Shown: positions 1 to 58,091 of the stretch, in pieces
How the letters are laid out: the number at the start of each line of letters is the position of its first letter
Position numbering within the stretch: position 1 is the first letter of the stretch
NCBI GenBank assembly: GCA_016872645.1
Contig: VGZH01000034.1
Coordinates: 1 to 58,091 of the forward strand
DNA from: Planctomycetota bacterium
GTDB lineage: Bacteria; Planctomycetota; Planctomycetia; Planctomycetales; Planctomycetaceae
Reading direction: 5' to 3'
Length of the DNA: 58,091 nucleotides
Position numbers and translations under genes: made by a program
The notes under the pieces: model-generated
What the model saw: only the letters and a program-made list of their open reading frames with translations
The model's database searches: none
What the model was told of the DNA's origin: nothing

Positions 1-131
1 AGATCAAACTGGCACTCGCGGTGCCTTCGTTCGTGCTCAGTGCGGGCTTGCTGTATTGGGGCTATCAGGCTCCCGTTCGGGCCTCCGAATTGAGCGGACG
101 CGAGAAACCATCCGCCAAACCGAAGGCGTGA
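1..131 (+). CDS. C-terminal tail of an unrecognised protein (5' end outside window)
   Basis: An open frame enters from the left edge and stops with TGA at 129-131. The visible 42 residues contain one hydrophobic stretch (about residues 3-24, ending in LLYWGYQAP), then a short charged Lys/Pro tail. This resembles the end of a membrane-anchored or small membrane protein. Too little is visible to assign a family. It converges on the minus-strand small gene that follows, with 11 bases between the two stops. Confidence 0.5.
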   Translation, partial: IKLALAVPSFVLSAGLLYWGYQAPVRASELSGREKPSAKPKA

Positions 132-142
132 GTCCCGCGTGC

Positions 143-322
143 TCAACGTGTCTTCTTCAGGCCACGTTTCACACGGGCCTTCGCCTTCGCGGCTGCGCTT
201 GTTGGCTTCTTCTTCGGTGGTGTCTTGGGCTTGAGGGATTTCGCAGCACCCTGTTGAAAGATGCGGTCCCAACTTTCTGAAAACTTGACTGTCGTACCGG
301 AGTGAACCGTGTAGCCCGTCAT
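143..322 (-). CDS. Small basic protein, 59 aa, MTGYTVHSG type, function unknown
   Basis: A 59-codon frame begins at ATG 322 behind a strong Shine-Dalgarno sequence (AAAGGAG, 6 bases upstream). The N-terminus reads MTGYTVHSGTTVKFSESWD, followed by a Lys/Pro/Ala-rich tail (KTPPKKKP, then repeated K and R to the end). I recognise this layout, a fixed MTGYTVH head with a basic tail, as a small protein that recurs in planctomycete genomes; this is from memory and no function is known to me. The basic tail would suit nucleic-acid or ribosome contact, which is inference only. The upstream region holds a copy of a GTAGGTCAGGCTTGCC-type intergenic repeat. Confidence 0.65.
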   Translation of the reverse strand: MTGYTVHSGTTVKFSESWDRIFQQGAAKSLKPKTPPKKKPTSAAAKAKARVKRGLKKTR

Positions 323-341
323 TGTGTGCTCCTTTCAAGTA

Positions 342-372
342 CTCGTAGGTCAGGCTTGCCGGCCTGCTCCGA
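342..372. repeat. Intergenic GTAGGTCAGGCTTGCCGGCCTG-type hairpin repeat
   Basis: The segment pairs AGGC with GCCT around TTGCCG and resembles the other short GC-rich hairpins in this window (for example near 13,835-13,860). It sits upstream of the 59-aa gene. I take it to be one member of a dispersed repeat class; the family assignment rests on pattern resemblance, not alignment. Confidence 0.4.
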
Positions 373-460
373 ATGGGAAAAACAACGACAACCGTAGATC
401 GGGTCAGCCTGAAAATAACTGACGTACTTCTAGCAATCGACGGCGCGGTCTCGCAAATGA

Positions 461-1393
461 TTACCGTCCACCCCGTCGACCGCGAGATCGTGTGTCGAGG
501 TATTCACCCAGCGCGCGATCGTACGGATCGGTCGTCCGTAGCTTGAAGTAGTCGCAACCGAGCGATCCACAGCCAGCCGTCAACTCTTTGCAGAACCGGC
601 GATAGTTTTCGAGATAGTGCTTTCGCAATCGATGTGGGTCCACCAGGACGTGATTCGAAAAGCGTTCGAGGTTGCGAAACTTCGTCGGCCGTCCGAACGG
701 AAATTCCTCCTCTTCCGGAGCGACAATGTGCAGCAGTACGACTTCGTGTCGCGAGTGCCGCAACTCCTTCATCGCGGCCAGCACTTTGTCGGCTTCGTCA
801 AACAGGTCGCTGATGACAAATACAAGGCTGCGACGCTTGAGGGTCGGCACGATCCCGGCCAACACTTCGCCGAGGCTTGTCTCTCCACCCGGTTCTCGCT
901 GACCAAGCAGCGTCGCAATCCGTTCAAAGCTGTGAGCCGCCGTCGATGGCTCGGCGATGTCACGCACGATCGTGTCAAATGTCATCATCCCGACCGCGTC
1001 ACGCTGCGACAGCAGCAGATAGCCCATTGCCGCTGCCACCTGCCGAGCATAGTGCCACTTGCTCAGCGTCTTTCCCGCGTAATTCATGCTGCCCGACGCA
1101 TCGACCAGCAGATACGCTCGCAGGTTCGTCTCGTCCTCGAATTCTTTGATGTAGTACTTGCCGGTCTTACCAAAGGCTCGCCAGTCGATGTGCCGAATCT
1201 CGTCGCCGGGGTAGTACTGCCGATGCTCGACGAACTCGATGCTGGCTCCTTTGAATGGACTCTTGTGCTGGCCGATCAAGTAACCCTCGACAACCAGCTT
1301 GGCGACGACTTCCAGCTTGCCGAACTTCGCCAGAGCCGTCGGGTCTGACAGTGGCACATCGTCGCGAGCGTTCTTGCCGAAGGTCGTTTTCAT
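461..1393 (-). CDS. DUF58 domain protein (vWA-like)
   Basis: A 310-residue protein with the DUF58 signature: a basic N-terminal third containing EFVEHRQYYPGDEIRHIDWRA (about residues 54-74), followed by a von Willebrand A-like core with a MIDAS-type DASGSM (about residue 98). DUF58 proteins usually partner MoxR AAA+ ATPases in assembling or activating other complexes. Here the gene directly follows tsaD on the same strand (21 bases apart), and the only MoxR in the window is about 50 kb away, so its partner is not visible. ATG start at 1393. No membrane segment is evident, so a cytoplasmic location is likely. Confidence 0.9.
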   Translation of the reverse strand: MKTTFGKNARDDVPLSDPTALAKFGKLEVVAKLVVEGYLIGQHKSPFKGASIEFVEHRQYYPGDEIRHIDWRAFGKTGKYYIKEFEDETNLRAYLLVDASGSMNYAGKTLSKWHYARQVAAAMGYLLLSQRDAVGMMTFDTIVRDIAEPSTAAHSFERIATLLGQREPGGETSLGEVLAGIVPTLKRRSLVFVISDLFDEADKVLAAMKELRHSRHEVVLLHIVAPEEEEFPFGRPTKFRNLERFSNHVLVDPHRLRKHYLENYRRFCKELTAGCGSLGCDYFKLRTTDPYDRALGEYLDTRSRGRRGGR

Positions 1394-1414
1394 GAGTGTT
1401 CGATCGGAGGCGGA

Positions 1415-2464
1415 TTACACAGGAGTTGGCTTCGGTTTTCGGACCAAGCCGGGGGTGACGTCAAGGTCCAGCGGAGCGATCTGGCCTTGAGCGAGCAGTT
1501 CCCAGGCGATGGCTCCCATTGCGGCATTGTCGGTACACATCTCGCGCGGAGCGATAAAAAGTTCGGCTCGCTGTCGACAACACATTTCTTCGAGCCGCTG
1601 CCGAAACGCTCCGTTGGCCGCGACGCCGCCGCCGACCAGCAATCGAGTTCGATCGCGTTGTCGCAGTGCTTTCCGGCATTTGCTGACGAGCACGTCGAGC
1701 GCGGCCGCTTGAAAACTCGCAGCCAAATCAGCAACTCGTTGCGGAGTCAGTTCAGGAACCGGATCGCGCGAACCAGGGATGCCGGTGGCTTTGTAAAGCA
1801 CGGCCGTTTTCAGCCCGCTGAAACTGAATTCGAGTCGCGGCTCTTTGAGAAACACTCGCGGAAAGTTGAACGCCTGCGGATCGCCGTGGAGCGCGGCTTG
1901 CTCAATCGCCGGGCCGCCCGGATACGGCAGGCCAAGAATCTGCGCGACCTTGTCAAACGCCTCGCCCGCTGCATCGTCGATCGTTGCGCCGAGCCACTCG
2001 AAATCGGTTGGGCCGTGGCAGTCGTACAAGTTCGTGTGCCCACCGCTGACGACCAGCCCGATCGCTGGAAAGATGTCGCGTCCCGCCTGCATCCGGCAGG
2101 CGTAAAGGTGCGCTTCGATGTGATTGACCGCCACCAGCGGCAAGCCCGTCGCAAGCGCCAGCGTCTTCGCGGCCGTCAGTCCCACGAGCAGCGAGCCAAC
2201 CAATCCCGGCTGCGTGACTACCGCAATGGCCGACAGTTCGTTGAGCTTCACGTTCGCCTTTCGCAGAGCCTCGTCGATCACCGGCAGGATGCAACGGACG
2301 TGTGCTCGCGACGCGATCTCCGGCACCACACCGCCAAACCGCTCGTGCAATTCATTCTGGCTGGCGACGACGTTCGACAGCACGGTCAGATCGCGACGAA
2401 TCACCGCCGCCCCGGTTTCATCGCACGAGGATTCGATCGCCAAAAGCAGGTCAGAGGAGGACAA
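1415..2464 (-). CDS. tsaD: tRNA N6-adenosine threonylcarbamoyltransferase TsaD
   Basis: TsaD transfers the threonylcarbamoyl group from TC-AMP to A37 of ANN-decoding tRNAs, working with TsaB and TsaE. The 349-residue protein starts [17 protein letters not shown], the family hallmark. The metal-binding motif NHIEAHLYA (about residues 113-121) supplies both histidines, and the ASKHA phosphate motifs SGGHTNL and [11 protein letters not shown] are present. Length is normal. The start appears to be TTG at 2464, because no ATG lies near the conserved N-terminus and the Shine-Dalgarno match is weak (GAAAGAA). It lies downstream of the 51-aa membrane peptide and upstream of the DUF58 gene, all on the minus strand. 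Confidence 0.95.
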
Positions 2465-2527
2465 CGTCGGGTTCTTTCAAATGAAGTGGTGCTAGTTGTC
2501 TTTGAGCCACACCTAGAATTTCTCGCC

Positions 2528-2683
2528 TCAACGATCGCCGCACAAACCACAGATCAGAGCACCGGCAACCAGCATGTCGCCGGGAAAGAACGGCGCCTCT
2601 GCCAATAGCCAAACGCAAATTCCCAAGCCTGCAAGTCCGCCAAGGATCGCCTTGACAAACAAGCTTTTGATTCCATCGATCAT
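2528..2683 (-). CDS. Small membrane peptide, 51 aa, unknown
   Basis: ATG at 2683 is preceded by GGAG at a 7-base spacing, and the frame closes with TGA at 2528. The product has one long hydrophobic stretch (about residues 9-46, including AILGGLAGLGICVWLLAE and a second part rich in Gly, Ala and Leu). One or two membrane passes are possible. It sits 30 bases after the Gfo/Idh/MocA oxidoreductase stop and 63 bases before tsaD on the same strand, so it is probably co-transcribed. I do not recognise the family; the good ribosome-binding site and hydrophobic composition are the reasons to call it. Confidence 0.5.
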   Translation of the reverse strand: MIDGIKSLFVKAILGGLAGLGICVWLLAEAPFFPGDMLVAGALICGLCGDR

Positions 2684-2713
2684 GCTGCCGCTCCAAAATG
2701 TTCAAGGAGCTGC

Positions 2714-3991
2714 TCACACTCGCGGGGCATAAAGCACTTCGGGTTCGCTGCGGCCGGGGCGATGGAGCACGAGACCGCCGTTGGAGTCGTTGACGCGCAC
2801 GATGCAATCCGGTTCGCCATTGGCGGCGTGGGTGAGGATCGCTTCGAGGGCTTGCACGGCGGCGACGGTTTGGCGGTCGGAGGCGAGGTCGTTGTATGAG
2901 AGTGCTTGGATCTCGGCCAGGCGAGCGGAGCGGCCGGACGCATCGCCGGCGAATTCGACGTAGGCCAGCTCGCGCACGAAACGTTCGATGACTTCGATGC
3001 CGTAGCCACGTTGAGCCCGCTCGCCCCACGGTTCCAGGCACTTGCCGTTGTAGTGTGTGTTGATCGTCGTCTTGAGCTCGATGGGCGTCTTGCCTTCGAC
3101 GGTCAGTTCAATACCGCGCTTGCGCGAGTGGCCGTTCCAGACGCCATTATCGAAACGGAACTGCACTTCCTGTTCGACGTAACCGGGGAAGTTGTCGGGA
3201 GTGACCCACGAGGTGTGGATGTCGAAGGCCGCCTCGCGGCCGTCAGCGTATTCGTAGACCATCCGCATCTGGTTGCTGTCCCACGTCGGTCCATCCTTCG
3301 GCCCGACGATGCCGCGTTGGCCGGTGGCCGTGATCGTTTTCAGTCGACCACCAAAGCTGAAGTCGATCAGCTTGATGTAATGTACGGCGACGTAGGTACC
3401 GGGGTTGCGGCCCTTGATCCATTCGGCGAATTGCCCGCCGGAGATCGACTTCGGTTCCAGCAGCGAGCAGTAACCGTTGTTGACGTGTTGCAGCACGTTG
3501 TCGGCCACCAGCGTTCGCAATCGCTTGTGATCCGGATCGAGCAGTTTGTGATAGACGACCTTCGCCAGAAGGCTCTTCTTTTTGGCGAGTGCAACCAATT
3601 CGTCGAGTTCTTGCAGCGTCAGGACCGACGGTTTCTCGACTAGCAGATGCACTCCCGCTTCGAGGATCTGCTTCGATCCCTCGAAGTGACGGTTGTCCGG
3701 TGTCGCGACGCAAGCGAAATCGACACCGGCCGCGAGCAGCTTTGTCACGCAATCGTGTCCCGAATGGCTGACAAACGGCCCGATCGCGCTGCCCGCTTCG
3801 GCGCGATACCTCTCGGCACGGCTTCCAGTTCGCGATGCGACGGCGGCCAGCGGCACATCCACGTCCCCGAACTTCCGGTCGTAGACGCCGGCGACGTGTG
3901 CTCGCTCGAAGAACGGGCGATACGTCTCGTCAAAGATCATTCCCATGCCGAGCATGCCGGCCCGAAGCTGTTTTTTAGAGGTGGTGCTCAT
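2714..3991 (-). CDS. Gfo/Idh/MocA family oxidoreductase
   Basis: The protein is 425 residues from ATG 3991. The frame stays open 132 bases further upstream, but that stretch is the palindromic intergenic repeat and not protein-like. The N-terminal Rossmann region has GMLGMGMIFDETYRPFFE, then the family motif LLVEKPSVLT (the EKP lysine that contacts substrate and NAD(P)), followed by a C-terminal alpha/beta substrate-binding domain. Members oxidise or isomerise sugars and inositols using NAD(P). There is no twin-arginine signal, so it is likely cytoplasmic, unlike many planctomycete relatives. The substrate cannot be read from sequence. It heads the minus-strand run leading to tsaD. Confidence 0.88.
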   Translation of the reverse strand: MSTTSKKQLRAGMLGMGMIFDETYRPFFERAHVAGVYDRKFGDVDVPLAAVASRTGSRAERYRAEAGSAIGPFVSHSGHDCVTKLLAAGVDFACVATPDNRHFEGSKQILEAGVHLLVEKPSVLTLQELDELVALAKKKSLLAKVVYHKLLDPDHKRLRTLVADNVLQHVNNGYCSLLEPKSISGGQFAEWIKGRNPGTYVAVHYIKLIDFSFGGRLKTITATGQRGIVGPKDGPTWDSNQMRMVYEYADGREAAFDIHTSWVTPDNFPGYVEQEVQFRFDNGVWNGHSRKRGIELTVEGKTPIELKTTINTHYNGKCLEPWGERAQRGYGIEVIERFVRELAYVEFAGDASGRSARLAEIQALSYNDLASDRQTVAAVQALEAILTHAANGEPDCIVRVNDSNGGLVLHRPGRSEPEVLYAPRV

Positions 3992-4060
3992 GGCGGCAGA
4001 TTCTAGGCAGCACACCGAGCCCGATGTAGCCTCCGACAGGCTGAGTTTGTGGGTGAATCG

Positions 4061-4127
4061 CTTCGTTGCCTTTTCGTCCTTCTGTTCAAAAACGGAATTT
4101 GAACAGAAGGAAACAAAGAGCACGAAG
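4061..4127. repeat. Large imperfect palindrome between divergent genes
   Basis: The perfect core pairs CCTTCTGTTCAAA (4078-4090) with TTTGAACAGAAGG (4098-4110) around a 7-base loop. The outer flanks (CTTCGTTGCC... and ...GAGCACGAAG) pair imperfectly and extend the structure to about 67 bases. It lies between the divergently transcribed oxidoreductase and glycerophosphodiesterase genes, so it is not a simple terminator. It may be a dispersed hairpin repeat or a regulatory site for both genes. Confidence 0.65.
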
Positions 4128-4168
4128 GTTGGCTAGCCACAACACACGGTTTTCAGGAGACGAACGGT

Positions 4169-4990
4169 ATGCTTCGAATCGCGATTTCTCCGGCGCTGGT
4201 CATTGGAGTGATGGTGTTTCTTGGAGTGGAACTCGAAGTTCGTGGGGAGGATCGCCCGGCTATTCTGGTGAAGCAGATCGTCGCTCATCGCGGTTCCAGT
4301 GTTGATCGGCCGGAGAATACGCTGGCAAGTACTCGCCGGGCGATTGAGGTGGGAGCCACCGCAGTGGAAGTCGATGTGCGGACCACGAAGGACGGAGTGT
4401 TGGTTCTGTCGCACGATGCGACGCTGGACCATGCGACCAACGGCAGCGGAAAGATCAACGACAAAACGTTTGCTGAGATTCAGCGACTCGACGCCGGCAG
4501 CAAGTTCGATCCGAAGTTTGCAGGCGAGCGAGTTCCGACACTCGAACAAGTGCTGACGCTTTGCAAAGGCAAGATCGATGTGCTGCTTGATCTGAAAGAG
4601 AGCGGTGAGCAATACGACCGCAAAGTCACCGAGACTGTACGCGCCATCGGTGATCCACAGCGGATCGTCGTCGGCGTCCGCAGCGTCGAGCAGGCGAAGC
4701 AGTTTCGCAAGTTGTTGCCGAAGGCTCGACAATTAGGATTGATCGAGAAGCCGGACGAAATCGAAGCCTATGCGGCAGCCGGCGTCGAAATGATTCGGTT
4801 GTGGCCGGAGTGGTTGACCGATACGTCGCTGGTCGGTCGCGTGCGGCAAGCGGGTGTGAAACTGCATCTCAATGGAATGACAGGTACGGCGGATGAAGTC
4901 ATCCAACTGTTGAGGCATCGGCCCGATTCGCTGTCCAGCGATGATCCCGCTCGGCTGATCGCCACGCTGGCGGAGTTGGCCAAGCTGTGA
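4169..4990 (+). CDS. Secreted glycerophosphodiester phosphodiesterase
   Basis: The 273-residue enzyme hydrolyses glycerophosphodiesters to glycerol-3-phosphate and an alcohol. An N-terminal signal peptide is visible (hydrophobic residues 5-20, cleavage near VRGED). The GDPD TIM-barrel active site is complete: VAHRGSSVDRPENTLAS (HRG and the E-N pair), AVEVDVRTTKDG (metal-binding Glu and Asp) and LSHD (second catalytic His). The C-terminal half ends with the expected barrel strands (VEMIRLWPEW, VKLHLNGMTG). It probably acts in the periplasm. The start ATG 4169 follows AGGAGACGAACGGT, a good ribosome-binding site. It is transcribed away from the oxidoreductase gene across the palindrome. Confidence 0.93.
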   Translation: MLRIAISPALVIGVMVFLGVELEVRGEDRPAILVKQIVAHRGSSVDRPENTLASTRRAIEVGATAVEVDVRTTKDGVLVLSHDATLDHATNGSGKINDKTFAEIQRLDAGSKFDPKFAGERVPTLEQVLTLCKGKIDVLLDLKESGEQYDRKVTETVRAIGDPQRIVVGVRSVEQAKQFRKLLPKARQLGLIEKPDEIEAYAAAGVEMIRLWPEWLTDTSLVGRVRQAGVKLHLNGMTGTADEVIQLLRHRPDSLSSDDPARLIATLAELAKL

Positions 4991-4991
4991 C

Positions 4992-5416
4992 TTATTTGAT
5001 TCGCAGTTGCATCACCACCGAGATCAGTCGATGGTCAGAGCCGTCGTGCTCGCCGATGCGGTATTCCCGACCTTCGCACGATGGGTTCGCCAAAACGAGA
5101 TCAATGCATGGCCTGGGAGTTTTGCTTGGCCAATGCCGGAAGCCTTTACATAACGCGGTGAAACCAAAACCGAACACCGCCGATTCGAACGCATTGGTGA
5201 GATCGCCGAACGACTCGCAATCGACGCAACTGGATGACGGTATGTTGAAGTCGTCAACGACAATCGTGGGTTTGGAGTGCCGCCATCGTCACCGTCAGAT
5301 GAATTGAGAACCGCCTCGATCTCCTGGGCGACGTGGTCTCTCGCGATCCGCAGCATCGCTGCCGTCGGACCTCGTCCGCGCTTGTTCGTTATGCAGAGAA
5401 CCGTCGCGCAGACCCT
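4992..5416 (-). pseudogene. Frameshifted remnant of an endonuclease/exonuclease/phosphatase-family protein
   Basis: Two minus-strand frames together look like the C-terminal half of an EEP-fold protein. One frame (about 5290-5416) gives GPTAAMLRIARDHVAQEIEA. The other (about 4992-5290) gives PTIVVDDFNIPSSSCVDCES, then a segment ending IGEHDGSDHRLISVVMQLRIK. The family catalytic motifs are GDFN and SDHR; here the first is DDFN, so a key glycine has changed. The frame switches near 5280-5290 and no N-terminal half with the HxK or QE motif is visible upstream. I therefore call it a decayed 3' remnant. It converges on the glycerophosphodiesterase stop with 1 base between. Confidence 0.65.
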
Positions 5417-5519
5417 TGGGGGCTGGAGGATTTGTGCGAAAGGGGAGATCATCCGATCCACAAGGGGGCGGGCTAAATTCCGCTCCGCTTCAGCCACCCG
5501 AATGGAGAGAGGTTCGCCC

Positions 5520-6818
5520 ATGTCACGACATCGATTGGTGCTTGGTCTGTTTTTGCTTGTGGTTTCTGCCGCCGGATTGGTTTTCGCGGCGGAGCCTTCC
5601 AAGGTGACGCCCGGAGAACGCTATGAGTTCGCATCAAGCGACTGGCCGTGGTGGCGCGGTCCCAATCGCAATGGAATTGCGTCGGCTGATCAGAAGCCGC
5701 CGCTCAAATGGAGCGACTCTGAGAACGTCCTCTGGCAAGTCCCGATTCCGGGACGCGGCCACAGTTCTCCCACGGTCGTCGGCAATCAAGTTTTTCTGGC
5801 GACTGCTGAGCACGACCGCGAGGTGCAATCCGTGCTCTGTTTTGATCGCTCGACCGGCAAAAAACTTTGGCAGACTGAGATTCATCAGGGTGCCTTTGAA
5901 CCGGTGCTCAAAAAAGGGAACTCGAAAAGTTCCTTGGCATCGTCCACCGTGGCCTGCGATGGAAAGCGACTCTTCATCAACTTTCTGCACGACGGAGCGG
6001 TCTACACGACTGCCCTGAGTCGCGATGGCGAACGACTGTGGCAGACGAAGGTTACTGACTACGTTTTGCATCAGGGGTTCGGTTCGTCGCCGGCGGTTTA
6101 TCAGTCGCTGGTGATCGTCTCGGCAGACAACAAGGGGACAGGTCTGATCGCCGCGTTGGATCGTGCGACCGGCGCGTTTGTCTGGAAGCAGGAACGGCCG
6201 AAGTTTCCGAATTACACCTCGCCGATCATTCTGAACGTCGCCGGGCGCGAGCAGCTTTTCTTCGCCGGTTGCGATCTGGTGACCAGCTTCGATCCGCTGA
6301 CCGGCAAGAAGTTGTGGGAGATCGAAGGTTCGACGACCGAGTGTGTCACCTCAACCGTGACTGATGGTCAGCACATTTTTACCAGTGGCGGCTACCCGAA
6401 GAATCACCTGTCGGCGGTGAAAGCGGATGGCTCCGGAAAAATCGCGTGGGAGAACGGCTCACGCGTGTACGTCCCGTCGATGCTGGTCCGCGATGGGTAT
6501 TTGTACGCGGTGCTGGATGCCGGTGTCGCCATGTGCTGGAAGTGCGACAGCGGCAAAGAGGTCTGGAAGGGGCGTCTGGGAGGAACGTTCAGCGCGTCAC
6601 CGGTGTTGGTCGCCGAACATCTTTTTGCGACGAATGAAGCGGGACAGACGTTCGCCTTTAAGGCGACTCCAGAAGCGTTTGAACTTGTGTCTGAGAACTC
6701 GCTTGGCGGTGAAGTCTTCGCCACTCCGACAATTTGCGGCAGCCGCATCTACTTTCGAGTCGCGCACCAAGTCGACGGACAGCGACAGGAGAAGTTGATG
6801 TGCATCGGTCAGCCGTAG
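5520..6818 (+). CDS. Secreted PQQ-like beta-propeller repeat protein
   Basis: This 432-residue protein starts at ATG 5520 behind GGAGAGAGG. A signal peptide spans residues 1-23 (LVLGLFLLVVSAAGLVFA). The mature start DWPWWRGPNRNGIAS is the standard opening of planctomycete PQQ-like beta-propellers. Repeated blades contain the motif TGKKLW and close variants (STGKKLWQTEI, LTGKKLWEIEG, DSGKEVWKGRL), typical of PQQ_2 repeats. These proteins are exported; some are dehydrogenases, but many planctomycete members lack the catalytic set and may be binding or scaffold proteins. No operon partner on this strand is evident. Confidence 0.9.
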   Translation: MSRHRLVLGLFLLVVSAAGLVFAAEPSKVTPGERYEFASSDWPWWRGPNRNGIASADQKPPLKWSDSENVLWQVPIPGRGHSSPTVVGNQVFLATAEHDREVQSVLCFDRSTGKKLWQTEIHQGAFEPVLKKGNSKSSLASSTVACDGKRLFINFLHDGAVYTTALSRDGERLWQTKVTDYVLHQGFGSSPAVYQSLVIVSADNKGTGLIAALDRATGAFVWKQERPKFPNYTSPIILNVAGREQLFFAGCDLVTSFDPLTGKKLWEIEGSTTECVTSTVTDGQHIFTSGGYPKNHLSAVKADGSGKIAWENGSRVYVPSMLVRDGYLYAVLDAGVAMCWKCDSGKEVWKGRLGGTFSASPVLVAEHLFATNEAGQTFAFKATPEAFELVSENSLGGEVFATPTICGSRIYFRVAHQVDGQRQEKLMCIGQP

Positions 6819-6839
6819 CCACGTTCGGGGGAATGTGGC
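6818..6839. terminator. Hairpin after the beta-propeller gene (possible terminator or repeat)
   Basis: GCCACGTTC and GAATGTGGC form a 9-pair stem (one G-T pair) with a GGGG loop, beginning on the last base of the stop codon at 6816-6818. No U-run follows, so it is a weak intrinsic terminator. Its GTAGCCACGTTC start resembles the dispersed hairpins elsewhere in the window. Confidence 0.45.
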
Positions 6840-7021
6840 TGCGATCTGGAATCTGCAATTGGCGGATCAACTTCAACGATGTCATGATCGAGTCTGGTTG
6901 CATGGCTTCGAGAGTCTTCACGACGTTGCTACGTTGAATGAACGCTTTGAATCTCGAGGCGATGCTTATTGCGAAGCTCCGTCGATGAGCAAATCTCGGT
7001 CGTCCCCGATGAAATCGACAG

Positions 7022-7420
7022 CTACAAGTGCTGAATACGTTCTTGCTCAATGGCGATCAGCGGCAGAAGCAGATCCTCGGTGACAACATCGGGACGCACA
7101 TACGCCCAGGCGATGAACTCCACAGATTCGGCCACCGCGCGCACCGCGATACGGTGATATTCATGACCGATCAAGCTGTTCGATGCCAATTCCTCCAGCT
7201 GATCGCAGCCAGACAGCGTGGCTGCGTAGGTCGCTGGCGAGAGAAAGTAGAGTTCTCCATCGACCACGGAATTCGCTTCGCGGGCAATCATCAACGGCGC
7301 GACTCGGGAGAAGCCGGGCAGCCTCGCCGGCAAAACTCGGTCGTAGGCTCCCGCGAGGTAGCCATGATTGCATTCACTTTGGCGAAGCGTGCCAAAGACA
7401 AATAACGGAAGTTGCAACAT
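7022..7420 (-). CDS. Gamma-glutamylcyclotransferase (AIG2)-like protein
   Basis: The 132-residue protein opens LPLFVFGTLR, the glycine-loop motif (usually YGTL) of the gamma-glutamylcyclotransferase fold, and continues with PGFSRVAPLM and the strand DGELYFL. The catalytic acid is expected in the segment LEELASNSLIGHEYHRIAV (about residues 76-94). Members cleave gamma-glutamyl peptides or amines to 5-oxoproline; the substrate here is unknown. ATG 7420 is preferred over GTG 7423. It follows the TPR gene by 16 bases on the same strand, so it is likely co-transcribed. Confidence 0.8.
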   Translation of the reverse strand: MLQLPLFVFGTLRQSECNHGYLAGAYDRVLPARLPGFSRVAPLMIAREANSVVDGELYFLSPATYAATLSGCDQLEELASNSLIGHEYHRIAVRAVAESVEFIAWAYVRPDVVTEDLLLPLIAIEQERIQHL

Positions 7421-7436
7421 CACCGGACTCGACGAC

Positions 7437-8381
7437 TCAATTGGCTTCTTTCAGGGCTTCCTCATGGGAACGAAGTTCCTTCGCCAAACTCTGCAGCTGA
7501 GTTCGCAAGTCCTGAAACTTCTCAAAGGTATTGAGGAAGCGTTCACTGGCGTCAAAGATCGATCTGTGAATCTCGCGCAAACTGAACTGCACTCCACGAT
7601 CCAGTTGCGTCAAATCACCCTGCAGATGGTCGCGCAAGTGTTCGAGTAATTGCTGAGAAACGGCATTGGTTTCGACCGCCAGACGACGGATCGCATGCCG
7701 ATCTCGAGAACGTTCTTCGGGGGTCATGTTTTTGAGACGCACTTCGACGTTCGCCTGCTTGTGCGCGTGCTGAGTCACCAGGCGGCCGAAGGGATTGGCG
7801 GTCTCCTTCGCTTGATTGATGGCTTTCTCGGCGCGAGCGAGTCCGCGTTTGGCGCGCTCAAAGTCGGGATTGATCTCCAACGCCTTTTTGTACTGCTCGA
7901 TGGCGGCCTTCGGATTGTTCATTTCCAGGTAGGTGTTGCCCAGGTTCTGCATGGCGTCGAGCATGCGTGGATCGAGTTTGAGGGCCTCTTTGTACGAGTT
8001 GATCGCCATCGCCGGTTGCTTCGTCCCACGATAAGCGATGCCGAGGTTGTAGTAAGCTTCGACGGCGTTACCGTCGCGTGAGATCGCCCGCTTCAGGATG
8101 TCGGCGGCCTTCTCAAACTCTTCCTGGCGGTTGTAAACGGCTCCCAGGTTGATGTAGGCCTTGGCGTCCTTCGGTTTGAGTTGCGTCACGCGTGTGAAGT
8201 GTTCGATGGCCTTGTCGTATTGCTTGATGACAAAATAGGCGGTGGCGATTGCGTCATGGACTTCGGCCTGATCGGGGTCCGCCTGCAAGGCTTGTTCGAA
8301 TGCCTGAATCGCCTCGGCGTGTTTCCCTTGTCGAAATAATTGCCGTCCTGCCTTGTAGAGGCTTTCGAGTTCGGCAGCCAT
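7437..8381 (-). CDS. Tetratricopeptide-repeat protein
   Basis: The 314-residue protein starts at ATG 8381, chosen because GGAGGG lies 7 bases upstream; a longer frame exists but has no ribosome-binding site. Five tandem TPR units cover about residues 2-175 (for example KHAEAIQAFEQALQADPDQA, KAYINLGAVYNRQEEFEKAA, MLDAMQNLGNTYLEMNNPKA). The C-terminal 130 residues are highly charged and probably coiled coil (LRDHLQGDLTQLDRGVQ, AKELRSHEEALKEAN). No signal peptide is seen. It probably acts as a cytoplasmic scaffold. It lies between the LeuA-type synthase and the gamma-glutamylcyclotransferase-like gene. Confidence 0.9.
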   Translation of the reverse strand: MAAELESLYKAGRQLFRQGKHAEAIQAFEQALQADPDQAEVHDAIATAYFVIKQYDKAIEHFTRVTQLKPKDAKAYINLGAVYNRQEEFEKAADILKRAISRDGNAVEAYYNLGIAYRGTKQPAMAINSYKEALKLDPRMLDAMQNLGNTYLEMNNPKAAIEQYKKALEINPDFERAKRGLARAEKAINQAKETANPFGRLVTQHAHKQANVEVRLKNMTPEERSRDRHAIRRLAVETNAVSQQLLEHLRDHLQGDLTQLDRGVQFSLREIHRSIFDASERFLNTFEKFQDLRTQLQSLAKELRSHEEALKEAN

Positions 8382-8539
8382 CGTCGAGCCCTCCATCAAC
8401 TTCGTGTTGACTTGGTCGGTGCTGAACACACGAACGCAAAGAACAATCAAAAAGTCAGCGGTGGCAGAATATCAGCGATGGTTGAAATCGGACAACACAT
8501 TCTTACGGACAGACCCGAGCTCCCTGGGCGGCTGGTAAG

Positions 8540-9781
8540 TCACACCGAACTTGCGACGCGACTGGCAAACTGCATCAGCAATTCGTCGGTAATGTGTGCA
8601 TCCTTGGGGACATCTTTGATGGCTTGCAAGACGGCCAAGACCTGTTCTTCGGACAACTCGTAGCCGAGTTCATGCAATCGGTGGGAGACTGCACGACGAC
8701 CGCTGTGACGACCGATCACCAACTTGAGTCCGCTTGCCCCAACTTTTTCCGGACGAAACGGCAAATAGGTGTCAGGGTTTTTCAGGAGCCCGTCCTGATG
8801 GATGCCCGCTTCGGTCGCGAAGATATTCTCGCCGCCGACTGGCTTGTTCCTCGGCAACGGCAAATTGGTCAACTCACTGACCAACTGACACAACGGATGC
8901 AACTTCGTCGTGTCGAGCTTGAACTCGACGCCGTACTGATCGGGATGCAGCGCGAGTGCGATGGCGACTTCTTCGAGCGAAGCGTTACCCGCCCGCTCGC
9001 CGATGCCGTTGATCGTACACTGCACGACGTTTGCTCCTTCGGCAACGCATGCCAGTGTATTCGCGACAGCGAGACCCAAATCGTTGTGGAAATGTACGGC
9101 GAGCAGCGCCTTGTCGAGGTTCGGCACGTTGTCCTGAATTGCGCGGATGAAGTCGCGAGCTTTTTCCGGCGTGAGAATCCCGACCGTGTCCGGAAAGCCG
9201 ATGGTTGTCGCTCCGGCAGCAATCGCCTCGCGATAGCACTGGCAGAGATATGGCAATTCGGTACGGCTGGCGTCTTCGGGACTGAACGCGACGATCTCAA
9301 ATTTCTCGCTGGCGTAGGCGACCGAGTCGGTGATGATCTTCAGAACTTCCGCTTCCGACTTTTGCAGCTTGTGCTGTCGGTGCAGCGGACTGGTTCCGCA
9401 GAACAAACTGACGCCGCGCTTGTTGGTGGGGTTGCCGTCGAGAGCTTCGTCGGCCGCATCCACGTCCCCGCGCACTGTTCGGCAGAGCGCCGTTAGCACC
9501 GGCTTTTTGACGACGCCGATCATTCGTCGAATCGCTTCGACATCCGCCGGCGACGACGCGGGGAAACCGGCATCCAACGAATGCACTCCCGCCTCTTCGA
9601 GAGCCAGCGCGATTCGCACCTTGTCGTCGGGTTCGAGCGTCGCCCCCGGCATCTGTTCGCCGTCACGCAGTGTGGTGTCGGAGAACAGCACAACGCCCGA
9701 ATTTTTGTGGTGCCGGATGATCGCCTGCTTGACGACTCCGGTCACGCGTTTCTTGGCTCGACGAAAAAAACTAATTGGCAT
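8540..9781 (-). CDS. 2-isopropylmalate synthase / homocitrate synthase family protein, short form
   Basis: The 413-residue enzyme belongs to the DRE-TIM metallolyases that condense acetyl-CoA with a 2-oxoacid. It carries [15 protein letters not shown] (catalytic Arg and metal Asp), the metal motif [12 protein letters not shown] and [15 protein letters not shown], then an LeuA-like communication region ([29 protein letters not shown]). It ends near residue 413, so the leucine-binding regulatory domain of full LeuA (about 120 further residues) is absent. That points to feedback-insensitive isopropylmalate synthase, homocitrate synthase or citramalate synthase. ATG 9781 is chosen because the conserved sequence begins there. 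It lies downstream of the beta-oxidation genes. Confidence 0.82.
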
Positions 9782-9870
9782 CGAAGAACTCAAAACTGTG
9801 AGGCAAGGGGGTGAGGAATGCGGCAGGAGAATGGCAGACCGCTCAAAAAACTGGAAGAGAAATCGGACTC

Positions 9871-12048
9871 TCAAAGCCGCTTGAGGGCATCCGATGGTGC
9901 CAAACGCGGCCGTCCATTCGCGAGTTTGTCCAGAATCTCGACAATTTTGGCGAAGCCGAAGTTCTCGGCGTGACGCATCGGCCCCCCTCGGAACGGAGCG
10001 AAGCCCGTGCCGAACACCATCGCGAGATCGAGGTCTTCCCGCTTCGAGACGATCCTCTCATCAAGACAGCGAGCGGCCTCATTGATGATCGGAAAAATCA
10101 TTCGGTGTGTCATCTCTTCACGCGTCGGCGTGCCACCAGGAACAGTGTACGTACCGGACTGCCGCACTTTTTCGATGGCGCGATGAACGGCCGGGTTCAG
10201 TTGTTTCTGCGAACCTTTCCCGATGAGCAGCGACTTCGCAGTTGTCGGGTCATTGGTGGAAAGCTCCTTGAGCGCATCCCACAGCGGTGACGGCCGCATT
10301 CTTTCGCCGTAGGCTGCGTGCATGTTCGCGGCAACGTGCTGCGCGACCTCCAATCCAACCAGATCGGTCAGTTCGAGTGGCCCCATTGGCAAGCCAAACG
10401 CGACGGCGGCTCGATCGATCTCCAGCGGATCGGAGACCTCCAGCAGCAACCATCCCGCTTCGTTCATGTACGGCGCGAGCAATCGATTCACCAGGAAGCC
10501 GGGACAGTCTTTCACGATCACCGCCGTCTTGCCGAGCCGCTGGGTCAGCGCGAACGCCGTCGCCAGCGCAGTCAGACTGGTTTGCTCGGTACGAATCACT
10601 TCGACCAAAGGCATCTGCAACGGCGGATTGAAGAAGTGCAGTCCGACAATCCGCTCCGGATGCGGTACACCTGCGGCGATTTCCGTGACGAGCAACGAGC
10701 TGGTGTTCGTCGCCAGAACCGTCGTCGGCGAGGTTGCCTCGGCAAGGTCGCGAAATACCTGCTGCTTGATGGGAAGTGATTCGACAATCGCCTCGATCAC
10801 CAAATCGGTCTGCTTGAACCCGGAAAAATCCGTCGTCGGCCGCAAGCGGTCGAGTGTGTCGCTGGCTTGGAGCGGAGTCACTTTCTTTCGCTGCACATCC
10901 CCTTTCACCCATTTCCGAACGTTTGCGATTCCCTTTGCCAGAAACTCTGGCTTGATGTCCTTCAGCCGAGTCCAGATTCCCTTCTGAGCCATCAGCAGCG
11001 CGATGCCAGCGCCCATCGCCCCCGCGCCGAGAACCGCCCCGTTGCTGATCGGTTGGGTGGCGATGTCCGCCAGTTCCGCGGGTCTCTTCGCATCCTCTTG
11101 GAGGAAGAACAATCGCAAGCATTCGCGAGTGACTGGATCGTCGGCAAGTCTTCCAATCGCTGCCGATTCGGCCGCGAAACCGATCGACGGTGGCTGCCCA
11201 AACCCGGACCGCAACACTTCGATGGCCGCGAGCGGAGCCGGATAGTTGCCCTTGGTCTCGTGCCTCACTTTGCCTTCGGCTTTGCCGAACGCGTAATTGC
11301 GCAGCGGCGGAATCGACTCCGTCAGCCGAGCGATCAGCGAACGTTTCGGCCGCTTGAAGAGCGCGCTGGCGGTTCCCACTTTGATCACGTTTCGCAACAA
11401 GTCCGCGCCGACAAGTGGCAACGCTTCAACTGGCACCATGTCATGCACGAGTCCCTTCGACCGAGCCTGCCAACCGCTAAGAAGTCGCCCGGTCAGGATC
11501 ATCGGCAGTGAATCGACCAAGCCGACCAACTTCGGCAACCGAACGGTCCCGCCCCAGCCGGGAATTAAACCGAGCTTCACCTCCGGCAGTCCGAGCAGCG
11601 TCTTCGCATGATCATCCGCGACGCGATACCGACACGACATCGCGAATTCGAGACCACCGCCGAGACACGCTCCCGAAATCAACGCCACGGTCGGAACGTG
11701 CAACGTTTCAAGCAACTCAAACACACGCTGGCCGAGCTTGGATAACTCGGCCGCTTCGGCTCCGCCGGACATCGACTTCATCTCGGTCACGTCGGCTCCG
11801 ACGATGAAACTCCCCGGCTTGCCGCTGAGAAACATCACGCCATGCACTGCCGCGTCCCGCCGAATCTCGGCAATCAGCCGTTCGAGTTCTTCGAGCATCC
11901 CCTTCGACAACGCGTTGGCAGACTTATCGCGCCGATCGATGCGGACCTTCAAAATCCCTCCATCCAACAGCTCTGCGTGCCACATCACGGCCTCGGCCAA
12001 AAAAGACTGTGACGTCGAATTCATGAGAGTGGACTCTGTAGCGATCAT
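9871..12048 (-). CDS. fadJ: Bifunctional enoyl-CoA hydratase / 3-hydroxyacyl-CoA dehydrogenase (fatty-acid oxidation alpha subunit)
   Basis: The 725-residue protein has an N-terminal crotonase domain (about 15-210) with the oxyanion-hole regions [12 protein letters not shown] and [14 protein letters not shown] and the Glu-bearing [19 protein letters not shown] 3-hydroxyacyl-CoA dehydrogenase domain follows: NAD site [16 protein letters not shown] (about residue 330), then GLHFFNPP with the catalytic His, and [13 protein letters not shown]. It hydrates enoyl-CoA and oxidises 3-hydroxyacyl-CoA in beta-oxidation. ATG 12048 is preferred over GTG 12063 because AAAGGA precedes it at proper spacing. 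A small membrane ORF ends 11 bases upstream, and the thiolase partner lies just beyond that. fadJ is the closest architecture name; fadB is an alternative. Confidence 0.92.
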
Positions 12049-12059
12049 GTCGATTCCTT

Positions 12060-12236
12060 TCACAGTCCCGCGTCAAACAACGGCTCGTACAACGAAATGA
12101 CTCCGGACAGATGCAGGCTGCCAACCAGCAGGACGAATAATCCGACCACCAACGACATCGCTCCCAGAAGTCCAACCAGTAACGCCCCTCCCGTTCGCCA
12201 ACGCAGGTCGGCGATGCGGCGCAGACGTCTCCGCAT
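12060..12236 (-). CDS. Short membrane ORF (58 aa), possibly the 3' part of a frameshifted gene
   Basis: From ATG 12236, this frame reads a basic start (MRRRLRRIADLRW) followed by a long hydrophobic run (GALLVGLLGAMSLVVGLF and onward) and ends YEPLFDAGL. It is strongly membrane-like and its stop is 11 bases before the fused hydratase/dehydrogenase ATG, over that gene's ribosome-binding site. It overlaps the 149-residue frame that starts at 12522 in a different reading frame. I think this frame is the real C-terminal end of the local protein, because it is far more protein-like here than the other frame. Confidence 0.45.
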   Translation of the reverse strand: MRRRLRRIADLRWRTGGALLVGLLGAMSLVVGLFVLLVGSLHLSGVISLYEPLFDAGL

Positions 12237-12522
12237 CAAAACTCAAAACAGCGCTGGCCAAGCTGATCGCACCAGCGAATCCGGGAATGATGAGCCAACG
12301 CCGGACGATTGCCGATCGTTCACTTTTCGTCGTAACCCCAGAACTGCAAGATCGTCCGGGGACAACGGGACCGCCCGGCGACATCCGCAATGGCTCTGAC
12401 GCCGTTCCTTCGCGAACAACGAAAACGAGCGGAATCAGCACACAAATCAACGTCGGTCGGACGAACTCCGCTGACATCTTTCCCTTCCTTGGTGGATTCG
12501 CCGCGGAGATCGAGGGATTCAT
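12073..12522 (-). CDS. Putative membrane ORF coupled to the thiolase stop; reading frame uncertain
   Basis: ATG 12522 overlaps the thiolase TGA by four bases (ATGA) and is preceded by GGAGGTG, so translation very likely starts here. The first 36 residues include a basic stretch and a hydrophobic segment (VRPTLICVLIPLVFVV), and another moderately hydrophobic patch follows (WLIIPGFAGAISLASAVLSF). After about residue 95 the frame becomes Arg/Gly/Ser-rich and unlike a protein, while the overlapping frame (12060-12236) becomes strongly hydrophobic. A single small membrane protein with a frameshift near 12240 would explain both. I recognise no family. Confidence 0.4.
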   Translation of the reverse strand: MNPSISAANPPRKGKMSAEFVRPTLICVLIPLVFVVREGTASEPLRMSPGGPVVPGRSCSSGVTTKSERSAIVRRWLIIPGFAGAISLASAVLSFDAETSAPHRRPALANGRGVTGWTSGSDVVGGRIIRPAGWQPASVRSHFVVRAVV

Positions 12523-13814
12523 GTCACCTCCACAACGACGGCCCCACCTTGTCCACCGCCGATGCAGAGCGTTGCCAGTCCGCACGAACGTTCACGGCGA
12601 CGAAGTTCATGCAGCAGCGTGAGGATCAATCGAGTGCCGGTCGCCCCGACGGGGTGTCCCAACCCGATCGCTCCGCCGTTCACGTTGAGCCGGTCAAGGT
12701 CGATCGAGCCGAGCGGTGCGAGGTCACACCCAGCAGCCGCACACGGCCCGGCTGGTGACTCGAACCCACGCAGACAGGCGATGGCCTGAGCGGCGAACGC
12801 TTCGTTGAGTTCGATTAACTCCATGTCGGATAGTCTCAATCCCGTTTGCTGCAAGACTCGCGACGTGGCGAACACCGGGCCGAGTCCCATGCGAGCCGGA
12901 TCGCAACCGGCGTAGGCGTAATCGCGGATGCGACCGAGCGGTGTCAGTCCCCACTCGCGAGCCGTGTCGGCTTCGACGATCAACAGCGCGGCGGCGCCGT
13001 CGGTGATTTGGCACGAGTTACCAATCGTCACGCTGCCCCAACGACGATCAAAGTACGGCTTGAGCTTTGCCAGCGACTCAAGCGATTGATCGGCTCGGAA
13101 GCCGACGTCTTGCGAGATCGGTTTGACTCCGCCGTCGCGATCATCGACGTAAACCGTCATCACTTCGGAGGTCAGCCGATTTTCCTGCCAGGCCGCGGCG
13201 GCGCGCTGATGACTGCGCAGTGCGAAACTGTCTTGTTCGTCTCGAGAAATCTTGAACTCGCGGGCCAGTTTTTCAGCCGTGTCCCCCATCATCAGGCCGG
13301 TGACAGGATCGGTCAGTCCTAGCTTGATCCCGATTTGCGGTTGCAGATCGCTCAGCCGAAACGAGGCGAAGGTCTTGAATTTTTGCCAAGTCGATCGAGC
13401 GGAACTCAACCGCAGCAACTTGTCGGCGAATTTCTTCGGGTAGAACAGCGGGATGTGGCTCATCGAATCGACGCCGACGGCGACGACACATTTCGCTCGG
13501 CCGGAAAGCACGCGGTCGCACGCCTGCGTCACGCACTCGAAACCGCTGGCGCAATTCCGGCTGACGGTGTGAGCGATCTTGTCGCGCGGAATACCGGCTC
13601 GCAGTGCGATGACTCGCGCGACATTCGCGGCATCGACGGGGCTGGCGACGTTTCCGCAAATCAGTTCATCGACCCGAGCAGGGTCGAGATTGGTTCGGTC
13701 CAGCAACTCGCGCACGGCCAACCGGCCCAGCTCTTGTGCCGGAAGCTGGTTGAACGCGGCTCCGGCTTTCACGAACGGGGTCCGCACACCGCCGATAATC
13801 ATCGCTTCTGCCAT
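12519..13814 (-). CDS. fadI: Acetyl-CoA acyltransferase (beta-oxidation thiolase, FadI-like)
   Basis: The 431-residue thiolase catalyses the thiolytic cleavage that completes beta-oxidation. Visible hallmarks are IIGGVRTPFVKAGAAF at the N-terminus, the acylation cysteine in NCASGFECVTQA, ELNEAFAAQA, GGAIGLGHPVGATGTR (catalytic His) and CIGGGQGGAVVVEV with the second active cysteine. The long insert around residues 125-160 fits the FadI / trifunctional-protein beta type. ATG 13814 is preceded by GAGGGC; the frame stays open upstream through a hairpin repeat that is not protein-like. It is upstream of the fused hydratase/dehydrogenase, so the two likely form the alpha-beta complex. fadA is an alternative name. 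Confidence 0.9.
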   Translation of the reverse strand: MAEAMIIGGVRTPFVKAGAAFNQLPAQELGRLAVRELLDRTNLDPARVDELICGNVASPVDAANVARVIALRAGIPRDKIAHTVSRNCASGFECVTQACDRVLSGRAKCVVAVGVDSMSHIPLFYPKKFADKLLRLSSARSTWQKFKTFASFRLSDLQPQIGIKLGLTDPVTGLMMGDTAEKLAREFKISRDEQDSFALRSHQRAAAAWQENRLTSEVMTVYVDDRDGGVKPISQDVGFRADQSLESLAKLKPYFDRRWGSVTIGNSCQITDGAAALLIVEADTAREWGLTPLGRIRDYAYAGCDPARMGLGPVFATSRVLQQTGLRLSDMELIELNEAFAAQAIACLRGFESPAGPCAAAGCDLAPLGSIDLDRLNVNGGAIGLGHPVGATGTRLILTLLHELRRRERSCGLATLCIGGGQGGAVVVEVT

Positions 13815-13833
13815 GATGCCCTCACTGGCAAAG

Positions 13834-13860
13834 TAGGTCAGCCTTTCCAAGCTGACCGAA
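13834..13860. repeat. GTAGGTCAGCCTTTCCAAGCTGACC hairpin repeat
   Basis: GGTCAGC and GCTGACC pair around CTTTCCAA just upstream of the thiolase start. A second element (AACGAAATTCGGGTTTGCCT... to GGCGAACCTACAC) lies at about 13,901-13,936. I recall this hairpin type as a dispersed intergenic repeat in planctomycetes, where it produces spurious reading frames; this is from memory. Confidence 0.55.
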
Positions 13861-13931
13861 GCTCCTGAATTAACGGAAGGGTAGCCGCTGCTGGAATCAA
13901 ACGAAATTCGGGTTTGCCTGAAAAGGCGAAC

Positions 13932-14480
13932 CTACACAGGCAAGCCGCGAGCGATGCGGATCTCGCGCACCTTTGCGACGACCTCATTGACAAGTTGGCT
14001 GTTGCGCTCAATCGCCTGAAGTTCGAGGACGTTCGCGAAGAAGTTACAGCAAACGGTTATGAACGCGATGAGCAAGTGACACGTGCCGGCGGAGAGTCCG
14101 CCAAGACCTCCAAACTTCATACCGGATCCTGGATCGGCAGCAGCTCCAAAGCCGACGGTCACCAACAGCAGCACGAAGCAGCCGGACATGGCCGGCAGCA
14201 CGCGGTACTTCAGACTCTGACTCTCTCGCCGCCAGCGATCCTCCAATTGATAGGCCTTGCTGACGTCCTCCATCCAGCGCCCGGTCCCCATGAAATAGGT
14301 CAGGACGAGCGCATGCACCAGTGTGGCCGCGATTAATCCACCTATCGCTAGTCCCAAGTGCCATCGCTTGAGGTTCATCGACTCGATCAATTTCGGGTCG
14401 TCGATGCTCAGGCCAATAACGAAAACCGTCAGCAGCAACAGAGTGCTGAGCGACGCCAGAGTTAAAAAGATGCGGGTCAC
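13932..14480 (-). CDS. Conserved-looking multi-pass membrane protein, function unknown
   Basis: From GTG 14480 (GGAA six bases upstream) the product is 182 residues. Three or four hydrophobic segments are visible: IFLTLASLSTLLLLTVFVIG, HLGLAIGGLIAATLVHALVL, VLPAMSGCFVLLLVTVGFG and LLIAFITVCCNFFANVLEL. The C-terminal 30 residues are charged (NSQLVNEVVAKVREIRIARG) and probably cytoplasmic. A soluble loop between segments 2 and 3 carries YFMGTGRWMEDVSKAY. I cannot name a family. It lies downstream of a strong terminator that closes the DUF1571 gene, so it is transcribed separately. An upstream GTG at 14564 has no ribosome-binding site. Confidence 0.65.
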   Translation of the reverse strand: MTRIFLTLASLSTLLLLTVFVIGLSIDDPKLIESMNLKRWHLGLAIGGLIAATLVHALVLTYFMGTGRWMEDVSKAYQLEDRWRRESQSLKYRVLPAMSGCFVLLLVTVGFGAAADPGSGMKFGGLGGLSAGTCHLLIAFITVCCNFFANVLELQAIERNSQLVNEVVAKVREIRIARGLPV

Positions 14481-14595
14481 GGTCGTTTCCGAATTGAGCT
14501 GTCGGTGAGGCTGGTGTCCCTCCGAATCGTGGGACTTGCTGATGCTGATGAAGTTTAGTGGCACATTGCTGGCGACTCGATGATGAGAGGTTCAA

Positions 14596-14629
14596 CGAAA
14601 AAGCCCGATGAGCGCGGCTCATCGGGCTT
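14596..14629 (-). terminator. Strong intrinsic terminator
   Basis: On the minus strand a perfect 13-pair stem (AAGCCCGATGAGC with GCTCATCGGGCTT, GCG loop) is followed by a T-run. It lies about 30 bases beyond the stop of the DUF1571 gene and ends that transcript. Confidence 0.9.
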
Positions 14630-14657
14630 GCAAGTTTCGTGAGCAGCGTTTGCTGCA

Positions 14658-15479
14658 TTAGAAGCCGTACGACTGGTTTTCCGTATCAAAGTCCAGGTCG
14701 CTGAAGCCCACGTTCGTCTTGATATTTGCGTACGTGTATTCTTCGATGACCGGCGGCTGGGCACCTTGGGCGGGGAAGCCGAACTGCTCGACACGCACCG
14801 GCAGGCCGGAATCCTTGGCGACGTACAGCCGCGTCAAATGGAACGGAGCGTGCGCGACTTGTTTGGGATAAGTCGTTTCAACCACTTTGCAATCGGTCTT
14901 GTCGACCTTTGCATTGGGGAAGAATTTCACGACGCAATCGTCATGTTTTTCGCCAGCCTCCCACTGCTGAACCAGCGTCGCAACCAATTTCGACATGCCG
15001 AACATCGTGATCGGATAACGGTTGTCATCCATCGCGTCTTTGCTGTCCGGTTTCAGCTTGATGGTTCCGACGATGGAGGTGATCCCCTCACCATGAGCCA
15101 ACAGCTTGTCCTTGTTTTTGCCGGCGACGTAAATCACTTCGCGGCCGGCATGCGGATTGATGTACTTAAGGTAGACGCTGAAGGGTTGCTCGCGAAACTT
15201 CACGAACATCTCGGTCTGCAGCAACTTCTTGCCGACGACTTCTTTCTTGGTGAAGGTCGCCTCGTAGTCGTTGACCTTTTTCAAAGTCTCCTGGACATCT
15301 TTGGCGAACTTGATGGCGGCTCCGAGTTTCTGGGAATCGCCGCTGGTGGCATTGTTGCTTTTCGCCGTCTTGGGGACCTCGCCCGCGATTACCCAACTTG
15401 GTAACAGCAAGCTCGAAGAAACTGCGGCGGAGCGCTTCAGAAAATAACGACGACCTTGATTCGTAGATTTCAGACTCAT
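14658..15479 (-). CDS. Exported DUF1571 family protein
   Basis: The 273-residue protein begins with a twin-arginine-like leader (NQGRRYFLKRSAAVSSSLLL) and a cleavage region near WVIAGE, so export is likely. The mature part matches DUF1571: VNDYEATFTKKEVVGKKLL, FREQPFSVYLKYINP, GREVIYVAGKNKDKLLAHGE and the C-terminal VGFSDLDFDTENQ. The fold resembles LolA/outer-membrane lipoprotein sorting proteins, with a beta-sheet cradle, and most members come from planctomycetes. Substrate unknown. ATG 15479 is preceded by GGAG (9 bases). It is a single-gene transcript ending at a strong terminator. Confidence 0.85.
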   Translation of the reverse strand: MSLKSTNQGRRYFLKRSAAVSSSLLLPSWVIAGEVPKTAKSNNATSGDSQKLGAAIKFAKDVQETLKKVNDYEATFTKKEVVGKKLLQTEMFVKFREQPFSVYLKYINPHAGREVIYVAGKNKDKLLAHGEGITSIVGTIKLKPDSKDAMDDNRYPITMFGMSKLVATLVQQWEAGEKHDDCVVKFFPNAKVDKTDCKVVETTYPKQVAHAPFHLTRLYVAKDSGLPVRVEQFGFPAQGAQPPVIEEYTYANIKTNVGFSDLDFDTENQSYGF

Positions 15480-15810
15480 AGAGCTTCAACTCCATTAGCA
15501 AATCAGCGCTCGAATTGCCTTCATCCTGGAGGGCATTTCGGCGAGGGGCGGATACTAGTGAGCAACGTCGCGGGCACAAGTCTCCGACTGGCAGCCACGA
15601 TGCGGCTCGGCGACGGTGCCGAATCCCGTTTCATCGCAATTGGTATCGGGACGGGCAGAGAATCCACTTCACCGGGCCAGCTTCAAGAAACCGAAATGAC
15701 CCGCGCCCGCCGACCCACGAGCGTTGTCCACGCTGCGACCCGAAAGGTCTCTCGGAGGCGCGTACTCGCGAAGGACTGATCCCGACAGGCCAAATCGGCG
15801 AAAACTGCCG
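15480..15810. other. Intergenic stretch, no gene seen
   Basis: Between the divergent DUF1571 gene (minus) and the following plus-strand gene I see no protein-like frame on either strand. The open frames present are short, Arg/Ser/Pro-rich and lack ribosome-binding sites. The region presumably holds both promoters. Confidence 0.5.
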
Positions 15811-15840
15811 TTGAGGTGTTTTTGCAAGTCGGCCTACATT
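15811..15840 (+). promoter_or_regulatory. Possible sigma70-type promoter
   Basis: TTGAGG and TACATT are separated by 18 bases, 72 bases ahead of the ATG at 15913. The match to the consensus is moderate and promoter rules in planctomycetes are loose, so this is only a candidate. Confidence 0.3.
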
Positions 15841-15912
15841 CCGGTCTCGCGTCGGCCTCACAAGAGGTGAGGTTTCAAACACATTGGTCCGGGAACAGGG
15901 AGATTTGCAAGG

Positions 15913-16698
15913 ATGCACTCTCGAACTGGCAGTTCAATGTCTACGTTAATGTTCATGGTCCCGCTACTCGGTGTTCCGTTGATGGCGATGTTTGGAGTTC
16001 CGCAATTCGTCCCGGTGATTGCATCGTCCGTCAACGACGAAGTAACTCGGCCTGCGGGAATTCGCTCCAAGCAGATCGTCGGTGAGTCTGCATCGGCGAC
16101 CACGATGGTGGCCGAATCCTCAATGCAAAGTGCCGGTTCGCGCGATGACCAACCGCTGCAAGATATCTTTCGTCCGGCGGAGCGTTCTCGTCGCGGAGGC
16201 CGCCAAAGCATGGACGCCGAGTCGCGTGGACTCGAGACAAAGTTCGTCGAGACTTCGCTCAAGGCCGAAACTTGGTTGACGCAGAATGTGTTGGAAGAGC
16301 CTGCTTCCACAGCGAATCAACGATTAGTCGACCTGTTTGGGACTTACCCCGCCACCGCCAATCCGATCGAGCCGCAAAACCGAGCGCGTTCAACAACCGC
16401 TCGGACACTCGACGAGCCGAAACCGCTGCGGTCGACGGCCAACGTTTTTGAAGCCAACACGGATCGATCTAATAAGGGCCTGACGTGGCGTGAGGCGGTG
16501 CGCCGCTTAAATGAACTCGGCATTCACGAGTTCCGTTTGGAACCGGGTAGTCAGCCGGGTGATTTCTATTTCGCGTGCGAGTTCGCTCCGCACCGCGACG
16601 CTCGAGTCACGCGCCGTTTTGAGGCCGAAGCCACTGAACCGTTGCTCGCGGTCCAGGTGGTGCTACGGCAAATTGACGAGTGGCTGACACGACGCTGA
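15913..16698 (+). CDS. Hypothetical membrane-anchored or exported protein upstream of scpB
   Basis: The 261-residue protein has a hydrophobic N-terminus (residues 9-37, STLMFMVPLLGVPLMAMFGV) that could be a signal or anchor. A long polar, probably disordered middle (about 40-190, many Arg, Ser and Thr) follows, then a compact C-terminal domain of about 70 residues beginning LTWREAVRRLNELGIHEFRL and ending LAVQVVLRQIDEWL. I do not recognise the family. Its stop lies 11 bases before the scpB start on the same strand, so the two are very likely co-transcribed. ATG 15913 follows GGGAG at 9 bases. Confidence 0.7.
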   Translation: MHSRTGSSMSTLMFMVPLLGVPLMAMFGVPQFVPVIASSVNDEVTRPAGIRSKQIVGESASATTMVAESSMQSAGSRDDQPLQDIFRPAERSRRGGRQSMDAESRGLETKFVETSLKAETWLTQNVLEEPASTANQRLVDLFGTYPATANPIEPQNRARSTTARTLDEPKPLRSTANVFEANTDRSNKGLTWREAVRRLNELGIHEFRLEPGSQPGDFYFACEFAPHRDARVTRRFEAEATEPLLAVQVVLRQIDEWLTRR

Positions 16699-16709
16699 CC
16701 GAGGACAAC

Positions 16710-17426
16710 ATGTTTCTCATGCGATCGAGTCCGATTCGCGATCTGTCCGTGACGCCCGGTCTCGCTGGGGTCACTGCACGCTCCTCATCGGCGGCTGGTT
16801 TCCGTTGGAAGTTTTTGGCAACGGCAGGCAATCGCCGTTCGACGGTGAATCTTGCCGCCGATGTGTATCGACGTACTCCGAAGATGGCCCGTTTAGAGGC
16901 CGTGTTGTTTGTCGCCGACGAACCATTACCGATCAAACGGCTGGTGCAACTCGCGACCTTGGCAGATTCGGAAGAGGCTCAACAATTGATCGACCGGCTG
17001 AATCTTGCTTACGACACCCGGGGCTCGACGTTCCGGGTCGAACGAGTTGCGACCGGATTGCGATTGTTGACTCGGCGCGAGGTTGTCTTCTGGCTCGACA
17101 AATTGCACCAGCGAAAAGCGGCGCTCAAGTTGACCCCGCCGATGCTCGAAACGCTGGCGATCGTCGCTTACCGACAACCGCTGACTCGCGCAGACCTCGA
17201 GGCGGTCCGCGGTGTCCAGTCGTCCGAGATGCTCAAGCAGTTGATCGAGCGGGAACTGGTCCGGATTGCTGGAGAAGACGATTCGCTCGGACGTCCGTTC
17301 CTGTACGAGACCACTCGAAAATTCCTGGAACTTTACGGCCTGCAATCGCTCGATGATTTGCCAATGGCAGAACGGCTGCGCCGTCAACGCACAGCGGTGG
17401 TGGAAGAAATCACGAGCGCGGCGTAA
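16710..17426 (+). CDS. scpB: Segregation and condensation protein B (ScpB)
   Basis: ScpB binds ScpA as a dimer in the SMC-ScpAB condensin that compacts and segregates chromosomes. The 238-residue protein has the paired winged-helix core: RLEAVLFVADEPLPIKRLVQ, then FRVERVATGLRLLTRREVV, LTPPMLETLAIVAYRQPLTR (the family's ETLAIVAY motif), and GRPFLYETTRKFLELYGLQS. An N-terminal extension of about 60 residues precedes the first winged helix. ATG 16710 follows GAGG. No scpA is adjacent; the upstream neighbour is the hypothetical exported protein, so the usual scpA-scpB pairing is broken here. Confidence 0.92.
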   Translation: MFLMRSSPIRDLSVTPGLAGVTARSSSAAGFRWKFLATAGNRRSTVNLAADVYRRTPKMARLEAVLFVADEPLPIKRLVQLATLADSEEAQQLIDRLNLAYDTRGSTFRVERVATGLRLLTRREVVFWLDKLHQRKAALKLTPPMLETLAIVAYRQPLTRADLEAVRGVQSSEMLKQLIERELVRIAGEDDSLGRPFLYETTRKFLELYGLQSLDDLPMAERLRRQRTAVVEEITSAA

Positions 17427-17451
17427 TCTTGTTGCAGGTCGCGAGAAAAAC

Positions 17452-17484
17452 AAAAAACCCGGTCTGCCATTGCAGCCGGGCTTT
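17452..17484. terminator. Bidirectional intrinsic terminator
   Basis: CCCGG-CTGC pairs with GCAG-CCGGG (one bulged T, CATT loop), with an A-run before and a T-run after. It sits between the convergent scpB and HU-like genes and can stop transcription from both sides. Confidence 0.85.
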
Positions 17485-17512
17485 TGTGAGCGCTGAATGC
17501 CGAAGCAGTCGA

Positions 17513-17827
17513 CTACACCATGTCCTTCAACGCCTTGAGCGGGCGAACGCGGACAGCAACGCTGGCGGGCTTCGCCGGCAAGTCTCGCAACTGGCCGAGC
17601 ACCATGACGCCCTTGCGAGCCGGTTGTGCTGGCTTGTTCTTGCGAACGATTTTGCAGAGACCCGGAATAGCGAACACACCTGATCCCTTCTTGCCCAACG
17701 CTTTACCAACCTCTGCAGCCAGTGCGTCGAACACAGTCGCCACTTGCTTCTTGCTGAGTCCAGTCGCGTTGGCGACGTTCGTAAAAATTTCAGATTTGGA
17801 TGGAGCTTTGGCAGCCGCTTTGGCCAT
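17513..17827 (-). CDS. HU-family DNA-binding protein
   Basis: The 104-residue protein starts at ATG 17827 with AGGAGGG upstream. After an Ala/Lys-rich leader (MAKAAAKAPSKSE), the HU helix-turn-helix core appears: IFTNVANATGLSKKQVATVF, then ALAAEVGKALGKKGSGVFAI. A diverged beta-arm follows (LCKIVRKNKPAQPARKGVMV), with a C-terminal VRPLKALKDMV. HU-type proteins bend and compact DNA. The arm keeps its basic character and the proline expected near the tip, so DNA binding is likely. It is a single gene between a bidirectional terminator and an upstream intergenic region of about 130 bases. Confidence 0.9.
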   Translation of the reverse strand: MAKAAAKAPSKSEIFTNVANATGLSKKQVATVFDALAAEVGKALGKKGSGVFAIPGLCKIVRKNKPAQPARKGVMVLGQLRDLPAKPASVAVRVRPLKALKDMV

Positions 17828-17960
17828 GATCAGGAACCCTCCTAGCGTGGTGATGATGGACGTGACACGTCGACATGACGTACGAACGCACGGATGAAAA
17901 TAATTTGCCGACCAAATTGCAACCGGCTTTTTGCGCAAAAACCCACAATTTCCGCAAAAA

Positions 17961-20060
17961 CTAATTGTTCTTTTGTGCCGGTTCCGAACTCTCGCGAGCC
18001 GCAAATCCGGTTGCTTCCACCGCCGTCAGTCGTTGAAACGTCAAAATCTGACCCGATGAAACATCCGTGATCGTAATTTCGACCTGAGCCACTCCGAACG
18101 GAATTTCATCGCACAACCACAAGTCGACTCGATAGCGCAGAGCATTCTCCGCGTGCTGCGGTCGGAACAAAACTTGCGCGGCGGCCCGCTGACAGCGAAA
18201 CGCTTTGTTTGGGCGTAATGGCGTCTTGAGATACCGAATATGACCGGGACGATATTCCACCGACTGCGGCAACGCAGTGACGAGTTGTTGAGCGGCGGAC
18301 AAGGACGGTGGCTGTCTCCCTTCCGAATCAACGGCAAAGTCACGAAGGCTGACGGCTTCCTTCGACTTCGTGTTGTCATTGAATCTTTCAAACCGCAAAA
18401 ACTCAGACGACTTTCTGCCTTCGTTGAATGTCGCGGTGTCAATCATGACGCGATCACCTGCAGATGCGTCGGCTCGCTTCGTCCCAAGATGGCTCCAATG
18501 GAACAAGACCGTCCGCACAGGGGCCGCCTTGTTTGCAGGCGAATCGGTGAGGAGTGTCAGTGAATATTCGCCGGTCTCGCGAGTTGCTTCGGCGGCACCA
18601 AGAATCCTTGAGCCGGTTGCGGCGAATCGCACAAAGGATTGGCCTTCGACTTTCGGATCGCCAAGCTTCGGGAACCAGGTCCACAGCGGATGACCGAACT
18701 CGAAGGGGGGCGGTGGTTCGGAGTAATCGACCCATTTCCAACGTTCCATCAGCGATAGCAGCCACGTCGATTGCCACGGGTTGCTGCCGGGAAGGTTCGC
18801 CGAGACAACGGATGCCGCCAGCAAAAGCGGCGCACCAATCTGAAAACAACGACACGAGCCCCAGGCATCAAACACGGGGATCATTGCGATCAGCCACAGC
18901 GGTACGAGCCACAGCATCCAACGGAGCGCGACGCTGTTGCCGCCGTAGTTGTAGTTCTGCGTGCGAGTCATGTAGAAGCCGAAGACCACTGCCGTCAGTC
19001 CCGCTCCGACCAACAGCATCGTGCGCTGACGGCACTCGGGCCAACGCCGCCAGCGGAACCAGCCAACGAGCGTCAGCAGCCACACCGGGGTCAGCGACAG
19101 CAGGCCGTGATGTCCGATCGTGCAATGCAAAAAATACATCAGCGGCGAATCGAGATTGCGATCCAAGCCCTGCGGATTCGTCCAATAACTGGGGATCCCC
19201 TCAAACACGTAGCGGTACTTTTCGCTGCCGTAGCTGGAATAGAACGGCGACAACGATCCGGTGACGAGACAGTTCAAGGCGACGAAGGCAACCACCGGGA
19301 TCAATGCCGCTGGCACGAACAGGGTGAGAGTTCGTTTGGCGTTGGCTTTCAGCAGCAACGCTCCAAACACCACAACCAGCAGCGCGGCGGGAATCTCAAA
19401 CGTAAACGTCGCCGCCGAAAAGAAACCGGATAGCAAGAAAAAACGCTTGCGATGATCGCCGTCACTGAAGACTCGCAGCAGCGGATACACCGCCAGCACG
19501 GCACAGATCGCGGCGGGAGTGTGATTGTTGAGGGACGACGTAAACGGACCGAGCAGCGTCCCCCAACTCGCAACGGCCAGCACGAACAGCTTGCCGAAGT
19601 CGCGGCGAGCATAACGCTCGACGAGCATCGCCGTAACGATCAGTGAGAGGACTCGCGGCAGCCAGTTCACCAGCAGCAGGATGATTCGTGAAACCTCCGC
19701 AGTCTGGTCGGTCAAATTCCAGTGAGTGATCTGTTTGACGCACCAATAGACAGCGGCGACGAGCGTGCTCTGCAGCGGCGGTTTCGTTGAATAAAAGTGC
19801 CCTTCGTGTCGCACTTTGTCGATCGTCCCCCAACCGGGAGCGGCGTCGATTTCGTCGATTTGGTAAGTCCCTCGCTCGACCAGCGACCAGACCGTTGACC
19901 AACGAGACCGATCATTTGCCGATTGCAACGGCGGAGCTTGCAGGATCTGCGTGAACGACATCGCCGATGACGTGGCGATGATCAACAGCATTGCGAATCG
20001 CCGCGCCGCGCGAGCATCGGCAACGGGATCATTCGGGGCAGTCGGGCTGTGCTCGGTCAT
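17961..20060 (-). CDS. Large polytopic membrane protein, ArnT/PMT-like (glycosyltransferase-39 type)
   Basis: The 699-residue protein has about ten hydrophobic segments in the first 450 residues (for example RIILLLVNWLPRVLSLIVTA, IPAALLVVVFGALLL, LMYFLHCTIGHHGLLSLTPV), followed by a soluble C-terminal domain of about 220 residues. Early loops are rich in acidic and aromatic residues (YQIDEIDAAPGWGTIDKVRH, HFYSTKPPLQSTL), as in GT-C glycosyltransferases that use lipid-linked sugars; FYSTKPPL sits where such proteins carry their first-loop motif. Function is inferred, not proven. ATG 20060 overlaps the upstream Ftr stop by four bases, so the two are translationally coupled. Confidence 0.7.
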   Translation of the reverse strand: MTEHSPTAPNDPVADARAARRFAMLLIIATSSAMSFTQILQAPPLQSANDRSRWSTVWSLVERGTYQIDEIDAAPGWGTIDKVRHEGHFYSTKPPLQSTLVAAVYWCVKQITHWNLTDQTAEVSRIILLLVNWLPRVLSLIVTAMLVERYARRDFGKLFVLAVASWGTLLGPFTSSLNNHTPAAICAVLAVYPLLRVFSDGDHRKRFFLLSGFFSAATFTFEIPAALLVVVFGALLLKANAKRTLTLFVPAALIPVVAFVALNCLVTGSLSPFYSSYGSEKYRYVFEGIPSYWTNPQGLDRNLDSPLMYFLHCTIGHHGLLSLTPVWLLTLVGWFRWRRWPECRQRTMLLVGAGLTAVVFGFYMTRTQNYNYGGNSVALRWMLWLVPLWLIAMIPVFDAWGSCRCFQIGAPLLLAASVVSANLPGSNPWQSTWLLSLMERWKWVDYSEPPPPFEFGHPLWTWFPKLGDPKVEGQSFVRFAATGSRILGAAEATRETGEYSLTLLTDSPANKAAPVRTVLFHWSHLGTKRADASAGDRVMIDTATFNEGRKSSEFLRFERFNDNTKSKEAVSLRDFAVDSEGRQPPSLSAAQQLVTALPQSVEYRPGHIRYLKTPLRPNKAFRCQRAAAQVLFRPQHAENALRYRVDLWLCDEIPFGVAQVEITITDVSSGQILTFQRLTAVEATGFAARESSEPAQKNN

Positions 20061-20989
20061 AGCAGTTCACGCAGATAGAAATGGTGCGGTCCCAATTTGC
20101 CGCCGTAGTTGCCAGCCGTAATCAGCGTCAGTCCGGAACAGCGTGACGCGGCGTGCAGTCCGGCACGCATCGCAGCCCCAACGGCGTCGGCGGAGATTCC
20201 GTCGACAACTAATTCGTAGGCGGCACCAGAGCCGGGTGGCAGTTCGCTGTGCGTGACGGCAGTCAGCGTCGGGCAGTAGGCGTCGTTGGTGCTGGCCTTC
20301 AATTTCTTGTACCGCGAACCGACTTTGCTGCCGGCTCGAACGATGCCGCCGGGGAACGGCAACGCGACATCGGCAACGCCGCGCATCGCCGTAACCGCGG
20401 CTTCGGCAGCGTGCAACGCCTGTGATTGGTCGACGGCGCAGATCAGCAAGTTGCCGCCGGCGACTCCTTTGATCGTGCCGAATCGGTCTTCGCAAACGAA
20501 CTCACCGTCCATCACGGGAACACGCCAGAATCGTCTCTCGCCAAGTTTCTTCGAGGCTTGAAAGCCGTCGCCAAAGAAACGCAGTTGCCCACCAACGGAG
20601 ATTTGCTTGTCGCGCGGTGTTCCGGGAAGACCGTCATAGCAGGCCGTTGTCGGACAGGTCAGCACACATTGGCCGACTCGGTCGGAGGTCGCCTTCTGCA
20701 GCGCATCACGACTGAACGCGAACAGCAACACGCTGACTCCCGGGCGGCCGTCGGGTGTGTCGTCGGCGGGGATTGCTCGTTCGAGTGCCGCTTCGCAGTC
20801 ACACGCGATCACGCTGGTTGCAAATCCGCAAAGTTCAGCAGCCGCCGTCCGCGCCCAAGTGTCAGTCGCTGCGGTGATGATCAAGCGAGTGGCGGTGATG
20901 GGAAACGCTTCGGCAAACGTATCGGCGACCGGAGTGCCATGGAGATTCAAAACAGCGGGCTTTTCAGCGGTATCAGTCGCGGAAGTCAA
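20057..20989 (-). CDS. ftr: Formylmethanofuran:tetrahydromethanopterin formyltransferase
   Basis: Ftr (FhcD) moves a formyl group between a methanofuran-type cofactor and tetrahydromethanopterin in C1 metabolism. The 310-residue length is typical. Recognisable family segments are DTFAEAFPITATRLIITA near the N-terminus, CPTTACYDGLPG, GGQLRFFGDGFQASKKLGER, FGTIKGVAGGNLLICAVDQ and the C-terminal GNYGGKLGPHHFYLRELL. In planctomycetes this pathway is used for formaldehyde oxidation or detoxification. Other pathway genes (mch, fae, fhcA/B/C) are not in the window. The gene starts a coupled pair with the polytopic membrane protein. Confidence 0.93.
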   Translation of the reverse strand: MTSATDTAEKPAVLNLHGTPVADTFAEAFPITATRLIITAATDTWARTAAAELCGFATSVIACDCEAALERAIPADDTPDGRPGVSVLLFAFSRDALQKATSDRVGQCVLTCPTTACYDGLPGTPRDKQISVGGQLRFFGDGFQASKKLGERRFWRVPVMDGEFVCEDRFGTIKGVAGGNLLICAVDQSQALHAAEAAVTAMRGVADVALPFPGGIVRAGSKVGSRYKKLKASTNDAYCPTLTAVTHSELPPGSGAAYELVVDGISADAVGAAMRAGLHAASRCSGLTLITAGNYGGKLGPHHFYLRELL

Positions 20990-21161
20990 GTTGGTGAACC
21001 TTTCGAGAAGGTGATTGGCTGCGAGAGTTTAGCCGGAAGGCGGTGAGGGACAAACAGGACCGGCCATGGGAAGCAAGACCTTGGGGCAAGGGGACCGGGA
21101 GATAAGAGGGGAGCAGCGGTCCGGCGAACTGGCCCTGTCCATGTTTCTTGGAGTTCTCATA

Positions 21162-24100
21162 TCAAGTTGTCACATCACCTCCGAACGGCAACGTGAACAG
21201 AAACGTCGCTCCGCGATCGGGGTTTTGTTCGGCCCACAACTTGCCGCGATGAGCTTCGATGATCGAGCGGCTGATCGTCAGGCCCAGACCGAGGCCGTCT
21301 GACTTGGTTGTGAAGAACGGATTGAAAATCTCGTTCGTATTGACCCCTTTGAATCCATGGCCACAGTCTCGGACGGAGACAGTGAGCATGCTGTCCACCA
21401 ATTGCGTGCGGATGTTGACGCGCCGGTCTCCGACGGCATTTTCGGCCATCGCCCGATAGGCGTTGCGGAGCAAGTTGACCAGGGTTTGCTCGATCTGAAT
21501 GCAGTCGGCGAGCACCATCAAGTGCGGCGGTTGGATTTCGCACGTCAAGTCAATGTGCTGCGACTTTGTTTCGGCCGCCATGAGTTCGATCGCTTCGTGG
21601 ATCATGTCGGCGACATCGACGGTCGAGTGATGCGGCGTCGACTTGCGGCTGAAGTCGCGCATGCGGCGGATGATTTCCCCCGCGCGAGTCGCCTGCTGTC
21701 CGATCTTGTGGGTCCATTCCAGTACCTTGTCCACTTGATCGAGCCTTCCGTCGGTAAGCGTCTTCTCGCAGGCCTTTGCGAAGTTGGCGATAGCGAACAG
21801 CGGTTGATTAATCTCGTGTGAGATTCCCGCCATCAGTTCCCCCATCAAGCTGATCCGCCCGACGTGCGCGAGCTGTGCTTCCGCCTCGCGTGCCTTGTCC
21901 TCGGCCCGTCTGCGCTCGGTGATATCGCGGACATGAAACAACAATGCGGGTTGAGAGGCGTACTCGGTCTGACTGACGTGCAGGCTGATGGGAACCGGTC
22001 TTCGTCCGACATGCCAACTGAAGCCTTCCAGCTGCCGCAGTTCGCCGGAGGCCAGCTTGGGAAAATCTCGGCGCAGGTCGTCGCGACTGGCGGGTGGCAC
22101 CAATTCGATGACGTGCATGCCGATGAGCTGTTCGCGTGTGATGCCGTGCAGTTCACAAGCGGCGGGATTCACGTCCAGGACGATGCCAGTCGGAGATTCG
22201 ACGAAGATCGCATCCGGCGAATGTTCGAACAACGTGCGGAAGCGTTGTTCGCTGTCGCGCAGCGCTTGCTCTGCCTGCGTGCGGTGAATGGCGATGCCAG
22301 CCAGATACGCGGCTGTGTCCAGCAGTTGCAGGTCATCCATTCCTGGCGACCGAGGCCACTGAAAAAAGATCGACAGCACTCCCAGCACGTCGCGGCTGAA
22401 ACCTCGAATGGGTTGCGACCAGCAGGTACGGAGTTGAAACCGGTCAACCAGCGTGCGAAGTCCGCGCCACGAGGGATCGGTACCGGTGTCTTCCACGATG
22501 CGGCGTCGGCCACTGGCGACCGCATCGGCGAACGAGGGGGATCCCAAGACGACAGGCACCTGTGTCAACTGCTGATGAATTTCTTCCGGCATCGGTGAGG
22601 TGGCTTCGACTGTCAGCCACATTGAGTCCGCTTGCAGCAGCAGGATGGAACACAGTGCCCCGGGAAGTTGCATCTCCAGCACTTTGATGAGTGTTCGCAA
22701 CACACTTGGAAGATCGCGCCCGGAGGCAATTTCTTCGAGGACTTGTTGCTCGCCTTCACGCAACGCGTCAGCCTTGCGTCGCGCGGTCACGTCTTGTGCA
22801 GCAGCCAGCAAGCGAATGATTTGTCCGTTGGCATCGCGCAACGGAACCATTTGCCCTTCCAGCCAACCGTGAGAACTCGGCTCGCCATAAACCTGCGCCT
22901 GCCAAGACCGAGCCGCACCTTCACGCACCGCCTCGACCGTTCTGTTGAACACGGATCGCGACTGCGGAGTGAGCCAGTTGCTGACCGAGTGTCCCAAAAA
23001 CTGATCAGCGGCAGTTGCTTCAAAGATCTCTCGTCCAGTCGGGTTGATGTCCAGCAGCTTGCCGTCGGGAGAAAGGATCAACAGGCACTGTGGCGCGTTC
23101 TCGAAGATCGCCCGGAACCAGCTCTCGCGTTCACGGAGCAGATTCTGTTGCCGTTTGCGTTCGGAGATGTCGATGGCCGTGCCGGTAGCACCGATTAATC
23201 GTCCGGTGTCGTCCCGCATGGCGATCGCATTGAAGCTCAAATCGATCCGCCCGCCGTCCTTTCGCAAATGGGTGGTTTCGTAATCAAACAACCGCTGACC
23301 TGCGAACACGGAAGCGAAGACTTTCCTTTCCGACTCCAGTCGCTCGGGCGGTAAAAACAGGGAGAAGTTTTGGCCGAGCAATTCTTCCGGCTCGTAGCCG
23401 TAGAACTCGCGGACCGCTTGATTCACGAAGGTGAACCGTCCCTGCAAATCGACTGACCAGATCAACTCGTTGGAGGTCTCGACAAGGTCTCGATATTTCT
23501 GCTCGCTCTGCTTGAGTTCTTGCATGGCAAGCGCTCGGGCGGTGACATCCTGGCTGGTGCCGTACAGACGAATTGGCCAGCCAAATTCGTCGCGCGACAA
23601 CTTGGCCTGCGATCGCAGGTGTCGCACCGTGCCGTTCTTGTCGAGCGTTCGAAACTCGTGAACAAAATGCTCGCCTCGTTTCAGCGTGGCTCCCAATCGC
23701 AGCCGCATTTCCGCGCGGTCGTCGGGATGTACCCCTTCCAGAAATGCTTCCAACGTGCCGCCGAATTCGCCCGAAGTAATCCCCATCACCTCGTACAGCG
23801 AATCGGACCACGCGATCCGACCGTTTTTGATGTCCCATTCCCACCATCCCAACCGAGCCACGTGCTGCGTCTCTTCCAGCCGTGCCTCGACGTTGTCGAG
23901 TCGCTCGGCCAACGCTTGCATTTCGCGGCGATCTTCCAAGATCAAGAAATGCTGTGCTTGGGCGTCGCCTGTGGATACCGCCTCGGCCAGCTTGGCCGCG
24001 CGCAGCGTGATTGGCGTTTTGGTTTCATCCGTGCGATGCAGCCAGACGCCCGCCCGTTCTCCTGGACATTCGCCACGCCTCCATTGCTCGATCCAATCGG

Positions 24101-24284
24101 AAAGACGCTCGGCCGATTCTGGCTCCAGCACGTCCCACCAGCGCTGTCCTACGATCTGTTCGGTGATTCGTCCGCACAACTCCACGGCTTTGCGATTCGC
24201 GGTCAGCACCTCACCTTCCGGCCAACGGACGGCCAGCCAACCGGCCGACGAGTGCAGCAACAACGCATCGACATCAAACGTCAT
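21162..24284 (-). CDS. Multi-PAS/GAF sensor histidine kinase
   Basis: The 1,040-residue kinase shows, in order, PAS-like domains at about residues 10-115, 140-255, 262-380 and 390-510 (each ending in a helix of the ITERRRAE or ISERKRQQ type), a GAF domain at about 525-680, a further PAS at about 690-810, a HisKA dimerisation domain with the phosphorylated His in MAGISHEINQPLFAIANFAK (about 830-850) and a HATPase domain with the N-box NLLRNAYRAMAENA, DCGHGF and GLGLGLTISRSI. There is no membrane segment, so it is a cytosolic sensor. No response regulator is adjacent. It starts 20 bases after the DUF1501 stop on the same strand, suggesting a shared transcript. Confidence 0.93.
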   Translation of the reverse strand: MTFDVDALLLHSSAGWLAVRWPEGEVLTANRKAVELCGRITEQIVGQRWWDVLEPESAERLSDWIEQWRRGECPGERAGVWLHRTDETKTPITLRAAKLAEAVSTGDAQAQHFLILEDRREMQALAERLDNVEARLEETQHVARLGWWEWDIKNGRIAWSDSLYEVMGITSGEFGGTLEAFLEGVHPDDRAEMRLRLGATLKRGEHFVHEFRTLDKNGTVRHLRSQAKLSRDEFGWPIRLYGTSQDVTARALAMQELKQSEQKYRDLVETSNELIWSVDLQGRFTFVNQAVREFYGYEPEELLGQNFSLFLPPERLESERKVFASVFAGQRLFDYETTHLRKDGGRIDLSFNAIAMRDDTGRLIGATGTAIDISERKRQQNLLRERESWFRAIFENAPQCLLILSPDGKLLDINPTGREIFEATAADQFLGHSVSNWLTPQSRSVFNRTVEAVREGAARSWQAQVYGEPSSHGWLEGQMVPLRDANGQIIRLLAAAQDVTARRKADALREGEQQVLEEIASGRDLPSVLRTLIKVLEMQLPGALCSILLLQADSMWLTVEATSPMPEEIHQQLTQVPVVLGSPSFADAVASGRRRIVEDTGTDPSWRGLRTLVDRFQLRTCWSQPIRGFSRDVLGVLSIFFQWPRSPGMDDLQLLDTAAYLAGIAIHRTQAEQALRDSEQRFRTLFEHSPDAIFVESPTGIVLDVNPAACELHGITREQLIGMHVIELVPPASRDDLRRDFPKLASGELRQLEGFSWHVGRRPVPISLHVSQTEYASQPALLFHVRDITERRRAEDKAREAEAQLAHVGRISLMGELMAGISHEINQPLFAIANFAKACEKTLTDGRLDQVDKVLEWTHKIGQQATRAGEIIRRMRDFSRKSTPHHSTVDVADMIHEAIELMAAETKSQHIDLTCEIQPPHLMVLADCIQIEQTLVNLLRNAYRAMAENAVGDRRVNIRTQLVDSMLTVSVRDCGHGFKGVNTNEIFNPFFTTKSDGLGLGLTISRSIIEAHRGKLWAEQNPDRGATFLFTLPFGGDVTT

Positions 24285-24304
24285 GAACTTTGATCCGCAG
24301 ACTG

Positions 24305-25732
24305 CTATGCCAGAATATCACGCACGACTTGGCCGGCGACGTCGGTCAATCGTTCGTTGCGACCGTTGTGGAAATGGGTCAATTGTTCGTGGTCAAAACC
24401 GAGCAGATGCAGAATCGTCGCGTGCAAATCATGCACATGGACCTTGTTCTCGGCGGCACGCAGTCCGACGGCATCGGTTGTTCCGTAGGCCAGGCCGGCA
24501 CGCACGCCCGCTCCCGCCAGCCAGACCGTGTAGCCCCACGGGTTGTGATCGCGCCCTTTGCCTTGCTCGCTCATCGGCATTCGTCCGAACTCGCCACCCC
24601 AGATGACCAGTGTGTCGTCGAGCAATCCGCGCTGTTTGAGATCCCGCAACAGTCCTGCGACAGGCTTGTCCGTGCGGCGGCACATCGTCGTGTGATTGTC
24701 GAGAACATTCGTGTGAGCGTCCCAGCCGTTCGTATCGCCCGAATAAACCTGCACGAACCGCACACCCCGCTCGATCATCCGCCGAGCGAGCAGGCAACGC
24801 GTCCCGTAATCGTCGGTGTCCGGCTCGCCGATGCCGTACTGTTTCAAAGTCGTCGCCGATTCGTTTCGCAAATCGACAACCCCCGGAGCCTCCAACTGCA
24901 TCCGAAACGCCAACTCGTAGGCATTCATTCGTGCCGTGAGCTGATCGTCGAAATCTCGTTCGACGAGATGCCGCTCGTTCGCTCGCTGCACGAACGACAG
25001 CAATCGCCGCTGCCGCTCTTCGGTTACACCGTCGGGAGGCTGCAAGTATAAGATCGGACTCTTGCCTGGCCGCATCGTCGTCCCTTGAAACGTCGCGGGA
25101 AGATAACCGCTCCCCCAAGCGGGAGGCCCACCCTTCACTCCGCCACCTGGATCGGGCAGCACGACGAACGCCGGCAAGTTTTGATTCTCCGTGCCGAGTC
25201 CGTACGCGACCCACGCCCCGACGCTCGGCCGACCGGTCAGGATGCTGCCGGTATTCATCTGATAAACCGACTGCGGATGATTGACGCTGTCGCCATGACA
25301 CGACCGCAACACACACAACTCGTCCGCGCACTCGGCGATGTGGGGCAGGAATTCGGAGACTTCCAGTCCCGACTCGCCGCGCGGCCGAAACGGTTTGATC
25401 GCCGGCAACAACGGATTCGCTGCGACCTTTCGTCGAGTCATCACTGCGCCGAAACTCTCCGGCAACGGCTGCCCTGCGAGTTTCGTCAACTCCGGCTTCG
25501 GATCGAACAAATCGACGTGACTCGGCCCGCCGTGCATGAACAGCCAAATGACTCGCTTCGCCCGCGGTTCAAAATGCGTGAGCTTCGGAGCCAGCGGACT
25601 CGCGGTCTTCGCCGACGAATCACCAGTCAGCATTGTCGCCAGCGCGATTCCACCCAAGCCGCCGCCAGCACGCGAAAAAAATTCGCGCCGGGTCGAGATG
25701 CCTGCATTCCAATTGGGCGATGCACCAGTCAT
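24305..25732 (-). CDS. DUF1501 protein with Tat signal
   Basis: DUF1501 proteins are sulfatase/alkaline-phosphatase-fold relatives common in planctomycetes. The 475-residue protein starts with a twin-arginine leader (TRREFFSRAGGGLGGIALAT). Family hallmarks are RVIWLFMHGGPSHVDLFDPK, CHGDSVNHPQSVYQMNTGSI, RFVQVYSGDTNGWDAHTNV, VIWGGEFGRMPMSEQGKGRD, DHNPWGYTVWLAGAGV and a C-terminal VHDLHATILHLLG. It usually neighbours a DUF1549/DUF1553 (PSCyt1) gene; here that partner is 3-6 kb away (28.7-31.6 kb) with an unrelated plus-strand set between. The activity of DUF1501 is unproven. The kinase gene follows directly. Confidence 0.92.
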   Translation of the reverse strand: MTGASPNWNAGISTRREFFSRAGGGLGGIALATMLTGDSSAKTASPLAPKLTHFEPRAKRVIWLFMHGGPSHVDLFDPKPELTKLAGQPLPESFGAVMTRRKVAANPLLPAIKPFRPRGESGLEVSEFLPHIAECADELCVLRSCHGDSVNHPQSVYQMNTGSILTGRPSVGAWVAYGLGTENQNLPAFVVLPDPGGGVKGGPPAWGSGYLPATFQGTTMRPGKSPILYLQPPDGVTEERQRRLLSFVQRANERHLVERDFDDQLTARMNAYELAFRMQLEAPGVVDLRNESATTLKQYGIGEPDTDDYGTRCLLARRMIERGVRFVQVYSGDTNGWDAHTNVLDNHTTMCRRTDKPVAGLLRDLKQRGLLDDTLVIWGGEFGRMPMSEQGKGRDHNPWGYTVWLAGAGVRAGLAYGTTDAVGLRAAENKVHVHDLHATILHLLGFDHEQLTHFHNGRNERLTDVAGQVVRDILA

Positions 25733-25793
25733 GTTCCGCGAAGACCCTCAGCAAGACTCCCTCAAGAATCGGAGATCACTTGGCAAGTCGTTC

Positions 25794-25865
25794 TTTGAAA
25801 CGCAGAGGTCGCCGATGAGCCTCCGCGACCTCGGTGAAACCTCTTGTTCCCCTCTGCGTTTCAAA
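25794..25865. repeat. Perfect 15-bp inverted repeat with nested hairpin
   Basis: TTTGAAACGCAGAGG (25794-25808) pairs exactly with CCTCTGCGTTTCAAA (25851-25865). A nested pair (GAGGTCGC with GCGACCTC) can form instead. It lies between the divergent DUF1501 gene and the sugar isomerase gene. Confidence 0.75.
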
Positions 25866-25987
25866 AACTACGGCCATGCGACACATCCACAGTCTAACCG
25901 CCCCACGGACTTTGTGGACGCCTCGACACACGCAGGCTAGAAACCACTGCCCCTCGGCGAAGCCATTTCACCTCGGAAGGACATCTC

Positions 25988-26914
25988 ATGCAACTCGGAT
26001 TCGTCAGTGCCATCTTGCCGGAATTGTCGCTCGATGAAGTTTGTCAGGTCGCGAAAAGCATTGGCTACGACTGCGTCGAACTCTGCTGCTGGCCGGTCAG
26101 TAAGGCCGAGCGGCGGTACTCCGGCGTCACGCACGTCGATGTCACTCACTTCGGCACCGCCGAGGCCGAGCGAGTTCACGAGACCGTCGCCAAGCACGGC
26201 GTGACAATCAGCGGACTCGGCTACTACCCGAACCCGCTCAGCCCAAATCATGACGAAGCCCACACGGCCGTCGAGCATATCCAGAAGGTCATCCACGCAG
26301 CAGCATTGCTCGGCGTCCGGCAGATGAACACGTTCATCGGCCGGGATTGGACCAAGTCGGTCACCGATAACTGGCCTCGCCTGTTGCAGACCTGGAGTCC
26401 AATCGTCCGCTTCGCCGAGCAGCACGAAGTCCGCATCGGCATCGAAAACTGCCCGATGCTCTTCACGAAGGACGAATGGCCCGGCGGTAAGAACCTCGCC
26501 ACCAGTCCGGCCATCTGGCGGAAGCTGTTTGCCGATCTCGGCAGCCCGAACCTCGGCCTGAACTACGACCCGTCGCATATGATCTGGCAGCACATGGACT
26601 ACGTCGCACCGCTGCGCGAGTTCAAAGACCGGCTGTTCCACATCCACGCGAAAGACGTTCGCATTGACCACCACAAGCTGAACGAAGTCGGCATCCTCGC
26701 GCACCCGAATGAGTACCACACCCCCAAGCTCCCCGGCCTCGGCGACGTCAATTGGGGGCAGTTCTTTTCAATCCTCACTGACACCGGCTATCGCGGGCCC
26801 GTCTGCGTCGAAGTCGAAGACCGAGCCTACGAAGAGTCGCTAGATTCGCGGAAGGCGTCGTTGCGTCAAAGCGCGACGTACTTGCGAAACTACATCCCGC
26901 GACACGGAGCCTGA
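25988..26914 (+). CDS. Sugar phosphate isomerase/epimerase (xylose-isomerase-like TIM barrel)
   Basis: The 308-residue protein carries the AP-endonuclease-2 / xylose-isomerase TIM-barrel signature. It opens [20 protein letters not shown]. Metal-binding and catalytic positions are visible as GIENCPM (Glu), [10 protein letters not shown] (Asp and His), FHIHAKDV (His) and VCVEVEDR (Glu). Family members isomerise or epimerise sugars and inositols; the exact substrate cannot be read. ATG 25988 follows GGAAGGA. It leads a plus-strand run with the DUF2007 zinc-ribbon gene (2 bases between) and deoC, suggesting a shared role in sugar or deoxynucleoside catabolism. Confidence 0.9.
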
Positions 26915-26916
26915 TC

Positions 26917-27276
26917 ATGATTCAGCCACTTATGACTATTGCAGATTTTCAGCTCCTGTCAGAAGCCGAAGTCTGCAAAATCATGTTGCAAGACGAGGGG
27001 TTTGACGCAGTTCTCGCGGACGCGGAATTGGTTAATACGAACTGGTTTCTCGGCAATGCGGTCGGCTACATCAAGCTTCAAGTTCCGAGCGATCAAGCTC
27101 AAGCGGCAGCAACCTGTTTGCAGCGAGTTCGTGCGAAAGTCAAACAGAGCCACGAACAATCCGCCGGTGATGAAGCGGATGTCTGCCTGTCATGTGGTGC
27201 GGAAATGAATCCGAACGAAACTGCCTGCAGCGCGTGTGGCTGGTCGTTCGAAACCAACGAGGAGAATGAAGCGTGA
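26917..27276 (+). CDS. DUF2007-like protein with C-terminal zinc ribbon
   Basis: The 119-residue protein has an N-terminal alpha/beta domain (about 1-75: EAEVCKIMLQDEGFDAVLAD, then YIKLQVPSDQAQAAATCL) like DUF2007 putative signal-transducing proteins, and a C-terminal zinc ribbon with two CxxC pairs (CLSCGAEMNPNETACSACGW). The zinc ribbon suggests protein or nucleic-acid binding. Its stop overlaps the deoC GTG start by four bases (GTGA), and it begins 2 bases after the isomerase stop, so it is translationally coupled on both sides. Its role beside these two enzymes is unknown. Confidence 0.75.
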   Translation: MIQPLMTIADFQLLSEAEVCKIMLQDEGFDAVLADAELVNTNWFLGNAVGYIKLQVPSDQAQAAATCLQRVRAKVKQSHEQSAGDEADVCLSCGAEMNPNETACSACGWSFETNEENEA

Positions 27277-28001
27277 CGTACAAGTATTCCGACATCTCCA
27301 AGATGATCGACCACTCGCTGCTGCAACCGATGTTGACGGTGGCGGAACTCGAAGCCGGCTGCAAACTCGCTCGCGACTATGACGCCGCCAGCGTCTGCAT
27401 CCTGCCGTACTACGTGAAGCGCTGCGCGGAAATCCTCGCCGGCAGCACGGTGAAGCCCAGCACGACGATCGGTTTTCCTCACGGCGGCCACACAACGGCC
27501 ATCAAAGTCGCAGAAGCGTTGCAGGCGCTCAAAGACGGCTGCCAGGAACTCGACATGGTCGTCAACATCAGCCAGGTGCTCAGCGGCCAATGGGACTACG
27601 TGCGGCAGGAAATCCAAGAGATCACCGCCGCCGCGCACTCGGCCGGGCAGAAGATCAAAGTCATCTTCGAGAACTGCTACTTGCAGGACTCACACAAGAT
27701 TCGGCTCTGCGAAATCTGCGGCGAGCTGAATTGCGACTGGGTGAAAACCTCGACCGGCTACGGCACCAGCGGCGCGACGCTGGCCGACCTGAAGCTGATG
27801 CGTGAGCACTCGCCGCCGCACGTCCAAGTCAAAGCCGCCGGAGGCATCCGCACGCTCGACCAACTCCTCGAAGCCCGCCCCTTCATCACCCGCTGCGGAG
27901 CCAGCAAGACCGCCGAAATCCTGAACGAGTGCCGCCAGCGGTTGGGATTACAGCCATTCGTGACCGCAACGCGAACGACCAATGGATCGTCGAGTTATTG
28001 A
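27273..28001 (+). CDS. deoC: Deoxyribose-phosphate aldolase
   Basis: DeoC cleaves 2-deoxyribose-5-phosphate to glyceraldehyde-3-phosphate and acetaldehyde. The 242-residue protein keeps the catalytic set: QELDMVVNIS (Asp), the Schiff-base lysine in CDWVKTSTGYG and the second lysine in VQVKAAGGIRT. IDHSLLQPMLTVAELE matches the family start. Length is near the bacterial norm. The start is GTG at 27273 overlapping the DUF2007 stop. Together with the sugar isomerase and the DUF2007 gene it makes a compact three-gene operon, probably for deoxynucleoside or sugar scavenging. Confidence 0.95.
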   Translation: MTYKYSDISKMIDHSLLQPMLTVAELEAGCKLARDYDAASVCILPYYVKRCAEILAGSTVKPSTTIGFPHGGHTTAIKVAEALQALKDGCQELDMVVNISQVLSGQWDYVRQEIQEITAAAHSAGQKIKVIFENCYLQDSHKIRLCEICGELNCDWVKTSTGYGTSGATLADLKLMREHSPPHVQVKAAGGIRTLDQLLEARPFITRCGASKTAEILNECRQRLGLQPFVTATRTTNGSSSY

Positions 28002-28004
28002 CCA

Positions 28005-28135
28005 CGGCACCGGGGGCGGGTGGCACGCTCTGACCAACGGGAAGGTCGTGGGCAACTTTGTCGCCGATATAATTTGCCAATTCCTGCGGCCTATGCTGCT
28101 AACTCGCAACGCCCTTCGATGACTCAGGGCGTGCT
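28005..28135. repeat. Two GGTGGCACGC / GGGCGTGCTACCC-type repeat elements
   Basis: A GGGTGGCACGCTCTGACC-like element (about 28017-28035) and a segment ACGCCCTTCGATGACTCAGGGCGT (about 28109-28132, pairing ACGCCC with GGGCGT) lie in the gap after deoC. They resemble the dispersed hairpin repeats seen elsewhere in the window. Confidence 0.45.
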
Positions 28136-28140
28136 ACCCA

Positions 28141-28620
28141 ATGCCTCTGCGTTTTTCTCATGATTGGCCAGCCATGAACAAGGCATTCGTTCGCGAATCG
28201 GATCACGATGTAAGGCATTGTCCGTTTTGCGGATCGTTGGGGCAGGCAGTCGAGCGAGTCACGCTCGATGCGTGGGTGCAGCCGGAGTTTCGCGGGCAGA
28301 TCGGCGAGTCGGCGATGTTCTGTTCGCAGCCGCAGTGCGAGGTCGCCTACTTTGACTCCTTCGAGCGAGTCGTGACGATCGACAAGCTGACTCGGGCGGC
28401 GTATCCGAAGTCGGCGGACGCTCCGATCTGTGGCTGCTTCGGGCTGACGTGCGGCGACATCGAGACAGACGTCGCCGAGGGAAGCGTCGCTCGCACACGA
28501 GCGGCGGTCGAACGAGCGAAGTCGCCGGAGGCACGCTGCTCGGCGATGTCGGCCAACGGACAATCGTGCGTCGGCGAGATTCAGCGGTACTACTTCAAGT
28601 GCCAAGCGGGATCGTCATAG
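28141..28620 (+). CDS. CopZ-like putative iron-sulfur/zinc-binding protein
   Basis: The 159-residue protein begins with a zinc-ribbon-like pair (HCPFCGSLGQ), then MFCSQPQCEVAYF and a second cysteine cluster ICGCFGLTCGDIETDVAEGS. The pattern CGCFGLTxGDIE followed by a polar helix and late cysteines (EARCSAMSANGQSCVGE) resembles the N-terminal domain of archaeal CopZ, which binds a [2Fe-2S] cluster and zinc. The C-terminal copper-binding HMA domain of full CopZ is absent. It may handle copper or redox stress, but this is inference. The start could instead be ATG 28174; neither has a clear ribosome-binding site. Confidence 0.75.
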   Translation: MPLRFSHDWPAMNKAFVRESDHDVRHCPFCGSLGQAVERVTLDAWVQPEFRGQIGESAMFCSQPQCEVAYFDSFERVVTIDKLTRAAYPKSADAPICGCFGLTCGDIETDVAEGSVARTRAAVERAKSPEARCSAMSANGQSCVGEIQRYYFKCQAGSS

Positions 28621-28650
28621 CCATCGTCGATTACTGTCGGAATCTCGAAG

Positions 28651-31641
<2,991 letters not shown>

Positions 31642-31724
31642 GGAAATGTCGCCGACGGTAAGATTCCAGAAGCAGCCGCATGATAGCGAACGAACGGAGC
31701 GGATTTCACGGACTACTCTCATGG

Positions 31725-31762
31725 ATTGGGTGGCACCGCTTGCTTCAGGCGGCGTGCCATCG
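31725..31762. repeat. GGTGGCACCGCTTGC hairpin repeat
   Basis: GGTGGCACCGC and GCGGCGTGCCATC pair imperfectly around TTGCTTCAG, upstream of the DUF1549/1553 gene. It is another member of the GGTGGCAC-type dispersed repeats. Confidence 0.45.
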
Positions 31763-31887
31763 GCATCGGAAACCGGAAGTCAACCGCCGTTGTCCCGTCG
31801 AAGAAATCGAAATCGTCCAGAACAGCGTCGCAAAAACCGAATCTGCTGCCCACGAACAATAATGATTCGACCGCGGGCGATAAACGT

Positions 31888-32115
31888 AAACGGATCCGCT
31901 TCATTCGCATTGAACTCCCGCGCAAGGGCGTACTTACGCTGGTGGAAGTCGAAGCCATCACCGACGGACACAACGTCGCGAGCTACGGGTTCGCCGAGCA
32001 AAAAACACAACGCATCGCGGCGCCGCGGAGCGAGCCATCGATGGTAATCCGTCCGGGACTCGCACTGACGAAACCGACAACCCGTGGTAGCAACTCGATC
32101 TACGAAAACGTTTGA
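31888..32115 (+). pseudogene. Discoidin (F5/8 type C)-like gene remnant
   Basis: A short plus-strand frame reads RFIRIELPRKGVLTLVEVEA, ITDGHNVASYGFAEQKTQR and PSMVIRPGLALTKPTT. This matches the opening of planctomycete carbohydrate-binding discoidin domains, which usually run RIELPGK..TLSLAEVEV.., GxNVA..GKASQ and AIDGNT. Only about 75 residues survive, the later domain strands are missing, the expected ID-G-N is degraded (VIRPG) and no start or ribosome-binding site is evident. I read it as a decayed fragment of a larger exported protein. It lies between the DUF1549/1553 gene and the SelW-like gene. Confidence 0.5.
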
Positions 32116-32155
32116 AGGCGTCAATCAGTGTCGCGGGATGTGTGTGGCAACGGCC

Positions 32156-32410
32156 TCAGTCGTTCCTTAGCCGTTGGACAATCTCATCCGCGGTGGGGGT
32201 TCGGCCGCAGCCGAGTCGACCCAGCCAACCGCGAGACTTCCAGCGGCTGAAGATCTCGCGACCATCGCACTCGATGCGGAAGCAGCCCCAAAAACCGGGA
32301 CGGCATTCGACGGTCAGTCCCAACTCGCGCCGTACCGCCTCGGCGATTTGTTCCGCCGGTGCTCCGAAGCCGCAGGTGCGGCAAAAGTAAATGACGACTA
32401 GCGAAGGCAA
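32156..32410 (-). CDS. SelT/SelW/SelH (Rdx) family protein
   Basis: The 84-residue protein keeps the redox motif near its N-terminus (VVIYFCRTCGFGAPAE, CxxC), followed by IAEAVRRELGLTVECRPGF, FRIECDGREIFSRWKSRGW and the C-terminal helix RTPTADEIVQRLR. This is the thioredoxin-like Rdx fold; in some organisms the second cysteine is selenocysteine, here both are Cys. The start is most likely TTG 32410, because AAAGGAG lies 9 bases upstream and no ATG fits. It is divergent from the deacylase gene across 86 bases. Confidence 0.85.
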   Translation of the reverse strand: MPSLVVIYFCRTCGFGAPAEQIAEAVRRELGLTVECRPGFWGCFRIECDGREIFSRWKSRGWLGRLGCGRTPTADEIVQRLRND

Positions 32411-32496
32411 GGTGCGAAGCTCCTTTCGACGATTAGCGATCACCTTTACAAATAGACCGTTCGCAGACTCACGACAACTCTGGTTCAGGATGCAAC

Positions 32497-33576
32497 ATGG
32501 CTGACACGCAGATTCATTCAACCGTCGACTTTGAAAAGCCAGGTAAGCAACACGGGCAACTGTGCATTCCGTACTCGTACAACCTCGGTGGTTGGGCGAA
32601 CCTGATGGTGCCGATCACGGTCATCCAAAACGGCGATCGGTACTCGGACAAAGATGGAGACGGAGTCCGCGACACCGAGCACGACGGCCCGACTGTTCTG
32701 GCGATGGCCGGCAATCACGGCGACGAGTATCCCGGCCAGGTTGCGTTGCTGAAACTCTGCCGCGAGCTGCAAGAGTCCGACGTACGCGGCCGACTGATCT
32801 TAATTCCGTGCCTGACGATGCCTGGGTCGAAGGCGATGACTCGGCTGTCGCCGCTGGACGGGAAAAACTTCAACCGCTGCTTTCCGGGAAATCCAAGCGG
32901 CACTCCCTGCGAAATGCTGGCTCACTATCTGACAACTGTGCTGTTCCCGATGGCGGACATCGTGATCGACATTCACACCGGCGGGCGGAGCATGGACTTC
33001 GTGCCGTGTGCTCACATGCACTTGGTTCCGGACCTCAAACAACGCCGGCAGATGCTGGCTGGAACAGAAGCGTGGGGTTCGGAGTTCTGTTTTCTGTATG
33101 CGGACATCGCCGGCAGCGGCCTGCTTCCAGTCGAAGCAGAACGGCAAGGCAAGATCGTCATCACGACGGAAATGGGAGGTGGCGAACCAGTCACGACGGC
33201 AGTTCACAAGCTGACTCAAAGTGGGTTACGCGAGGTGTTGCAGCATTTCGGAGTGTTGAGAAGCCAACCGAAAACTCGCCAGCAGCGCGGCATCCCGCCG
33301 GCTCGCTGGGTACAGGCATTGCATCGCGACGATTACCGATTTGCGCCAGAGTCGGGCTTGTACGAAAACGTCGCCGCATTGGGACAAGATGTTGCCGCCA
33401 ACGAAGTCGTCGGCCTGATCCACTTCATCGAACGACCGGAACGCGAACCGGTGCCCGTCGTCGCGCCGACTGGCGGAGTACTCATCGGCTGTCGTGGACC
33501 GTCGATGGTCGCTCAGGGCGATTGCGTTGCGTGCATCGCTCACGATGTGCCGGAGGACTTGCTGAAGGGAACGTGA
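32497..33576 (+). CDS. Succinylglutamate desuccinylase / aspartoacylase family deacylase
   Basis: The 359-residue zinc hydrolase belongs to the M14-like AstE/AspA superfamily. The zinc motif AGNHGDEYPGQ (His-x-x-Glu), substrate-binding NFNRCFPGNPSGTPCE, and the third zinc ligand in VIDIHTGGRSMDFVP are clear. A catalytic Glu is likely in VITTEMGGGEPVTTA. The closest subgroup I can name is the DoeB-type N-alpha-acetyl-diaminobutanoate deacetylases, but substrate choice is inference. ATG 32497 follows AGGA. It is divergent from the Rdx gene and followed by a hairpin repeat, so it is likely monocistronic. Confidence 0.88.
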   Translation: MADTQIHSTVDFEKPGKQHGQLCIPYSYNLGGWANLMVPITVIQNGDRYSDKDGDGVRDTEHDGPTVLAMAGNHGDEYPGQVALLKLCRELQESDVRGRLILIPCLTMPGSKAMTRLSPLDGKNFNRCFPGNPSGTPCEMLAHYLTTVLFPMADIVIDIHTGGRSMDFVPCAHMHLVPDLKQRRQMLAGTEAWGSEFCFLYADIAGSGLLPVEAERQGKIVITTEMGGGEPVTTAVHKLTQSGLREVLQHFGVLRSQPKTRQQRGIPPARWVQALHRDDYRFAPESGLYENVAALGQDVAANEVVGLIHFIERPEREPVPVVAPTGGVLIGCRGPSMVAQGDCVACIAHDVPEDLLKGT

Positions 33577-33587
33577 TCTGCAAAACC

Positions 33588-33660
33588 GTAGGGTCGGACA
33601 AGGTCGTTTCGAGCGCCGGCTCACCATCGTTCTGGAGCGGAATTGGTGGGCCGGCGCGGC
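33588..33660. repeat. GTAGGGTCGGAC / GCCGGC hairpin repeat
   Basis: GCGCCGGCTCACCAT (33613-33627) pairs with ATTGGTGGGCCGGCGC (about 33642-33657) with one mismatch. It lies between the convergent deacylase and RlmI-like genes and may act as a terminator, though no T-run follows. Confidence 0.55.
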
Positions 33661-33663
33661 GAG

Positions 33664-34893
33664 TCACGCCACATGGCAGACGTAGCATTTGAGGTAATCA
33701 TTCTCTAAGCAGAATGGCGAGATGGGATGGTCGGGCGCGGCTCCGCGTGATTCCAAGATGCGAATGTCTCGGCCGGATTGAATGGCCACATCGGACAGCA
33801 TTTGTTCAAAGTTCTCTCGCGTCACAAGCCCAGAGCAACTGCACGTCACCAGCAATCCACCCGGCTTCAGAACGGATACCGCGAGCTGGTTGAGGCTATG
33901 ATAGGCGCGCAGCGCCTGCGTCAGCGCGGCGCGGGTCCGAGTCAACTTCGGGGGGTCGAGCACCACGGTGTCGAATTGTTCGCCGGCATCACGCAGTTTT
34001 TCGAGAGCTTTGAATCCATCGGATCGTTCGCATCGCCAGCGATCGGCGACTCCGTTGCGTTCGGCGTTGCGTTGAGCAATCTGCAAAGCCCCTTCGGAGG
34101 AATCAATCGCCAAGACTTCCTTTGCGCTGCCTCCTGCCAGAGCCGCGATGCCAAACCCTCCTGCGTAGCAGAAGACGTCAAGAACTCGGTGGCCGGCGAC
34201 GTACTGCTGCAAGGCTCGGTGATTGTCTCGCTGATCCAAATACCCGCCGGTCTTCTGGCCCTCGGTCAGGTCCGCCTCCCACTGCAATTCGTGCTCGCGA
34301 AAAATCAACGGTCTCGGCGGCGGCTCGCCCCACAGCAGGCCGTCGGAAATTTCCAAGCCCTCGGCGGACTGCATTCCCTTTTCGGTTCGCAGGACGATTC
34401 CAGCGGGTTGAATCAGTTCGCGAAGTAATTCGACCAGTAACTCCTGGCGGCGGGCCAGTGCCAAACTGGTGAACTGCACGCTGAGCCAACGGTCGTAGCG
34501 ATCGACGGTCAGTCCTGACATTCCATCGGCTTCGCTGTTCACCAGCCGATAAGCAGTGACGTCTTCGCTGGGCCCGAACAATCCGCGCCTCAATTGCCAT
34601 GCTGACTGCAATCTCGCCTTCCAGAACTCGCGATCCAGCCGAGCGGATTCATCCCAGGAAAACAGCCGCACGCGAATTTGGCTGTGCGGATTGAACAGCC
34701 CGCGGGCAATGAATTCCCCCTCGTGCGACCGCAATTCGACCTCATCACCTGGCTGTGGATCGCCGCGCACGTCACGAATCGCGCCCGTGAACACCCACGG
34801 ATGATGTTTGAAAAAGGGGAGCGCGTGGCGCGGCTTCAACAGGACGGCGCAGGGCGGTTTTTCGCTCAAGCCCCAAGACTGCGGTGCAGTCAT
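33664..34893 (-). CDS. Class I SAM-dependent rRNA methyltransferase, RlmI-like (PUA + Rossmann)
   Basis: The 409-residue protein combines an N-terminal PUA domain (LKPRHALPFFKHHPWVFTGA, then PGDEVELRSHEGEFIARGLF), a middle EEHEAD-like region and a SAM-binding core: VLDVFCYAGGFGIAALAGGS (motif I), VLAIDSSEGALQIAQRNAE and the catalytic strand VVLDPPKLTRTR. PxGGLLVTCSCSG supplies the likely Cys-containing catalytic strand. This is the RlmI/YccW family, which methylates C1962 of 23S rRNA. ATG 34893 overlaps the response-regulator stop by four bases, so the two are coupled. Confidence 0.92.
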   Translation of the reverse strand: MTAPQSWGLSEKPPCAVLLKPRHALPFFKHHPWVFTGAIRDVRGDPQPGDEVELRSHEGEFIARGLFNPHSQIRVRLFSWDESARLDREFWKARLQSAWQLRRGLFGPSEDVTAYRLVNSEADGMSGLTVDRYDRWLSVQFTSLALARRQELLVELLRELIQPAGIVLRTEKGMQSAEGLEISDGLLWGEPPPRPLIFREHELQWEADLTEGQKTGGYLDQRDNHRALQQYVAGHRVLDVFCYAGGFGIAALAGGSAKEVLAIDSSEGALQIAQRNAERNGVADRWRCERSDGFKALEKLRDAGEQFDTVVLDPPKLTRTRAALTQALRAYHSLNQLAVSVLKPGGLLVTCSCSGLVTRENFEQMLSDVAIQSGRDIRILESRGAAPDHPISPFCLENDYLKCYVCHVA

Positions 34894-35372
34894 CGCTTGT
34901 GAACCCCGCCGGGGCCGAGGGCTGATTCGACTTCAGCAAGATAGGCCAGCAGCCGGTCTCGTTCGTTGGTCAGGTGCCGCACTCGCAACAGCGATCGCAC
35001 ACGAGTCGTCAACTCCAGACGATTGACAGGTTTCGTGAGAAAGTCATCGCAGCCGGCCGCGACCGCTTTTTCGATGTCGCCCATTTCGTTCAACGCGGTG
35101 ACCATCAAAATCGGAATGTCATGCGTGGTCTGGTCGGCCTTCATCCGCTGGCAGACTTCGTAGCCGCTGAGCTTCGGCATCATGATGTCCAGCAACACGA
35201 TATCCGGCTGGAAAGACTTCACTTTTTCCAGCGTGCTGGTCCCATCGTGTGACATCTCGATGATGTAGGCGCTGTCCGCCAGATACGCTTCCAACAACTC
35301 GCGATTCTGCTCGTTGTCGTCGGCGATCAAGATCTTCGACTGCGCGGTCGGTGATGCAGTGGGAATCGGCAT
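34890..35372 (-). CDS. Single-domain response regulator
   Basis: The 160-residue protein is a receiver domain: acidic pair in KILIADDNEQNRELL, phospho-acceptor Asp in PDIVLLDIMMPKLSG (about residue 60), Thr in ILMVTALNE and Lys in DDFLTKPVN. The C-terminal 30 residues are probably a short helix (LTNERDRLLAYLAEVES). It lacks a DNA-binding domain, so it relays phosphate to a partner. No kinase is adjacent; the 1,040-residue kinase is 10 kb away. Its stop overlaps the RlmI-like start by four bases, an unusual coupling of signalling to an rRNA methyltransferase. ATG 35372 is used. Confidence 0.9.
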   Translation of the reverse strand: MPIPTASPTAQSKILIADDNEQNRELLEAYLADSAYIIEMSHDGTSTLEKVKSFQPDIVLLDIMMPKLSGYEVCQRMKADQTTHDIPILMVTALNEMGDIEKAVAAGCDDFLTKPVNRLELTTRVRSLLRVRHLTNERDRLLAYLAEVESALGPGGVHKR

Positions 35373-35399
35373 TCGGTAACTCTCTGCACGAAACTTACT

Positions 35400-35470
35400 T
35401 ACGATTCCAGCACGACGCGCTGGCGAGTGGCTATTTTCGAAACATCACTTGCTGGCGCGTCGTGCTTGCC
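35400..35470. repeat. AGCACGACGCGC...GCGCGTCGTGCT hairpin repeat
   Basis: AGCACGACGCGC (35409-35420) pairs exactly with GCGCGTCGTGCT (35455-35466), with an extra GCGAGTG/CACTTGC inner match around an internal mismatch. The element lies between two minus-strand genes. It resembles REP-like repeats. Confidence 0.65.
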
Positions 35471-35525
35471 GTCGCAGAAGTGTCAAACGACGGTCGCGAA
35501 GGGCTATGGACGGGTGACAGTATAG

Positions 35526-36230
35526 TCAGCATTCGCCGGTGAGAACATCCAACGGCGGCAGGAACTCCAATGCGGCACGCGTCGCCGGGGCGTCGAAGGA
35601 TGCCTTACTAAACTCGGAGACGCTGCTGGCTGCTAAATGGCCTCTCAGGAACGCAAGGTCGGTCGGGTCGTCGATGTCGTACCACGGCGGCAGCGTTTCG
35701 ACACGAGCGTCCAGATCAATCAGTCGCCGCATTACCTGGTCGAGCACTCGCGCGGTGCTCCAGTCGATGTCTTCGAAGATCGGCCACGCGCGGCGCTGCT
35801 GATTCAGCCCGATCAGATACAGCCCGCCATCGGTGGCCGGGCCGAGAACCACGTCGTGATGCTGAAGCATGTTGAAGGCGAGGGTGGGAAAGTTTGCGGG
35901 GAGCGTGGGACTGTCGGAGCCGATGAGCACGATGGGCTCCGGCCCAAAGGCCTCAAAAAACATTAGCATTCGTGTCCCGAGGTCCGAGTCGGTTTGCGGC
36001 CAGAGTTCGTAGTCGTCAAGCGAGTACTGACCGAAGATGTCACGAGTCACGTCGTCGTTGGGGGAATATGCCAGCACGCGCCGGTCGCCCGTTCGCCGGA
36101 AACGCTCGATCAGGTCGCTCAGAAAAGCTCGATACAACCCCGCGGCCTTCACGCTTCCGATCGACGCAGCCAGCCGAGTCTTCACACGCCCCGGTTCGGG
36201 AGCTTTCACGAACATTCCGAACGTTGTCAT
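35526..36230 (-). CDS. DUF2064 / TIGR04282-type glycosyltransferase-like protein
   Basis: The 234-residue protein has the nucleotidyl/glycosyl-transferase A-fold start FGMFVKAPEPGRVKTRLAAS, which matches the DUF2064 family, then LWPQTDSDLGTRMLMFFEAF, VLIGSDSPTLPANFP (the SDSP metal/nucleotide motif) and VVLGPATDGGLYLIGL. TIGR04282 members are linked to arsenosugar biosynthesis, but no other ars genes are nearby. ATG 36230 overlaps the glutaredoxin-like stop by four bases, and the conserved N-terminus begins there, which decides the start. It is the last gene of the run that begins with the GH38-like gene. Confidence 0.88.
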   Translation of the reverse strand: MTTFGMFVKAPEPGRVKTRLAASIGSVKAAGLYRAFLSDLIERFRRTGDRRVLAYSPNDDVTRDIFGQYSLDDYELWPQTDSDLGTRMLMFFEAFGPEPIVLIGSDSPTLPANFPTLAFNMLQHHDVVLGPATDGGLYLIGLNQQRRAWPIFEDIDWSTARVLDQVMRRLIDLDARVETLPPWYDIDDPTDLAFLRGHLAASSVSEFSKASFDAPATRAALEFLPPLDVLTGEC

Positions 36231-36739
36231 GCCGGCGGAGTCCCTTCGATCAAGCGTCGCAGCAGCAACTCGGAGACTTGGCCCTTGAATCGAATCTTGC
36301 CATCGAATTCGACGACCGGAACCTCGGTATTGAATCGTCTCTGCAAGTCGGGATCGGCATCGATGTCGATGTCCTGGATTGGTGGCAAGCAAGTCGAAAA
36401 TCTTTGCAACAGTTCGATCGACTCATCGCAGAGATGACAACCATTGCGTGAGTAGACGATCAACGAACGGAACCTGCGGCCCGGCTGAGTTGGTTTCCAT
36501 AAAGTGCCGTGCCGCTCGTCGGTCGTCGTCGGACCATTCGTCATTACAAACAAACCAAATGCCGCGACCCCGAGTGCCACCAGCAAACACAACGCCCGTT
36601 GATTGTGCCAGAATGGCGGCATCGCAAACGGCAATCCGGAAGAATTGTCCCACGCGGCCATCGCCAGGATGCCGAATCCTGTTGCGAACAACAGCGTGCC
36701 AAGTTGAGCTTGTCGGGGCGTGAAACGGTGCGACGGCAA
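36227..36739 (-). CDS. Membrane-anchored glutaredoxin-like protein (DUF836-like)
   Basis: The 170-residue protein has two N-terminal membrane segments (about 13-35 and 48-68: LGTLLFATGFGILAMAAW, ALCLLVALGVAAFGLFVM) and a C-terminal thioredoxin/glutaredoxin domain with the redox motif YSRNGCHLCDESIELL (CxxC, about residue 100). Its later strand EVPVVEFDGKIRFKGQVSE includes the cis-proline V-P. It may reduce membrane or surface thiols. It starts 26 bases after the cmk stop and overlaps the DUF2064 start by four bases. Confidence 0.82.
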   Translation of the reverse strand: MPSHRFTPRQAQLGTLLFATGFGILAMAAWDNSSGLPFAMPPFWHNQRALCLLVALGVAAFGLFVMTNGPTTTDERHGTLWKPTQPGRRFRSLIVYSRNGCHLCDESIELLQRFSTCLPPIQDIDIDADPDLQRRFNTEVPVVEFDGKIRFKGQVSELLLRRLIEGTPPA

Positions 36740-36765
36740 AGCTGCGGCTCCTGCATTCCAAGCGA

Positions 36766-37428
36766 CTACTTTGCGAGAGCCATTCGTTCCCGCACAATGT
36801 TTTCCAAGCGATCGACCACCGCATCGGGGGTAAGGCCAGACGTGTCGACCCGGATCGCATCCTCGGCAGCTCGGAGCGGATCAATCACGCGAGTCTTGTC
36901 ACGGGCATCCCGCTCGCGAATCTGTGTCAGAATGTCGTCCAGCGGCACAGTCTGTTCGTGGAGTTCGTGCAATTCCCGCTGTCGGCGAACGGCTCGCTCT
37001 TCGGCGTTCGCTGTGACGTAAAACTTGCATTCGGCGTTGGGAAAGACGGCCGTCCCTTGATCGCGACCTTCGGTGACAACGTTGCGACCGCTGGCGAACT
37101 CACGTTGTCGAGCAGCCAATTCGCGGCGCACGGCCGGGTTCGAGGCCACGATCGAGCTGCCGCGAGAGACATCCGGGTGACGAATCTCGGCGGTCACATC
37201 ACGAGCATGGACGAAGACATGCTGCTGCTCCAATCGGAGAGGCATCTCGTGGGCACACGCGGCGACGGCGGATTCGTCATTTAGGTCGATCGACCGTTGC
37301 AGGCACTGCCACGCCACCGCACGGTACATCGCTCCGGTGTCGAGAAAATCAAACTGCAACCGCTGCGCGAGTCCGCGAGCAGCAGTGCTCTTTCCCGATC
37401 CAGCGGGGCCGTCGATAGTCACAATCAT
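36766..37428 (-). CDS. cmk: Cytidylate kinase
   Basis: Cmk phosphorylates CMP and dCMP. The 220-residue protein begins MIVTIDGPAGSGKSTAARG (Walker A), followed by FDFLDTGAMYRAVAWQC (the DTGAMYR signature), VTEGRDQGTAVFPNAECKFY (the GRD-TVVFP-type substrate motif, here GTAVFP) and the lid DARDKTRVIDPLRAAEDA with RDxxR. The C-terminal DTSGLTPDAVVDRLE is as expected. It starts 14 bases after the GH38-like stop on the same strand and is followed by the glutaredoxin-like gene. Confidence 0.95.
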   Translation of the reverse strand: MIVTIDGPAGSGKSTAARGLAQRLQFDFLDTGAMYRAVAWQCLQRSIDLNDESAVAACAHEMPLRLEQQHVFVHARDVTAEIRHPDVSRGSSIVASNPAVRRELAARQREFASGRNVVTEGRDQGTAVFPNAECKFYVTANAEERAVRRQRELHELHEQTVPLDDILTQIRERDARDKTRVIDPLRAAEDAIRVDTSGLTPDAVVDRLENIVRERMALAK

Positions 37429-37442
37429 GAGGTGGCTGCAAG

Positions 37443-40400
37443 TTAGGGGTCAGGGGTTGGGACAGGCGGCTCAGAGGGAACACTTGGCGGATCAAATCGC
37501 AACTCGAGGTCGGAGATTTCGAAGGGGGACAACTCCATCCGCACGATGTCACCGTCGATTCTCGGGTGACCGGTCGTGCGGCCGGTGAAGTCACGCAGTC
37601 GAACCGACAGCGGCGTGCGGAAACATCGCATTGCAACACTTTGCCGCCGCCCTTCGGTCTCTTGCAAGCGCACCGCATAACCGCTGCCGACTGGTTTCGA
37701 GATCGAATCAGCGACTTCCCAGGCCGCGGTGTCACTGCGAGGCTCGTCCATCAGATCGGTCAGTCGAGAGAGCTGCACGTTCGGCGCGTCAACATGCAGG
37801 AACCAGCCGGTGGTGCCGCAGCGTGGCGGACCAATCTCGGTCGGAATCACGACGGCGGGCGTCATCGCGTCGATGGCCGCTTGCAGCGGATACGGCTGCT
37901 CGAACGCGACCGAGAAGCGGAACCGCCGTCGAGTTTCTCCTTCGACGATCAGCAGCGAATCGCACATCCGCCTCCCGATCTTGCGATGAAACGGCAAGCC
38001 GTGAGTGATGATCGTCGTCCGTGTGTCGTCGTCGGCGATCTCGATGTAGTGCGGGCTCTCGAATCGGTCCTGACCAACCGGTTGAGCCGTCCCTAAAACG
38101 GATCGAGTCAATGCGGCGGTGCTGTCCAGCCACGCCCAACGGACGCCGAAGTAGTTTGTCCACGGCTCACCGTCGGGCATCTTGACTGAGTCGAATTCGC
38201 TGTCGATCTCCAGCACTCTGCGGCCTCGCCACAGGCGGAATGTTTGTTGAAATGTCGCCAACACCGCGTTGGTTTTCTGGTCGAAGATTTCGCCGGTGGT
38301 CCGCACTTCACCCAACCAGGGGCCGCGGCTGACGACTTCGACGCCGTGGCAGCGAGAATCTGAATAGAAGGACTTCTCCTCGAATTCGCGATCGTCTTCG
38401 GTGACCGTAATGACTCGCTCACGCGGAAATCGAAACGCTAATTGCTGGCTGAGCCGATTCGGCTTGCGGCCGTACTCCTTCAGCCGTTGGATGCCGCCAG
38501 TCTTTGGGCTGATGTGAACTTCAAAGAATTCGTTGCGCAGCATGTGGTTTTCAACAAGCGGCGTCCTGAGATTCTCTTCAGTTGAAGACTTCGCGGCACG
38601 ACCACCACTCGACGTCGGCAACCAGACGAATCCGCAACCCGGGATTTCAATCAGCGTCTGTCGAGTCGACTCACTCTGGAACACGCCTTTCACCGCGCCG
38701 CCATGTTCCGGCAAGGGAACATCGCCGGGCCAAGTGATGGGCACGCGCCGTGTGAACGACAAGGGATTGACGATCAACAGGCCAGGCGTTTTGTCGATCG
38801 TGCCGTGCAAAATGGTTTGAGCCAGCTCACGCTGACCAGCCTCGGCAAGTTTGGCAAGAGCGATCTCATGGGGCAGGTTTTCAACTTGCCTGTCGGTGAT
38901 TTTCACGCCGTCTGACACGGGCAGGTTGGAGTCCTGCCCCACATTGAGACTAACCTCGTCCACGAGTCGTTCCGCGTCCGGGCAATCGATCTCGTGCAAC
39001 CGTCGACCGCGCAGGACCGCCGCCATGCTGCGGAGCCACGACGCGGAATCGAAGCGTTGCCGGCAGTCGAAATGATTTCCGTAGCGGCTGATTGGATCGA
39101 TCTCGCGTGCGGCAACGCTGCGAGTCAGGAAGGGAGCCAGGTACTCGCCTGCTTCGTAGCGCGAGTGCCGCATCGGCGCGTCGGTGCGTTCGAAGAACTC
39201 GCGAAATGTCGCGAAGCGGCCGATCACGGGCGAGTACTTCGCGCCCCGCAGCAAGTCCGCAAAGAACGGACTGCGCACGTCAGGCCAGCGTGCGACGATC
39301 AAGCCAGCTCCTTGATCTTGATTCATTGACTCGGCCAGCCGCTGTGGCAAACGCAAGTAACTGGTCGCGCTGTCGGCCGCCAGCGGCAATCTCGAGATCG
39401 CATCAATCGTCATGTTGTCACAACCCTCCCAGCGGAGCTTGCTGTTTTCGGCATCCGGATAGATGCCGTCGTCGAGCAAGAAGTGACACGCCGCCGAATA
39501 ACCGAACTTCGTGAGAATCTGCGGCAGCAGCGAATGCAGCCCAAATCGTCGCCTTGCCCAGGTAGTCGGCTCTTTTCGAAAGAGTCGTTGGTAAGTCGCT
39601 CGACCGCGACGGATGTCGTACAGCATGGATTCGAGCGGCAGCAACGGAGACGGTGTCTCGGACCACTCGCCGCCGAGGATTTCAACCAGCTCACGCTGCA
39701 CAGCCTCGCGCAGCAATTTGGCGATCTCCGGCTTGTCGCGCGTGATCTCGTCGGCGTCGCGAGCTGTCATCAAGAAACTGAGTGGCTTGCTGCCGGTCAC
39801 CAACGGAATCAGTTTGTCATCGACCATGTTCGGAACGAGCAGGCACATGTCGAGCAAGTATGCATCGGTGGGATAGAACCGCTCGCGAGCTTCATGCAGC
39901 GCCTCGAAGCAGTTCGCGAGTCGTTGCTTCACGTCGTCCAGGCGTCCGGCGACCAAGGATTCGGCCGCTTCGACCGCCTCGCGCCGCAGACGCATCTCGT
40001 CGATCTCGCCGAAGTAGTGCATTTGCCGAGACAATAACTCCACCAGCAAGTGCGTCGTTCCCAGTGCCAGGAAATCGGCGACGAGGTCCGGATCGAGTTG
40101 TTCCGGCGAGCTGACAACCTCTCCGGGTCGCGTTTCGCGGGGAGTCTCACCGACCACTTCCGTCGTGCCACCGTCTGCCGAATGTTGCGGAGGGATCCAG
40201 TCGCGAGCGGCCGCCAAAACCTCAGCCAGGAGTTCGTCCCGCTTGTGAATTCCGGAAATGACGAACGAACCGGCATCCCGCTGACGACCGATCCAATCGG
40301 ACTCCAAACGGTCATCGCAGGCCGTCGGAACGAGAATCAGTCGACCTGCGGAGGGTTCCGGGGGGCTGTCCGCCCGGTGCCAGCCGGGAAGCGATCGGGT

Positions 40401-40532
40401 CTGAGCCAGCAGCCACGGATGCCACGCCACCGCAAAGGCATTGAGGATGCCTTCAGCCGGTTTTTCCCCCAAATCCGTGGGAAAATCCTCCAAGCTGTGA
40501 CAGGGGATCAGGATGACAACGTCGTTTAGCAT
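37443..40532 (-). CDS. GH38 (alpha-mannosidase)-like large protein, carbohydrate-active, unresolved
   Basis: The 1,029-residue protein begins DVVILIPCHSLEDFPTDLG. Its N-terminal half (up to about 560) has helix-rich segments (LGTTHLLVELLSRQMHYFG, YPTDAYLLDMCLLVPNMVDD) and short sugar-hydrolase-like strands. The C-terminal half is a beta-rich domain like GH38 C-terminal domains (LRNEFFEVHISPKTGGIQRL, RLWRGRRVLEIDSEFDSVKM, GVRWAWLDSTAAL). I see no complete GH38 catalytic motif, so activity is doubtful. No signal peptide. Two segments look like absorbed intergenic repeat: about 38871-38941 and an AAKSST-coding stretch at 38581-38597. It is the first gene of the cmk run. Confidence 0.65.
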   Translation of the reverse strand: MLNDVVILIPCHSLEDFPTDLGEKPAEGILNAFAVAWHPWLLAQTRSLPGWHRADSPPEPSAGRLILVPTACDDRLESDWIGRQRDAGSFVISGIHKRDELLAEVLAAARDWIPPQHSADGGTTEVVGETPRETRPGEVVSSPEQLDPDLVADFLALGTTHLLVELLSRQMHYFGEIDEMRLRREAVEAAESLVAGRLDDVKQRLANCFEALHEARERFYPTDAYLLDMCLLVPNMVDDKLIPLVTGSKPLSFLMTARDADEITRDKPEIAKLLREAVQRELVEILGGEWSETPSPLLPLESMLYDIRRGRATYQRLFRKEPTTWARRRFGLHSLLPQILTKFGYSAACHFLLDDGIYPDAENSKLRWEGCDNMTIDAISRLPLAADSATSYLRLPQRLAESMNQDQGAGLIVARWPDVRSPFFADLLRGAKYSPVIGRFATFREFFERTDAPMRHSRYEAGEYLAPFLTRSVAAREIDPISRYGNHFDCRQRFDSASWLRSMAAVLRGRRLHEIDCPDAERLVDEVSLNVGQDSNLPVSDGVKITDRQVENLPHEIALAKLAEAGQRELAQTILHGTIDKTPGLLIVNPLSFTRRVPITWPGDVPLPEHGGAVKGVFQSESTRQTLIEIPGCGFVWLPTSSGGRAAKSSTEENLRTPLVENHMLRNEFFEVHISPKTGGIQRLKEYGRKPNRLSQQLAFRFPRERVITVTEDDREFEEKSFYSDSRCHGVEVVSRGPWLGEVRTTGEIFDQKTNAVLATFQQTFRLWRGRRVLEIDSEFDSVKMPDGEPWTNYFGVRWAWLDSTAALTRSVLGTAQPVGQDRFESPHYIEIADDDTRTTIITHGLPFHRKIGRRMCDSLLIVEGETRRRFRFSVAFEQPYPLQAAIDAMTPAVVIPTEIGPPRCGTTGWFLHVDAPNVQLSRLTDLMDEPRSDTAAWEVADSISKPVGSGYAVRLQETEGRRQSVAMRCFRTPLSVRLRDFTGRTTGHPRIDGDIVRMELSPFEISDLELRFDPPSVPSEPPVPTPDP
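38871..38941. repeat. GGGGCAGGTTTTCAACTTGCC...GGCAGGTTGGAGTCCTGCCCC repeat inside coding sequence
   Basis: Two GGCAGGTT units in the same orientation, each with a pairing TTGCCT or CCTGCCC, lie within the GH38-like gene and are translated as VGQDSNLPVSD and RQVENLPH. This is the same hairpin-repeat style as the intergenic elements. Confidence 0.6.
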
Positions 40533-40761
40533 GAGAGTTTGCGGTCAGTCGCGGGGCAGGTATTCAGACGGCCTGATTCGGGACGGTAAGATCGAGAACC
40601 TAGCCCACGATCAAAGAGATGTTAAACGGTCGACAGGGACGAGAGGGAGTGAGTGGTGGGCAAAGTTGATGAGGGTCGTTTTTCAAATTCTTGGGAACCG
40701 TACGAGAAAGGTCCGTGTCTGACGGCTGTGCGCGGAACACCTGTCGGCACAACGTTCTTGG
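40533..40761. other. Intergenic stretch between divergent genes, no gene seen
   Basis: Upstream of the GH38-like (minus) and PilM-PilN (plus) genes there is no protein-like frame on either strand. The region probably holds promoters for both; a candidate lies at 40762-40789. Confidence 0.5.
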
Positions 40762-40789
40762 TTGACGGCTCGAAAAAGCCTTTGATAGT
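40762..40789 (+). promoter_or_regulatory. Probable sigma70-type promoter of the pilus operon
   Basis: TTGACG (matching five of six bases of TTGACA) and GATAGT (four of six of TATAAT) are 16 bases apart, 143 bases before the PilM-PilN ATG. The resulting leader of about 135 bases is long and might carry regulation. Confidence 0.45.
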
Positions 40790-40932
40790 CTGCCCCGGAT
40801 TGGAATCCATGTGTCAAACTGAGGTTTAGGAAGCGCTGGTCCGCGCGGAACTCGAATTCATTTCAAGACTTCGTGGCAAATCGCTCACGCCACGCCACGA
40901 TCGAAACCATATAGCGATTCAGGGTGACTTCC

Positions 40933-43137
40933 ATGGCGGAAAATCAGTCCGTTTGGGGAATTGATATTGGTCAGGCTGGCCTCAAGGCAATGCGGCTACG
41001 CTACGCCGAGGCCGCCAATCAGGTCATTGCCGTCGCGTTTGATTACATCCCGCACGCCAAGATCCTGAGCCAGCCCGACGCAGTGCCCGATGAATTGATT
41101 CAGACGGCCATCAGTACCTTCCTCTCTCGCAACGAGACCAAGGGGGACTTGATCGCGATCAGTGTTCCTGGCCAGTCGGCTCTGACGCGATTCATTCAGC
41201 TTCCTCCTGTTGAGTCGAGCCGGGTGGACGAGATTGTCAGCTACGAAGCTAAACAGCAGATCCCGTTCGCTCTGGAAGACGTGATTTGGGACTACCAGAC
41301 ACTCGGCGGCGGCATCGAAGAAAGCGGCTTCATGCTGGGTGCCGAAGTCGGCCTGTTCGCGATGAAAAAGGAAGGCATCTACTCCGCGATCAAGCCGTAC
41401 GTGAACAACAAAATGGAAGTCGAGTTAGTGCAGATCGCGCCGCTCGCGATGCACAACTTCCTCTGTTTTGACCAGCTTGGTTTGCGTCCCGGTCAGGATC
41501 TTACGGACGATGGCGAATACATGATCGTGCTCGACATGGGCACCGACAACACGACGCTCCTGGTCACTAACGGGAACAAAATTTGGACCCGCAACGTGCC
41601 GATTGGGGGCAACCACTTCACTCGCGCTTTGACGAAAGAAATGAAGCTGACTTTCGCCAAGGCTGAGCACCTCAAGTGCAACGCGACGAAAGCTCCCGAT
41701 CCGCGAGCCGTCTTCCAGGCCCTGCGGCCCGTGTTCAATGATTACGTCTCGGAAATACAACGTTCGATTGGCTATTTTTCCAGCGTCAATCGTGACGCGA
41801 AAATCACGAAGATTGTCGGAGCCGGTAACGGCTTCAAGCTCGCGGGTTTGCAGAAATTCTTGCAACAGAACCTGCAATTCGAAGTCGAACGACTGGACAA
41901 CTTCCAGGCTTTGGTCGGCGACACCGTGCTCAGTGCTCCGTTGTTTCAGGAAAACGTGCTCAGCTTCGTGGTGCCGTATGGCCTGGCTCTGCAAGCACTG
42001 AAACTCACCCGCATTCACACGACGTTGCTGCCGACCGAGATCGCAACTGCTCGCAAGATCCGCCGTAAGAAGCCGTGGGCTGTAGCGACCGCCGCCAGCT
42101 TGCTCTTGGGTTTGGCGATGTCCACGGCAGGCTACAGCAACGTGGCCAATTCGGTCAGCGAGGCCAAATTTGGAGACGTCGAGAAAAAGGTCGCCGCCCT
42201 CAAGGACCTTGAAGGCGGCCACCAGAAGAAGTTCGGGGATGCCAAGACCGCGTTCGAGAAAGCCAAGGCGGACGGTGAAAAACTGGTGACGGCCATCGAC
42301 ACGCGTGAAATGTGGCTGGAACTTTATCGCGCGATCAACGAATGCCTGCCGCGTGATACAGGAAACGAACAGGACATCGACGATGTCTGGCTCAAGAACC
42401 GGGTGAATATCAAAAGCGTTACGGCAAAGAAGAGCGCTGATGTCTCAAAGTGGTTTACGGACACCCAGACGAAAGGTGGTGCCGTCTACCTCTCGATGTT
42501 GAAGCAGGACCAAGAGAAACCGCCGCCGAGTCAACCTGGGTATATTTTCACGCTTTCGGGCGAGCATTTTCGTAACGACCCCAACGATGAAACGAAACAA
42601 CGCCAAGCCTATGTCAAGAATCACGTCCTGAGCAATTTTCAGAAGTTTGAAGTCCAGCAGCCAGGTACGCCGCAGCCGGTTCCCGTCCGAAAGCTGGGGA
42701 TCACACATGCGGTTTTCAGGTCCGATAGCGCCAAGCCATACAACTATTATCCGAAGGGTAAGAAGAAAGGTGTGGCAGCAAGCAAGGTCGGCGGCGCAGG
42801 GGGATTCGGACAGTTAGGTGGTCGTCCCAAGATCGGCGGAGCTCCGTCGTCGCCAGCCGCATTGGGTGGGGGCGATGGGCAGGCCAAAGAAACTGAAGAA
42901 CTGAAGGTGATCGATCGGACTGAATTCACGATTCAATTCATTTGGATTCCGACAGTTGTCACCCAACGCCCCGAGATCGATCCGCTGAAGGCAGTAGCTA
43001 CCGAGGCAGCAGTTCAGGCGGATGGCACCAACAACGGTGCGCCTGTAAATCCGTTGACTCCGGACGCACAATCGAACCCAACGACTCTACCGACAACTGC
43101 TCCCGCGACGACGGCTCCATCTGCCCCTGGGAACTAG
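40933..43137 (+). CDS. pilM: Type IV pilus-type assembly protein, PilM-PilN fusion
   Basis: The 734-residue protein has a PilM actin-like domain at about residues 5-365. It opens SVWGIDIGQAGLKAMRLR (phosphate-1), has FIQLPPVESSRVDEIVSYEA, YMIVLDMGTDNTTLLVT (phosphate-2 and the DMG) and KITKIVGAGNGFKLAGLQKF. A membrane segment follows (WAVATAASLLLGLAMSTAGY, about 385-405), then a coiled-coil and soluble region, so a PilN-like part is fused on. It has a Gly-rich linker (about 615-650) and a disordered Pro/Thr tail. PilM with PilN/O/P normally forms the inner-membrane alignment complex of type IV pili. ATG 40933 follows AGGGTG. It is first of three co-directional genes. Confidence 0.85.
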   Translation: MAENQSVWGIDIGQAGLKAMRLRYAEAANQVIAVAFDYIPHAKILSQPDAVPDELIQTAISTFLSRNETKGDLIAISVPGQSALTRFIQLPPVESSRVDEIVSYEAKQQIPFALEDVIWDYQTLGGGIEESGFMLGAEVGLFAMKKEGIYSAIKPYVNNKMEVELVQIAPLAMHNFLCFDQLGLRPGQDLTDDGEYMIVLDMGTDNTTLLVTNGNKIWTRNVPIGGNHFTRALTKEMKLTFAKAEHLKCNATKAPDPRAVFQALRPVFNDYVSEIQRSIGYFSSVNRDAKITKIVGAGNGFKLAGLQKFLQQNLQFEVERLDNFQALVGDTVLSAPLFQENVLSFVVPYGLALQALKLTRIHTTLLPTEIATARKIRRKKPWAVATAASLLLGLAMSTAGYSNVANSVSEAKFGDVEKKVAALKDLEGGHQKKFGDAKTAFEKAKADGEKLVTAIDTREMWLELYRAINECLPRDTGNEQDIDDVWLKNRVNIKSVTAKKSADVSKWFTDTQTKGGAVYLSMLKQDQEKPPPSQPGYIFTLSGEHFRNDPNDETKQRQAYVKNHVLSNFQKFEVQQPGTPQPVPVRKLGITHAVFRSDSAKPYNYYPKGKKKGVAASKVGGAGGFGQLGGRPKIGGAPSSPAALGGGDGQAKETEELKVIDRTEFTIQFIWIPTVVTQRPEIDPLKAVATEAAVQADGTNNGAPVNPLTPDAQSNPTTLPTTAPATTAPSAPGN

Positions 43138-43199
43138 ACCCTTCCAGAATTTGACCGACGAGATCACTGTCCGAATGATTCAGCCAAATCGAGGTTGCC

Positions 43200-44990
43200 A
43201 TGGATAAGCTCAAGCAGATTCTCGCTCAGAAGTTTTGGATTATTCTGTTTCCGCTCGTCTTGATCATGCCACTGGTCGGGTACTTCATGGCCAAAGGAAA
43301 GCTTGCCGCCGCGATCGACGAACGTTGGAAGAAACTGGATGGTGCGTTCACCGGTATTCCGCAAGGAACGGGAGTCCCCAATGACTCCTGGACCCAGCGG
43401 TTGAACGTCATCAATGAACAGCAAGTTCAGCACAACACGCGTGCGAATCACGAACTGTGGTTGAAGCAGAAGGAGCGCATGACCTGGCCAAAGGAAATCG
43501 CTCCGATTATGGCCAAGGCTGGATACTTTCAGAACCTCACCGAAGAGCAGAAAGGTGATCAGCTCCTCTACAAGTATCCACAGAGCTATCGATCGCAGAT
43601 TCGTGCTCTTTGGGAGATCGTCGATCCGCTCGACGACGGCACCAATCTTCGTGACTCGGATAAGCGTCGCAAGGTCGCGTTCGCGATGGCGGATCTGCAC
43701 CAGTCGGCCAAGATGGGTACGGAGGATTATGAGCCGTCGTTCGTGGAGATCTGGAATGCTCAAGAAGACATTTGGCTGCAAACGGAATTGCTCCACGCGA
43801 TCCGGCGAATGAACGCAAACGGGATTTCGCAAGGGGATGCCTTCATCAAACAAGTGGTCAAAATCCAATTGTTCGGCGGCACGAAGGTCACTGGCGATGA
43901 GGCCGCAACGACATCCGGCGGAACGGCGAGTGGCGCTGGCGGTGACATGGCCGGTGGAATGATGGCGGGTGGAATGATGGCAGGTGGGGGGGGATTTGGA
44001 GGCGCTGTCGGTACGCAAAGGACGGACTCCAGCGCGTCCTCCGCTGACATCAACTTGGGAGAAGAGTTCGTCGTTTCACCGGAAGGTGGGGCAGGCACGA
44101 GATCATCTGACATGGGCGCCTTCAGTTCGAACCCGGCTGGTTCCGCTGATGCCAACGCAAGTGGTGGTGACGAAGGGGGGACGCCAGATGGAAAACGCTA
44201 CATCGACTTCGTTGAAAATCAGCCGTACAAGCGACGAGGCTTCTACATCAAGATGGTCATGGACCATCGCAAAGTGCCCGACCTGCTCGCGGAACTGATG
44301 AACTCGCAGTTCCCGGTCGAAATCATCCGTGTGCATCAGGTGATGTATTCGGATTCGGGAAACACCTCTGGCGGTACCGGAGGTCTCATGACAGGTGGTG
44401 CTGCGGGAGGCTTCGGAGGTGGGTTCAAGCCAAGCTCGAGTGCCGATGCCGCTGGTGCTTCAACTCTCGCCTCGAAGGGTTTTGGCGAAAGCGATGGATC
44501 AGGATCGGGCTTAGCAACAGCAAGATCGGGAGCAGGATTGGGAGCAGGATCGGGAGCGGGATTAGGAGCAGGATTAGGAGCAGGATCGGGAGCAGGCGGA
44601 TCAGGTTCCGCGGCGGCGATGGCAGATCCGAATTTGGCTCATGTGGCGATCCTGGGACTTTGGACATTGTATTTACCGCCGACTGCGGTACCCGATGCCG
44701 CCGGACAAGTCGCTCCAGCAACTCCAGCACCGGGGTTGGCAGGGACTTCGGAAAATCTGACGCCGTCCTCGAAAACAACGGCTGAGACCGCCACGACAGA
44801 CCCAAAGCCGACAGCCACCGAATCAACGGAAGGTGCGGGAGACGAAGCCAAGAAACCGGACGACCCCGATGCACCTAAATCAGAACCTGCCAAATCGGAA
44901 AAGGCCGACTCTGATTCGGACAAACCTCAAGCCGAGAAAACTCCACCGAAGACCGAGACACCCGACAATTCGGAATCCGAGAGCAAGTAA
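43200..44990 (+). CDS. Pilus-operon protein 2: membrane-anchored, Gly/Met-rich, PilO-like core
   Basis: The 596-residue protein has an N-terminal anchor (FWIILFPLVLIMPLVGYFMA), a helical region (about 35-220), then two low-complexity stretches: a Gly/Met run around AGGMMAGGMMAGGGGFGG (about 245-265) and tandem GAGLGAGSGAG units (about 440-470). Between them lies a small alpha/beta domain (GFYIKMVMDHRKVPDLLAEL, QFPVEIIRVHQVMY) that resembles the ferredoxin-like domain of PilO/GspM. The last 100 residues are acidic and Pro/Thr/Lys-rich. I infer a PilO-type partner of the preceding PilM-PilN protein; no direct family match is claimed. GAGG lies 5 bases before ATG 43200. Confidence 0.7.
   Translation: MDKLKQILAQKFWIILFPLVLIMPLVGYFMAKGKLAAAIDERWKKLDGAFTGIPQGTGVPNDSWTQRLNVINEQQVQHNTRANHELWLKQKERMTWPKEIAPIMAKAGYFQNLTEEQKGDQLLYKYPQSYRSQIRALWEIVDPLDDGTNLRDSDKRRKVAFAMADLHQSAKMGTEDYEPSFVEIWNAQEDIWLQTELLHAIRRMNANGISQGDAFIKQVVKIQLFGGTKVTGDEAATTSGGTASGAGGDMAGGMMAGGMMAGGGGFGGAVGTQRTDSSASSADINLGEEFVVSPEGGAGTRSSDMGAFSSNPAGSADANASGGDEGGTPDGKRYIDFVENQPYKRRGFYIKMVMDHRKVPDLLAELMNSQFPVEIIRVHQVMYSDSGNTSGGTGGLMTGGAAGGFGGGFKPSSSADAAGASTLASKGFGESDGSGSGLATARSGAGLGAGSGAGLGAGLGAGSGAGGSGSAAAMADPNLAHVAILGLWTLYLPPTAVPDAAGQVAPATPAPGLAGTSENLTPSSKTTAETATTDPKPTATESTEGAGDEAKKPDDPDAPKSEPAKSEKADSDSDKPQAEKTPPKTETPDNSESESK
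44523..44600 (+). repeat. Tandem 6/12-base GGAGCAGGAT(T/C)(G/A) repeat encoding Gly-Ala-Gly
   Basis: The unit GGAGCAGGATTG/GGAGCAGGATCG is repeated about six times and encodes GAGLGAGSGAG. Such arrays can gain or lose units by slippage without breaking the frame. Confidence 0.85.
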
Positions 44991-45089
44991 TATCCGTCCC
45001 ACTCACGTTCCCTCTTCGATCACAGTCCTTCGTTCTCAGAAATCGTTCCGGCCAGTCACTCATTGGTTGCAACGGAAAGAGAGTCAGTC

Positions 45090-47324
45090 ATGAAAAACCT
45101 TTTGGCAAAAATCAAAGGTGTGAACTACAAGCAAGTCCTGATTGAGCACGGTGAAAAGTTGGTTTTGGGGCTGATTGGCTTGTTTGTCATGATCTGTTTG
45201 GGGGGCACGAGTTGGAGTCGCTACGACAAGCTTCCCAAGGAATTCCAGGACAAAGTCGAGGCTGGCGAACGGAACATTCAGAACTCGACTTTTACTCTGG
45301 AGGAGCAGAACAAATATAAACCACTGGAAATCATGCAGGCGGTGCAGACGCTTCAATCGCCGTTGGAGTCCGGACGCTACCAGTATTCGACCGACTGGTT
45401 TTGGCCCATGTACCCCACGACGATCAAGATCAGCGAACCGAAATGGCTCGCACCAATTCAGCCGATCGCGGATTTTGGAAAAGCAGTGATTGTCGAGGTA
45501 CCGTCTCAGGAACAATCGCAAACAGCGGTGGCGACCGCGATCGAGGGATCCGAGGCTGCTAAGAAACTCGCCGCAGACGACGACGATGAGTTCGCTGTCA
45601 AGAGAACCGCGAATGATACGACGGCGCGGGGCGGAGCCGGTGCTGGCGCTGGTGATGTTGCTACGGCCAAAGACGATGCTGGAATTGTTGGTTCCACAAC
45701 TACCGCGAGTTCGTACAGGAACATGGCGGGTGGTGGGATCGCTGGCATGAGCTCCATGATGGGCAAGTCGGCGCAGAATACTTCCACGGTGGCTTCTCGT
45801 GGCAATCGATTCATTTCTGTCCGTGCCATTTTCCCCCTGGATAACCAGTTGGACGAGTTGGTAAAGGCGATGCACGAGCAGAAGCAACAAGCGGCAGGAC
45901 GCATAGAATTCTTGGATTTTGAAGTGGAGCGACAAGTGGCCCAAGCCGGTGAGAAGACCTGGTCTGGTCCTTGGGAAAAGGTGGATTTGCAGGCTACGCT
46001 CGATCTGTTGGACCGCATCGAATTCGATACGGACGTGGTGGACCCTGTGTACACCGACCACGTTTTTACGATGCCGTTGCCACGACGTGTGGTCGGAAAA
46101 TGGAACAAATGGGCCTCGCATCCGCTCGTCAAAACACTGACCGATGCGCAAGCGGAACTTCAAGCTCAGTTAAATGAACGGTTAGTGGAAGAGGCCGCAA
46201 AGAAAAAGATGGAAGACAAAACTGCCAAGAAAGGCTTTGCCACGAAAATTCACGATGTCCGCGGGCTGCGTAGTCAGTTTTCAAGCCAGATGCCCGGGAT
46301 GACTGGCGATTTGTCCAACCAGATGAAGCAACCAGGCGGCATGCAGTCCTTCAATCCAAGTTTCGCCAGTGCTGGTGGCATGCAAGAATTGGGTGGTGCA
46401 ATGAATAGCCTCACCGAACAAATGGATCGGACAGGAAACGGTCGGATGTCGAAGTATCTGCTGTTTCGTTATTTCGATTTTCAAGTCACTCCCGGCAATG
46501 CGTATCGGTATCGCGTGCGATTAACGCTGCTCAACCCCAACTTCAAACGCGCCGTTGAGGAATTGGTGGACGAGTCGATCGCAGCCGGAGAAATTCGTGT
46601 CACACCTTGGAGCGAGCCGACTCCGCATGTGTTCGTGCCCGAAGAGCAACGGATCTTTCTGGCAAAGGCGGAGAAATCGCGATCCTCCGATACGGGGTTG
46701 CCCAGTGCGAATATCGATGTGTATCAGTGGTTCGCGGAAGCGGGCACCACAATCGCCGCAAAGGTTGAGAAACTGCAGCTCGGGCAGTTTATCGGTGGAC
46801 GGTGTCCGAAGACCGAAGTTTACCGTCCGGCGAATGACACCTTGAAAGAGGAAGAAGTTCCAGTCTTCACTGGCAACCTGTTGGCGGATGTCGCGGCGGC
46901 TCCAACGACAGTGGGGTTTGATCCTGCTGAACACGCTGACTTGAAATTGGACGAAAAGAAATTGAAGCAATTAACGGCTGCCGATAAAGCGTTGATCGTA
47001 GATCGGTACGGCCAATTAGCGATCCTTGACACCAAAATTGCGACAGAAGAGCGCAACGCCGCGGAAGGAATCGTTGAGAATGAACGTCGTGGTATTCGTG
47101 CTCGGCTCAAGGAACGTCCAGCCGAGGACACAGCTGGCGGTGATATGAAAAGTCTCATGGGAGTTGGCGACTCAAGTGGGATGACGGGGAGTGGTGGAAT
47201 GATGATGATGTCTGGCATGGGTGGTGGTAATTCGCTGAAAAAAGATAAGAAGCCTGCTGCGGCGAAAAAAACTCCGACTAAAGGCAAAACGAACCCGAAG
47301 TCGGGGCCGGGAAGTGGTTCCTGA
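45090..47324 (+). CDS. Pilus-operon protein 3: large membrane-anchored protein, unknown
   Basis: The 744-residue protein, starting at ATG 45090, has one N-terminal membrane segment (EKLVLGLIGLFVMICLGGTS, about 22-41), a long soluble region with acidic and charged helices, a middle low-complexity patch (GAGAGAGD, about residue 185), and a domain at about 455-590 beginning YLLFRYFDFQVTPGNAYRY with VRLTLLNPNFKRAV. The C-terminus is Met/Gly-rich (GGMMMMSGMGGG) and Lys-rich. It may be a third inner-membrane pilus component, but I cannot name a family. It follows the second protein by 99 bases and precedes ruvC by 35 bases. The upstream ribosome-binding site is GAGAG. Confidence 0.6.
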   Translation: MKNLLAKIKGVNYKQVLIEHGEKLVLGLIGLFVMICLGGTSWSRYDKLPKEFQDKVEAGERNIQNSTFTLEEQNKYKPLEIMQAVQTLQSPLESGRYQYSTDWFWPMYPTTIKISEPKWLAPIQPIADFGKAVIVEVPSQEQSQTAVATAIEGSEAAKKLAADDDDEFAVKRTANDTTARGGAGAGAGDVATAKDDAGIVGSTTTASSYRNMAGGGIAGMSSMMGKSAQNTSTVASRGNRFISVRAIFPLDNQLDELVKAMHEQKQQAAGRIEFLDFEVERQVAQAGEKTWSGPWEKVDLQATLDLLDRIEFDTDVVDPVYTDHVFTMPLPRRVVGKWNKWASHPLVKTLTDAQAELQAQLNERLVEEAAKKKMEDKTAKKGFATKIHDVRGLRSQFSSQMPGMTGDLSNQMKQPGGMQSFNPSFASAGGMQELGGAMNSLTEQMDRTGNGRMSKYLLFRYFDFQVTPGNAYRYRVRLTLLNPNFKRAVEELVDESIAAGEIRVTPWSEPTPHVFVPEEQRIFLAKAEKSRSSDTGLPSANIDVYQWFAEAGTTIAAKVEKLQLGQFIGGRCPKTEVYRPANDTLKEEEVPVFTGNLLADVAAAPTTVGFDPAEHADLKLDEKKLKQLTAADKALIVDRYGQLAILDTKIATEERNAAEGIVENERRGIRARLKERPAEDTAGGDMKSLMGVGDSSGMTGSGGMMMMSGMGGGNSLKKDKKPAAAKKTPTKGKTNPKSGPGSGS

Positions 47325-47359
47325 AATCGACCGTCCGCCAATGGAGCTGGAACTCACGG

Positions 47360-47854
47360 ATGAGTGTTTCGCCGCGATTCTTGGGTATCGATCCGGGCTT
47401 GAACCGGACGGGTTACGCTCTGTTGACACGATCCTTGCGCGGACCGGTGTTGCTTGAAGGAGGAGTGATTCGTTCTACACGCGGGCTTTCGCTGGCCGAG
47501 CGTGTGCATGAAATTGCTTCGGGATTGTGTGAGGTGCTGGATGAATTCCAGCCGTGCGTGCTGGCAATTGAGCAAGTCTTCTCGTTGGTCAAGAATCCGA
47601 AATCAGCGCTGCTGATGGCTCACGCCCGGGGTGCGATCTTGTCGGCCGCCGTTGAACACGGAATCCCCGTTGTGCATTACACCCCAACGCAGATCAAGCG
47701 ATTGCTCACCGGCAGCGGCAAGGCGAGCAAAGATCAGATTCAACGAGCTATCAAATCAGAACTCGGCCTGGATCAACTGCTGGAGCCAAATGACGTGGCG
47801 GATGCGTTTGCGGTCGTGCTGTGCCATTACTACAGCTCTCGGATCGCCGCCTGA
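47360..47854 (+). CDS. ruvC: Crossover junction endodeoxyribonuclease RuvC
   Basis: RuvC resolves Holliday junctions as a dimer with RuvAB. The 164-residue protein has all four catalytic acids: Asp in FLGIDPGLNRTGYA, Glu in VLAIEQVFSLVKNPKSAL, and the pair in LLEPNDVADAFAVVLCH. The QIKRLLTGSGKASKDQIQR segment matches the DNA-contacting helix. Length is typical. ruvA and ruvB are not adjacent. It follows the pilus operon by 35 bases on the same strand and may share its transcript. A hairpin follows. Confidence 0.95.
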   Translation: MSVSPRFLGIDPGLNRTGYALLTRSLRGPVLLEGGVIRSTRGLSLAERVHEIASGLCEVLDEFQPCVLAIEQVFSLVKNPKSALLMAHARGAILSAAVEHGIPVVHYTPTQIKRLLTGSGKASKDQIQRAIKSELGLDQLLEPNDVADAFAVVLCHYYSSRIAA

Positions 47855-47903
47855 TTCCGTGCCGCCAGTGCAGGCCGTTGCTGGGCTTGATATCCTGCGA
47901 ACG

Positions 47904-47950
47904 AAGAGGGTGTCGATTCGAGAATCAACGGTGAACCATGTCACCCTCTT
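47904..47950 (+). terminator. Hairpin between ruvC and the formylglycine-generating enzyme gene
   Basis: AAGAGGGTG (47904-47912) pairs perfectly with CACCCTCTT (47942-47950), with an inner GATTC-GA-GAATC stem. No clear T-run follows, so it could be a terminator or a leader structure for the next gene, whose ATG is 18 bases on. Confidence 0.55.
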
Positions 47951-47968
47951 AGGCTTTGGACTGCAGTC

Positions 47969-49105
47969 ATGCCCACTCAACGAGTGATTCTGTCACTGGT
48001 CGCGCTGCTCCTCTCCGGCACGGTGCTGGCTTGGTGCCTGCTGGCCCCGCCCCTCACTGCCGAGCCAGCCAAGCAGGCAACTGAGGCCGCGAAAGAACCG
48101 CGTCCCGCGCCATCAGGCATGCAGTGGATTCCCAACGGCAAATTCCTGATGGGAAGCCGTGACGGCAAAGAAGACGAAAAGCCTGTCCATGAAATCGAAC
48201 TCTCCGGATTCTGGATGGACACCACCGAAGTCACCAATGCCGAGTTTCAACGATTTACCGATGCAACCGGCTATGTCACGATCGCAGAGCGAACTCCAAA
48301 GCGTGAAGACTTTGCCGGACTCACGGACATCAGTCTCATTAGAGAAGAAGACCTTGTGCCCGGCTCGATATGTTTCAACCCCAAGTTCGACCGCGAACTG
48401 GTCAAACAGCTTCGGGACGCTCGTGGCGAACCCAATTGGCCCTACGCGGTGTGGATGCTGCAGAAGGGAGCAAACTGGCGGCATCCGCATGGACCAGAAT
48501 CAGGCCTCGTCGACAAGCAGAATCATCCAGTCGTTCATATCGCTTGGCCCGATGCCGTGGCATACTGCGAGTGGGCTGGCAAACGTCTGCCAACCGAAGC
48601 GGAATTCGAGTACGCCTCGCGCGGCGGCTTGCAACAGCGTGAATATCCCTGGGGAGACAAGCTGCAAGATGGCGATCAGTGGCCGCTCAACATCTGGCAG
48701 GGTGAGTTTCCTGAAGAGCACAACGTCCGTGACGGATTTGAACTCACTGCTCCAGTAAAGACGTTTCGTCCGAACCGCTACGGCTTGTTCGACATGTCCG
48801 GCAATGTTTGGGAATGGTGTGCCGACTGGTATCAGCCAAAATACTACTCAGAGAGCCCTCGTCGGGATCCGCTTGGACCGCGAGACAGTTTCGATCCCAA
48901 CGAACCGGGGCTACCCAAGCGAGTGCAGCGTGGCGGTTCGTTCATGTGTAACGCGAATTATTGTCTCGGCTACCGCTGCGCTGCCCGGATGAAGGGTGAG
49001 CCCACCTCCGGAGCCTTCCACTGCGGATTTCGCTGCGTCCTCTCGCCCAGCGACTACGATGCCTTTTCGAATGCTCCCGCGCAACAATCCGCAACGACTC
49101 GTTGA
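47969..49105 (+). CDS. Formylglycine-generating enzyme (sulfatase-activating), exported
   Basis: The 378-residue protein has an N-terminal signal or anchor (VILSLVALLLSGTVLAWCLL). The FGE-sulfatase fold is clear: MQWIPNGKFLMGSRDGKEDE, FWMDTTEVTNAEFQRFTDAT, HPVVHIAWPDAVAYCEWAGK, RLPTEAEFEYASRGG, YGLFDMSGNVWEWCADWY. The C-terminus keeps the copper-binding and catalytic cysteine pair in RGGSFMCNANYCLGYRCAAR (MCxxxYC), as in human SUMF1, so this looks like an active FGE that oxidises the sulfatase Cys to formylglycine. Many planctomycete FGE-domain relatives lack these cysteines. The anchor implies modification outside the cytoplasm or at the membrane. No sulfatase is adjacent. Confidence 0.92.
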   Translation: MPTQRVILSLVALLLSGTVLAWCLLAPPLTAEPAKQATEAAKEPRPAPSGMQWIPNGKFLMGSRDGKEDEKPVHEIELSGFWMDTTEVTNAEFQRFTDATGYVTIAERTPKREDFAGLTDISLIREEDLVPGSICFNPKFDRELVKQLRDARGEPNWPYAVWMLQKGANWRHPHGPESGLVDKQNHPVVHIAWPDAVAYCEWAGKRLPTEAEFEYASRGGLQQREYPWGDKLQDGDQWPLNIWQGEFPEEHNVRDGFELTAPVKTFRPNRYGLFDMSGNVWEWCADWYQPKYYSESPRRDPLGPRDSFDPNEPGLPKRVQRGGSFMCNANYCLGYRCAARMKGEPTSGAFHCGFRCVLSPSDYDAFSNAPAQQSATTR

Positions 49106-49118
49106 GTACAATCCTCCA

Positions 49119-49904
49119 ATGCCTGAATCACACGCCGCAACAGTCGACTTTGCTCATGCCGACATTGGGATCGTGTGTGCGTTGCCGATCGAGTTGAACG
49201 CATTGATGGACCGTTGCCAGAAGGTCAAGAAATACACGGGGGGCGACTTCACGTTTCGAGGCGGGCTGTACGATGGCATCCGCATTGCCATTGTGGAATC
49301 GGGTATGGGCTTCGCGCGAGCCCGACGCGCGACACAAGCGATGCTCGAAGGGCACTCGCCTCGATGGCTGTTGTCATGCGGCTTTGCCGGAGCCTTGCAG
49401 GCCGGCATTCCGGTAGGATCGATCCTCGTCGCCGATTCCATCGTTGATCAGCACGGCCAGAGTTTGCAAATCGATTTGCAAATGCCGGCTGATCCAGCAC
49501 GCGGCCTGTTTGTCGGCCGGCTGTTGACTGCGGACAACATCGTCCGCACTGTCGAATTGAAACGGCAGCTTGCTGAGCAGTATTCGGCCCTCGCGGTCGA
49601 TCAGGAAAGCCTCGCCGTCGCGCAAGTGGCTCGCGAGCACAAGACGCGATTTCTGGCGGTGCGAGTCATCAGTGACGACCTTTCTTCCGATTTGCCCCCG
49701 GAGATTTTGAGCATCGTGGGCGCGACCGGCAGCGTGCGATTCGGAGCGGCGGTGGGCGCTCTGTGGAAGCGTCCGTCCGCCGCAAAAGACATGTGGCGAT
49801 TGCGCGAGCAAGCTCAATCCGCCGCGAAGCGACTCGCGACCTTCCTGGACGGCGTCGTCATTCAGTTGCATGCGGCCACGAAAAGTGACTCGGACACAAG
49901 ATGA
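49119..49904 (+). CDS. Nucleoside phosphorylase (PNP/UDP) superfamily protein
   Basis: The 261-residue protein has the MTA/SAH nucleosidase-like fold: IGIVCALPIELNALMDRCQK (the ALPxE start), GMGFARARRATQAML, WLLSCGFAGALQAGIPVGSI (CGFAGAL is the phosphate/ribose motif), VDQESLAVAQVAREH (Glu/ribose-contact region) and LAVRVISDDLSSDLP with the catalytic Asp. The closest known role is the HpnG-like or MTA/SAH nucleosidase group; substrate is uncertain. ATG 49119 is chosen because the conserved part begins shortly after; a longer frame overlaps the upstream gene. It follows the FGE stop by 13 bases. Confidence 0.85.
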   Translation: MPESHAATVDFAHADIGIVCALPIELNALMDRCQKVKKYTGGDFTFRGGLYDGIRIAIVESGMGFARARRATQAMLEGHSPRWLLSCGFAGALQAGIPVGSILVADSIVDQHGQSLQIDLQMPADPARGLFVGRLLTADNIVRTVELKRQLAEQYSALAVDQESLAVAQVAREHKTRFLAVRVISDDLSSDLPPEILSIVGATGSVRFGAAVGALWKRPSAAKDMWRLREQAQSAAKRLATFLDGVVIQLHAATKSDSDTR

Positions 49905-49911
49905 CTTCGAC

Positions 49912-52002
49912 TCACCAGCGTCCCATCACCGTGTGCAGGCTGTTGATTTTCGAGACTTTCGGAACACCCAGTTCAATGTGCGGCGTCTGAGCGGCCAGTC
50001 CATAGAAAGTGCGCGGAACCGGCGAGTACTCGGCACGCATGCCACTTGGAATGACTGCACCAGATCGAAGTCGGACGCTCGCGGTTTCCATCAAGCTTTC
50101 GTGGTGCTGCCAACTGGCTGTGCCGTAAAGGTGGTACTTTGGTGCGCCTCCCCAATAACTGGAAGAGGGAGATCCGGTAGTCGCAAGGCCAGCCGGTCGC
50201 TCCAGCGGATGTCGTTGCAATGCGGTGCTGACCTCCTTGAGTTCGGCTTCGGTCGCAGGTTGCAGATCGATGCTCGCTCCCGCTGGCACACTCTTACCGA
50301 CGAACAATTGACCCTGTTCGTTGACCACGACCAGCGGCTCAAAGCCCCATTCAAACCCATTTGCGACGGTCAGCTTGTCGGGGCCCGAAGAGGTCACTTC
50401 CAAGCGACCACGCTCAGTGCGATGACCGACCGTCAAAAACTGCGTGCGCGTTCGCGATCGCAGCCAGCCCGACGTGAGATTCTGCGAGTTGGTCCAATCC
50501 ACTTGGCCGGACTCAAACTGTTCATTTTCCGGCCAGATCGGGTACACGGCAGTGTCGCGAGAGAATTGCATACCCGCCGAGGGGGCTTGTCCGGCATACA
50601 GGCTGAGCCGACTAAACGTCACCGCCGATTGCGCGGTTTGATCGACGAACGTCAGACTTCGGCAGCGAGCCTTCACGCTGAAGCCGTGAGCGACGATCGT
50701 GTAGCCAAACAATACCAAGCTAGTCATCAACGCCACGCTAGGAATCGTGAGCAGCAGCAGATGAAGCTGCTTTCGGCGTGCCAGAACGAAATAGTTCAGC
50801 GGGCCAATCACCACGGCAAAGATCGTGATCAACACCAGAAACATCACGATCGGCACGCCACCAACGCCAGGAATCAGGAACAGCAAAAAGTCGCTCGTTC
50901 CCGTGCGAGCGGACTCGCCATGCCGCTTGCCCCAATCCCATCGTGGCAGGCCACCGATCGATTTCAACAGCCAAAACCAATCCTGAGCCGTGCCGGGAAA
51001 CGGTTGACCGCGAAACAGAGCCAGCTTGCCGAATCCGACGTCAGCCACGCGAAACGGCATCACTTCGCGCGACCATTCGCCAGGAGCAGCCGTCGGAGTA
51101 CTGATGGTGGTCGTGCCTCCACTGGTATCCTGATGCACGATCTGAGCGACATCACGATCGGCAAGCTGCGGCTCAGCCCAAGACCAAGCGCCGGCGGAAT
51201 CGACATCGCTGATCAGCAACTTGGCGGGTGCGCCGCTGGCGGATTCCCAATCACCGGCAGCCGTCACAAGCAATGTTCCGCCGCATCGTGTCCATTGAAT
51301 CAGAGCTGCCTGAGTTCCCTTGGGAAGTTTGTTCAATTCAGTGAGCGGGATTGAAACGATGTCGAGACCGCTGTAGTCGATCCACGAACTGGGCAAGGAA
51401 TTCGAGGGCAGCGCGACACAATTTGATGTTCGATAACCGCCGTGATAGACCCCTCCGCTGGTGCTCGCCCCGCCGGAGGTGTGACGAAATGTGGTCGCAC
51501 CATCTTCAAACGCTTGTAGGTCGACGACTCCGGGAGCGACCACCAGCAGGCCAGGGAGTCCCAACTCGTAAATGTTCGCTTCCGGGAGGCCGACGCTGTG
51601 TTTCATGTTTTCCAAAACGCTACCGGACTCTTCGACACGGAATTGGGCACTGTTCGAGAGGTTGACCATCGGCACTGACAGCGTGATGGCCAACGTCGCA
51701 TTCTGTGGCACCTCGATCGTCTGCCGCACACCAACGACCGACTGGTACGTTTTGGCGATGCGAAACGTCAGCGTGCGATTTGGGCCACGATTCACCACGC
51801 GCACTCGCACCGGGCAATATCCGCCCTGGCCACAACCGGCCCACCGCGAATCGACATCAACCTGCAAGTCATGACCGACCAGCGAAAACGACTCACCAGA
51901 TGCCTGCGCTGGCAAGACCGAGCAATGTGCAGCGGCCAACAACAGTCCAATGGCTAATGACCAACGGCTGAAGAGTAACAAACAATTCGTGTGATGCATC
52001 AT
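49912..52002 (-). CDS. Large exported/membrane protein in the MoxR locus, unknown
   Basis: The 696-residue protein starts at ATG 52002, overlapping the MoxR stop by four bases (ATGA), and has a signal peptide (WSLAIGLLLAAAHCSVLPAQA). A beta-rich N-terminal domain (YCPVRVRVVNRGPNRTLTFR) and a Rossmann-like part (GLDIVSIPLTELNKLPKGT) precede two membrane segments around 395-460 (GVPIVMFLVLITIFAVVIGP, LLTIPSVALMTSLVLFGYTI), then a large soluble C-terminal domain. This domain order resembles membrane proteins that accompany MoxR/DUF58 in planctomycetes. It converges on the phosphorylase gene with 7 bases between. Function unknown. Confidence 0.75.
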   Translation of the reverse strand: MMHHTNCLLLFSRWSLAIGLLLAAAHCSVLPAQASGESFSLVGHDLQVDVDSRWAGCGQGGYCPVRVRVVNRGPNRTLTFRIAKTYQSVVGVRQTIEVPQNATLAITLSVPMVNLSNSAQFRVEESGSVLENMKHSVGLPEANIYELGLPGLLVVAPGVVDLQAFEDGATTFRHTSGGASTSGGVYHGGYRTSNCVALPSNSLPSSWIDYSGLDIVSIPLTELNKLPKGTQAALIQWTRCGGTLLVTAAGDWESASGAPAKLLISDVDSAGAWSWAEPQLADRDVAQIVHQDTSGGTTTISTPTAAPGEWSREVMPFRVADVGFGKLALFRGQPFPGTAQDWFWLLKSIGGLPRWDWGKRHGESARTGTSDFLLFLIPGVGGVPIVMFLVLITIFAVVIGPLNYFVLARRKQLHLLLLTIPSVALMTSLVLFGYTIVAHGFSVKARCRSLTFVDQTAQSAVTFSRLSLYAGQAPSAGMQFSRDTAVYPIWPENEQFESGQVDWTNSQNLTSGWLRSRTRTQFLTVGHRTERGRLEVTSSGPDKLTVANGFEWGFEPLVVVNEQGQLFVGKSVPAGASIDLQPATEAELKEVSTALQRHPLERPAGLATTGSPSSSYWGGAPKYHLYGTASWQHHESLMETASVRLRSGAVIPSGMRAEYSPVPRTFYGLAAQTPHIELGVPKVSKINSLHTVMGRW

Positions 52003-53039
52003 GCTCTCACATCCGCAGGAAGCTGGTGAGCCACTTCGGCGACACGGCTGGTCAACAGGTCCACCATTTTGGGGGGCGTCCAACCTTCTAATCGCGCCGA
52101 ATAGTCCAGGATCAGCCGGTGTCCGAGCACGCACGGCGCAACCTTGTGAACTTCGTGAAAACCAACATTTGGTTTGCCGGACAAAAGAGCTGCGGCGCGA
52201 CTGGTGTTCGCCAGCGCGATCGCAGCACGCGGCGATGCCCCGTACTTCACGAACTTCTTGACCTCATCGGGAGAGTCCGGCCGCTGCGGATGCGTGGCGG
52301 TAACCAACCGAGCGATGTAATTCGAGACCGCCTCGGGCAAGTGTACTCGGTCGGTCAAATCGAACAGTCGCGAGAGTTCCATGCCGGACATGACCTCAGC
52401 AAGAGTCGGTGCCTGTCCCCGTTTCCGCGTGCTGATGATTTGCTGAAGCGTCTCGCTGCTGACTCCGTGCACGATGATCTTGAACGTGAAGCGATCGACT
52501 TGAGCTTCGGGGAGCGGGTACGTCCCTTCTAACTCGATCGGGTTCTGAGTTGCCAGCACGAAGAACGGCTGCGGCAGCGGGTGCGTCTCCCCCATCACAG
52601 TCACGCGGTGTTCCTGCATCGCTTCGAGCAGAGCGGACTGAGTCTTCGGCGTTGCGCGGTTGATTTCGTCCGCCAGCACCAGGTTGGCGAAGATCGGACC
52701 GAGATGAAACACCAGCTTGCGGCTTCCATTCCGATCTTCCAGGATCGGTGAACCAACGATGTCGCTGGGCAGCAAATCCGGAGTGAATTGCAAGCGCCGC
52801 GACGAAAGCCCCAACAGCGCGGACAACGATTTGACCAACTCGGTCTTACCCAACCCCGGCAGTCCTTCCAGCAGGATATGCCCGCGAGCCAAAAGACAAA
52901 TGACGACCTGCTCGATCAACTCCTGTTGTCCCAAGATCGCGGAATTGAGTCCGTCGATCAGACGTTGCAGCAGTTGTTGAGCTTCCGCGACTTCGGAGGG
53001 CGTCAGAAGCGGGTCTTTGGCAGGTGCGTCCGTTGGCAA
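51999..53039 (-). CDS. MoxR family AAA+ ATPase
   Basis: MoxR ATPases act as chaperones with DUF58/vWA partners. From TTG 53039 the product is 346 residues. Signatures are [20 protein letters not shown] (Walker A), [40 protein letters not shown] (Walker B and sensor region), [20 protein letters not shown] and DRFTFKI with the arginine finger. The lid region ends [23 protein letters not shown] 53039 is preferred because an upstream TTG (53138) would overlap the preceding gene by 67 bases; AGAAAG precedes 53039. Its stop overlaps the next gene by four bases. Confidence 0.9.
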
Positions 53040-53071
53040 GATGCAGCTTTCTGGAAGTCGAACTCGAGGTG

Positions 53072-53416
53072 CTACTTCTTCTGGGAAAAATAACTCTTCA
53101 CGGCATTGCGATGTCGCGGACGGACATTGCGATTCCAAGCTTCGTTGCCGGAGACCGCTTCGTTCGGCCGAGCGATATTTCGCGGAGCTACATCCAGCGG
53201 CTTGACCTCCGGAGAGGCGGCGGTGACCGACAAGATTTCGTCACGCGGTTTGTCGAGATACCCCGGCGGCAGAATCGTCTCCTTGAATTTCGTTCCCTGC
53301 GAACTCGACATGTCTCCAAACTCGAGATCCCCGTGTCCCGGCCCCTCAGTCACGCCACCTTTTCCCGCTCGATTGTGCATTTTCGCATCTCGACCGAGAT
53401 GCTTGCCGGTGCCCAG
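53072..53416 (-). pseudogene. C-terminal part of the upstream gene, separated by an in-frame TGA
   Basis: This 114-codon stretch continues the reading frame of the 354-residue gene without any shift, after a TGA at 53417-53419. It reads GKGGVTEGPGHGDLEFGD, GTKFKETILPPGYLDKPRDE, ILSVTAASPEVKPLDVAP and ends RPRHRNAVKSYFSQKK. From memory, homologous planctomycete proteins carry this tail (a G-rich linker, then a LPPG segment and a final PRHRxxVRxYF-type motif) as part of the same polypeptide, so the TGA looks like a nonsense codon, a read-through site or a sequencing error. Restart at ATG 53380 is possible but has no good ribosome-binding site. Confidence 0.6.
53385..53402 (-). promoter_or_regulatory. 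Compact hairpin 14 bases after the in-frame TGA
   Basis: On the minus strand GCATCTC and GAGATGC form a perfect 7-pair stem with a GGTC loop, starting 14 bases after TGA 53417-53419. The loop begins with G and lies 22-25 bases from the TGA. That spacing is within the general limits described for bacterial SECIS elements, but a chance palindrome cannot be excluded. Confidence 0.35.
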
Positions 53417-54481
53417 TCAGGTGCCGCCGGGCTTCTTGCATTCTTCGCAGTCGGGGTTGTTGCACTTCTCGCATTTGGCTCGCAGGTCGGCGAGCTTCAG
53501 AGATTCCTTATCGAGGAAATTTTGCAATTCCTCCGCCAGTGCTTCACGCTCGGCGGCGTCCTGAGGCAGTTTGAACTGACCCGACCTCGCCATTTCGCCA
53601 AGCTTGGCTTGCATCGCCGGGGACAACTTGCCAAGCGATCCACTTTTCGCCAACTCTTGCATCGCCTTCGCGACTTCCTCTTCTAGTTGCTGCAATTGCT
53701 CGTCTGAGAGCTTGGTCTCGCCGGACTGTCCGAGCTGAGTGAGAGCCTCGCTCAGCGCGGCTAGCGAGTCGGCTGCTTGCAACATCAGATTGGACTGGTG
53801 TTCGAGCTTGGCCTTCAACCGCTCTTGCAGTGCATCGACCGTCTCCCATTTTTCATGGGTCAGCGGCCGTTCTTTGATCTCGTTGGCCAACTTTTGCATC
53901 TCTTCTTTGAGCTGTTCACTCTCTTTCTCTTCGGGCTTGATGACCTCGGCCTCTTCGAGTTGCTGCATGAATTCTTCCAGCCGCTGCATTGTCTGCTGAC
54001 TTACGGCCCCTTCGACCACCGGCTCGTGGATGTCTCGCAATGGCACAAAGCAGGTTGCGACGGCGAACACAATCGGCAGGATCAGCACGCGAACAAACCG
54101 CACCGGACGCAGTGTCGGCAATGCCCGCCGCCACAGCGATTCGAGTTGCGGCAATCGAGCCTTCCACGCCGCACCGGGAAGTTCGCTCAGCGTCATCAGC
54201 AATCCGCCCGCCGCCAGCTTTTGATCGAGCATCGCGACCGCATCCTGACGGCTCAAGCGTCGTCGTCGAGACACCCACCACGCCACGCCGGTCACAGGAA
54301 CGCTCGCGGCCACCAGCCACAAGACATGCGGCCAGAGATTCGGCCAGCGCAACTTCACCGCCAGCACCGCGACACCGAACACGAAACAGAATCCCGCCAG
54401 CCACTCGGCCGCGTCACGCAGAAATTCTCCGACGCTGATCCGACGCACATAGCGTTGCACCCAACGATCAAATTCCGGCAT
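53417..54481 (-). CDS. DUF4175-like membrane/coiled-coil protein, stops at an in-frame TGA
   Basis: The 354-residue product has two membrane segments near the N-terminus (LAGFCFVFGVAVLAV, VLWLVAASVPVTGVAWW), a third around residue 130 (VLILPIVFAVATCFVPL), then a long Glu/Lys/Gln-rich coiled coil (about 150-310, for example LQQLEEEVAKAMQELAK), ending with a Cys-rich patch (CEKCNNPDCEECKKPGGT). It precedes MoxR on the same strand, a usual planctomycete arrangement. The frame continues after the TGA for a further 114 codons (53072-53416), suggesting a 469-codon gene. Start ATG 54481 follows GGAGG. Confidence 0.82.
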   Translation of the reverse strand: MPEFDRWVQRYVRRISVGEFLRDAAEWLAGFCFVFGVAVLAVKLRWPNLWPHVLWLVAASVPVTGVAWWVSRRRRLSRQDAVAMLDQKLAAGGLLMTLSELPGAAWKARLPQLESLWRRALPTLRPVRFVRVLILPIVFAVATCFVPLRDIHEPVVEGAVSQQTMQRLEEFMQQLEEAEVIKPEEKESEQLKEEMQKLANEIKERPLTHEKWETVDALQERLKAKLEHQSNLMLQAADSLAALSEALTQLGQSGETKLSDEQLQQLEEEVAKAMQELAKSGSLGKLSPAMQAKLGEMARSGQFKLPQDAAEREALAEELQNFLDKESLKLADLRAKCEKCNNPDCEECKKPGGT

Positions 54482-54646
54482 GACCGCCTCCGATCAAGAT
54501 TTGACAGAGAGATTCTATCCAGCCGCTTCGTCCGTGCGAGTGATTTCTTGGCAGATCGCTATGCTATCGTAAGGTGGCCGATGTGTCTCGCGGCGGTCTG
54601 CTGGCGACGGACGCGAGACGCATCCATTAAGAACAAAGGGCTTCCG

Positions 54647-56056
54647 ATGCGTGAGCGCACCGGCAAGAAAAAAACTCGACTGGAGACGTGGCTGAAATCA
54701 GCGACGACTCCGGTATTTTTGGTCTCGGCCTCTCGCCGTGTATTGTTCTTCAACGCCGGTTGCCAGCAACTGACCGGCTGGACGGCGGATGAAATCGTCG
54801 GCGAAATGGTTGAGTTCGCGTCAGATGCCGAGCCGCAATCCATCCGCGAATTGGCGACCGCTTTGTGCCCTCCGCCCGATTGCCTGGCGGGAAAAGAACT
54901 CGAAGTACCTGTCTACATCCCCAACAAATCTGGCCCCTCCTCGGGGAAGCTCATCCGTTTCATTCCGGTGAATGAAGCGAATGACCGAGTTACCAGCGTT
55001 CTGGGAATCATCTCGCCGTTGCCAATCCCAGCAGCCTCGCAATCGACATCGCTCGCGTTGCGATATCACGCTGAACTGTCGACGTTGCGTTGGTCACTTC
55101 GGCAGCGGTACGGATTGAAAACCGTGATTGCCCGCAGTCCGGCAATGCGACGAGTTCTTGACCAAGTCAACGTCGCGCGCGGTACGACAGTTCCAGTCCA
55201 TTTCATGGGGCCGCGCGGTGTCGGCAAAGAGCATCTCGCGCGAGCGATCCATCAGGAAGACGAGTCCAAAGTTGGCCCGTTCGTACCGCTCGACTGCCGC
55301 GAGTCCCCCTTCTCGCTGTTGCAAACTTTGAAACGACTGCTGCACCCTGAGGCCGAAGACGTCCCCGTCGGAGCATTGCTGCCCCGCACATTGTTCCTGA
55401 CTGACGTGGATGCCTTGCCCCGCGATCTGCAGGAACGATTGCTGGCTGAGTACGGTGCCGAAGGTTCCAGCGTGACGCGGCGCATCTCATTACCCCGCTT
55501 GATGTCTTCGAGCACAGAACGGCTGCAAGACGCTGTCGAGGACGAGCGACTGCTCCCTGCGTTCTTCTTCCTGCTGACGACGTTGACTATCGAAGTTCCC
55601 ACGCTGCGTGAGCGAGACGACGATTTAATTCCGTTGGCTCAAGCTTTCCTCGAATCACAGAACCGCAACGCCGACCGACAAATCGGAGGCTTTGCCGATC
55701 TCGTCTGGCCGCAACTGCGAGAGTACGCCTGGCCAGGCAACCTCGATGAGTTGGCGCTCGTCGTTCAGGAAGCTCGCTCGAACTGCTCTGCGCCGGTCAT
55801 CGGCCTGTCGGACCTGCCACTTCGATTTCGCGCCGGCCTGGAAGCACAATCAGTCGGTCTACCGCAACGCGCGCTCGACGAACCGCCAATCCCACCGTTG
55901 GAAGAGCATCTCGCCGCCATCGAACGGGATCTCATCCGCCGTGCGCTTCTCAAAGCCAAGCGGAATAAAACGCTGGCCGCGAAGTTGCTCGGCATCCCTC
56001 GACCAGTGCTGTATCGCCGCATGGAAGCGCTTGAGATGCGAGACGACGAACTCTGA
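54647..56056 (+). CDS. Sigma54-activator-like regulator (PAS, AAA+, Fis-type HTH) lacking the sigma54 motif
   Basis: The 469-residue protein, starting at ATG 54647 (AAAGGG upstream), has an N-terminal PAS domain (about 20-130: VFLVSASRRVLFFNAGCQQL, TGWTADEIVGEMVEF). A degenerate NtrC-type AAA+ domain (about 165-390) follows: Walker A GPRGVGKEHLARAIH, Walker B TLFLTDVDALP (usually FLDEI), and YAWPGNLDELALVVQEA. A C-terminal Fis-type helix-turn-helix is present (LLKAKRNKTLAAKLLGIPRP). The GAFTGA loop that contacts sigma54 is not seen, so it may act differently or be inactive as an ATPase. It is divergent from the coiled-coil gene across 165 bases. Confidence 0.85.
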   Translation: MRERTGKKKTRLETWLKSATTPVFLVSASRRVLFFNAGCQQLTGWTADEIVGEMVEFASDAEPQSIRELATALCPPPDCLAGKELEVPVYIPNKSGPSSGKLIRFIPVNEANDRVTSVLGIISPLPIPAASQSTSLALRYHAELSTLRWSLRQRYGLKTVIARSPAMRRVLDQVNVARGTTVPVHFMGPRGVGKEHLARAIHQEDESKVGPFVPLDCRESPFSLLQTLKRLLHPEAEDVPVGALLPRTLFLTDVDALPRDLQERLLAEYGAEGSSVTRRISLPRLMSSSTERLQDAVEDERLLPAFFFLLTTLTIEVPTLRERDDDLIPLAQAFLESQNRNADRQIGGFADLVWPQLREYAWPGNLDELALVVQEARSNCSAPVIGLSDLPLRFRAGLEAQSVGLPQRALDEPPIPPLEEHLAAIERDLIRRALLKAKRNKTLAAKLLGIPRPVLYRRMEALEMRDDEL

Positions 56057-56057
56057 G

Positions 56058-56669
56058 TCACTCGCCACCAAGCAGTCGGACGAGCGGACCGACTAATCGC
56101 TCAAACGCACGCGCACGATGACTGAGGTGCTGCTTCACGGTCGAGCTCAGCTCGCCGAATGTGAGGTGATATTCCGGGATCAGAAAGTACGGGTCGTAGC
56201 CGAAGCCGTTTGTCCCGCGCGGCTCGCGAATGATCCGCCCCCGACACGTCGCCTCAACGGTCAGTCGGATCGCCCCCGTCGGATCAGAGATCGCCGCGTG
56301 ACTGAGATACTGCGCACCGCGCCGCTCGTCCGGGACATTGGCCAGTTCGGCGATCAGCTTGGCGTTGTTCTTCTCATCAGTCGCCCCCTCGCCACTGAAG
56401 CGAGCTGAGTAGACACCCGGCGCACCGTTGAGCGCATCGACCATCAGCCCGCTGTCCTCGCCGAGCACCCAGCAGTTCAAATGCCGAGCGGTCTGCGTCG
56501 CCTTCTTCGCCGCGTTGGACGAAAAGGTCTCGCCATCTTCAACGACTTCAGGCACATCCGGAAAATCGGTGACGCTCAACACCTCAATCCGATGCGGTAC
56601 AAGCAATTCTTCAATCTCCCGCCGCTTCTTCGCGTTGCGGCTGGCAACAATCAAACGAGGATGACTCAT
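56058..56669 (-). CDS. rdgB: Non-canonical purine NTP pyrophosphatase (RdgB/HAM1)
   Basis: The enzyme hydrolyses ITP, dITP and XTP to keep them out of nucleic acids. From ATG 56669 it is 203 residues. It opens LIVASRNAKKRREIEELL (the SRNxxK substrate motif), has VLGEDSGLMVDALNGAPGVY (the DSGL catalytic motif), VYSARFSGEGATDEKNNAKL, GTNGFGYDPYFLIPEYHLTF (the FGYDP site), and ends LSHRARAFERLVG (SHR). ATG 56669 is used because the conserved sequence starts there. It converges on the regulator gene, with 1 base between stops. Confidence 0.95.
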   Translation of the reverse strand: MSHPRLIVASRNAKKRREIEELLVPHRIEVLSVTDFPDVPEVVEDGETFSSNAAKKATQTARHLNCWVLGEDSGLMVDALNGAPGVYSARFSGEGATDEKNNAKLIAELANVPDERRGAQYLSHAAISDPTGAIRLTVEATCRGRIIREPRGTNGFGYDPYFLIPEYHLTFGELSSTVKQHLSHRARAFERLVGPLVRLLGGE

Positions 56670-56963
56670 GGATGAGACCAACTCCGCGGAGAAAGAGTGA
56701 CATTGCCGACCTGTTCGACCGTGAATGGTGACGCAGATTCGCACTTCTGGCGAGCCAGCCGTAGATTAAAGTTGTGACGTGCTCCGCTTGGGTGACACGC
56801 CCAGAGCAACGCGATGGGCGTGGCGATTCGACCTCCCCCCCCATAATCCTCTTGTTGGTCAATCGCACCGCCAGGATGGCCTGAACGAATTTAGAGATTT
56901 TTCACGGCTCGGAAGTGGTCTGGCGGTGTTCGATGGACCACGGTCTTCTACTTGGAGGACTCC

Positions 56964-58091
56964 ATGAACGCGAATCACTTCATCGTCTGGCTGTTGATGA
57001 CATGTCTCTTTTGCGACGGAAACGTGACCGCTCAAGAGCGATCGGTCAGCGGCAACACGTCGCGCGAATCGGCGGTGCGTCCGGACGGGACACTGGATTT
57101 GAATCAACTCTGGAGTCGCGGCCGGGCTGTCGGCGATGCCCCAGTACGGTTCAAACATTCGCCGATGCGGTTGGAAGACGTTGAGCGGATTACGCCGTAT
57201 GGCCTGATGATTGGCGGGCATGTTTGTCCGATCGATCATGGTTACTTTTATCCCAAGCCGCTCCGGCCGGGGCAGCCGCAGTTTGATGTGTTTGCTCCGG
57301 CGGACGGATTCGTCGTGATGATCGGACATCGCACGCAATTGACCGGCTCGTCGGAGCGGCAGCGCGAGTACGACGACTATGCGCTGCACATCGAGCACTC
57401 GGCGACCGTCTACACGTTTTACGATTTGCTCACGCAGCTTGATCCGGCGATCTTAAAGGAGATCGACCAGGCGACCCGCGACCGGTTCACCCGGAAGCAA
57501 ATGGGACCGCCGATCCAAACGCGAATCCCCGTGAAAGCGGGACAGGTGGTCGGCAAGGTCGGCGGGCGGTCGTTGGACATCGCTGTCATCGACACGAACA
57601 CGCGGCTGAAGGGGTTTCTCTCGCCGAAGCTTTACGGGCATTACGCCTGGCGAGTTCACGTCGTTGATCCGTTTGATTACTTCGACGAGCCGCTCAAGAG
57701 CCAGTTGCTGAAGCTCAACCCGCGCACGGCCGCGCCGCGCGGCGGCAAGATCGACCATGACATCGACGGCCGCTTGGCCGGAAATTGGTTCCGCGAGGGA
57801 AGCGGCGGCTATCCCGGCGACCGCCGCGATCCGCGCGGCTATTGGATGGGGCATCTGGCGTTCGCGTACCACCACGTCGACCCGTCAGTCGTGATCGTTT
57901 CGATCGGCGACTTCGATGGGAAGCCGCGCCAGTTCGCCGTCGTCGGCAACGGTCCCGCCCCGGCAAACATCTCGGCCAAAGAGGGCCTCGTGAAGTACGA
58001 ACTCACCTACGCACCGTTCAACAGCAACGGCACGCCGATCGAACTCCCGCCGCAGATGCGCGGAGTGCAGGGAGTGCTGCTGGTCCAACTT
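56964..58091 (+). CDS. Exported M23-peptidase-like protein, 3' end outside window
   Basis: The frame opens at ATG 56964 (TTGGAGGA upstream) and stays open to the window end (376 codons seen). A signal peptide is likely at residues 1-24 (FIVWLLMTCLFCDGNVTAQ). Segments resemble the M23/LytM fold: HVCPIDHGYFYPKPL, FDVFAPADGFVVMIGHRT, YALHIEHSATVYTFYDLL and IPVKAGQVVGKVGGRSLDIA. The usual HxG..H zinc ligands appear only in part (IEH, with the HVCPIDH region), so catalysis is uncertain. A surface or cell-wall-like function is possible. There is no upstream operon partner; the 295-base gap before it shows only a poly-C run and no gene. Confidence 0.7.
   Translation, partial: MNANHFIVWLLMTCLFCDGNVTAQERSVSGNTSRESAVRPDGTLDLNQLWSRGRAVGDAPVRFKHSPMRLEDVERITPYGLMIGGHVCPIDHGYFYPKPLRPGQPQFDVFAPADGFVVMIGHRTQLTGSSERQREYDDYALHIEHSATVYTFYDLLTQLDPAILKEIDQATRDRFTRKQMGPPIQTRIPVKAGQVVGKVGGRSLDIAVIDTNTRLKGFLSPKLYGHYAWRVHVVDPFDYFDEPLKSQLLKLNPRTAAPRGGKIDHDIDGRLAGNWFREGSGGYPGDRRDPRGYWMGHLAFAYHHVDPSVVIVSIGDFDGKPRQFAVVGNGPAPANISAKEGLVKYELTYAPFNSNGTPIELPPQMRGVQGVLLVQL

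Follow-up and report, generated by a model that had tools for sequence, protein, structure and literature searches.

An in-frame TGA in a MoxR-adjacent membrane protein gene of planctomycetes is probably decoded as selenocysteine

Introduction

Is an in-frame TGA in a planctomycete membrane protein gene a stop, or is it read as an amino acid? The question is raised by the window, the whole stretch of 58,091 nt of DNA that was analysed (Planctomycetota bacterium, contig VGZH01000034.1), in which a gene on the minus strand runs from ATG 54481 through 354 sense codons to a TGA at 53417-53419, with 114 further in-frame sense codons behind it up to TAG 53072-53074. Re-reading of the ORF reproduced exactly what the first-pass annotation had described, a 354-codon gene, a TGA and a 114-codon open tail, for which it had listed selenocysteine (Sec) as one option among several. 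With standard gene calling, the gene would stop at the TGA. We consider it very probable, from comparison of sequences, that the TGA is decoded as Sec and that the product is a three-helix, 469-residue, MoxR-adjacent selenoprotein with Sec in a flexible linker. The features at the locus are as follows.

53072..54481, minus strand: putative selenoprotein gene, 469 residues with Sec355 (ORF, homologues, hydropathy, AlphaFold model)
53417..53419, minus strand: TGA codon 355, proposed selenocysteine, motif PGGTU (same-genus TGA, Sec/Cys pairs)
53438..53473, minus strand: Cys patch C337-x2-C340-x4-C345-x2-C348, just upstream of the Sec motif
53385..53402, minus strand: predicted bacterial SECIS hairpin GCATCTC-GGTC-GAGATGC (7 bp, -9.4 kcal/mol, covariation)
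53378..53380, minus strand: ATG proposed as a restart by the first-pass annotation, judged here an ordinary internal Met
51999..53138, minus strand: MoxR-type AAA+ ATPase ORF directly downstream, start as listed (Pfam AAA_3)
49912..52134, minus strand: 740-aa ORF after MoxR, start as listed, with hydrophobic stretches by eye

Results

The TGA is conserved and is exchanged with cysteine

The residue at the TGA in homologues, a check suggested together with the original observation, proved to be Cys or the same TGA, which favours selenocysteine. Within the genus, the TGA stands at the identical codon in ten of 12 genomes, the window's own genome counted, while the other two (G001 and G008) are stop-free, their Cys-rich linker finishing with CKPCDKEGECESA or a similar sequence. 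Homologues were matched in 61 of 170 same-family genomes, and the matched stretches of 16 of these contain 20 in-frame TGA but neither TAA nor TAG. Similarly, a phylum-wide sample gave a match in 73 of 392 genomes, and 17 genomes outside the family contributed 18 in-frame TGA, again with no TAA or TAG. A scan of named genomes yielded 112 relatives, of which 80 were kept and 55 of these translated; 16 of the 55 carried an in-frame TGA and no other stop, and ten of these 16 loci were additional to the same-family search (L186, L195, L196, L200, L203, L206, L215, L217, L218 and L225).

The linker of the window gene reads CxxC...CxxC-KKPGGTU, and several TGA-bearing relatives read C-x3-C-KxPGGTU-x-G-x-G. 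As the first-pass annotation correctly noted, a CxxU motif is absent; Sec stands in PGGTU, with UxxT or UxxS following in this genus. When sister sequences were compared by eye, Cys faced Sec in KRGGTUSGKGR against KRAGVCKGAGR (L217/L216) and in KPGGTUKGLG against RAGGTCTSQG (L195/L234). More distant stop-free members carry Cys at the aligned column in most cases, with T, G, K and a gap also occurring; the linker is gappy in the alignment, and the facing of Sec and Cys is sure for the close pairs only. Homologues thus show the two signs by which a bacterial selenoprotein is recognised, an in-frame UGA that is conserved and its exchange with Cys codons. On a FastTree tree of 103 rows, with L092 and L252 placed by hand on the TGA side, the TGA has to appear or disappear 12 times, at least seven of these changes being forced by well-supported branches (shuffled mean 30.5), which indicates several gains or losses of Sec.

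A covarying SECIS-type hairpin follows the TGA

The perfect 7-bp hairpin with a GGTC loop, reported by the first-pass annotation 14 nt past the TGA, is present exactly as described: counted from the end of the TGA, its first base is nt 15 and its loop nt 22-25, giving a TGA-loop spacing of 21 nt. The published bacterial SECIS model, in the part of the source that was available, allows a loop of 3-9 nt, a stem of 4-16 bp, a G within the first two loop positions, a spacing of 16-37 nt and an energy of -7.5 or lower (PMC13188914). Loop, stem, spacing and energy (GGTC, 7 bp, 21 nt, -9.4) all fall within this range. No Rfam match was found within the window.

The hairpin by itself is only mildly unusual and is no proof of a SECIS element. 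Of 1855 TGA triplets within the window, 43 (2.3%) are followed, in the allowed geometry, by a hairpin of equal or greater stability and 117 by one of -7.1 or better, and 47 of 2000 random synonymous re-codings reached the hairpin of the window gene. In relatives, the observed energy was reached by 107 (G011), 258 (G003), 247 (G010), 409 (G046) and 19 (G017) of 2000 re-codings. What raises the hairpin above chance is that the same TGA recurs in ten of 12 genomes, that the stems covary and that the tail is under selection.

Covariation was scored on 14 hairpins with 12 distinct sequences; the misaligned hairpin of G017, with 7 bp and a TGTG loop, was left out. Pairing held in 90.5% of cells, both sides had changed in 12 cells and the covariation score was 0.489; each value was reached in 0 of 500 shuffles, and slid controls gave 0-3 both-side cells. 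The number of pairs with a both-side change and that of further pair types are not beyond chance, since 185 and 227 of 500 shuffles, respectively, did as well.

Hairpins were then scored with a simple model that allows no bulges in 42 distinct TGA contexts, 14 rows from L160 being left out as a wrong domain merge. An energy of -7.0 kcal/mol or better was reached in 33 of the 42 contexts, compared with the 117 of 1855 window triplets at -7.1 or better, and -7.5 in 27, with stems of 5-9 bp, spacings of 17-27 nt and the loop GGTC in 16; the exact GGTU motif is present in 33 of the 42. The nine contexts in which the scan found no good hairpin are L021, L195, L196, L235 and the first TGA of five genes that carry two.

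Those five genes, L028 (G020), L091 (G130), L092 (G205), L093 (G206) and L206, have two in-frame TGAs 12-13 codons apart, and a good SECIS-type hairpin lies only behind the second in the same scan. As none of the five has a good hairpin at its first TGA, the strong one that follows the second may serve both UGAs. Relatives with two TGAs are a ready-made case for testing if a single SECIS is enough for two codons.

The genome encodes the selenocysteine machinery

The search for Sec machinery, another check proposed at the outset, gave a full SelB (333.5 bits), a tRNA-Sec with anticodon UCA (75.3 bits), SelA (519.5 bits) and SelD (297 bits) in the window's own genome, all above cut-offs, which favours selenocysteine. 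The SelD domain stands after an NADH-dehydrogenase-like domain (by reading) in one 748-aa ORF (L143 508-2754, minus strand), and its motif reads CGGCGAKV, the Cys form (by reading). A partial SelD-like match below the cut-off was also seen at the edge of contig C113.

The tRNA-Sec was found in 59 of 170 same-family genomes. It is present in 12 of the 16 genomes with a TGA in this gene versus 19 of the 45 without (Fisher p 0.04), and, outside the window's genus, in five of six versus 17 of 43, a weak difference (p 0.08); the genomes are related and both p values are indicative. The four TGA genomes in which no tRNA-Sec was found are G002, G003, G005 and G206, of which G002, G003 and G005 carry a full SelB. 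In G001 and G008 (L013, L012, L108 and L109), both this gene and a second gene with a GGTU motif, described below, are stop-free and Cys-rich, and the tRNA-Sec is kept nonetheless.

We propose that the SelB/tRNA-Sec system would decode the TGA at 53417-53419 as selenocysteine, with the hairpin starting 14 nt past the TGA directing the insertion. We infer from these sequence comparisons that Sec is inserted in the cell.

The tail is under selection, and other readings of the TGA are improbable

The tail 3′ of the TGA gave dN/dS values of 0.10-0.22 in nine comparisons with TGA-bearing relatives of the same genus, indicating that it is protein-coding and under purifying selection. Such selection would also be expected of a leaky stop, at which a near-cognate tRNA inserts Trp, Cys or Arg and a truncated form may also be made. 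However, the genome holds the Sec machinery, tRNA-Sec is associated with the TGA, the SECIS-type hairpin covaries and sister sequences have Cys at the site, so that we give leaky read-through only a small chance.

A plain nonsense mutation, leaving a truncated 354-aa product, or a base-call error in an intact gene is very improbable. Truncation could be tolerated, given that the structure model is more confident upstream of the TGA; however, the TGA is common to ten species-level genomes of the genus, a stand-in for the resequencing that the first-pass annotation had called for, and TGAs occur in other families as well. Moreover, all 38 in-frame stops in the matched homologue stretches are TGA (20 from the family and 18 from the phylum sample), and the tail is under purifying selection. 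The shared TGA, the TGA-only stops and the selected tail therefore make both forms of this reading unlikely, and the shared TGA favours selenocysteine.

A split into two genes, with a restart at ATG 53380, can practically be dismissed: this in-frame ATG, whose first base is the 37th nt past the TGA, is kept in four of the ten TGA-bearing same-genus genes (G000, G005, G006 and G011), but the position is Leu in G004 and G009 and is missing in G002, G003, G007 and G010, and stop-free relatives hold both parts in one open frame. Among the options of the first-pass annotation, selenocysteine is thus the one favoured by the homologues, the machinery, the shared TGA and the single frame in relatives.

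The selenocysteine probably lies in a flexible periplasmic linker

Hydropathy predicted membrane helices at residues 24-42, 53-71 and 130-148. Positive residues are more frequent before helix 1 and between helices 2 and 3, a pattern which predicts that the C-terminal two thirds of the protein lie outside the cytoplasm. The AlphaFold model, built from 45 sequences, is of low confidence (mean pLDDT 68.7, pTM 0.39) and shows long helices, the coiled-coil region, to about residue 340 and a short C-terminal helix, which falls in a conserved RPRHR..V..YF stretch. Residues 342-402, position 355 included, have pLDDT below 50. The Cys/Gly-rich linker with Sec is probably disordered and flexible, and its location is probably periplasmic. 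The product would accordingly consist of three N-terminal membrane helices, a periplasmic coiled-coil region and a flexible linker, rich in Cys and Gly, that bears Sec.

No Pfam or NCBIfam match above curated cut-offs was obtained (NCBIfam with five proteins), and these scans gave neither a thioredoxin-family nor a metal-binding family match. Sec would thus be placed in a membrane coiled-coil protein and in no obvious thioredoxin-fold enzyme. We suggest that Sec and the neighbouring cysteines form a redox switch (selenenylsulfide/disulfide) or a metal-thiol site; in the proposed mechanism, Sec would pair with the linker cysteines in redox chemistry. Given Sec, a role as metal or metalloid ligand, made of the selenolate and the Cys patch, is possible but rather unlikely. 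The C-x2-C...C-x2-C patch of this protein, the further Cys-rich linkers of homologues and the absence of a thioredoxin-family match are in its favour, whereas a metal-binding family match is absent too, and four of the five two-TGA genes have a UxxC (UPNC, UQNC, UQDC and UQAC), which leans towards redox chemistry.

A MoxR ATPase gene follows the selenoprotein candidate

MoxR is the next ORF in all four distant TGA-bearing loci scanned (L195, L203, L206 and L217). By tblastn, 78 of 94 homologous loci have a same-strand MoxR match no more than 2600 nt downstream; the count is over loci with at least 1100 nt downstream, nine of 103 being too short. With L092 and L252 again placed by hand as TGA loci, MoxR is downstream in 34 of 35 TGA loci versus 44 of 59 without TGA. 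It was not found in 16 of the 94, namely the TGA-bearing L014 and 15 stop-free loci such as L164. The 740-aa ORF after MoxR overlaps the MoxR ORF as listed and gave no Pfam match, and neither did the ORFs after MoxR in L195, L206 and L217 (610-651 aa). We suggest from this gene order that the protein may work with the MoxR AAA+ chaperone, as its partner in the membrane, in the maturation of envelope proteins or in a stress response. Whether selenium is linked to envelope quality control in planctomycetes thereby becomes a testable question.

In two known systems, NorQ-NorD (PMC9976466) and RavA-ViaA (PMC3893208), taken here from the parts of these papers that were available, a gene likewise adjoins that of a MoxR AAA+ ATPase. 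The window protein shares this adjacency but differs in having no match to a VWA domain, the mark of a VWA-type MoxR partner, in the Pfam scan.

A second gene with a GGTU motif is a further candidate

We found 40 GGNGGNACNTGA sites in the window's own genome versus 29 for a control pattern. In two of the 40, the window gene and a second gene (gene 2), the frame is open for 300 codons or more upstream of the TGA and for 100 or more downstream; the comparison of homologues covered these two long-frame sites. The second TGA lies at:

L079 3145-3147, which is own genome contig C1, 63144-63146: gene 2 TGA

Gene 2 encodes a membrane protein of about 1100 residues, with 897 open codons before the TGA and 203 after. 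A match was found in 95 of 170 genomes, 21 of which have an in-frame TGA, and the motif GGTUPG[GSA]K is present in 17 of these 21. Two TGAs, in PGU and GGTU, occur in G025, and G107, G113 and G111 read GGTU or GGSU. All five stop-free homologues read at the site (G139 left out) have CPGCKS versus GGTUPGGKS. The usual hairpin is GCGGCA-GTT-TGCCGC (22 nt); in the scan of the 21 TGA genomes, 12 have a hairpin of -7.0 or better, G009 one of -6.8 and five a 5-bp stem at -5.3, and no good hairpin was found in G025, G107 and G111. The tRNA-Sec is present in 16 of the 21 TGA genomes versus 24 of 74 others (p 0.0004) and, outside the genus, in ten of 12 versus 22 of 72 (p 0.0008), these p values being indicative as the genomes are related. 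Gene 2 is thus a candidate second selenoprotein gene in the same genome.

The first of two TGAs in the gene 2 homologue of G135 lies in garbled sequence and is probably due to a frameshift. Another homologue, G179:C32:25649-27142, has three TAG and one TAA inside and is likely a pseudogene or a bad assembly.

Hydropathy shows a common three-helix N-terminal build for the proteins of gene 1 (the window gene) and gene 2. A profile comparison of the two did not show homology: hhalign gave a probability of 7% over 66 columns of the membrane region. The common motif is therefore not explained by any descent that has been shown.

Discussion

A 2026 catalogue lists 119 bacterial selenoprotein families and subfamilies in its Table 1 (PMC13188914). 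The window gene shares with the catalogued bacterial selenoproteins, as far as this source was covered, a UGA followed by a SECIS-type hairpin that fits the published geometry, the exchange of Sec and Cys, and the Sec machinery. It differs in that no family in Table 1 has a GGTU motif or a name that fits the window protein; catalogued families that have no NCBIfam or Pfam model are set apart by motif and name only. These sequence comparisons strongly support Sec decoding and place the gene in a new selenoprotein family, absent from the 119-family catalogue by motif, name and Pfam/NCBIfam scans. Deep-Sep (PMC12013277, in the portion available) describes nine new families that appear to be others, three of which consist of hypothetical proteins. 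Sec machinery and selenoproteins have been reported in two planctomycetes (PMC4807772, likewise in part). We found no report of the window-gene family in the portions covered of the planctomycete, Gemmataceae or MoxR selenoprotein literature, the supplementary candidate table of PMC4807772 lying outside this scope, and no GGTU with selenocysteine in the titles and texts searched; the one paper found that names both selenoprotein and MoxR is, judging by its title, about lipid metabolism in cancer. If the TGA is read as Sec, the planctomycete phylum, for which one genome paper with selenoproteins in its main text was found, would gain a further selenoprotein family, and this genome a second candidate as well.

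A likeness in build is offered by SelS (VIMP), which, in the parts of the sources available, is membrane-anchored, with a helical region and then a disordered Sec segment whose Sec can bond to Cys, and is a partner of the AAA+ ATPase p97 (PMC5725882, PMC3628699). The membrane anchor, helices, disordered Sec segment and AAA+ link recur in the predicted window protein; this is an analogy of build, and no homology is claimed. SelS has one span and a cytosolic Sec, whereas three spans, a periplasmic Sec and a putative MoxR contact are predicted here.

In the proposed mechanism, the selenoprotein would partner MoxR. A wider idea, which we regard as unlikely though worth stating, is that PGGTU and its SECIS form a portable selenium-based redox switch of planctomycetes at the outer face of the inner membrane, used by two unrelated membrane coiled-coil proteins, with a SelS/p97-like build and one SECIS for two UGAs. 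If it were true, the MoxR operon would encode a membrane selenoprotein linked to an AAA+ ATPase, in build the bacterial equivalent of SelS/p97.

Finally, the records L149-L151, titled Candidatus Kuenenia stuttgartiensis, hold relatives 92-93% identical to this gene, and their labels are probably wrong.
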